A program made the position numbers and the translations under genes. A stretch of 64,000 bases of DNA, from positions 2,773,072 through 2,837,071 of the forward strand of contig OY811981.1 in NCBI GenBank assembly GCA_963681505.1. The letters run 5' to 3'. The stretch is from Eunapius fragilis (lineage: Eukaryota > Porifera > Demospongiae > Spongillida > Spongillidae). Shown piece by piece: positions 1 to 64,000 of this stretch. Below the pieces are notes generated by a model. The model searched no databases. It had not been told where the DNA came from and was given only the letters and a program-made list of their open reading frames with translations. Position 1 is the stretch's first letter. Each line of letters begins with the position of its first letter.

Positions 1-927
1 CAAGTTTTCAACAGATTGAAAGAACATGGAATACGATTGTGTAAGGATAAGTGTGTTTTTCTCTCCCACTCAATGGATTTCTTAGGCCATCAAATTGATG
101 CAGAAGGGATCCATCAATTGCCAAGTAAGGTAAAAGCCATGATAAAGGCCCCTGCTCTTAGAAACATTGCCGAATTGAAATCATTTCTAGGAATGGTAAA
201 CTATTACGCCAAGTTCTTGCCAAATGTGTCCACCCACCTGTTTCCTCTGTATGCACTATTAAAGAAAGAACGTGGTTGGAAATGGGACAAGGAGTGTCAG
301 CATGCCTTTGTCCTAATAAAGAAAATGCTTAGTTCCACACAGGTTCTTACTCCTTATGACCCTAAACTACCACTATGTCTGGCAGCAGCCGCCTCAGCAC
401 ATGGACTTGGAGCTGTCTTATCACATGAGTGGCCTGATGGCAGTGAACGTCCCATAGCCTTTGCATCACGTACCTTGGCATCAGCAGAGCGTCACTATGC
501 TCAACTTGAAAAAGAAGCATTGGCCTTAATCTTTGGTATAAAGAAATTTCATCAATACCTATATGGGCGTAAGTTTACTCTTGTGACAGAACATAAACCT
601 TTGACCACCATACTAGGACCCAAGAAGGGGATTCCAGTGGTAGCAGCATCCAGATTGCAACGTTGGGCTCTGCTTTTGGCAGCATATACCTACAATATAC
701 AGTATCGGTCTACACATGACAATGGAAATGCAGATGGACTTTCACGTCTACCATTACTGGAGGACCAACCTGATGTGGAAGGTTTAGAGGCAAGTGTTTT
801 CAGTGTAGAACAAATTGAAGCACTCCCAGTTACTGCAGCTCACTTAAGGCAGGCAACACATAGTGACCCAATATCAAGTAAGGTATTGCAGAATCTAAAG
901 CAAGGTTACTGGCTTGATCAAAGATAG
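1..927 (+). pseudogene. pol: gypsy A pol: RT C-terminus and RNase H
   Basis: The frame is open from base 1, so there is no true start here. The first ~75 residues are RT thumb/connection sequence (FLGHQI, ELKSFLGMVNYYAKFLP). The RNase H domain follows, with LGAVLSHEWPDGSERPIAFASRTL, then EKEALALIFGIKKFHQYLYG and NADGLSRLPL near the end. In the usual LCTDAS motif the first catalytic Asp appears replaced (CLAAAASAHGLG), which suggests the RNase H is inactive. The frame ends at an in-frame TAG (925-927), after which the same frame resumes with linker sequence leading to integrase. It functions only as a fossil of retrotransposon polyprotein. Confidence 0.92.
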
Positions 928-933
928 CATGAG

Positions 934-1594
934 TTGTCAATAGAGAATGACACCTTATTATGGGGAATAAGGGTGGTGATACCTGCTAAACTTAGACAGG
1001 AGATATTGCAAGAGTTACATCATAACCATCCTGGCATATCTAGAATGAAGTCATTAGCAAGAGGACATGTATGGTGGCCATCTATAGATAAGGACATTGA
1101 GGATTGTGTGCATGGTTGTACTGCGTGTAGAGGTAAAAACTACTGTACCTCTAGCTCCCCTACATCCTTGGGTTTGGCCAGGGAGACCATGGCAAAGAGT
1201 ACATGTTGACTTTGCAGGACCAATAAATGGAAAGATGTTTATATTGTTAGTTGATGCCCATTCAAAGTGGCCTGAAGTGTTTGAGATGCCGAACACAACA
1301 TCTCAGAAAACAATTGAAATTTTGCGACAGGTGTTTTCAGCATATGGATTGCCTGAACAAATAGTCTCAGACAATGGACCACAATTCATATCAAGAGAGT
1401 TTGCAGAGTTCATGGCTAAAAATGGAATAAAAGATATCCATAGTGCTCCATACCATCCTGCCACAAATGGCCAAGTGGAAAGGTTTGTTCAAACATTTAA
1501 GCGAGCTATGAAGACAGGTACCACCAAAGTAACACTCAATCAGAGATGGCTCTTTTTTGTTGTCATACAGAACCACACCCCACAGTGTGATTAA
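934..1594 (+). pseudogene. pol: gypsy A pol: integrase, frameshifted
   Basis: The integrase zinc-binding H-H-C-C domain is readable at 1015-1130 (HHNHPGISRMKSLARG through GCTACR). A frameshift follows near 1130-1140. The catalytic core then continues in another frame to 1594: VHVDFAGPINGKM (first Asp), VSDNGPQF (second Asp), YHPATNGQVERFVQTFKRAM (Glu). All three DDE positions are visible but split across two frames. After about 1575 the sequence no longer reads as integrase. Normal integrase would strand-transfer retrotransposon cDNA into the genome; this copy cannot make one intact chain. Confidence 0.9.
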
Positions 1595-1841
1595 TGTTCC
1601 CCCATGTGTACTATTTCTGCAGAGAGAGGTGAGGACAAGGCCCCTATATGCTGAGGGAAACTACTGAGAAACAGGTCTGCAAGAAACAAGCACAGCAGAA
1701 GTAGAACCATGATAAGAAGGCCAGAGATAGGGAGTGTGCAGAAAGAGAGACTGTCTTGTCAAGAAATTATGGCAGAGATCCCAAGTGGGTTCGGGGCAGA
1801 ATTGGAAAGCAATGTAGTCCTGTGTCCTACCAGGTGGAATT

Positions 1842-2240
1842 TTGCCTGATGGTAGGGTTTGGAGAAGGCATATTGAGCAGTTGAGTGCAGTACCAGAAGC
1901 CGTATGTGTGCCAGTGCCTACCACCAAGGTGGATGGAAGAGCACCCGACATGACAGAGCCAGTTGAAGTTGCCGAGAAAACAAGGCCAATGGAGGAACTG
2001 ATGAGGCAAACTGAAATATCAAGTACTGATCAGGACATACGAGCTAGTAACCCAACTGCGAGTAATGAACAAAGAGGAGTAAGAAGAAAGGAAGTGCACT
2101 CCACTGAAGGAAAGGCTCCTCATGATCACCGGCCAACAACAACAACAATAACAACAAAAATAACAACAACAACAACAACAACTCCATCAACCACTCGACG
2201 TTACCCTGAGAGAACCCGCCGCCCCCCTGATAGATTATAA
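1842..2240 (+). pseudogene. gypsy A pol: C-terminal tail
   Basis: This frame contains GRVWRRHIEQL near its start, matching the WxRHIDxL box at the end of gypsy integrases (element C has LWHRHIDHLRE). It continues through a charged region and a Thr-rich stretch encoded by an (ACA)n-like run at 2138-2180, and ends RRYPERTRRPPDRL. Such Arg/Pro-rich tails precede the polypurine tract in this lineage. About 250 bp between the integrase core and this frame (1595-1841) have lost the reading frame. Confidence 0.7.
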
Positions 2241-2251
2241 GGGGGAAGAAG

Positions 2252-2503
2252 TGTAATATATGACTGTATTATATGGACTATGTGCATGCGCAATGATGTA
2301 TATATTTATATATATAAATGTATGCTTTGCTGTAATTGTCAGTCTGATGATTAAGTGATCCAATTATTACATTCCTACCAAGGGATATTTAAACCTTAGG
2401 GGTAAGGCCCCTTGCAAGTTCCCTATCGAATAAATGTAAGGGAGAAAAAATATATTGTAAAACTTTTTTTGTCTCGTGGTCCAGGGTTTACCCGACGATT
2501 ACA
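2252..2503 (+). repeat. 3' LTR of gypsy A
   Basis: It begins TGTAATATATGACTG directly after the polypurine tract and ends CGACGATTACA, so it has TG...CA termini and is 252 bp long. It contains a TATATAAATG-type AT-rich box and an AATAAATG polyadenylation-like signal around 2429. The 5' LTR is outside the window, so LTR identity and the target-site duplication cannot be checked. Confidence 0.8.
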
Positions 2504-3386
2504 GGGTTAACCCCGAATCTAATTTAGCCTTCATTTACTACCAAATAGCTATGTCATTATTTCACAGTGAATATTTATTTACCTTTGCCTAAGAAAAGTA
2601 CCGAATTTCATATTTACATGTGTATAGTTATATTAGCACCCCTTTGAAAATAAAAATACCACGTTTGTGCTTTGTTTACACAGGCGCAGTTTTAATTACA
2701 ATGATCATTCACCTGATGACCTTAACAGAACATGTTCTGCCCAATTTTAGTGTTTTTAACATTGTTCTGTGGGGCGCCTCATCTCTTGACAAATAATAGC
2801 TTGGAAAAGGATATTTAAGTAAGCCAGGGAATGATATTGTGACGGGAATGGATTATGGGGATAATGAGCCGCAACTTAATTACGTCAATGTGTATGCGTG
2901 AACGTCAAAATTCCTAGAAATGAATTTTTTAATTTACCACAACCATTTTTATATCACCCCCGTATTGATTGCATAGACTAATTGCTTAAAACAACAGAGC
3001 ACCTTCTCAACAATGCAGATTTTTATCCATTCATTTATCGTAAATAATAAGTACCAAATAGGTTCACAGGTTGATCCAGGTACTTTTAATTCTGAGTCAT
3101 GCAGAAATTTTGACATTCAAAAAGTTAGAGGTTAGCCCCTAATTTTCTGGTGACCACAGGACATTAAATGTGGAAAATAGGAATATGTCAGCCCAAAGCG
3201 CGTTAGGAAGGTATGCCAATTTTAACCCGAAGCATATGTATAACTTTTATGTTATATGGGGACAAAACCAGGATTATTGTGCTATAGCAACAATTTCAAA
3301 CCCACATGTCTTCCTAGCTAAACTATCCACGTTCTTCCTATTTTCAGCACTTATTGACACATCAGTTCTGATTTATTCTAATTTTA
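2504..3386. other. AT-rich non-coding spacer
   Basis: No exon, RNA gene or repeat family that I recognise. A short open frame at 3170-3430 (86 codons) runs into the long-inverted-repeat element and shows no domain or splice-site support. Confidence 0.5.
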
Positions 3387-4049
3387 CACACTATGAACCA
3401 TTTACTCTCATCCGTGCCAATATTCGGTAACCTTCAGGGTTAAGAACGCGTAAAACTGAACAAAGGATCATCTCTGGCGTCAAAACGCAATGTACCCGAA
3501 GGAGTCCTGTTGCTATCAGATTCTGCAGATCGTTGAATTTTAATTAATCTATGATCAAAGTGAGAGCAATTTTCCCGGTCACTTTGCGCAATTCTTTATT
3601 TTAGAAGAGATTCCATTCACTGGAGCAACCCGAGCCACGTTGAATATTAATTATCTATCAAAAGACCTATGCCCCCTAATGAAAATCCTTTTTTTCAAAA
3701 GCTGTTTATTCTTCTTGACTCTATGCTATTGAGTACTAAACTTCACGCACTGAACTATCTGAAAGACAAGTACCACTGTTCTAGAAACTAGGCCTAGGTG
3801 AGCGCTGTGGGTGTTTTAGAGTAGGAGAGATAAACCTGTGTTCTGCTTAACTTATAAGGTTTACTGATATAGGGCTTTCCAGTTGGTCTTTGTTTATGGC
3901 TCGTGGTGCCGCGAAATATTTTTGGCTTTGGAATGCCAGTATTGCTTATTATCGTGGTTCTGACACTCAAATCCAATGTGTGGGCAGGCTGGCGATAATC
4001 CTTCACACCACCAATCACAATGGACCTACACTCATGCGCACGCATGTAT

Positions 4050-4258
4050 GCGTGTGATGTATGTACAGGACTGGTGTTTGCATTGGGCTGATGTGTTGTA
4101 TACACTGGGCTGGTTGTGTGATGTATATACTGGTTTGGTATGTTGTATTGGACTGGTGCGATGTAGGACTGGTGGGTGTGATGTATGTACTGGACTGATG
4201 TGTTGTATGTACTGGATTGGTGTGTTGTATGTACTGGACTGGTGTGTTGCATGTACTA
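4050..4258 (+). repeat. minisatellite in left arm (TGTACTGGACTGGTG type)
   Basis: Variable units around GTACTGGACTGGTGTGTTGTAT repeat roughly nine times. The array is mirrored at 4730-4922. Confidence 0.8.
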
Positions 4259-4729
4259 GATCACCTCACATAATTCCATGGTGCTAAATGACTAAAATGG
4301 AAGACTGTGTGTGTGTGGGGGGGGGGGGGGGGGGGTTTGTATGTAAATGGTCCATTTGTAGGGATCTGTAGAACTGCATGTAATCAGACTTTTTGGAAAC
4401 TTTGATAGTGGCAGTGAATATTATTTCTACCTTATCCCAAAAGATTTTGGTAAGACTGGGCCATTGTAAAGTTTACATGCTGAGCACACAAATGGCTTCA
4501 TATTCACACACATGGCTTCACCAAGGCTTCAGAACTAGGAAGGTATTTAAAGGTTTGTTGGGGAGAGGAGGGGGAAAAGAGAAAGATCTCACCTAAAACC
4601 TCAATTAAAAAATTGTGAGGATGGTATACCGCTGTCTAGTACTCCCACCACCACCCTCCCTTTTTAATACAAGTGCAGGGGCAATGCCCCACCCCCTTCC
4701 CTCCCCAACTTCCAACGTACCAGTCCACT

Positions 4730-4922
4730 GCACACAACACACCAGTCCAGTACATCAACACACCCATCCAATACATCAGTCCCATACATACAACATACCA
4801 GTCCAGTACATGCAACACACCAGTCCAGTACATACAACACACCAGTCCAGTACATGCAACACACCAGTCCAGTACATGCAACACACCAGTCCAGTACATA
4901 CAACACATCAGTCCAGAACATG
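4730..4922 (-). repeat. minisatellite in right arm (inverted partner)
   Basis: Units of CACCAGTCCAGTACATGCAA type, about 22 bp, repeat roughly eight times. This is the reverse complement of the array at 4050-4258. Open frames across both arrays are by-products of the repeat. Confidence 0.85.
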
Positions 4923-5637
4923 CAATGTTGTGCAACAAGGCAGTAAGACATAGTGCATGTTAAATCATACTTTTTACCCTGATAGTGAGTATATGTTTGT
5001 GTGTATTTGCATGGGTGCGAGTGTGTGTAGGCCTATTGTGATGATGTGATGGATTATTGCCAGCCTGCCCACTTGAGTAAGCAATACTGGTACTCCAAAG
5101 GCAAAAATATTCTACGACACCATGAGCTCTAAACAAAAACCAACTGGAAAACACTACCATGGTCATATTATACAAATTTCAGCAGACATTGTAAGGGTGT
5201 TTATCTCTCCTACTCGAAAAACACCTGCCACATTAACGAGCTAATATCAGGCTTCTATTAGAATTCAAGGCATGAAGTTCAATACTCAATAGCCTAAGAA
5301 TAAACAGCTTTGCAAAAAAGGATGGTATGGAATAATTTTCATTAGGGGGGGTAATGAATGATTAATATTCATCGCGGCTCGGTGAATGGAATCTCTTAAA
5401 ATGCAAAACGACTGGGAAAATTGCTCTCACTTTGATCATCAATATCTTGATTATAGATTAAGTAAAATTGAACTATCTGCAGAATCCGATAGCAACAGGA
5501 CTCCTTTGGGCACATTGCAATTTTGATGATGGAGAGAAGCTCCTTCATTCAGTTTTAGGCGTTCTTAACCCTGAAGGTTACCGAACGTTGGCATGGACGA
5601 ATGTAAAGGGTTCATAGTGTGTAACAAGTAAAGAAAA

Positions 5638-5895
5638 ACATTCTCTAATGAGAAAGTTGGTGGGATATAGGAATTGGAGGCAATGGTGGTGTTGAAAGGA
5701 AGGGAACAAGGTTTTGAGAAAAGGGTAATGAGATCAAAATCCTATATTTAGCACTTCTTTTGGTTCTGTTACATTTACACATGCTCAATATAGGATTTTT
5801 GTCTCATTACCCTTTTCTCAAAACCTTGTTCCCTTCCTTTTAACACCACCATTGCCTCCAATTCCTATATCCCACCAACTTTCTCGTTAGAGATT
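5638..5895. mobile_element. MITE family 1, copy 1 (near-perfect inverted repeat)
   Basis: Two arms of about 115 bp, starting ATTCTCTAATGAGAAAGTTGG on the left and mirrored as CCAACTTTCTCGTTAGAGA on the right. They enclose a short loop near TTTTGGTTCTGTTACATTTAC. Both arms contain AGGATTTTG/CAAAATCCT-type sequence and TGGTGGTGTTGAAAGGAAGG. No coding capacity. Three other copies in the window share the GAGAAAGTTGGTGG...GGTGTAAAAAGGAAGG arms. Confidence 0.85.
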
Positions 5896-6919
5896 TACTT
5901 GTTTCCTCTATTTTTTAATTATCATTTTTAAATACTGGCAAGTGCCCCCCCCACATCCCCACCCACCCACCCACCCACCCACCCCACCCCACCCCCAACC
6001 CCTCCCCCCCCTCCGCTTCAAATTACCGTCATGAGCAGACGCCCGCTTTTGTTTGGGATCACTGTAAGGAACGCGGGAGAATTCTAACACGTCGTCTGCT
6101 CTCCTCTTTGTTTGCATTCTAAATATACGTAAATGTCGCCATAAGAACGCTTTTATTTAACACTACGCATTACGTAATGATTACGTATGTAAGTTGTAAG
6201 CTTTATTCATATATCTGATACTTGAAGATGTCCTTCCAGGAGATTCTAAAGCGATTGGTATAATTGGCGCTCTTTAAAACCATTCCTATCCGGAGTTATA
6301 CTCACCCGAGGAGGAGGAGGAGGAGGAGGAGGAGGAGGAGGAGGAGGAGGAGGAGGAGGAGAAGAAGATTTGAAGACGACGATGGAGAAGATTTGGCCTG
6401 GGAACGAGGAAAAACACAAACTTTTTTGTTCTCTTAAAACAAACAGTTTGAAGACTGGAACAAGACATTAAAATGAACGTCTTTGCCTTCTGGTTCGATA
6501 GCAACAAAGAGCAACACTATCCGTTTCTCAGTACGCGAGTTATACGCAGGCGCGTTTTTTAATGATTTCACGACCCGGGTCGATTCCTATATAGGAACTA
6601 CTATCGTAGTTCCTGAAAATAGAAACAGATTTGGTAATAAGTGCTGAAAATAGGAAGGATGTGGGTAGTTTAGCTAAGAAGATATGTGAGTTTGAAATTG
6701 GTGGTATTTTATAGTGGTTTTATTTTATGCAGCACAAGCCTGGTTTTGTCATAAAACATCCCATATATTAAAGTGCCATTTGTTGTGAACTGTCCCATTT
6801 GTTGAAATATAAGAAATACTCTTTATCTTAATACAGTAGTACATGGTATTACTGTATGTATAATGAATCCAATATGTATGAAGGCTCATCTTAAATAATA
6901 ATTGTTCATGGTGAGAACA
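5896..6919. other. non-coding spacer with CCCACC and GGA repeats
   Basis: Contains a C-rich (CCCA)n tract (5946-6012), a (GGA)n run (about 6309-6362) and otherwise unassigned sequence. Short frames here are products of the simple repeats. Confidence 0.6.
6309..6362 (+). repeat. (GGA)n microsatellite
   Basis: About 17 uninterrupted GAG/GGA triplets. Confidence 0.95.
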
Positions 6920-7138
6920 AAAAGTGTCCAATGAAAAAGTTGGTGAGATATACGATTTGAAGGCAGAACCGAACTGGTGTAAAAAGAGAGAGAAAACTAT
7001 ATTTAGCAAGTGTAAATGTAATGGAATCAAAAAATACTGATTTGTCTCATTTTTCTTTTCCCCCCAACCTTCCTTTTTACACCACCTTTGCCTTCAAATC
7101 CATATCACGCCAGCTTTCTTGTGGAGAATGTTTTATAT
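6920..7138. mobile_element. MITE family 1, copy 2
   Basis: The left arm has AATGAAAAAGTTGGTGAGATA and AACTGGTGTAAAAAG. The right arm has CTTTTTACACCACCTTTGCC, CACGCCAGCTTTCTTG and GGAGAATGTTTTATA. It is diverged relative to copy 1. It ends 23 bp from the splice donor of the zinc-ribbon exon at 7162-7717, so it sits at the very start of that gene's intron. Confidence 0.75.
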
Positions 7139-7161
7139 TATAAACATCTGCTTGGACTTAC

Positions 7162-7717
7162 AGTTCGACGAAGGATCAACATCGAGGGGAAGTTTGAAGG
7201 AACCGCAATTGTTTTTGGAGCACACCACAGGAAGAGTTTCACTCTTTGTCTCAGATCCACACGAATAACAATATCGGATTTTTCCTTTGGTAGCGTATTC
7301 CGTTAGCCGACTCATGGCACTTTGTGTTTCTTTGACGACTATCCTGAATGTACATCCACGTTGGCAAATTACTGTTTTATTATCATCATGGCACACTTGG
7401 TTGGCACATAACGGGCAGTGCTGGATATCGGATAATTGTATTTGAAGTATTTTAGGAGGAACATCGAAATTCGGAGAGTCATCGCAGTTTTCACAAAAAG
7501 TTATGTTTTTTGCGACGGCCATATCGTTGCCGCACATGTAACAGAATTTCATCAAACCATCTCTGGCGTAACGGTTCAATAAAGCGCCACACCCATCTTT
7601 TTCGGAAAGGATAAACTTGGAGCAGCAACTGATCGCTCCTTCTTGGACCACCGCTGTCTTGCCACATATTATGCAGTACTTGATGTTGACGAAGTAGACG
7701 GACTGTGCAGCAGACAT
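7162..7717 (-). CDS. zinc-ribbon array exon, third gene copy (partner exon outside window)
   Basis: An exon of 556 nt starts at an ATG (7717) and ends at a GTAAGT donor (7161-7156) in phase 1. The protein starts MSAAQSVYF and is a row of zinc ribbons: CIICG..CC, CYMCG..CENC, CPLCA..C..C and CYSCG..C..C. Two ~80-residue halves are clearly related: each pairs a ribbon with a helix ending LxxYAxxG, then a second ribbon C-Y-x-C-G. In the homologous locus at 39416-34148 the matching donor joins a GTPase exon. Here the partner would lie left of base 1. The frame extends upstream of the ATG to a GTG, which I do not use. Coding sequence is about 97% identical to 22592-23123 over shared parts. Function is unknown; zinc binding is inferred from Cys spacing. 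Confidence 0.75.
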
Positions 7718-7866
7718 CGTTATGAAAAGCTTATTTTCGTTTTCAGCTGTACCATCGACCACGTGCTACACAAATCGCGCTATGTCTTAGCTCTATGACC
7801 ATATATGTAAATCAAAACATCTGCTGTCACAACCAAAACATTCCAGCCTCTAACAGCCCTATATTT

Positions 7867-7903
7867 AGGGGGGTGGGGGGGGGGGGGGGGGGGGGGGGGG
7901 GGG
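7867..7903 (+). repeat. long G run
   Basis: Interrupted then continuous poly-G of more than 30 bases. Length in such runs is often unreliable in assemblies. Confidence 0.9.
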
Positions 7904-9312
7904 ATATGATGAGCTTAATATTACGGAATGCCATTAGTACTATTATGGAACGCCATTAGTACTAGTCTGCTGTAGCAGAGAACTGGCCGTCAGGTATTTC
8001 TTAAGAGGGGATGATGTTTTGTAATCTCTCCGACTGGAAGCAGAAAATCCTACGCTATTGTCTGCTTTCGACGTTGTAAGGTTCACGCGCGATCAATCCA
8101 TAGTTCGGCATAGGTGTAAATTAAGTGCAAACCACCATCCCTGAGGGCTGAAACTAACCAGGTCCAGCTCGAACCGCATACAATGATATATATATAATAT
8201 ATATAATTATTATAGTCTCGAACCAGGCATGCAGCCGCGAACAAGGCGCCTGGTTCGAGGCTGTATGCCTTGTACGACCTGGTCCTAGTTAGGTTTAGCC
8301 TTTAGGGATAGAAGGGCCAATAGATTAATTAAGTCGATTGACCAATGGAAGTTCGTAAGAGCTGCAATAAGTTAAAGTGTTCGCTGATACTTTTGCTAGG
8401 TATGCAGCACGGCCTAGACAAGCAGGGAGTTTGGTCGGGGTGGCCACCCGAATTTGTCTATTGTCTATTTGCATCCGAACTGTGAACAAGTGTGCACACT
8501 TTACTCCATAACTTCCTCATCGTGTTACTGACCACAGGTCGTGGTTCACACATACCCAAATGTGGTCTTGATTTATGACTTTAACCTTACTTGAAACTGC
8601 TAAGCCCTTATTACGATTTGATGGCTTCAGGTAAGAAGTGTTTATGAAGAATCTCAACGAGGAAATAGTAACTGTATTTGTATGGGCCAGATGGAAAGTG
8701 ATTTTTTCTTAATTCAAAAGAACAATTGTATTACACCATCGCTAGTGTGAGATAGGTGGCCAGGGCCATCTTAGGGAGGGAGTTAGCCATGTGTAGAACT
8801 GTAGTTTAGATTTTAGATATCTGTGTATTGTTGGTGTACGTAATTCAAAATGACACGTGTTATAACCATGCATATTATTACATAAAGGAGTGGATTATGT
8901 GTAAAGAAAAACACTCTAAAAAGTTTATAAATTATACATACACATACATGAAATATTATACACTAAACACCTATTGGACTATAAAATGACAATGCACACC
9001 AATATATCACTAGCAGTTAAACCTTAGGCCCAGAAGGGATCCACCTTGAGAGGATTGCTGTTGCATTTGCCCTCACCAAATGCAGGTTGACTTACTATAC
9101 AGCACACACATGCACAGCACAGCTGACTTTGTTTTGCCAGATGTTATGACATGATGGGAGGCAAGCATTTTTAATGAGTCCATGGCTTCCTTTCCCCAAG
9201 CACCATAGGACTCTGCGATCAGAGCAGCCCAAAGCATTGCTCTTGGGGTCATTTTCGGTGTGCTTGTGTTCTTCAGTACACAAGGCAGCTGCCCCAGCTG
9301 ACAATCCCGGAT
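7904..9312. other. non-coding spacer
   Basis: No gene recognised. Holds one inverted repeat (8133-8315, listed separately). A minus-strand frame at 9095-9304 has no recognisable content. Confidence 0.5.
8133..8315. repeat. imperfect inverted repeat with strong central hairpin
   Basis: Outer arms CCCTGAGGGCTGAAACTAACC and GTTAGGTTTAGCCTTTAGGG pair imperfectly. An inner 12-bp perfect stem, CTCGAACCAGGC (8217-8228) with GCCTGGTTCGAG (8248-8259), closes a 19-nt loop, next to a (TA)n stretch. Possible MITE; no clear target duplication. Confidence 0.6.
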
Positions 9313-9746
9313 ATTTGTGACTAACTTAATGAGGCTTAAGTGAAGTGTTCACACTTCACTTTTTTCCATCAGGGGTGAACATGATCTAAAATAGTGAATC
9401 ACAATGGTGATAGTGCCTATCAATCTCATCTTGGATCCTCTGAATTAGATGCTTGTGCTTGGAGCACAGGTGCTTTATTGGTACAATATGCACACCAGCA
9501 TTCGAATTCAGCAATATTGCTGATATGACAGGGTATGTTATTATAGACTACGATAACAATGTTGCACATTGTACCACTGAATAAAGCACCTGTGCTCCAA
9601 GCACAAGCATCTAATTCAGAGGATCCAAGATGAGATTGATAGGCACTATCAAACTATTTTAGATCATGTTCACCTGATGGAAAATTCTATTTAAAAAGTG
9701 AAGTGTGAACACATGTTCACACTTTACTATTAAGTTAGTCACAAAT
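9313..9746. mobile_element. long-TIR MITE with TA ends
   Basis: The ends read TA|TTTGTGACTAACTTAAT and ATTAAGTTAGTCACAAA|TA. Arms of about 160 bp match almost perfectly in the inner part (AGATGCTTGTGCTTGGAGCA with its mirror). A central ~90 bp is unique. There is no open frame. TA flanks fit a Tc1/mariner-mobilised non-autonomous element (inference). Confidence 0.75.
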
Positions 9747-9844
9747 AACTATGACACATCATACTACATTCTACTAATTCTTATTTTAAAAAGACATTTG
9801 ATTATTGACTACGATAGGGCGAAAAAAAAACTTATGAAACAAGT

Positions 9845-10128
9845 AAATAAAAACATTCTCTAACAAGAGAGTTGTTGGGATATAGGATTGACCAATGGTG
9901 GTGTAAAAAGCACAGAAACAAGAGTGACAGAAATTTTACTGGAAAATTGAAATAGGCCTATATTTAGCACACTCACATTATAACAGTGCATGTCTGAGTA
10001 ATGGGCTAAATATAGGCCTATTTCAATTTTACTGGAAAATTTCTGTCACGTTTTTTTCCGTGCTTTTTACACCACCATTGGTCAATCCTACATACCAACA
10101 ACTCTCTCATTAGAGAATGTTTTTATAT
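9845..10128. mobile_element. MITE family 1, copy 3
   Basis: The left arm begins AAAAACATTCTCTAACAAGAG and the right arm ends CTCTCATTAGAGAATGTTTTT. Inner arms include TGGTGGTGTAAAAAG and a long perfect match around ATTTTACTGGAAAATT. The loop contains CAGTGCATGTCTGAG. Confidence 0.85.
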
Positions 10129-10218
10129 ACATGTACAAAGAGTCCTAGATTGGATATTCTATTGGTTTTGAGTTAAACTTCCATGAACCTTATATATTTA
10201 TATATTTATTATATTATA

Positions 10219-10433
10219 TGGCATCATAGCAGCAAAAAGGAACCTAGCACATATTGGAGCATCAAAGTTGATGCTTGCAATTAAAATGTATGCATAATTA
10301 AAAATTCAGGCCACTGTAACTCCATGATCGACAAACTAGTGAATTCAGGCCACTAACTCTATGATGGATAGACTCTTAGAATATGAAATAATTTGAAAAT
10401 ATGAGCTAGGTCCCTTTTCGCTGCCACGACCCC
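10219..10433. mobile_element. MITE family 2, copy 1
   Basis: Left end GCAGCAAAAAGGAACCTAGC; right end GCTAGGTCCCTTTTCGCTGCC. The interior shares GGAGCATCAAAGTTGATGC and ACTCCATGAT with the copies at 36260, 37929 and 39943. Confidence 0.8.
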
Positions 10434-11067
10434 ATTTATTATAAATATTATATTTATTTGGTCTAAGTTACTCTCATATCCAGATGAGATGCTGCATCAG
10501 AATGAATCATGTCCAACTGCAGATTAATTAGCTATCAGTGGGGTGATCCATGGCCAATATAATCAATCTTATAATAATGCTGATACTGAAGTAGTAAGCA
10601 CATTTTGGCAAGGCAAAGAGCTGCAAAAAGGAATAAGTTATATTAATAATTACGATGCAAATTTAAAATATATATAGTTGTGCACATCCACAACTATGGG
10701 AGTGTGTTTGTTTTCTGACCACATCATCCATAAATACAAAGTCCGTTGAGAATAACACAGCTTCGGCCAATCAGTTAAAACATGCTCACACAATCGATAA
10801 TGATATTTGGTAGAAACCACAACTTTCAAACAATGATGGTTGTACCATAATAAACAACCTTATAATGTTCAGAAATTGTGAGTTGTGTGTATTTAATTTA
10901 TAATATTATGCATGATGATGATGATGGTTCAGTGCCATCATCATGATCAAGATCCTTTTCAGTTAAATGAAGTCTTTCCAAAAGTTTTTCCCTTGTTTCA
11001 AATCAAGCAAGACATCTGCAGCCACTTTTGCACTTTCATACTGGTGCACACGGTCCTCCCATCCAGG
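10434..11067. other. 3' flank of GTPase gene 2
   Basis: The minus-strand frame past the gene 2 stop still shows homology to the gene 1 C-terminus (PGWEDRVHQYESAKVAAD) down to about 10912, ending in an (ATG/CAT)n stretch. The rest, 10434-10900, is unassigned. Confidence 0.5.
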
Positions 11068-12602
11068 TCAGGGGTCACTTTTCTCTGCTTGAATTAACAG
11101 TTCTATATATTGAACCGGTGATAGAACTTTTGGTTTTAGTGCCATTTCTTCCAGATTTAGAATGCAAATATAAGCTTGCCTAATGGAATAGAGTACTATG
11201 TCTTCCAAATGATGTAACTCAGTGGTGATCAGTTTGATTATTTCTTCCTTTGCTCCTTTTCCATGTACAGGAACTCCATATCGCTTCTCAAGATCCTCTA
11301 AAGTGTGCTCTTCTTCCACTGTGTAGTGCTCAATCCTTTTTTGGCCATTTTTATGCATTTGCCAAGAACACTTGCCAGGGCAAACCATACAAATAGCTTT
11401 AGTTGGGTTATCTTGTGGTTTCATGGCAGCACATCCGTGTTTGCCTTCATCACGATTAATTTCACAAGGATAATGGCAGGTACGGTTACAAGTAAGGCAG
11501 TTAGTCACGTACTCTCCAGGAGCTAAATCTACTAGTCTTTGTTTATCTACCACTACCTTATAGGCTTTACAGTGATTTATTGAATTTTCTCGCAAAAACC
11601 TTCTCTCTTGCTTCAGGCAGTTAAGTTTTGACATATCTTCCATAATATACTTTTGCAAACCTTCAACACATACTTCCAGATGCTTTCGGTTTTTTAATAC
11701 TTTTTTTGTTAGTGTTAGGCTTTTACTTTCGACTTTTTGAAGTTCAGTAAAAAATGATTCAATATTGCTGACTCCCTTCTTCCAAAATGACTGATCATCA
11801 CAATCGTCATTTAGAAAGGCAGTACATTTTAATGTATATGTTTTATCTGTAGGAATATCCTTTATACATAGAGCATCACACACACTAGGTTTTCCTCCGT
11901 CTGAATGGGTTGCCATGATGAAAATATTGGTTTTTATATCTTTTCCAAATATTGACATTACAGCATCAAATATATATTCTTGGGAAGGGGTAAGTCTGAC
12001 GTCACTAGCTTTGACAGTAAATGCAATTCCATCCAAGTGATCAATTCCATATAGTGCTGGCGTATTAAATAAATGCTGAATTTGATCCATAAGCTTTTTA
12101 TCTCTCTCAAGCCCTTGGGTATCACCAAAACCAGGGGTATCAATTATTGTGAGGTTGAAGGTGATTTTGGATCCCTGGACCAAATGGAATGTATATGCTG
12201 TAATCCACTGAGTTTGGCTTTGTGTTTGATTTTTGCTTTCAGGTATGAGCAGAAATCGAAACGAATCTTCCCATTTAATGCCAAAGATATAATTAACAAT
12301 GGCATTAATTAGTGTGGACTTTCCAGCTCCTGTCTGCCCTAATATCATGAGAACTTTAGTTGGCACTGAAGGGTCTAGACATTTAGGGCCTATCTCAACT
12401 TTCTCAATATTTTTATTTTCATCTCTGAACACCTGAGTACAGGTAACTTTGTACTTTATTAGTTTTGCATCTTGACTTAGTCTTTCATAGTCCCTTGCAA
12501 GTTTACTAGCCAAGGTAGGGGTTGATACTGTAGCTGGTTGTGGTGAGGTGCAAAATCGATAATGGCTATGATTTAGTACTTGTATAACTTTTAACACCAG
12601 AT
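11068..12602 (-). CDS. AIG1/septin-like GTPase exon, gene 2 (C-terminally truncated)
   Basis: I read this as the GTPase exon of a gene whose zinc-ribbon exon is at 22592-23123. The acceptor TTTTTCACAG|AT lies at 12603-12604 and leaves 2 nt before the frame, matching the phase-1 donor of that exon. Without splicing, an ATG at 12630 would open the same frame. It shows the P-loop GQTGAGKST, DTPGFG (G3), a THSDGG G4-like motif, then a helical region and a Cys cluster (NCLTCNRTCHYPC ... CPGKCSWQMH). Compared with gene 1 the chain stops at AEKSDP: the CGA(Arg) of gene 1 is TGA here, and homologous sequence continues downstream. The linker lacks gene 1's 12-residue repeats. It is either a shortened protein or a recent pseudogene; molecular role unknown beyond GTP binding. 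Confidence 0.72.
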
Positions 12603-12659
12603 CTGTGAAAAATTGAATACTTTTTGACATACTTTATTTTCATCAAGAAAAAGCCTCCG

Positions 12660-12681
12660 GGGGGGGGGGGGGGGGGGGGGG
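12660..12681 (+). repeat. long G run
   Basis: Twenty-two consecutive G upstream (minus-strand sense) of the gene 2 GTPase exon. Confidence 0.9.
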
Positions 12682-13559
12682 TAAACTTTAGTTGAAATGT
12701 TTTGGAGAGGGCAATTTAATGATGTACACTAAATAGTCAGGGGGGGAGGGGGTGGAGAGGGCAACAATATGGCAAGGAGGAGCACAATGCCCCCCCCCCC
12801 CTTGATGAAACTCTGACTACTAGCTACTAGCTACATAAGAAAGCATGCCATTTGATTGCTGAAAATGATGGTGCGCTCAGGATGACTATATAGATCAATA
12901 TGACTACAAACTCTCTCGCGCATTGCTTGCAGCACAATAAATTGATTTCAATATGTAACTTCTGTTGTCCTGCTTTTGTGGAGGGGACAACTAATGTTAA
13001 CAACCTCCATGTTAAAAAACCCGGAAAATGTTGTCTAGTGCCCTGAAAAGTATCCTGGCCATTATGCATCTTCGAAAAACATTACCTACCCAATGCATTC
13101 TTATACAATGAGCATTAAGCACTATTTGCTTTAGTGGACATTAGTTTTTTTTTTTTCCCAGATGTGCTACTTCCCAAACTGAAATCAATTAGTCACATAC
13201 ATCTAGTGAAAAACAGCTACAAGTGAGCCAACCTGAGAGCTAATACTTGTTGTGGCTCCTTATTACTACCAAAATAAAAAGCACAACATATTCAAAACTA
13301 GTCTCAATGGCCTAGGGAAAAATTCACAAAAACGTTTAGACCGATGAAGTTCGAACCATGTCGTTTTGAATGCACACTGGTTATTATTAAAGGACAGACT
13401 ATCCAGTTGAAATTTTGACAAAATACAGTATTCAATTATCACGAATCAGGTGTTAAGAGTAATGTTGGTGCATATACAACAACACAGTACAATGTTATAA
13501 TACACCATGCATAACTTAACTAACTATATACCCTGGCTTCTGCTAGCACTACTATGTGT
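12682..13559. other. non-coding spacer
   Basis: No recognisable gene or repeat family. G/C-rich runs occur at 12740-12800. Confidence 0.5.
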
Positions 13560-13590
13560 GCGCTGAATCATAGTTCCACAAGGATGGCTG

Positions 13591-14139
13591 CTATCCACGC
13601 CATAGAAGCTGTAACCCCTTACCTAGTAGTTGATGAAGCAGTTGCAGGATTGCAGCACAATATGGGATGAAGCGGTGGTAAAAGTTAATCATCATGAAGT
13701 TTACGACGTGACGAAGGACATGGAAATTCCCGGACTGCGTGACCCGTTCCTCTAAGGGCTGGATGCCATCCTTATTCACCTTATGTCCTACGAATTCCAA
13801 TTCGCTGGCACCAAACACGCACTTAGCTGGGTTGATGATCACCCCATGATCGTGAAAGCATTGCAGAACCTGATGTAGGTGATCCTCATGTTTATCTGCT
13901 GACTTGCTGGCAACGAGGACATCATCCACGTAAGTGTAGGCAAATGGTAAACCCATAGTTTCATAATGAAATGTCTGAGCAGCATTTCACAAGCCAAATG
14001 GCATATGTACAAATTCGAATAGCCTGAATGGTGTGATTTCTGCCTTCTTGGGATTATCAGCTGGCTCCACTGGGTTCTGATTATAAGTTCGGACAAGATC
14101 CAACTTAGAAATAATTGTAGCTCCAAATAGCATGATTGT
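13591..14139 (-). pseudogene. pol: gypsy B pol: RT palm and thumb
   Basis: On the minus strand the reading starts around LDLVRTYNQNP, passes FEFVHMPFGL and then gives TYVDDVLVAS, the YxDD catalytic box, followed by ELEFVGHKV (the usual FLGH region). Frame changes occur near 13956 and 13740. It continues directly from the RT N-terminal part at 17425-17800 once the hAT insertion is removed. Confidence 0.85.
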
Positions 14140-14144
14140 AAAGT

Positions 14145-17100
14145 CAGGGGCGGATACAGGAATTTGGAAGGGGGGGGTCTAATAATTATATTCACAAGGG
14201 GGCAGAGCCCCAGAAACCAACGCCTTTTTATTATATCAAGCTCAAAATTCTTCACAAACATGTGCAACAAATATAGTTCCTTACTACATGCACACAACAC
14301 TCATTATGAGACCATACATGCATGATCCCACAATACAATCATATCACAACCAGTTACATGTAATTTTCATCACAATGCACATTATTTACATTTACTTAGA
14401 AGACAGAAATACATGTTACAGTTTAATGCATACAAATTCCAATATGAATTGTTAACAGAAAACTAACATTCAGCAAAGACAAGTTCACAGTCAGGTATAC
14501 TGTTATACATGTATGCACTAATCAGCAAAAGGATTCGTCAATAGCATTCTTCGAGGGTGGCGATGTGAAAACTCTTCCACTACCTCTTCGGGGTCGATAT
14601 TGATTTCCCTGTGGCACTTGAGGAGAGCTAGACTATTTAATCTGTCTTCCTTCATAGTGCTTCGTAATGCAGTTTTAAGCTGTCTTAGAAGGCTGATGGA
14701 TCTCTCACACTCACAACTTGTCACAGGTAGTGTAGTTATGATGAAAAGGAGAGCATGAATGTTGGGAAAGAAATCCTTATCAGTATGCTTTAGAACCTTC
14801 TCTGGAGTGTCCAACTCATGTGCTTTTTCAGCTGATGGCATGGTGGTCCATTTAATCTTCCACATATCTATTTCAGTGGCAAAGCCTCTGGAGAATGGAA
14901 GATCATCACCGTAAAGCTTCAGAAGGTTTGAAAAATCTGGTTGCCATTCAGAGACGAAATTTAACATTTCAGATGGCATAAGCTGAATGCATTCAACAAT
15001 AATACTGGTTGTTTCTTTATCAAATCTCATATCGAGTTCTGTGATGAGGTGGTCCAACATAGGGATGGTTATGATTCGTTTGTAGTGTTCACTTATATTA
15101 TCTGCTGGGGGATTGGCACGATGCAGTTGAATACATGATTTTCGAGGGCATGACTCTGTTACCCCAACACTTTCAGCCAATGCAATGGCCTCACTGTATA
15201 TTCTTGCATGCCATATGTCAACTTTACATCGAGCTTCTTTAATAGTTGACTTGACACCCTCTACATCATTGTGTGCACGAACTACATCAACATATCGTCC
15301 TTGAAGCTTTACACTAAGACCTTTTGTGTAAGATAAGTAAAACTAAAGCAACAACAAAAGGAAACTGAGAAATGGCATGCAAGAAAGAATTTGCATCCGA
15401 CTTTGACTCTCTGTTCCATTCTGAAGCATGACTTGATGCTATATCTTCCATGCAACATACAATTGGCATGAATAGTTCTCGAAAGACCTCAAATGCCTCA
15501 TGCCGTTCGACCCAACGTGTTTTGCACAGCTGCTTCATCTTCGACCTTTTTTCTTCAGGAAGCAATTCTTCTATCCATTTTTCTAATGCAAGCTGCCTTT
15601 TAGGTGAATTACAGAAGAACCGTGAAATGGAATCTGCAGTCTGCATCATACTGTTGATCTCTTGAACACTACAACATTTCACTACACAGAGGTTCAAACA
15701 ATGAGATGCACAATGTGTGTATAAAGCTTTTGGGTATTTTGAAACGATCCGAGCTGCTACTCCCTTAGATATTCCAGACATTGCTCCAGCACCATCATAG
15801 GCCTGTCCACGAAGTAAGTGTGGCTGTAGTTGCCAGACAGCCAAGTTAGAGATGATGTTATCTGAAAGTGCTTCACCTGTAACACCTGACACGCACTCAT
15901 GAAAAGCAATGAACTTTTCCTGTGGCACACCTTCTTCAACATACCGTATGCAGATTGACAGCTGCTCATCATTAGCTATATCAGTAGCTTCATCTGCAAT
16001 AATGGAAAAGTATTTAGCCTGCCGGACTTTAACAAGGATTTTGTTTCTAATTATGTCCCCACAAATCACAATAAGTTCATTTTGAACAGTTTTGCTGGTG
16101 TAGAGTGCATTAGAAGCACTATTTTTCATGTGTCCCTCTAACACTTTATCTCCAGCCTGAATACGAAAATTAAGAAGTGCCAGAAAATTACCATGGTTAC
16201 CATTTGGATCATCCTGAACATCATAGCAATCATCTCGATGACCTCTAAATGCAATACCCTGACGCCCACAGAAAATGACGGTTTCAACAATTGATCTGAT
16301 TTTTAAACGATTTTCTTTAACACGTTGTGCCCTTTCTGCATTTATTCGGTTGTCAATTCTTAGGGCTTCACATTCCATTACCGAAATGAATGAAGCAGCT
16401 TCTGTTGCAGCACATTGGTGATATCTTTTTCCTTTCAGGTTTTGATTAATAAAGTGTTCACTGAGCTTCTCACTTGCCTTTTTAAAATTTGTGAATGGGC
16501 TCACAACAAGGACCCCTAACTCGTTCACTGAACACTCACACTTCCCAAACAGCACACAGAACTTGCAATAACCCCCATCATCAGATTCTGAGTACACTAA
16601 ACCATTATATTTACTAAGCCATGAGTGCTGAAAGCTTCTCGTCTGCCCATTTATACTACGGCATGGAAATTTGTAGGTTGCAGCTGGTATGAAGTGCTTC
16701 TTTAGAAGGACATACATTTCATTATCAGTCAGGCTACGTTCTGACTTCAATTTAACCACCTTTCCAAAATCTCCTGTCAAAATAACAGGGTCTACATCAT
16801 TGTTTCCACGTATAGTTGGCGTTTTAATGAGTGCAATACCCGCGCTGTTTTCAGGTAAAGAAATTTGCTCGGTTTCTTGAATCTCTATAACAGCGTGTGG
16901 CTCGATTGCCTGCGTATGCTCGACCATATGGTTGACCACAGCTGCTGGCAATGCGGTAGCGCTAACTGTTACAGCCATCGTTAGTGGTGTATCTGAGGTT
17001 TCGCTTGAAGAGCCACTAGCCTGATCTACATCGGCACCCGGGGCCGGGCCCTCTGTGGGGGTCGTGGCCGTGCCCGTAGAGACTCTACGTACACGACACA

Positions 17101-17417
17101 AGTATAGCGTAAATAGTTACATGCATGTATGATTAACAGGTTATAGAAGCAAGCATGGTGCAGAGAGATACTTACCGATCCAAACTAAAATAATCAGTTA
17201 AATTGCCTTCTTTTTTCCTCGCTTTACGCTTTTCGCCACCTTGCAACGGAATCGTGCTCTTCGAACGCTTCATAATATTGGAACGTGTGTCAATTAATTG
17301 CTTTTAAAATTAATTTACATTGCTTTAATTATTCATACTTTGTTAATTATTCATAGTTCAATCGGAGCGAGGGGGGGGTCTTTAGACCCCCTAGACCCCC
17401 CCCTGGATCCGCCACTG
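14145..17417 (-). mobile_element. hAT5/ZMYM-type DNA transposon, near full length
   Basis: Ends are CAGGGGCGGATACAGG on the left and, read inward from the right, CAGTGGCGGATCCAGG: 14 of 16 match. AAAGT flanks both sides (14140-14144, 17418-17422), a 5-bp target duplication as described for the hAT5 group. It encodes a two-exon transposase on the minus strand. It interrupts the RT gene of gypsy B exactly, so gypsy B is older. Only one frameshift is evident in the transposase, suggesting relatively recent activity. Confidence 0.9.
14518..17273 (-). CDS. hAT5-type transposase (TTF zinc finger, DUF4371, hAT dimerisation), one frameshift
   Basis: Exon 1 is 17273-17176 (ATG, MKRSKSTIPLQ..., donor GTAAGT, phase 2). 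Exon 2 starts at 17084 after TACGTAG and restores the frame (R-VSTGTATTP). A TTF-type zinc finger is visible (HSWLSKYNGLVYSE ... GGYCKFCVLFGKC). The RNase H-like core has FSIIADEATDIANDEQ, GQAYDGAGAMSG and HCASHCLNLC. The C-terminal hAT dimerisation domain has LLFIITTLPVTSCECERSIS and SLLRQLKTALRSTM. A small indel near 15340 shifts the frame (one frame ends LHKRS; the other continues SYTKGLSVKLQGRY to the stop at 14518). Homologous to ZMYM1 / 52-kDa repressor-of-PKR-inhibitor-like proteins. Role: cut-and-paste transposition. The upstream TTG start of exon 2's open frame is discarded in favour of the spliced model. Confidence 0.85.
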
Positions 17418-17424
17418 AAAGTCC

Positions 17425-17805
17425 TGGATGTGTGATATAGGGCAACAATCAGGGACTGCGGCATTATTCAATGCCCGCAGGACACCACATTCCAGGTGTT
17501 TTCTTTGGAACCATGTGCAGCGGAGAAGACCAAGCACTTGATGAGAGTTGTATAATCCCTAACTGGAGCATGTGATCAAATTCATTGCGTGCTATGAGCA
17601 ATAGCTCTGGAGCTAGACAATGAGCTTGGGCATGAACTGGTGGACCATTAGTAGTGATGTGATGTGTCACATTGTGCTTCAACAGTCGATCCACATTCAG
17701 TGGTCGTATTACCAATGGGAAATCTTGCAGTATGGCCTCATGACGATTAACAAGGAGTGGAGGATACTGTGAGACACAATGATAAAGCTTACAATGCAAA
17801 TCCAA
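17425..17805 (-). pseudogene. pol: gypsy B pol: RT N-terminus
   Basis: The minus-strand frame contains HHITTNGPPVHAQAHCLAPE, FDHMLQLGIIQLSSSAWSSP and LHMVPKKTPG, the standard opening of gypsy RT. Its first part crosses the 54-bp duplication at 17757-17880, which has disrupted the upstream join to protease. Confidence 0.88.
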
Positions 17806-17880
17806 GAATCAGCATTTGTGTAGGGAGACACAATGATAAAGCTTACAATGCAAATCCAAGAATCAGTGTTTGTGTAGGGG
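17757..17880 (+). repeat. 54-bp tandem duplication
   Basis: Two near-identical copies of a block containing ACACAATGATAAAGCTTACA, lying between the protease and RT of gypsy B. Confidence 0.9.
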
Positions 17881-17999
17881 TGTGCAAAAGCCTCTGCCGT
17901 GTGAATCCACCAAAAGATTATAATGATGTAAGAAGTCTACACCAATGTTAGGACACTTCACATCTGCAACAATAAATACCCATTGAAACTTCTGGTGAG

Positions 18000-18277
18000 G
18001 TCACATCTCCAAGGTGAGGAACGAGTACCAAAGTTGTGTATCAAAGAGTCATTGGCAGCGCGTAACACTACACCACTCCGCTGCTTTGCACAATCAATTG
18101 GTAATGGGGGAATGACACTAATTTCTGCTCCCGTGTGTATTTAAAAACACACACCTGTGGTACAGCAGTAACAAAAAATAGGTGACTAAAAGAAGAAACT
18201 GTGCCGCCATCAGTGCCCGGCCCTGCAGTTTCCCGCCCAAGAGCAAAGAGGTCTTCATTTCTGAGCAGCATTGCCAA
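18000..18277 (-). pseudogene. gypsy B protease remnant
   Basis: On the minus strand about 18138-18075 read TGAEISVIPPLPIDCAKQRS, the aspartic protease D-T/S-G box and following strand, with SGVVLRAAND afterwards. The catalytic Asp codon itself is altered by the nearby frameshift. Upstream residues GTDGGTVSSFSHLFFVT are in a different frame. Confidence 0.7.
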
Positions 18278-18930
18278 AACAGAAATGGTAAAGGCAGAGC
18301 TGTGGCTCAGAATCTTCTGTCTCTGCTGCCTCCTTCCACTTGCCAGAAGTATTGTTCCTAGGAGATGAGGTAGTGAAAGTTTGAAAGAGCCTCTTGAGAT
18401 CGGCCATGTCAGCTCTCAGGCGATTGATTTCACAGTTCCGAGTCTCACCGACTGATGCCACTGTGGACACAATTGTAGATGCAGAACCTGCTTCTGTCAT
18501 GCGGTCCACTCGCTCGGCTGATTGTTCTAAAGAGAAGATATGCCTATATTGACAGGGAGATGCTAAAGGAATAATTCATGAACAATGGGCCATCCGCATC
18601 TTCAGCCGCTTCATCCTGTAACTGCCGCATCTTCCTCAAGAGACATGTAGGAATAAGTTCCCCAAAGTCGTGGGTACCCAATAACATCTGAAGACAGCAA
18701 AGCTCCAACTGTGATGTTTGTTTTATCAACTGTTTGTGCAGTTCATCATATGGGTGCAATGAAGAAGGAGAAAGAATTAAGTCTCGCACCTCTGAGGCAC
18801 TTTCCGGTGAGAGAGACAAGATCACATGATCGAACTTTGTCCCCTCAGCAGAAATAATGCAAAGTTGAAACTGCGCTTGGACCTGCGCAAACCACAGCTG
18901 TGAGTATGAAGGCCAAAATGGTGGCAAGTT
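18255..18930 (-). pseudogene. gag: gypsy B gag remnant
   Basis: The N-terminal part (18927-18544) reads PPFWPSYSQLWFAQVQAQF, FDHVILSLSPESASEVRDLI and PTCLLRKMRQLQDEA, typical of invertebrate gypsy Gag. A frameshift near 18540 leads to 18509-18255 (MDRMTEAG..., INRLRADMADLKRL). No intact CCHC knuckle survives. Confidence 0.82.
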
Positions 18931-19090
18931 TCAACGCGACGGTCGAAATGCGGTCTGGAGAAGGCAAACTGTCTTGTTCGAGAGACATCATGCGTCAGGG
19001 TCACCAATGTGTAATAATCTCCTCAATCTCACGTGACACATTATTACGCCACACAAATCAAATTATCAAAGTACCGCTACATATCTTAGC

Positions 19091-19303
19091 TTATATGAGA
19101 AAGTTGGTGGCATATAGAATTGGATGGCAGTAGTGGTGTAAAAAGGAAGGAAACAAGGGTTATATAATAAGGGAAAATATAATTGTCTATTTTTCGCACA
19201 CAATGTCCAACAAATGTGTGAAATATAGGACTAACCCTTGTTTCCTTTCTTTTTACACCACTATTGCCTTCAAATTGTATAAGCCACCAGAGAATGTTTT
19301 TAT
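19091..19303. mobile_element. MITE family 1, copy 4
   Basis: Arms ATGAGAAAGTTGGTGGCATA and, mirrored, ATAAGCCACCAGAGAATG, with GGTGTAAAAAGGAAGGAAAC inside. It lies just outside the surviving end of gypsy B. Confidence 0.82.
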
Positions 19304-19392
19304 TACTTTGTTTCATGAGGTTTTCTTTCTTCATGAGGTGAGAGATAGTAACTAGACTATTACCATTAGTGGTGTTATTCATCATTCTCACA

Positions 19393-19414
19393 CTCTCCCC
19401 CCCCCCCCCCCCCC
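19393..19414 (-). repeat. long C run
   Basis: About 20 consecutive C. Confidence 0.85.
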
Positions 19415-19569
19415 TGCAATATCCAGCCGGCTGCATATTTGGAAAAAAACGATTTGTATTACTAGCTTTTATGAACACCCGTATTCATAGTCTGTGCATG
19501 GTGTTCAATTAGACTGGAACACTTATATAATTCCAGCAGACCCCTCTTCCCAGGGTGTGTATCAAGATC

Positions 19570-20135
19570 CTCAAATGGTGTCTACTTGTGGAGGTGGAAG
19601 TGGGGGTTGCATCTACTGGTGGAGCAGGAGGGCTTTAGTGTATGGAGGCAGGGGGGGGGGGGCAGGGGTTTACTTAGATGGGGACACATATTTTAGGCGG
19701 GCAATTAATTGCATCATTCCAAGAATGTGGTCTATGTGAAACGTCACATGTTGACACAAAAACCACAAAAACACACGCAATTACGTGTAAAAATATGATC
19801 TTATCAATTAATGACGTCTGACAGTATTCAAATTCATTGACAAAACGTCACAAAACGATGAATTTCCACTTATGTACCTGTCTACGGAAACCCATGGGGG
19901 GGCATATACTAATGGAGCAGGAGGGCTTTAATGTATGGAGGCGGCGGGGGGGGGGGGGGCATATACTAGTGGAGCAGGAGGGCTTTAATGTATGGAGGCG
20001 GCGGGGGGGGGGGGGGGCATATACTAGTGGAGCAGGAGGGCTTTAATGTATGGAGGCGGCGGGGGGGGGGGCATATACTAGTGGAGCAGGAGGGCTTCAA
20101 TGTATGGAGGCGGCGGGGGGGTGGGGGGGGCATCT
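19570..20135 (+). repeat. ~60-bp tandem repeat with G runs
   Basis: Units contain CATATACTAGTGGAGCAGGA, GGGCTTTAATGTATGGAGGC and a run of 9-15 G. About five units lie at 19895-20135, with a degenerate one at 19600-19670. Open frames across it are repeat artefacts. Confidence 0.9.
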
Positions 20136-21090
20136 ACTGGATGGAATGGAAGAGGGGTGTCCCAACATGGAAGTGTGGTATCTACGGAAGAAGGGATGCC
20201 CTGATGTGAAGGAACAAGGGGCATCCATGGTGGCCTTGGAATGGTGGAGATGGAAGGCCTGATGCCAAGGAGCTGGTGGCAAAACCGTTCTTTTTGTGTT
20301 ATCGTTTGATAGTGACAAAGAGGGAAATGATCCAATTCACTGCCATCCCCCCCAAATGCAAGTCACGTGTTTTTTAATGACATTCATTATACAACATTAA
20401 TTCTATACGGAACCTGTTTCCACAAGTTCCCCGTTCCGATTGTCGTTACTGTCAAAACAATTGGATTTTCACCTTGTTCTTTTGTTGATAAAATGCATAT
20501 AAATAACATAAGGTACTGTTTGGTATTTAATGGAAATCTAGCAAGTGCCCATGGAGGTGGCATACTGCCTCAATAGGCCCAATCAACTGCCCCTTCCGTC
20601 GGCTTTATGTGAGGAAGAGGACCACACATGAGTGAGAGCCAAAAACCAGGCACACACGGAGTGATGTCACCAACAACTGTAGCTTATTGGATACAAACAA
20701 ATTACGGACAAAATGCCAGTGATATTGTTGACAATATTGCCAAGTGTGTACTGGGCCTTACCGCCCTGCTTAACACATGCACTCAGGCCAGACTCAGACC
20801 TGCCCATGGCGCACTGGGGCATGCATATAAGCTCATCACACACAGGGTTTATGATAAGTTTGAAAATGTACCCTGACAAAATGTCCTGACAATGTCCTAA
20901 TTGGTCGGACATGCATCCAATTTGAACGGACACAACTATTTCATTACAGTTATACACCATGTACTGTTTGCGAAGGCATGTGTGTGAGTGTCGCAGTCAA
21001 TGTCAGCCCTATAATATAGTTAATCCCAATCATTTAGTAAGAATAAGCCCCTGGCCCACTTATAGTGCACTAGCTTAAAGTAGGTATACA
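20136..21090. other. non-coding spacer
   Basis: Unassigned. A frame pair at 20628-20960 overlaps on opposite strands without recognisable content. Confidence 0.4.
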
Positions 21091-21095
21091 TGTAT

Positions 21096-21296
21096 CAGGG
21101 ATTTACCGCCAAGTTTGCAACAGGGGGTGGGTTTTGGAATATATAAAAATATAGGGGGGTGAAAGTCTTCCCTCTGCACTGTTACATGGTATGCCATGGA
21201 GTTTTAGCATGTAAACCAGGGGGTGGGTTAGTCAAATTAGTGGCAAACCAGGGGGTGGGTAGGGGGTGGATAGGGGGTGGGAGTGGTAAATCCCTG
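21096..21296. mobile_element. short non-autonomous hAT-like element, 5-bp TSD
   Basis: Left end CAGGGATTTACCGCCA, right end mirrored as CAGGGATTTACCACTC. TGTAT flanks both sides (21091-21095, 21297-21301). The interior is G-rich, with repeated CAGGGGGTGGGT. The 5-bp duplication and CAGGG terminus match the hAT5 element at 14145, but the terminal sequence is a different subfamily. Confidence 0.78.
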
Positions 21297-21301
21297 TGTA
21301 T

Positions 21302-21880
21302 AGACAAATGCTTCTACACCCAATCAGATACTAAACTAACCCCAAATACTACATAATCACAGTGTGGTAATTTTATCACACATCATGTTTCATCCCCTCT
21401 TTCTAACTGGTATGAACATGACCACAAGTTTCTTTGATTGTGGTGGGATAATCCTTAGCCTATTCAATCCTGTCAATGTATTGCATGCGCAACGCATTCC
21501 TCAGGACATTATATCCAGTCATATGTACTTTTAAACAGACAAATGGCAATATTGATCTGACATTGTCAGATGACCAGCCATTATCATAAACCCTGCACAT
21601 ACCCTCTCAGATCTACCCGTGGAGGGGCTTATCTCCTAGTAATCATTATCACCCTTCCACACACTCCCCATAGTTGTCTGCCACACTTGTATTTGACTGT
21701 TTCTCACACTTTTGTGTATTTGACTCCCTCACATCACCGCCTGTATGAACTTGTACTCTATTCTGTTGTGTGCTCTCTCATTATTGTATCGTGTGTGCCA
21801 TTTGCATTTTTTTTTTAAGTAGGCAGTCCCCTGAGGGGCCACTGCTCAACACATGGCTACCCTAACCCTCAGGTCACATA
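21302..21880. other. non-coding spacer
   Basis: No feature recognised. Confidence 0.4.
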
Positions 21881-21881
21881 G

Positions 21882-22050
21882 CTAAAGGCTGACATACACA
21901 GGTCGACTTCCTGCCGATTTATCGCCTGCAACTCAAATGAATACGGGTGAAAACTCAGTAAACTAAAGTTTTACAGAGTTTTTACGCATATTCATTTGAG
22001 TTGCAGGTGATAAATCGACAGGCAGTCGACCCGTGTATGTCGGCCTTTAG
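21882..22050. mobile_element. short TIR element with TA ends
   Basis: Ends TA|AAGGCTGACATACACAGGTC and, mirrored, TA|AAGGCCGACATACACGGGTC, followed by a further matching arm (GATTTATCGCCTGCAACTCA). About 60-bp arms with a ~45-bp centre. Consistent with a mariner-type MITE. Confidence 0.72.
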
Positions 22051-22585
22051 GCAACAACCTCTGCCGGTCTCTAGGGTACAATGGCCCGCACCCCATTCGT
22101 CCCACAATGGTTTAGGCAGCCTAGAGGATGGTGGTCTGCGCCCTACCTTAGGTCATGCATACAGCCTGCACACCCCATTCACCCTACCATGCCTACATCT
22201 GCTAGCCTAGGGTATGGCGGTCAACTCTTGCCTCCCTTAGCTACCTACAGCCATTTGGGGGTGTGGTCTCACGGGGTGCTCTGTCTGACCCCCTTTTACG
22301 GCATGCAGTCTACGGGTGCATGTATAGACTGAGCTAGCTGCTAGTGCACTTGCTAAGTAAGGAATTAATAAAACTCATTCACTTATTACATTATTTACTG
22401 TAAGTACTTGACATGTATTACGCTAGCATAAAAATGAATAAAATATTAAAACATCATTTTAAATACCTCCATTTGGCGACTCCCATGGTAACTGGAAGTG
22501 GCTAACCCCTTTGCAACGTTTTTAAAATTTGGTCGTTAGTTATCATTTGTCTATTTGGCGAGCACAAGGGCGAAATATAATTGTG
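22051..22585. other. unassigned sequence within putative gene 2 intron
   Basis: Repetitive C/T-rich text with CTAGGGTA(C/T)GGC(C/G)G-like motifs at 22073-22215. No exon recognised. Confidence 0.35.
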
Positions 22586-22591
22586 ACTTAC

Positions 22592-23123
22592 GGGGGCCTA
22601 GGATAGAACCGCAATTGTTTTTGGAGCACACCACAGGAAGAGTTTCACTCTTTGTCTCAGATCCACACGAATAACAATATCGGACTTTTCCTTTGGTAGC
22701 GTATTCCGTTAGCCGACTCATGGCACTTTGTGTTTCTTTTAACACTATCCTGAAGGTACATCCACGTTGGCAAATTACTGTTTTATTATCATCATGGCAC
22801 ACTTGGTTGGCACATAACGGGCAGTGCTGGATATCGGATAATTGTATTTGGAGTATTTTAGGAGGAACATCGAAATTCAGAGTGTCCTCACAGTTTTCAC
22901 AAAAGGTTATGTTTTTTGCGACGGCCATATCGTTGCCGCACATGTAACAGAATTTCATCAAACCATCTCTGGCGTAACTGCTCAATAAAGCGCCACACTC
23001 GTCTTTTTCGGAAAGGATAAACTTGGAGCAGCAACTGATCGCTCCTTCTTGGACCACGGCTGTCTTGCCACATATTATGCAGTACTTGATGTTGCCGAAG
23101 TAGACGGACTGTGCAGCAGACAT
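22592..23123 (-). CDS. zinc-ribbon array exon, gene 2
   Basis: The exon starts at ATG 23123 (MSAAQSVYFGN) and ends at a GTAAGT donor (22591-22586) in phase 1, giving 177 codons plus 1 nt. Cys motifs CIICG, CYMCG..CENC, CPLCA..C..C, CYSCG and CSKNNC are all kept. Its last ~30 nt differ from copy three, yet the donor and phase are conserved. In the same orientation the first compatible downstream exon is the GTPase exon at 12602-11068. Five-prime sequence diverges from copy three 4-5 bp before the ATG. Upstream, 136 bp away, is the stop codon of another minus-strand gene (23259), so the promoter is very compact or overlaps that gene's 3' end. Zinc binding is inferred; function unknown. Confidence 0.73.
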
Positions 23124-23175
23124 CGTGGCACCTTTTCTTTAATACGCGCACGTGCCAATAAACGTTGTTAACTTG

Positions 23176-23181
23176 TTTATT
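23176..23181 (-). terminator. AATAAA polyadenylation signal
   Basis: AATAAA on the minus strand, 78 nt beyond the stop of the terminal exon at 23259-23439. Supports that exon being the gene's last. Confidence 0.6.
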
Positions 23182-23258
23182 AATCTCCAACTGGGCGGAG
23201 CTAGTAGAAAGTTTAATGAGGTAAACTTGTTCCACTGTAAATTAAGTTATAATGTAGT

Positions 23259-23439
23259 TCAGTCTTCATCGTCATCAGGTAGCGAGTCATCTGTGCCATG
23301 ACCAGTCTGACGGTCATGTCTACCACTGGTCTTACGTTCTCCTCCCCCAGCAGTGGACCCTTTGGACCCAGCAGAGGTGAAGGTACTGCGACGACTGGAG
23401 CCAGTACCAGCAGTACCACTGGCTGATGAGGTGCTAGTT
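23259..23439 (-). CDS. candidate 3'-terminal exon with Ser/Gly-rich linker and acidic tail
   Basis: A strong acceptor precedes it (long pyrimidine tract, then CCCCTACAG). After one nt completing a codon, it reads TSTSSASGTAGTGSSRRSTF, followed by a Ser/Gly/Arg-rich stretch and DDSLPDDDED then TGA. A low-complexity basic/Ser linker followed by an acidic C-terminus is common in many nuclear or cytoskeletal proteins, so I cannot name the gene. Upstream exons must lie to the right; gypsy C (23607-27826) would then sit in the intron. A poly-A signal follows at 23181-23176. An alternative overlapping frame is also open, so the frame choice rests on the meaningful tail. Confidence 0.45.
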
Positions 23440-23457
23440 CTGTAGGGGAGGGGAGGG

Positions 23458-23486
23458 AGGGGATGGGGGGGGGGGGAGGGGGGGAG
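23458..23486 (+). repeat. G-rich run
   Basis: GGGGGGGGGGGAGGGGGGGAG-type run; its complement forms the pyrimidine tract before the acceptor at 23440. Confidence 0.85.
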
Positions 23487-23606
23487 AAAGGATGTATGAT
23501 GTCGTAGTCATGATCTGTATTTCACATATCTACCAAAACATTATGACAATATGTTACATCCTTAAGGATACACAGCTGTTCTAGGGAGTTCAGCATAATG
23601 ACCACG

Positions 23607-23717
23607 TGTAGTGTAGGAAGTATGCATGCGTAGAACGTGGTATAAATATGATTGCTCTAGGTGATTTGTCATTCCTTGTCTCATAGATATATATTAATAG
23701 TATTCTGAGACACTACA
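23607..23717 (+). repeat. 5' LTR of gypsy C
   Basis: TGTAGTGTAGG...GACACTACA, 111 bp, very short for a gypsy LTR; contains TATAAATATG as a likely TATA box. Confidence 0.95.
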
Positions 23718-23741
23718 AAGTGGCGACGAGGGTGGGATAGA

Positions 23742-24815
23742 ATGGCGTCCTTACCCATTGGAAGGAGTCTAGAACCTTTCGACCCTCAGACAGAGGATTT
23801 CGAGGCGTACGCCGAACGGCTGGAACAGTACTTGCTAGTCAACGACGTCAGTGACAAGAAAAAGCAGGTAGCGTTTTTCCTAACTGTGGTGGGGTCTTCT
23901 ACCTATCAGGTTTTAAGGGACCTCCTGGCTCCTGATACCCCATCTTCGAGAACTCTTGAGGAACTTCTCAAGGTGCTAAAAGGGCACTATAAGCCGGCGA
24001 GACTTGTCATTGCCGAGCACTTCAATTTTCATCGCAGACATCAACAGCCTGGAGAGAGCGCAGCGCAATACATGGTAGAGCTTCGAAGGTTGGCAAAAAC
24101 ATGTCAATTTGGGCAATTTCTAAACGACACATTAAGGGACCAGTTGGTATGCGGGTTAATTGCCACTAATATACAAAAGCGTCTTTTGTCTGAAGCGAAT
24201 TTAACAGCTGAGCGCGCTCTTGAGTTATCTCACGCAATGGAGACCGTGGAAAAGGGGGCCAAAGACTTCAAGGAGGAACACCAAGACTCAAAGCGGCAAG
24301 AAACGGAGACGGCGGCTGTCAACGTAGTAAGAAAACCTGTACCCAATAGAGCACGTCCCTCCGAGAGTGACGAAGAATGCACTCGTTGTGCGGGGAATGG
24401 GCATGATTCATGGAATTGCCCTTATCGTGGGACCCAGTGTCACAAGTGCAAACGTGTTGGACATTTGGCACGAGCATGCAGGTCAAGCGGTTCAAAAAAG
24501 GAGACTACGCATCGAGTGACAGAGCTCCAGGAACAAGAGTACAGGTTGGACTACATCGGCGTCCTGAAGGGCATTAATACCAAGCGTGTGTGGATCGAAG
24601 TGGAGTTGAATGGAATACCACTAAAGATGGAGCTTGACACGGGAGCTAGTGTTAGTCTCATCAGCAAAAAGACATGGCAAGAGACGCTGGGATCTCCTCC
24701 TCTGACAAAAAGAAAATTGTCCTACGAGCTTATTCGGGGCATAGACTACATGTCATTGGGGAGACTACTGTTGACGTCAACGCAGGCTCTCAGCGGCACA
24801 AGAGTCTACCTTTAG
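23742..24815 (+). CDS. gag: gypsy C Gag with zinc knuckles and start of protease
   Basis: The ATG follows the primer-binding site by a few bases. The first ~200 residues are capsid-like (FLTVVGSSTYQVLRDLLAPD, NFHRRHQQPGESAAQYMVEL). Two zinc knuckles follow: CTRCAGNGHDSWNC and CHKCKRVGHLARAC. Then comes the protease active site LDTGASVSLIS in the same frame. The frame leaves homology near 24735; the rest of protease (LFGRNWL) is in the +2 frame up to 24955. In this lineage Gag and Pol are often one frame, so I read the change as damage rather than programmed shifting. Confidence 0.9.
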   Translation: MASLPIGRSLEPFDPQTEDFEAYAERLEQYLLVNDVSDKKKQVAFFLTVVGSSTYQVLRDLLAPDTPSSRTLEELLKVLKGHYKPARLVIAEHFNFHRRHQQPGESAAQYMVELRRLAKTCQFGQFLNDTLRDQLVCGLIATNIQKRLLSEANLTAERALELSHAMETVEKGAKDFKEEHQDSKRQETETAAVNVVRKPVPNRARPSESDEECTRCAGNGHDSWNCPYRGTQCHKCKRVGHLARACRSSGSKKETTHRVTELQEQEYRLDYIGVLKGINTKRVWIEVELNGIPLKMELDTGASVSLISKKTWQETLGSPPLTKRKLSYELIRGIDYMSLGRLLLTSTQALSGTRVYL

Positions 24816-24955
24816 TTGTTGTAGAGGGAGAGGAAGCTCCATTGTTTGGTAGAAATTGGCTTGTACAAGTAGATATTCAAACAACAATTAGGGAAGATAA
24901 AAGATTTAAAGGCCACAATAAGAGTACAAAGCGAGGCAACACTGAAGTTTTTTAA
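24735..24955 (+). pseudogene. gypsy C protease C-terminus
   Basis: Frame change relative to Gag. LPLVVVEGEEAPLFGRNWLV matches the last strand of gypsy proteases (PLLGRDWL-type). Ends at a stop before RT. Confidence 0.8.
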
Positions 24956-24989
24956 ACCAAGGCCTGTTGCCTACGCACTGAGAGAACGG

Positions 24990-26035
24990 GTGGAACAAGA
25001 GTTAGAGCGCCTGGTAGCCATAGGTGTAATAGAGCCTATTTCGCACTCTGAATGGGCTGCACCAATTGTACCAGTAATCAAGAACAATGGGGATGTAAGG
25101 ATGTGCGGCAACTTCAAAGTCACGGTCAACCAATGTTTGGATATTGAGCAGTATCCTCTTCCAAAGATTGACGACTTGTATGCAAAATTACAGGGAGGAG
25201 AAAGGTTCACCATTTTAGACCTTAAATGGAATTAGATGAGGGTTCACGGAAGTATTTAGTTGTCAACACGCACAGGGGTTTGTTCAGGTACAAGCGATTA
25301 CCCTTTGGTGTTAGTTCGGCCCCGGCCTTGTTTCAGAGAGCGATGGACACCATTCTGCAAGGATTACCTGGCGTAGTGTGTTATCAGGATGACATATTGG
25401 TCACCGGAAAGGAAATGAACGAACATCTCAAGAATCTTGAACAAGTTTTTGGAAGACTAAACGAGTTTGGTTTGCGGTTGCGTTTGACAAAGTGCAAATT
25501 CCTCAAAGAATCAGTTGAATATCTAGGTCACGTGATTTCAAGGAACGGAATTTGCACAAGCCCAAAGAAGATAGAAGTAATACAGAAGGCACCGATTCCC
25601 CTTAACGTCACAGAGTTGAGATCATTCCTAGGGATTGTCAATTACTATGGGAAGTTTATCCAAAGCGTAGCTGATCTTTGTGCACCATTGAATGAGCTAT
25701 TGCAGAAAAATACTCCGTGGATGTGGACAGCGACCTGCATGGAGAGCTTCAACCAGCTTAAGCAAGCATTAGGATCGGCCGAAGTACTGTGCCATTACAA
25801 TCCTTCTGAAAAAGTTAGCCTTGCTTGTGACGCATCAGCTCATGGCCTTGGAGCAGTTCTGTCACACCATTTCAAGGACGGGTCGGAGAGGCCGATAAGT
25901 TATGCATCAAGAACACTTTCGAAGGCAGAACGAAATTATTCGCAAATTGAAAATGATCGAAGCTCTCAGCATCATATTCGGGTTGAAGAAATTTCATCAA
26001 TATCTCTATGGTTGAAAATTCTTATTGGTGACTGA
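24990..26035 (+). pseudogene. pol: gypsy C RT and RNase H, broken
   Basis: The RT N-terminus (24990-25235) reads LVAIGVIEPISHSEWAAPIV and FTILDLKWN. About a dozen bases of the catalytic LDL-AY region are missing at 25225-25235, after which the frame changes. 25240-26035 continues YKRLPFGVSSAPALFQRAMD, CYQDDILVTG (YxDD), FLGIVNYYGKF and RNase H CDASAHGLGAVLSH. A second frame change near 25960 cuts RNase H; its end (LLVTDHQLLVKIFGPK-like) is in another frame at 25975-26180. Confidence 0.88.
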
Positions 26036-26181
26036 TCATCAACTGTTGGTCAAAATATTTGGACCGAAGGCAGGAATATCCTCACTTGTGGCAGGACAAC
26101 TGCAAAGGTGGGCCTTATGCTTAGCGGGATATCAATACGACTGTCTATAAGCCAACGCAGAAGCATGGGAATGCAGATGGA

Positions 26182-27685
26182 TTGTCGAGATATCCATCGA
26201 CGGAGTCTGAAGCCATTGATGATGAGGAAGGGGGCGATCGTATCTTGGCTTTATACGGACCACAGTTGGCGGCATACCCACTAACTGTCAAGGACATCGA
26301 ACGAGGGACCATATCTGATGCACTGTTGAGACAGGTGTTGAAATTCACAAAATATGGATGGAACAAGACAGGCAGAGTAGATGATAAGCTACGGCCATAC
26401 TTTAATCGAAGAGAGGAGCTGTCAACCGAAGGAAACTGTCTGATGTGGGGAATCAAAGCAGTGATTCCCCCGGGGATGCGGCAACATGTCTTGAAGGAAT
26501 TGCATCAGAGCCATCCAGGGATCGTAAGAATGAAATCATTGGCCCGGTTGCACGTGTGGTGGCCAGGAATCGACGAAGATATTGAGCGGATGGTGCGTGC
26601 CTGCGATTCTTGTAATCAGCAGAAGGATAACGTACCACATGCACCTTTGCATCCTTGGGAATATCCATCCAAACCATGGCAGTGGTTGCATGCTGATTTT
26701 GCAGGTCCATTCTTCGGAAAAATGTGGCTCATAGTTGTTGATGCAAGAACGAAATGGCCCGAAGTATTCCAGTTGCATGAAGCTACCAGCGGGATGACAA
26801 TTAATGACTACTTTCTCACGTTTTGGCCTTATATATTATCTCTGTTTTGGCCTTCCGGAAATAATCGTGACAGATAATGGTTCTCAATTCACGAGTGACC
26901 AATTCAAGACATTCTGCGACGAGAATGGTATCAGACGTGTGAGAGTGGCGCCTTACCATCCAAGCTCAAATGGTGAAGCAGAGCGTTTTGTGAAAACGTT
27001 CAAACGTGCTTTTAGCGCTATGGGTAACGAGAAGGATCCTGTTCGACGTTTGCAACAGTTTCTATTTTCATACAGGAACACCCCTCACTCGACAACGGGG
27101 GTATCGCCTGCCGAGCTTCTGGTCGGAAGACAATTGAGAGGTAGGCTTGACCTTTTGAGGCAACAAACATGCATCACAAATACTTCACACTGTCCCAATC
27201 CTGAGGTGAAAGTACAGGCGTCTCAGAGAAGACAGAAAATAGCCTACGACAAACATGCAAAGCAACGTGAGTTTACTGTTGGACAAGCTGTGTGGGTAAA
27301 AGGACAAAACCATCAACAAAGTTGGCTACCGGGGGTGATCGTGAAGCAACGCAATAGTGTATCCTATACAGTCAATGTTAGTGGACAGTTATGGCATCGT
27401 CACATTGATCATCTCCGGGAAAGAGAACAGGATGAAGCCCATGTGCAAGGGGCAGAAGATGCTGAATACTTTCCTAACAGGCAACCGGGTTCAGCAGATA
27501 ACCAGGACATAAATACAGATGAAAATGCACCAAATCTGAGACATGAAGAACAGCCAATACATGATGCTACCCCTCAAGAGGATCAGGCAACATTGCCTGA
27601 AAACGCAACGGTGGAAAGACGACGGAAGTCCACCAGAGAGCATCGTCCTCCAGTGCGTTTCCACGAAGAGTTCAAATGGCTATAA
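26182..27685 (+). pseudogene. pol: gypsy C integrase, one frame change
   Basis: The frame at 26182-26877 gives the H2C2 zinc domain (HQSHPGIVRMKSLARLHVWW ... CDSCNQQ) and core Asp 1 (LHADFAGPFFGKM). A frame change near 26830 leads to 26840-27685, with Asp 2 (VTDNGSQF) and Glu (YHPSSNGEAERFVKTFKRAF). The C-terminal part has a GPY-like region (SWLPGVIVKQ, LWHRHIDHLRE) and an acidic/basic tail ending HRPPVRFHEEFKWL. Confidence 0.9.
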
Positions 27686-27715
27686 TGTATGAAGAAGAAA
27701 ACTCGGGGGAAGAAG

Positions 27716-27826
27716 TGTAGTGTAGGAAGTACGCATGCGTAGAACATGATATAAATATGATTGCTCTAGGTGATTTGTCATTCCTTGTCTCATAGATATA
27801 TATTAATAGTATTCTGAGACACTACA
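27716..27826 (+). repeat. 3' LTR of gypsy C
   Basis: 111 bp, three mismatches to the 5' LTR (all transitions: near GTACGC, AACATG and GATATA). Confidence 0.95.
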
Positions 27827-28010
27827 CCACGGCACACATGCACATTTTGTGTCCACTTATTGCAGATCTGTTCAGCCAATCCAATTTAGTATATCCCTAA
27901 CATTATCAATTCCTTCATCAACTATTGATACAGCTCACATAGACCAGTGCCTGGCCACAAACCCCCTCTTCAGCTTACCCGGTACGTGAGGAGGAAGGTT
28001 CCAAAGAGGG

Positions 28011-28878
28011 CACCCACGTGCCCCAGTGAGTACCCACGTGCCCCAGTGAGTACCCACCTGCCCCCAATGAGTACCCACGTGCCCCAGTGAGTACCCACCT
28101 GCCCCTAGTGAGTACCCACGTGCCCCAGTGAGTACCCACCTGCCCCCAGTGAGTACCCACATGCCCCCAGTACCACATGCCCCCAGTGAGTACCCACCTG
28201 CCCCCAGTGAGTACCCATGTGCCCCAATGAGTACCCAGTGCCCCCAGTGAGTACTCACCTGCCCCCAGTGAGTACTCACCTGCCCCCAGTGAGTACTCAC
28301 CTGCCCCCAGTGAGTACCCGCCTGCCCCCAGTGAGTACCCATGTGCCCCAGTGAGTACCCCCGTGCCCCCAGTGAGTACCCACCTGCCCCCAGTGAGTAC
28401 CCATGTGCCCCAGTGAGTACCCACCTGCCCCAGTGAGTACCCACCTGCCTCCAGTGAGTACCCATGTGCCCCAATGAGTATCCACCTGCCCCAGTGAGTA
28501 CCCACCTGCCCCCAGTGAGTACCCACCTGCCCGCAATGAGTACCCACGTGCCCCCAGTGAGTACCCACGTGCCCCCAGTGAGTACTCACATGCCCCCAGT
28601 TAGTACCCACATGCCCCCAGTGAGTACCCACGTGCCCCAGTGAGTACCCACCTGCCCCCAGTGAGTATCCATGTGCCCCAGTTAGTACCCACATGCCCCC
28701 AGTGAGTACCCACGTGCCCCAGTGAGTACCCACATGCCCCCAGTGAGTACCCACGTGCCCCAGTGAGTACCCACATGCCCCCAGTGAGTACCCACGTGCC
28801 CCAGTGAGTACCCACCTGCCCCCAGTGAGTATCCATGTGCCCCAGTGAGTACTCACATGCCCCCAGTGAGTATCCAGA
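28011..28878 (-). repeat. ~22-bp minisatellite, left array
   Basis: About 40 units around CCCCCAGTGAGTACCCACCTG with variants (ACGTG, ACATG, ATGTG). The opposite strand reads GGGTACTCACTGGGG. All three minus-strand frames are long and open, which is expected from stop-free repeat units rather than coding. Confidence 0.95.
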
Positions 28879-29114
28879 TGTCCTGGTCAAAACAAAATGT
28901 CCTCCAGCTGCTTTCCTGCTATCTGATATATCCTGTATGGAAAACCTTCTGCTAGTAAATACCAAACAGTGCAAAATGACAGGTGAAAACTGCCCCAGGC
29001 AGCACTACTGCTCATGAATTATAAACAAGACAGCACAGCCAAACATCCTGCCCATCCATGTATGCAGCCCATTGTCCTATGCAACAAACCCCACAGCAAC
29101 CCAGGACATCTGTG
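28879..29114. other. spacer between inverted minisatellite arrays
   Basis: Unique sequence whose ends are themselves inverted: CAGATGTCCTGG on the left, CCAGGACATCTG on the right. Confidence 0.8.
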
Positions 29115-29824
29115 ACACGTGGGTACTCACTGAGGGCACGTGGGTACTCACTGGGGGCAGGTGGGTACTCACTGTGGCAGGTGGGTACTCACTGGGGGCA
29201 GGTGGGTACTCACTGGGGCACGTGGGTATTCACTGGGGGCAGGTGGGTACTCACTGGGGGCAGGTGGGTACTCACTGGGGCATGTGGGTATTCACTGGGG
29301 CAGGTGGGTATTCACTGGGAGCATGTGGGTACTCACTGGGGGCACGTGGGTACTCACTGGGGGCACGTGGGTACTCACTGGGGGCAGGTGGGTACTCACT
29401 GGGGCAGGTGGGTACTCACTGGGGGCAGGTGGGTACTCACTGGGGCACGTGGGTATTCACTGGGGGCACGTGGGTACTCACTGGGGGCAGGTGGGTACTC
29501 ACTGGGGGCACTGGGTACTCACAGGGGGCACATGGGTACTCACTGGGGCACGTGGATATTCACTGGGGGCACTGGGTACTCACTGGGGGCAGGTGGGTAC
29601 TCACTGGGGGCACATGGGTACTCACTGGGGGCACGTGGGTACTCACTGGGGGCAGGTGGGTACTCACTGGGGGCACGTGGGTACTCACTGGGGGCATGTG
29701 GGTACTCACTGGGGCAGGTGGGTACTCACTGGGGCAGGTGGGTACTCACTGGGGCAGGTGGGTACTCACTGGGGACATGTGGGTACTCACTGGTGGCATG
29801 TGGGTACTCACTGGGGCATGTGGT
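29115..29824 (+). repeat. ~22-bp minisatellite, right array (inverted)
   Basis: About 33 units around GGGTACTCACTGGGGGCAGGT, the reverse complement of the left array. Plus-strand frames are open throughout for the same reason. Confidence 0.95.
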
Positions 29825-30333
29825 CCCCTTGCATCAATACCTATAGGAGACAGCACATGACCCACCTTTTAGAAGACAGTACCTTTGCTACTGTTAGGAC
29901 AGTTTTAAGAAAACACTTTCATTTTCAATGGTCTCAGTTTTTTTTTTTTTTCAAAACTGCATGCTTGTTTTCAGAACCCACCTCTGACTTGATGGCTTAG
30001 GGGTAGATATGCATGCAGGTAAGAGCGATACCCCATGTTAATGGAAGGTAGGGGTGGATATGCAATTTCATTGAATTGGTGGGCATGGTACATGATTGTG
30101 CACTGCCCCACACCTTGGGCATATTGTGCATTTTTAGGGATCATGTTTCACACATACCATGTACTGTGGTGTGTGTTTGTATCGACTTCTTTTGCTAGAT
30201 ACAAGTAACAAAATAAGTTGCAGGCTAGTTTCCTGAGACATTTTTAATCATAGGGAGTTGAATACATTTGAGGGGCTCCCATGAAAACCAGATGTTCCAC
30301 CCTTCCATTAACATGGGGGGTACCCCTCCTACC

Positions 30334-30450
30334 TGAAGGTCTTTCATAGGGTTCCAGTCGTGCACAGTGTCTGCCCCAATAAGATTGAGGCCCAACCCCC
30401 CTACATGGGTGGTCAGGAGCGGTAGGTCTATAGAGGGGTCATTGTTGAAC
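30334..30450 (-). pseudogene. inverted BTAF1-like exon A copy
   Basis: Reads [20 protein letters not shown] then PMKDLQ and GTAGGAG donor; helicase motif V/VI region. About 12 nt are deleted compared with 40519-40648, removing the residues before HDWNP. Confidence 0.85.
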
Positions 30451-30669
30451 CTGCCAAAGAAACAATGAAGCGACAAATGTAACTACCCCATCTTGTTGTT
30501 ATTTATAATTGCACACACGTGTTCACAATGTCAAATCTGTTGCCAGGAGCAACGGTAGCATAACTGACCCTAAAAGGTCTTAAGATTGTCACCACAATGG
30601 GGCCACACTGTCATATGTACGGAGCTGCACAGCACTTGTGTGTTTATGAGTGCTCACCTGCTTCTATAG

Positions 30670-30752
30670 GCTATGGACAGAGCTCATCGTATTGGACAGA
30701 TGAATGTTTACTGTCTCATCATCAAGGGGACGTTGGAAGAAAAGATGAGGTT
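30670..30752 (+). pseudogene. BTAF1-like exon B copy
   Basis: [20 protein letters not shown] then LEEKM. Compared with 40965-41056 it has lost codons around KKVIYIYR and before the donor. Acceptor TTCTATAG is kept. Confidence 0.85.
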
Positions 30753-30905
30753 TGTGTGTGTATGCTTGTTTATATGTATGTACAGGTACATGGTTAGCAT
30801 ACACTTCTGTACATGTACAACTAATGCACACGTCACATCACATCACACATGTACAGTGTACTACATGACGAATCTAAAACACAGGTACTCATACAGCTTC
30901 TCTTG

Positions 30906-31561
30906 TGTTTTAGTTAGTATCCGAATAGTTGAAGTTCGGGCCACGCCCAGCTTCAATAAGAGCTGCCAACGTCGACATCATTATCATTATCTGCCATTTT
31001 TAACTAGGGACGCGAGTAGCTGCCTAATAGCTACCGCACGCATTGGCGCTAACTAGTTGGCGGAACCTTCCGCCAATTGCATCGCCGTCAATTTTATATT
31101 TAATTTTCTCCGCCAACATTTCCTCATAGATATTTCCGTATATCTATGATTTCCTGAACTAGTGAATTCCCCATCTACACAAATACTACATGTACTACTA
31201 ATCTCATAGCCCACCGTCTTATAAGACGCTATTAGGTAAGATCGAAGAGCTCTTTGTTGTACAGCACAAAGAATACCGCATGCAGCACTCCATACTAAAG
31301 TATAATCAGCAGCGGATCCAGATTTTGGGGGGGGGGGGGGCGCCACGGAAGGTGGGTGTGGCTGGGGTAGGTGCGGGAGAGGCATACCCAGCTAGGGAGC
31401 GCTGTAAACTCCCCCATCCGCGCCAGACCCAGAAGCTTTGCAACTTTATTGTTACAGTGTTACCCCCACCCCGGCACCCTCTTCAGCATTCCTGCTGGTG
31501 AAGAAATTAGTGATCTATGCCTCCTTTCTACGTTTAGGAGGTTGCGGGCCTGCATTCAATC
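30906..31561. other. non-coding spacer
   Basis: No exon recognised. A partial hAT-like end (GCAGCGGATCCAG followed by a G run) occurs at 31309-31341 without a matching partner. Confidence 0.45.
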
Positions 31562-31565
31562 CCCG

Positions 31566-31736
31566 ATTCACAGGAAAAGGTTTCGTGTTCCCATTCTTGA
31601 ATTTTGATCCATGTTCCCAGGTTTGCAGTTTTCTTTGCTAACCACATCTACGGTACAATGTTGACATAAGCCATTCTACCCTGGGAATGTGGATCAAAAT
31701 CCAAGGATGGGAACACGAAACTTTTTCCTGTGATTC
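31566..31736. repeat. inverted repeat, ~55-bp arms
   Basis: TTCACAGGAAAAGGTTTCGTG pairs with ACGAAACTTTTTCCTGTGA; TTTTGATCCATGTTCCCAG pairs with CTGGGAATGTGGATCAAAA. Loop ~60 bp. Possible MITE. Confidence 0.7.
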
Positions 31737-31845
31737 CGGACACTGAGACATTCTCTTCGAATTTTACCGCCATTGCGTATGAACTATTAGCGATTGTTTC
31801 CTGCCTCGTACTCGTATCTATAGTGGACCGTAAGCTATACCTATT

Positions 31846-32067
31846 CTAAGTGACGCGGTTCTCGATGTCAAAGTGTTGCCGAGGACACTTTTTTCCAAGG
31901 ATGTTTCGCGCAAGTTTTAATATATATTTCAAGTTCTTTTCGAACGAATATAAGGCCACAACAAGAGTTGTACCTTCAGTTGGCGTGTACAAAACCTGCT
32001 TTGCCTCGTGCCCAGACGGAAATAAGTGATTGTAATCGATTTCAGCCTGGGGACTAGCAGGTCTCAT
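31846..32067 (-). CDS. small hypothetical open frame
   Basis: A 73-codon frame (MRPASPQAEIDYNHLFPSGH ... CPRQHFDIENRVT). The composition is protein-like rather than repetitive, and an acceptor-like CTAGTCCCCAG lies just after the ATG. It may therefore be an exon of an unidentified gene. No family recognised. Confidence 0.25.
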   Translation of the reverse strand: MRPASPQAEIDYNHLFPSGHEAKQVLYTPTEGTTLVVALYSFEKNLKYILKLARNILGKKCPRQHFDIENRVT

Positions 32068-32377
32068 GTAATAGCATGCGAAGACTTCTACACAGTTTGA
32101 CGAGAAGTTATGCAGCGGATAGACTTCTTTACAAGATGTAAATGGCGTTAGTTGTATATATTTTTTACTTCCTTTTTTTTTTTTAAATGTGACTGCAACT
32201 TGAAGTTTTGCAAAACGAAGCTACTACTGAGTATTCCACTACTTGGATTCACTGCTTTATCATGCTAGTGTCAAATAACGTCCATATTGACACCCACAAT
32301 ATTGGGCCTGCGCACGACCAATATTTGGGTCTGGAATCGAGACGTAAGGGTGTTTAGTTCTTGTTCATCAGTAGGAT

Positions 32378-32640
32378 CAGGGGCGGATCCGGGGGGGGGG
32401 GGGGGGGGGGGGGGGGGCGCACCGGGGGCCCGTGCCCCGCCCCCCTTTTGTTCGTCTAATTATATATTCATAGTCGCGCAATATAGCGTTTTCAATTGCA
32501 TTTTGAACGTACAGCTACCAAATGCGTCATATCCCCCTCCCGCACCCACCCCCATTTCGGTGAACCACGCCCATTTCTCACTTAATTATAACTTTTCATT
32601 ATTGGTGCCCCCCCTTTCAAAATTCCTGGATCCGCCCCTG
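32378..32640. mobile_element. non-autonomous hAT5 element (MITE), 5-bp TSD
   Basis: Left end CAGGGGCGGATCCGGGGGGG, right end mirrored as CAGGGGCGGATCCAGGAATT. AGGAT flanks both sides (32373-32377, 32641-32645). 263 bp, no transposase; ends match the autonomous element at 14145-17417, which could mobilise it in trans. Confidence 0.9.
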
Positions 32641-32645
32641 AGGAT

Positions 32646-33225
32646 GATAGGATATTGCCAGAATTTGATCGAACCCTATCCATACTAACCAGGTGAGTCA
32701 TTTATCAATGCAGCAACGTTGTGGGGAAAAAGTGTCCCGTTTCCGGTAGCGGGTCTTACCCTGTCGGCCTAAACGAACGCTGGTTTCTGAGTGGAAGTGG
32801 TTACAAGGCTAGAAATAGCTCCAAACATCATATGGAGGGTTGTACTCTAGCAAAATCGATATTTGTGCAATTAAAACCCTTCCGACTAATTTTCCAAAAA
32901 AAGTGAGTTCGACAAAATGAGCGAAAAAAGTATTCGATTTTCACAGACCCGTGTTAAACAGCTCAGTTTGATACATGGCCAATGTGTTTAGATGTTGTTT
33001 TCTTTTCTTTTCATAAATTCCTTAAATAGCTCAGTTTGATTCATGGCAAAGAGCAGTTTCATGTATAATGAAAATGAAATACAAGTTTGAATGATTTAGT
33101 GCATACTACACAGAAAAGACCAACACTGAACATGACAAGTTAATAAACAGTCCTAATTTAGTGGTGTGGGTGTACATGCATAATGGAGATTGTACACTGT
33201 GGTTATCAGTGACCTCTATTGCAGT
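32646..33225. other. non-coding spacer
   Basis: No feature supported. A 61-codon frame (32721-32906) has no recognisable content. Confidence 0.4.
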
Positions 33226-33419
33226 GTGATAACACCAGGTAGCTCCCACACTGTCACCTTGGCATACCAGGGCACAGGTGTTGGCTACGTGGAGCAGGTG
33301 GTGGTGACCATGACCCTAAAGCCCCAAGGACTGCTCTCAGGGTCTGGCCATGGGGACGTTTACATCACCCTCCAGTCTCCATCAGCAACCAACTCCACCC
33401 TCCCCTTCAAGCAGCCATG
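33226..33419 (+). pseudogene. proprotein-convertase-like P-domain exon fragment
   Basis: The plus-strand frame reads SSHTVTLAYQGTGVGYVEQV, VVTMTLKPQGLLSGSG and HGDVYITLQSPSATNSTLPF. This resembles the LEHV.V......RGDL.I.L.SPSGT.S.L core of the subtilisin/furin P (Homo B) domain. The acceptor CTCTATTGCAG lies at about 33223, upstream. Homology stops abruptly near 33420, where GTPase-like sequence begins, so the exon is truncated. No other exons of such a gene are visible. Confidence 0.45.
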
Positions 33420-33655
33420 GGTTCTCGTAAAAAATTTGTCTTGCCTCAAGCACAAATTTTTGACATATGCATTTCAATGCAAACCTCTAGTTGCTTTTTG
33501 TCCCTTTGTACCTCTCTTGTCAGTATTAGGCTTTTACTTTCAACTTTCTGAAACTCAGCGTTATACTTATTAAACTGTTGGAGTGAATAAACGCAGAGTT
33601 ATTGTTATTGAATATAAATTTCTTATCTGTAGGAATATCAGCTTCATTTACAGTA
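33420..33655 (-). pseudogene. GTPase gene fragment (third copy)
   Basis: The plus-strand text GTTCTCGTAA...TTGTCTTGCCTCAAG, TTAGGCTTTTACTTTCAACTTTCTGAAA and TATAAATTTCTTATCTGTAGGAATA matches gene 1 at 34868-35155 with gaps. Only the region between the G domain and the Cys cluster survives. It lies 490 bp beyond the 3' end of gene 1, suggesting a tandem duplication remnant. Confidence 0.8.
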
Positions 33656-34147
33656 CTTCTCAAATTCAGGACCCCAGTTCATGCAGCCTTGCCTATGAAG
33701 AGCTAGTTGGAGGAGATTATAAGAGCGCAAAAAACTTCTGGAATATGTCTTATTGGTGTGAGATGGAGTCCTGGCTGGAATGCACGCATGCACTCAAGTT
33801 TTTTTGTATGTATATATAGATGTAGAAGTTTTTAATGAGATAACTTTTTTGTGTGCATTGCATGCGCTAAATGTGTTTTTGTGCTCCAAAGTTAATTAAT
33901 TGTGAAGCCGCCATGCTGGAATCAATATCACAAATTGTGTATGTGTTCCAAATATCAAACCTACTGTCAGTGCAGAACATTCGTGACATACGTACGGACC
34001 GCCACAAATGTGAACAACAAAAAAATTCTACAAATCACCAAGATCACAATGAAATCTGAAACATCCTCATACTACTGAGTAGTGAAAAACAACTAATATG
34101 GAAGTTCACTGTGGTCAACTTATGTGATATGCACATACCTATCTACT
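33656..34147. other. 3' flank of GTPase gene 1
   Basis: No feature supported beyond likely 3' UTR near 34147. Confidence 0.4.
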
Positions 34148-36036
34148 CTATGATAGTTTACATTGTGATTTTGTAGGCAGCTTTGAAGGCTGACCATCAT
34201 CATCATCTGAGAGGTCCTCTTCAGTAAAACCATATTCTTTCAAGAATGCGTCCATTGTTTGCTCTTTTATATGAGACATAAGCTTTGCAGCCTTTTTTGC
34301 TCTCTCATACTGTTGGACACGGCCCTGCCAACCAGGTCGAGGGTCACTTTTCTCTGCTTGAATTAGCAATTCTATATGTTGAACTTGAGAGAGGGGATTA
34401 GGTTTTAGTGCAATTTTTTCTAGATTTTGAATGCAGGAATGAGCTTTTTGAATGCAAGTGAAAACGTCTTTTTCCAACTGACGTTTCTCAGCAGTGATCT
34501 TTTTTACTATTGCTTCCTTTGCTCCTTTTCCTTCTAAAGCTATGTGGTATCTCTTCTTTAGGTCCTCATAAGTGCGCACTTCTTTCTCTGAATACATTTC
34601 ATACCGTTTTGGGTTATTTACGTGCTGCTGCCAAGAACACTTACCAGGGCAAACTGTACAAGCCGCATAGTCCGGGTCATCTCGTGGTTTCATGGCAGCA
34701 CATCTAAGTTTGTCTTCATCACGATTAATTTTACAAGGATAATGGCAGGTACGGTTACAAGTAAGGCAGTTAGTCACATACACTCCAGGAGCTAAATCTA
34801 CTAGTCTTTGTTTGTCTACCACTACTTCATATGTGAAGTCTTTATTTGCATCAATGGATTCCTTGTGTTCTCGTAATAACTTTTTCTCTTGCCTCAAGGA
34901 GCTAATTTTTGACATGCCTTCAGTAATATTTTGCTGTAAACCTTGAATGCATATTTCCAGTTGCTTTCTCTCTGCTAATACCTCATTTGTTAGCGTTAGG
35001 CTTTTACTTTCAACTTTCTGAAATTCAGCTAAAAATGATCGGACACTTTCAACTCCCATCTCCCAAAACATCTTACTGAAATTGTTTGCATCACGTGGAG
35101 GAGTAAATAAAGCTGAGTTATTGAATATAAAATTCTTATATGTAGGAATACCTGCTTCTTTGAGTGCTTCAAACACCGTAGATGTTCCACCATCTGCATG
35201 TGTTGCCATTATGAAAATATTGCTTCCTATGTCTTTTCCAAATATTGACATAACAGCATGAAATATATATCTTTGGGTATGTGTAAGCCTAGAATCATGA
35301 GCTTTGACAGTAAGTGCAATTCCATCGAAATGATCTATTCCATATTGCGCTGGTATAGAAAAGAATTCTTCAATTTGATCTATAAGCATTTTATCTCTTT
35401 CAAGTCCTTGAGTATCACCAAAACCAGGAGTATCAATTATTGTGAGGTTGAAGGCGACTTTGGATCCATGGACCAAATGGAATGTATATGCTGTAATCCA
35501 CTGAGTTTGGCTTTGTGTTTGGCTTTTGCATTCAGGTATGAGCACAAATCGAAAGGAATCTTCCCATTTAATTTCAAAGATATAATTAACAATGGCATTA
35601 ATTAGTGTGGACTTTCCAGCTCCTGTTTGCCCTACGATCATGAGAACTTTAGTGGGCACTGAAGGGTCTAGACATTTAGGGCCTATCTCAACTTTCTCAA
35701 TTTTTTTAGTTTCATCTCTGAACACCCTGTTAGTGGTAACTTGGTACAGCATTAGTTCTGTGTCTTCATTTAGTCTTTGGTAACCTCGTGCTACCATGCT
35801 AGCCAAGGTAGGAGTCGATACTGGCTGTGGTGAAGCCTCTGAGGAAGGAATCAACACTGGCTGTGATGAAGCCACTAAGGTAGGAATCACTACTGGCTGT
35901 GGTGAAGCCACTGAGGTAGGAATCACTACTGGCTGTGGTGAAGCCACTGAGGTAGGAATCACTACTGGCTGGGTTGGAGCCCCTGAGGTAGGAATCACTA
36001 CTGGGTGTGATGCAGTACTTGTGGTGCTTGAAGTAC
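34148..36036 (-). CDS. AIG1/septin-like GTPase exon with C-terminal Cys domain, gene 1
   Basis: The second exon of the fusion gene. The acceptor is GTTACCCAG|GT at 36038-36037, leaving 2 nt before the frame: exactly complementary to the phase-1 donor at 38860. Joined protein: 814 aa. Residues about 187-260 are a Thr/Pro linker with five 12-residue repeats (QPVVIPTSVASP). The G domain follows with P-loop GQTGAGKST (~321-329), DTPGFG (~387-392) and THADGG (~464-469), as in invertebrate/fish AIG1-like GTPases where the G4 NKxD is replaced. Next come a helical region, a Cys/His cluster NCLTCNRTCHYPC ... CTVCPGKCSWQQH (~609-657) and a helical C-terminus ending in an acidic run (EEDLSDDDDG). The exon alone has no ATG before the P-loop linker, so an upstream exon is needed. 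Role unknown; membrane or immune GTPase functions of related GIMAPs are only an analogy. Confidence 0.82.
35795..36000 (-). repeat. 36-bp in-frame tandem repeat in linker
   Basis: About five copies encoding PVVIPTSVASPQ-like units; absent from gene 2. Confidence 0.9.
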
Positions 36037-36259
36037 CTGGGTAACATACAGTCTTTTACTTTATTTTCAGGTTGCAACAGAGAACAAGGAATAATTTAAT
36101 CGTTATCGTATTGCAGTTTTTATAAGGTGAGAACAACTTACATTGCATCACAGTTTTCTCTGACAAATTTTTGAAGTTGTTTCGCACCTTATAACTGCAT
36201 CACAAACTGTGATGAGATACCAGTTAAATTATTCCCAGGAGAATGTTAACTAACTAATC

Positions 36260-36465
36260 AAGGCAGCGAAAAGGGACCTAGCGCAAAAATTTTCCAGGAA
36301 GGTGGATCAAAGTTGATGCATGCTATTAAAATGTATGTATAATTTAAAAATTCAGCTCCATGATGGACAGACTAATTTCCAGTGCATAAAAAAGAAGTTG
36401 TAGAGGACATAAGTGTCTCTTTGAATATGAAATATGTGCTAGGTCCTTTTCACTGCCTCAATCCC
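36260..36465. mobile_element. MITE family 2, copy 2
   Basis: Left AGGCAGCGAAAAGGGACCTA, right TAGGTCCTTTTCACTGCCT. Confidence 0.85.
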
Positions 36466-37928
36466 AATTAAATATATGCATAACCTCTGTCTGTGAACTT
36501 GACACAAATAGATTTTATACACAGCAGTTAACTATGTACTACCAAAGTAATAAATAAAATCTTCATTACAGAATTCAGTGTTCTGGCATCTTTAATTCCC
36601 GCACCTCTTGATACCTTTTATTTTTCTTTCAAATGCATGTGGGTATCTACCATAATGCACTTAACAATGTAGTATGCACCCCTCCCCCCCAGGGTGATGG
36701 TCAGGGATTTAACAATGTTTGACACAAGAGATTATAACGCAAGAGCAAACGCAAGAGAAATGTATTCCAGTGTGTGATAATAGGAGAAAATTTTTCTTGT
36801 GCTGCTGAAGAGGAACACGTACAAGCCATGTATTAAATCATTACAACGTTGAGTGATGTTTTCTAAGTCAAGACCCCCTAACTTTAATATAAAAATATGG
36901 CCTGGGAACGAGGCTAAGCAGATGATATGATAGATATGAATACTGCAGCTCTCCAAGTCCTAATGATATTCATCCAAATTCCACCATGTCTAGCTGTTGG
37001 GGAACCATGATGCATACTAAATAGTCGCCTCAAGTGATCATGCATAAGGCCACAATGAACTACTTGTAAAATAGTTGTATAAAATGTCTTCAGTGACATG
37101 CCACATCACTGTGGAGACATGCATGCTATAAACTGTTTGCATGGTAAAAAGGTTACCTATTCCTAAAAGACCCGGGAAAACACTTCTTGGACATGTGTAA
37201 AGGAGTTTTTCAAAGGATACTACCATACCCCATTATCAGAACTTATGGTCAGTATGGAAGCAGGTTCCATATAGGATTGATGCAGTATAATGAATGCCAT
37301 TCTTAAAAATGTGACTTACATCTAGAGAGACAACCTAGAATCAAATCACTTCCATTTTTCCCTACCAAATGACAACATGACTAACAGTTCAATGCACCAA
37401 AACCATGAGCGGAATACCACCAAAGGCGAGACGAAATGTTAAGCAAGAAATCCTCTAAAGAAAACTTCAGTATGTAACAGCTACAAGGCTGATCCTGAAA
37501 AGAAGGCCTATGTGCGCAACGGAGATTTTCAAGGTAGATATTGAATCTAAGTGATGCAGCAATATTGAGAGGATCTCAAAGTGAACCATGTGCTAAAAGA
37601 AAATAATTCAGCAGCCATTAAGGAGTCAAAGACCCTGATGCTGTCCACTTAGCTAAACAAAACCAGTCCATACTTGAATAGCACATTTTAATCAAAAACC
37701 AGTACTGTACAAGTAAACTTTTTTTTTTTCAAATGCAAGCCTAGAATGCTGGAGTTAGTTAGCTATGGCTGATTGTACACAGCGGGATGTCAGCCAAGGT
37801 TTTCAAATAAGTAATCCTTTTTCACAGACACCCATAATTTTCTTTGTTGAGACTGGTTTAAATGGCCACCTAGCATCCACTTGCCAGCCTGTGATCAGTT
37901 AGACAAAGCGTATATATAAAACAATACT

Positions 37929-38158
37929 TGGGGTCGTGACACAAAAAGGGACCTAGCGAAAATTTTCCAGGAAGGAGCATCAAAGTTGAGGCGTGCAATT
38001 AAAATGTATATGTCATTAAAAATTCAGGCCAGTGTAACTCCATGATGGACAGACTAATTTCTGGTGCGAAAGAAGTTGTAAGGTGTCTCTTAGAATATGA
38101 AATAATTTGAAAACTTGAAAAAAATATGCGCTAGGTCCCTTTTCGCTGCCTCAATCCC
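37929..38158. mobile_element. MITE family 2, copy 3
   Basis: Left GGGGTCGTGACACAAAAAGG, right CCCTTTTCGCTGCCTCAATC; TIR reads GGGGTCG-GGCAGCGAAAAGG with copy 4. Confidence 0.85.
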
Positions 38159-38860
38159 ACTTCTATATGTATAGTCTAATCGCCCGACCCCTTAGATAGG
38201 GAGGATTTGATAGCCTACCGCGAGGCAGTTTGATATGATGCTATGTCAAATCCCGACTACTGCCTGTATAGAGGGGGAGGCGGATTACATTAATAAGTTG
38301 CATAGTTGTACTTGAAGTAAGTAGTATGCATTTCTTTTAACCCTCATAAAACAAATGATTGGAGTATGACGTCAACTGAGGTTGTATTGATACAGAGTGC
38401 CATGATGCACACATGAGGTTGCTCTATTGCATGTACACCATAGATACTTTGGGGGGGTGGGGATGGGGGAGGGTTTGAGAATGGGAGTAGGTCAGAACAA
38501 ATCCATTTCCTGCATATCCAGAAATCACCCATACATCGGCGGTCATCTTGCATTTTATTTATAAATGACGTTAAGAAATACTAAAAATCAATCTCAATGT
38601 ATGCTGTTATTTTCACTGCAATAAGAGCAAGCAATGTTATGCAAAAATCAAGGCAAAATTTAAATTACTACCGCATCTAATTATAAAATTCAGCACATAA
38701 CCACATTAAGTCACTGTTTTATTTATTTTTTTGCAGTTATTAAACTCTTTCACATGATTACGTGTACAATTACCAGCCAGCATATGTAGGTGAGTTATAT
38801 CGTTATTGCAATGGCGGATACCATTTCTAGTGAGACATAAATGATCTGGTTGGGACTTAC

Positions 38861-39416
38861 AGCTCAGCAGCTCTTTTACATCACTGCCTTGCTGAAGCGT
38901 GAGTTTGCAGGAATCGCAATCGTTTCGGAAGCACACCACATAATGAGCGTCACTGCATGTATTTGCCTCAGATCCGCACGAATAGCAATATCTAATTTTT
39001 CCTTTGGTTGCATATTCCAATAGCCGATCCATGGCACCTTTAGCTTCGTTGATGACTATCCTGAAGTTGCAATCTTTAACACAAGTACAGATTACTCCAT
39101 TCCTGATGGGGCGTGCTGGCCTGGCACATAACGGGCAGTGCTGAATATCGGACAGCTGCATTTTAGGAGGAGCATTGAAAGTTTTGGTGTCTTGGCATCT
39201 GGCACAAAATATTACGTCTTCTTCCACGATCATTTCGTTGCCGCACATGTAACAGAATTTCATCAAACCATCTCTGACGGAACGGTTCAATGAAGCTTCA
39301 CAATCATCTTTATCAGAGAGGAGGAACTTGGAGCAGCACTTGATCGCTCCTTCTTGAGCCATGGCTGGCTTGCCACATACGACGCAGTGCTTGATGTCAA
39401 TGAAGTGGATAGACAT
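38861..39416 (-). CDS. zinc-ribbon array exon, gene 1
   Basis: First coding exon: ATG at 39416 (MSIHFIDIKHCVVCGK), 556 nt, donor GTAAGT, phase 1. Cys positions: C11/C14 with C27/C28, C55/C58 with C71/C74, C94/C97 with C110-C116, C144/C147 with C162/C167. Thus there are four putative zinc ribbons arranged as two repeats of one ~80-residue unit. In each unit a helix (DGLMKFCYMCG; KGKIRYCYSCG) leads into the second ribbon. The exon length equals that of the copy at 7162-7717, while the sequence is much more diverged than copies two and three are from each other. Without splicing the frame reads on to 38706, but the conserved donor in all three copies argues that the exon ends at 38861. No family name recognised. 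Confidence 0.82.
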
Positions 39417-39454
39417 TTTTTTTTTTTGGTTACACGTGATTTTATGAATAACCC

Positions 39455-39473
39455 GGGGGGGGGGGGGGGGGGG
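39455..39473 (+). repeat. long G run
   Basis: About 19 G just upstream of the gene 1 ATG (minus sense: poly-C). Confidence 0.9.
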
Positions 39474-39582
39474 AGTCCTTTTCGCAAATTATAATTATAA
39501 TTACACCTCGCGGGCTGATTCTCGGATCCGCGGACTGATTATTTTTAATTTTTAAATAGTCTTTTTAACATGCATGCCCTGT

Positions 39583-39824
39583 CAGGGGCGGATACAGGAT
39601 TTTCCAAAAGGGAGGGGTTGAGACCCGCGATACTAATAGCGGGGGGGGGGTCCGCTTCAGGCCCGATGCGAAATGCGGAGGGGGGAGGGGGGGGGGGGGG
39701 GTTGCTGTACGCTTCAGGCACGATACGAAAAGCGGGGGGGAGGCTGCTTAGCGGAAGAGGGGGAGGTACCTTTTGGCGGGCTTCTATGAAAGGGGGGTTG
39801 CAACCCCCCCTGTATCCGCCCCTG
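39583..39824. mobile_element. non-autonomous hAT5-like element without clear TSD
   Basis: Left CAGGGGCGGATACAGGATTT, right mirrored CAGGGGCGGATACAGGGGGG. 242 bp, G-rich interior with CGATACGAAAAGCGG-type duplication. Flanks (CCTGT / CAGTG) do not match, so the original duplication is lost or an end is rearranged. Confidence 0.82.
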
Positions 39825-39942
39825 CAGTGCCTGTGCTACATCACCCAATCACGTTCGTTGCCGTTTTACGAAGAGGTTCGCGCACTTGGATCATTCTTTG
39901 CATCCTCCTGTGGCGTCCCGCCAAGAGCAGCTAAAAACATAT

Positions 39943-40158
39943 GGGGTCGAGGCAGCGAAAAGGGACAGTGCATATTATAAAAATTTCCAGGAAGGAGCAT
40001 CAAAGTCCACGCGTGCAATAAAAATGTACGCGTAATTAAAATTTCAGGACCCATGATGGACAGGCTAATTTTTAGTGCGTAAGTAGAGGACTTTGAAAAT
40101 GAAATAATTTGAAAACTTGAAAAAATATGCGCTAGCTCCCAATTTTCACCTAGCAGCA
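39943..40158. mobile_element. MITE family 2, copy 4
   Basis: Left GGGGTCGAGGCAGCGAAAAG; right end degraded (GCTAGCTCCCAATTTTCACC). Shared AGGAAGGAGCATCAAAGT interior. Confidence 0.8.
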
Positions 40159-40518
40159 GGTTATCCATACAAGATATAGTTGTTGCTCAGATAGCAGGAA
40201 AGTAGCTGGAGAACATTTTGTCTTGACCAGGACATCTGGTCCCTTTGCATCAATACATATAGGAGACAGCACATGACCCACCTTTTTAAAGGAGCCAGTA
40301 CCTTAGCTACTGTCAGGTCATTCTTTAAAAACAAACTTTCAATTTCAATCATCTATTTCAAAACTGCATGTTTACTTTGTTCTCCCTCCAATGTCAAAAC
40401 CGGCTTGATGGCTCTGTTGTTCCTGGCAACAGATTTGACATAGTGAACACGTATGTGCATGTATGAATAACGACAAGATAGAGTAGTTACATTTGTGGCT
40501 TCATTGTTTCTTTGGCAG

Positions 40519-40648
40519 GTTCAACAATGACCCCTCTATAGACCTACTGCTCCTGACCACCCATGTAGGGGGGTTGGGCCTCAATCTTACTGGGGCAGAC
40601 GCTGTCATCTTTTTTGAGCACGACTGGAACCCTATGAAAGACCTTCAG
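40519..40648 (+). CDS. BTAF1: BTAF1/MOT1-like helicase exon A
   Basis: Acceptor TTTCTTTGGCAG, donor CAG|GTAGGAG; 130 nt. Reads [38 protein letters not shown] and MKDLQ, the SF2/Snf2 helicase motifs V-VI region. The '[15 protein letters not shown]' and '[21 protein letters not shown]' wording is that of BTAF1/Mot1, the ATPase that removes TBP from DNA in the nucleus. Continues in phase 0 into exon B. Upstream BTAF1 exons are not seen in the preceding 10 kb, so this may be the 3' end of a gene with far-off exons or an isolated fragment. Confidence 0.85.
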
Positions 40649-40964
40649 GTAGGAGGGTACCCCCATGTTAATGGAAGGTAGGATGGATATGCATTTTCCT
40701 TGAATTGGTGGGTGTGGTGTGGTGCATATGTGTGTGTTTGTATTAACTTCTTTGCTAAATACAAAATAGTTTCCTGAGAAATGTTTAAAATGAAGGGAGT
40801 TGCTCACAACTAGAATACATTTGGGGCTCAATGAAAACCAGATGCTCCACTAGCATAACTGACCCTAAAAGGTCTTAAGATTGTCCCCACAATGGGGCCA
40901 CACTGTCATATGTATGGAGCTGCATAGCACTTGTGTGTTTATGAGTGCTCACCTGCTTCTATAG

Positions 40965-41056
40965 GCTATGGACAGAGCTCATCGTATTGGACAGAAGAAA
41001 GTTATCTATATTTACCGTCTCATTACCAAGGGAACGTTGGAAGAAAAGATAATGAG
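40965..41056 (+). CDS. BTAF1: BTAF1/MOT1-like helicase exon B
   Basis: Acceptor TTCTATAG, then [20 protein letters not shown] and [10 protein letters not shown], donor AG|GTTTGT at 41057 followed by a (GT)n run. 92 nt, ends in phase 2. Includes helicase motif VI (AHRIGQ). Confidence 0.85.
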
Positions 41057-41092
<36 letters not shown>

Positions 41093-41940
41093 ATGCATAT
41101 ATGTATGTACAGTTACATGGTTAGCATGTGTATGACACACTTCTGTACATGTACAACTAATGCACACGTCACATCACATCACACATGTACAGTGTACTAC
41201 ATGACGAATCTAAACACACATACTCATACAGCTTCTCCCAGTGGACATTACTGAGCATAAACTAGGCTGGAGTACATAGGGGAGGGTTGGGGGTGGGGTG
41301 GTTAGGGCAGTACATTGTGTTGTAGCAGGAAGGGGAGAGGGTGTTGACATAGACGTGGCAGCCATATTGGCATGGACTTGAACACCTCTGGAGCTTGTCT
41401 ACATGCACACTTTAACCTTTACCCATGTCCCCCCTCCCCACACAGTGAAACAACTGCACATACGTGGGAAGGGAATGCATGTATGGTGGTCGAACATCCA
41501 TGTGTGTGTGAGTTGATGGAGTGCTTGCTTGCATTGTGTGTGTGTGTGTTGGCCTATGAAATCATGCTGTTATGTGATAGAGTTCCCTGGTGTGTGCACA
41601 TGGTTGTAGTTTAAGACCCTTCTCTTTCTCTTGGGGTGCACAGTTTCATTTCCAATTGAGCCCCAGACATGTTGCCATGGTATCACTGGTATGCATGTTT
41701 GTGGTCAGCCCAGTGCATGTACTGTGCTGCTCATCCATGGATGGTCATGGTCAGATAGGCTTTCTCATAGTCCACATTGCACTCTGTCCTCTACGCGACA
41801 ATCCTCCCACTACACACACATACACATGCACACTTACACCCACATGCCAAATCTGACCATTTTCCCACACCACACCGCACCATACCGGTACTATATACAC
41901 TGTGCACACATATACATGCTAAATCTTCCTCAACCTACAG
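41057..41940 (+). other. BTAF1-like intron
   Basis: Contains CA-rich stretches and no convincing exon; the first ~185 bp match the 30-kb duplicate. Confidence 0.6.
41058..41091 (+). repeat. (GT)n microsatellite at splice donor
   Basis: Starts directly at the exon B donor. Confidence 0.9.
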
Positions 41941-42045
41941 AAGTTCAAATTTAACCTAGCCAACACAGTTATTTCCTTCTCTCCGGCCATAAATGATGCC
42001 AATCACTTTGTCCTCTTCCAGTTGAGTGAGCTCAAGAGACGATAG
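41941..42045 (+). CDS. BTAF1: BTAF1/MOT1-like last exon (short, phase conflict)
   Basis: KFKFNLANTVIS matches the BTAF1 segment after EEKIM-x-LQ. The reading LQ-KFKFNLANTVIS is open upstream by six bases (CTACAG), but exon B ends in phase 2. A canonical acceptor at CTACAG|AAG is therefore out of phase and gives a stop soon after. After TVIS the frame gives unrelated residues (FSPAINDANHF...) and TAG at 42043, lacking the usual DQLLDLF end. Either a small exon is missing from my model or this locus is itself decaying. Confidence 0.6.
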   Translation, partial: KFKFNLANTVISFSPAINDANHFVLFQLSELKRR

Positions 42046-42305
42046 GAAAAGATGGCCGTAACTCCATGAAACGTGTGCTGGAGATCAACGAATATCTCCT
42101 TCAAAACTTTATGAATTCGTTGACAAAGAAGGAAAGCTGCTCAGTAATACTGGATACATTGTATATAAATTATACTTGTATAATTTGTATGTGTACCATA
42201 GCATTGCGCGCTCTGCTGGGGCGAGCGATTTGATTGGGCGGTTAAGATCACGTGACTGTCCCCGGTTTATTATACGTTGGTGTTCGTATCTGCGCTTGCT
42301 AGGCA
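42046..42305 (+). promoter_or_regulatory. intergenic/promoter region of myosin gene
   Basis: Only 260 bp separate the BTAF1-like stop from the myosin ATG. TATATAA lies at 42162-42168, an inverted CCAAT with GC box (ATTGGGCGG, 42233-42241), and an E-box CACGTG at 42249-42254. If myosin has a 5' untranslated exon elsewhere, these would not be its promoter. Confidence 0.4.

Positions 42306-64000
<21,695 letters not shown>

Follow-up and report, generated by a model that had tools for sequence, protein, structure and literature searches.

The question raised by this locus of Eunapius fragilis is whether an exon for an array of zinc ribbons and an exon for an AIG1/septin-like GTPase belong to one gene, and what the product of such a gene would do. 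The window (the whole stretch of 64,000 nucleotides) was re-examined; all of its features given below are on the minus strand. Copy A: exon 1 (38861..39416; 556 nt, i.e., ATG, 185 codons in all and 1 nt) codes for two tandem double zinc ribbons (185 aa), assigned from the cysteine pattern, and ends at a phase-1 donor, T followed by GTAAGTCC; intron, 36037..38860 (2824 nt); exon 2 (34148..36036) opens just after CCAG, with the 2 nt completing the codon, and contains a linker of 12-aa repeats (35806..36036; unit of 36 nt, repeat search), an AIG1/septin-like G domain with the P-loop GQTGAGKS (35609..35632), a Cys/His cluster (34616..34774; alignment of 14 family members), a tail with the CaaX-like C-terminus CKLS (34151..34162) and the stop codon. 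The coordinates and complementary phases of the two exons given in the initial annotation both checked out, and the joined product was recomputed as 814 aa. The predicted order of its parts is thus two double zinc ribbons, flexible linker, G domain, Cys/His module, tail and CaaX-like end.

The host genome (218.9 Mb, 24 contigs) was searched for further copies. Eight clear ribbon exons were found on four contigs (C2, C5, C6 and C11), and each is followed by a GTPase exon in the same orientation (8/8); a ninth, on C1, is a broken relic. The chance of such a downstream exon was estimated by us at about 4e-4 per ribbon exon, and the pairing at 8/8 loci is more than chance. A phase-1 donor follows the ribbon exon at all eight loci, and the top-scoring donor is in phase 1 at seven of them; copy A scores best at a different phase-1 site, 87 nt beyond the first, and copy D at a phase-0 site. 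Fitting acceptors were present at all 7 loci scored, weak ones in copy A (score −2.7; rank 18 of 25 among the AG sites of the first 240 nt) and copy C (−3.1). Around the acceptor, A and C were 83% identical over 48 nt of exon and 38% identical over 60 nt of intron. From the comparison of the eight loci, the predicted joining of the ribbon exon to the GTPase exon is well supported. No middle exon common to the eight introns, that of copy A included, was found by blastn and comparison of intron ORFs. Comparison of the introns with each other gave 15 blastn matches and 6 ORF matches, which were short; six intron segments were compared with 262,000 bases, where three had between 11 and 36 occurrences and the other three between 2 and 6, counting the segment itself, and the matches were taken for repeats and rejected as a shared middle exon.

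The ribbon exon product is internally duplicated (hhalign 98.6%, E 1.3e-15; at most 2.9% in 20 column shuffles) and contains four CxxC-based modules by cysteine pattern. Pfam gave no model above cut-off for this exon in the three window copies; DZR (PF12773; gathering 27.3 bits) was matched at 12.6 bits in B and 11.3 bits in C, with no match in A, and in 3 of the 8 ribbon members overall (best E 0.0078). The AlphaFold models (two, from window sequences alone; mean pLDDT 30.5 and 41.8) were too poor to use, so that the ribbon fold is read from the cysteine pattern alone. On this pattern, the internally duplicated 185-aa exon is a predicted double zinc ribbon.

For the GTPase of copy A, Pfam returned Septin (1.2e-10) and AIG1 (3.1e-7), both above cut-off and both partial. 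Septin (PF00735; gathering 26.2 bits): A 41.6, B 39.1 bits; the match spans 7–76 of 280 model positions and not a full-length septin G domain. AIG1 (PF04548; gathering 27.0 bits): A 30.4, B 30.4, F 30.7, L 30.1, Q 29.1 and S 27.4 bits; J (26.6), I (23.9) and G (23.7) remained below gathering, and E was absent at E 0.01. Septins gave the best sequence matches in Pfam and PDB, from the P-loop to the G3 region; these span about 80–115 residues, whereas the family profile matched GIMAP7 along the G domain (9.4e-7) over about 260 profile positions. The label "AIG1/septin-like" therefore stands, and the GTPase is assigned by sequence to the septin/AIG1/GIMAP group. A further difference from septins lies in front of the sponge GTPase, where the ribbon exon gave no significant match in the PDB sequence search. 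All 12 full-length G domains of the alignment keep G1 and G3 and contain the motif DTPGFGD. The usual G4 motif is [NT]KxD; here it is T[HF][AS]D in 10 of the 12 (Q and S have neither form), so that guanine specificity is not certain. PHROGs and PADLOC gave weak matches only, mostly at the P-loop. The second Cys/His cluster had been presented as part of the fusion, with GTP binding framed by two metal-binding modules. The cluster exists (invariant C423, C426, C430, H431, C434, C445, C459, C462 and H471) but does not set the fusion apart: all 14 members aligned have it, with or without ribbons, and it is a hallmark of the GTPase family. CaaX-like ends, which the initial annotation had not noted, were found in four ribbon-bearing copies, A, D, E and F (CKLS, CRIS, CIIS and CPIS), and not in C, G and H; as background, Cys stands at position −4 in 17 of the 499 window ORFs of at least 50 aa.

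A second exon pair with the same phases had been named in the initial annotation: copy B, with zinc-ribbon exon 1 at 22592..23123 and GTPase exon 2 at 11068..12602. The phases do match; the tail and donor of the ribbon exon, however, are not homologous to those of A and C, and the GTPase is degenerate and ends early, at a TGA in the position of an Arg codon of copy A, followed by a change of frame (the tail remnant reaches about 10900, partly in another frame). Beyond these two pairs, the window holds a third zinc-ribbon exon, copy C (7162..7717; 556 nt; the same T and GTAAGTCC at the donor), 96.7% identical to that of copy B over 521 nt only, the homology stopping at 22606. Its GTPase exon lies outside the window (C11:2769298-2767985) and is degenerate, with a changed G3; the 12 G domains aligned are those of other copies.

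The histories of the two exons were compared by trees, AU tests of groups that were partly named after the trees had been inspected, and divergence. A single clade of ribbon-bearing GTPases was rejected (AU p 1e-7), and divergence was discordant between the two exons in 7 of 21 pairs. The ribbon tree groups F with E, G and H; neither holding ribbons A, B, C, D and F together (AU p = 0.36) nor a GTPase clade of A, B, C and D without F (p = 0.089) was rejected. Copy F was accordingly dropped as topological proof of a swap, and its case rests on the divergence values (A–F: ribbon pS 0.78 vs. GTPase pS 0.39; difference 0.26–0.52). A difference in history between ribbon and GTPase exons is shown by these comparisons. 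Each half seems to have undergone exchange independently of the other, a sign of a modular protein family. Among ribbon-free paralogues, a hydrophobic helix was found at the N-terminus of J and K, a kinase domain at that of O and an N-myristoylation-like start in some; with such other N-termini in the family, the ribbon block resembles one member of a set of front modules that can be exchanged on a common GTPase.

Different exon histories in part could also be shown by two adjacent genes held together by linkage, one a zinc-ribbon gene with a single exon and the other a GTPase gene started from an internal Met. This is improbable. A shorter GTPase could start at the Met found 55 aa before the P-loop in A, C and F (at 50 aa in E), and the ribbon ORFs stay open for a stretch beyond the donor; the read-through tails are, however, unlike each other while the phase-1 donor is kept, and the linkage holds on four contigs at intervals of about 1 to 11 kb. 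The exon of copy A has, as had been claimed, no ATG of its own ahead of the linker, the Met at 55 aa being its first and standing after the repeats; copy C likewise has none there, and the GTPase exons of A and C are conserved from the splice acceptor on, well ahead of this Met. In copy B the sole Met ahead of the P-loop is 3 aa from it. Alternative first exons, of which the ribbon exon would be one of several, so that ribbon-bearing and ribbon-free GTPases would both be made, are rather unlikely. The other N-termini of the ribbon-free paralogues would agree with them, as would the snail AIG splice forms with and without N-terminal modules that are described in the portion of PMC7053062 available; on the other side, no other shared exon was found within the eight introns.

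The next alternative is a decaying family, made up for the most part of pseudogenes, with a fusion that plays no role today. Three of the eight loci do look broken: B, by its premature stop and frame change; C, without the Cys/His region; and D, without a start codon and with a broken GTPase frame. The relic on C1 may be added to them. Against this, the joined frames of A, E, F, G and H are open (760–860 aa), and dN/dS was 0.16 for the G–H ribbon exons and 0.14–0.17 for the A–E, B–E and E–F GTPases, where dS is high (1.9–2.5); such decay is very improbable. The full range was 0.16–0.58 for ribbon exons (in the 7 of 21 pairs estimable) and 0.14–0.52 for GTPases (8 of the 15 pairs that A, B, E, F, G and H can form), reaching 0.77 for the J–K GTPases; constraint on both exons, as estimated from dN/dS, is shown by comparison. 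A housekeeping septin-like scaffold outside defence, whose ribbons would bind RNA or a polymerase-like partner while its GTPase organises membranes, would suit Septin as the best Pfam match of the GTPase and the RPB9 and NMD3 models among the weak ribbon matches. Housekeeping genes would not usually be expected to lie in tandem clusters, to include broken copies or to exchange exons, and a scaffold of this kind is doubtful.

The explanation preferred, with a probability of about one half, is a single gene for an AIG1/GIMAP-like switch that is tethered to a membrane and bears a zinc-ribbon binding module open to exchange. The protein would sit on a membrane via prenylation at the putative CaaX end; GTP binding would lead to a dimer or polymer at the membrane, as it does for GIMAPs and septins; and the ribbon array, on binding a partner or target, would set where or when the dimer or polymer forms. 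Defence would be the most likely setting; AIG1/GIMAP-like GTPases have repeatedly been linked to immunity (PMC7053062 and PMC8201404, available portions). More tentatively, the ribbon exon may be an exchangeable sensor cassette, moved and homogenised among immune-type GTPases via the phase-1 intron: an independent eukaryotic counterpart of the bacterial zinc-ribbon conflict GTPases, with ribbons that would detect either an invader or a signal of the host, and a prenylated GTPase that would polymerise on the membrane in response.

The fusion had been taken as apparently undescribed, and the literature search, judged on papers rather than on eukaryotic protein databases, gave no paper contradicting this. 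No relatives were found in viral_contigs (queries A1, A2, A4 and A5, plus a degenerate DNA pattern) or in genome_contigs (queries A1 and A4), collections of viruses, bacteria and archaea that are silent on eukaryotes. Guanylate-binding proteins are a dynamin-like family of large GTPases that act in immunity, and some of them end in CaaX; no model of theirs was among the 25 of 29 Pfam matches listed. Closest in layout are, by analogy, the bacterial DO-GTPases with N-terminal zinc ribbons. According to the part of PMC7159879 available, 1–2 zinc ribbons stand at the N-terminus in 60% of these conflict-system proteins and TM segments in about 13%, and a conserved Walker B glutamate defines them. 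They share with the sponge family a TRAFAC-type GTPase, the layout and the alternative of ribbons or TM segment; the sponge protein differs by four ribbons instead of one or two, and by DTPGFGD, not the Walker B glutamate, in the 12 G domains. Likeness to AIG1/GIMAP is seen in the G domain, which matches the AIG1 model and, as a family profile, GIMAP7; the Cys/His cluster after it is a difference. The Biomphalaria AIG genes likewise occur as tandem copies with variable N-terminal modules, a kinase included, though "zinc" is absent from the main text (PMC7053062, available portion). The GIMAP review describes TM helices at the C-terminus as well as coiled coils; CAAX, prenylation and zinc are absent as terms from its available text (PMC8201404).

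At several loci of one genome, a defined binding module would be spliced before an AIG1/GIMAP-like GTPase that may carry a lipid anchor at its far end, and the ribbon ligand would be a testable handle on what such GTPases sense. Ribbons before a TRAFAC GTPase are reported from bacterial conflict systems (PMC7159879, available part); a eukaryote with this layout on another GTPase would indicate convergence. A fragment of a further GTPase copy was located in the window at 33473..33717.

Copy A of the paired locus (a zinc-ribbon exon with a downstream GTPase exon): ribbon exon 39416–38861 (minus strand, 556 nt), GTPase exon 36036–34148 (minus strand); the in-frame phase-1 join of the two gives 814 aa. 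The exon coordinates, phase and joined length proposed for this copy in the initial annotation proved correct on recheck. Within the genome (218.9 Mb, 24 contigs) the window occupies C11:2773072-2837071. The whole genome was searched at the protein level; 8 matches to the copy A ribbon exon and 36 to the GTPase query were obtained, and a GTPase exon was located downstream on the same strand in all eight cases (copies A, B, C and D on contig C11, E on C6, F on C2, G and H on C5). Searching with the copy F ribbon at an E limit of 10 recovered all eight exons again, plus a C1 relic with two stops (E 5.8e-8) and two weak hits that contain stops, 11 matches in total; the copy H ribbon recovered these eight together with two weak hits (10 matches). 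In the 20 kb surrounding the C1 relic the GTPase queries matched low-complexity sequence only, mostly proline-rich stretches. By our count the genome holds about 16 core GTPase loci in which a G domain is present, and 8 of them carry ribbons; the chance of such a GTPase neighbour within 12 kb of one ribbon exon is about 4e-4. The ribbon exons of G and H stand head to head (C5:5294133-5297812) and are 92% identical; their GTPases are far more divergent.

At 8/8 loci there is a phase-1 donor after the ribbon exon, and the top-scoring donor is of phase 1 at seven of the eight; in copy A it is a different phase-1 site, 87 nt past the named donor, in copy D it lies at phase 0, and in copy F the exact donor position is uncertain. 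Phase-compatible acceptors, scored with our rough weights, were found at 7/7 loci (D left out), more than one each in F, G and H. The named acceptor of copy A is weak (−2.7, rank 18 of 25 AG sites), as is that of copy C (−3.1); around the acceptor, A and C are 83% identical over 48 nt on the exon side and 38% over 60 nt on the intron side, random 60-mers from these introns giving 26% (95% point, 35%). Comparison of the eight introns for a shared middle exon gave short matches only (15 by blastn, 6 between open frames), treated as repeats. No Met stands ahead of the linker, the repeat stretch opening the GTPase exon, in copies A and C; a Met 55 aa upstream of the P-loop in A, C and F makes a shorter GTPase form starting there possible. 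The joined reading is preferred: going by comparison of the loci, ribbon and GTPase exons very probably form one gene architecture (probability about 0.85), a judgement lowered slightly because the acceptors are weak.

Fourteen cysteines are invariant across all eight ribbon exons, a pattern that suggests a zinc-ribbon fold. Homology between the two halves of the exon is shown by hhalign (98.6%, E 1.3e-15, with no value above 2.9% from 20 column shuffles), and since this is so the exon is, judged from its sequence, a duplicated double ribbon. Pfam gave no model above cut-off for the three window copies; over all eight exons the best E-values were 0.0012 (NMD3) and 0.0015 (Rad50 hook), both from a single member, and DZR was matched in 3/8 (best E 0.0078), the values for the five members outside the window being listed without cut-offs. 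PDB searches with the ribbon sequence and the ribbon profile returned nothing significant.

GTPase exon: G1 and G3 are intact in 12/12 full G domains aligned; degenerate copy C, outside the 14-member alignment, has an altered G3 and its Cys/His region is missing. The description 'AIG1/septin-like' is borne out for copy A by Pfam matches above cut-off (Septin 1.2e-10, AIG1 3.1e-7), each of them partial; the family profile matches septins over ~80–115 positions and GIMAP7 over ~260. The Cys/His cluster after the G domain, which the initial annotation took as a second metal-binding module of the fusion, is present in 14/14 aligned members, two of which have open frames that lack a G domain; because all 14 carry it, the putative second metal site is a trait of the GTPase family at large, not of the fusion.

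Joined open frames of 760–860 aa were obtained for A, E, F, G and H. Copy D lacks a start codon, and its GTPase frame is broken; copy B (22592–23123 / 11068–12602), annotated initially as a second instance of the same pairing, has a phase-1 donor and a fitting acceptor, and its GTPase terminates early. dN/dS: 0.16–0.58 for the ribbon exon (7/21 pairs estimable), 0.14–0.52 for the GTPase in 8/15 pairs among A, B, E, F, G and H, up to 0.77 (J–K) among other paralogues.

The histories of the two exons differ in part. The 14-row GTPase tree places G and H with the ribbon-free L, M and N (support 100/98); one clade of all eight ribbon-bearing GTPases (AU p 1e-7), one of E, F, G and H (1e-69) and the grouping of E with F (0.003) were rejected, and a clade of A, B, C and D without F was not (0.089). 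The ribbon tree is split into A–D vs E–H (100/100), copy F being on a long branch whose placement with A–D is not rejected (AU p 0.36). Exon divergence was compared in 21 pairs from seven loci (D left out), and between-exon conflict was found in 7/21, many pS values being saturated. The pS of the ribbon exon exceeds that of the GTPase by 0.39 (A–F), 0.34 (B–F) and 0.22 (C–F) and falls below it by 0.34 (B–C) and 0.19 (G–H), the interval excluding zero in each case; the ratio of ribbon dN to GTPase dN is 0.42 (E–G) and 0.45 (E–H) vs 1.57 (A–E), and of the pS differences of E–G and E–H zero is excluded for E–H only. Putative exon exchange or gene conversion explains the conflict, to which rate differences may add; alternatively, G and H may have kept an ancestral ribbon exon that was lost in the ribbon-free lineages. 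The ribbon exons of B and C share a 521-nt block of 96.7% identity (22606–23126 in B, 7200–7720 in C); the block begins 3 nt before the ATG and stops inside the exon, with dissimilar adjoining flanks, as expected from gene conversion or exon transfer.

C-termini: A, CKLS; D, CRIS; E, KKKKCIIS; F, KKKSGCPIS; a remnant past the stop of copy B, in another frame, terminates in CIIL. A CaaX-like end is absent from C, G and H; the background rate of Cys at −4 is 17/499 among window ORFs at least 50 aa long. Ribbon-free J and K begin with a strongly hydrophobic helix, and I and S with MG of the N-myristoylation kind. Going by consensus motifs, these C- and N-terminal motifs would serve as anchors. 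In family member O a single 1199-aa open frame (C12; L032:1264-4860, minus strand) takes in a protein kinase domain (Pfam 5.9e-32), a long repeat tract and a GTPase copy that has diverged. On C19 (L033, 619–1386 and 7294–8052, minus strand) two copies of the Cys/His part were seen, each in an open frame that lacks a G domain, with possible death-domain-like frames (by eye) between them.

The protein would be a membrane-tethered AIG1/GIMAP-like switch, whose ribbon array would bind a partner and in which GTP would drive assembly of the GTPase; we infer the anchoring, the assembly and a defence role. Published work describes 19 architectures of Biomphalaria AIG genes, including death domains and a kinase (PMC7053062), the GIMAP family (review, PMC8201404), 1–2 N-terminal zinc ribbons in 60% of bacterial DO-GTPases (PMC7159879), a part for GIMAP-family genes in how one sponge responds to symbiont consortia (PMC11229196) and regulation of GTPases by LPS in a sponge (PMC8242945). 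In listings and extracts of the open-access literature on AIG1, GIMAP or septin/GTPase domains with zinc ribbons or zinc fingers, no description of a ribbon–GTPase fusion was found.

Other window elements: U5 spliceosomal RNA at 58771–58886 (plus strand; Rfam RF00020, 97.7 bits), in a region with seeming myosin heavy chain exons (by eye), the two together indicating a eukaryotic and probably animal genome; hAT-type transposase-like open frames (by eye) in the copy B intron at 14518–17116 (minus strand); a Ty3/gypsy-like retroelement (by eye) at 23606–27826 (plus strand), flanked by a 112-nt direct repeat of 97% identity; a 20–21 nt minisatellite at 28041–29816 in two facing arrays, with arms 87–95% complementary and up to 208 nt long (among the 25 longest). 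Between copies B and C, at 9839–10134, an inverted repeat (133-nt arms, 89% complementary, 30 nt apart) looks like a MITE.
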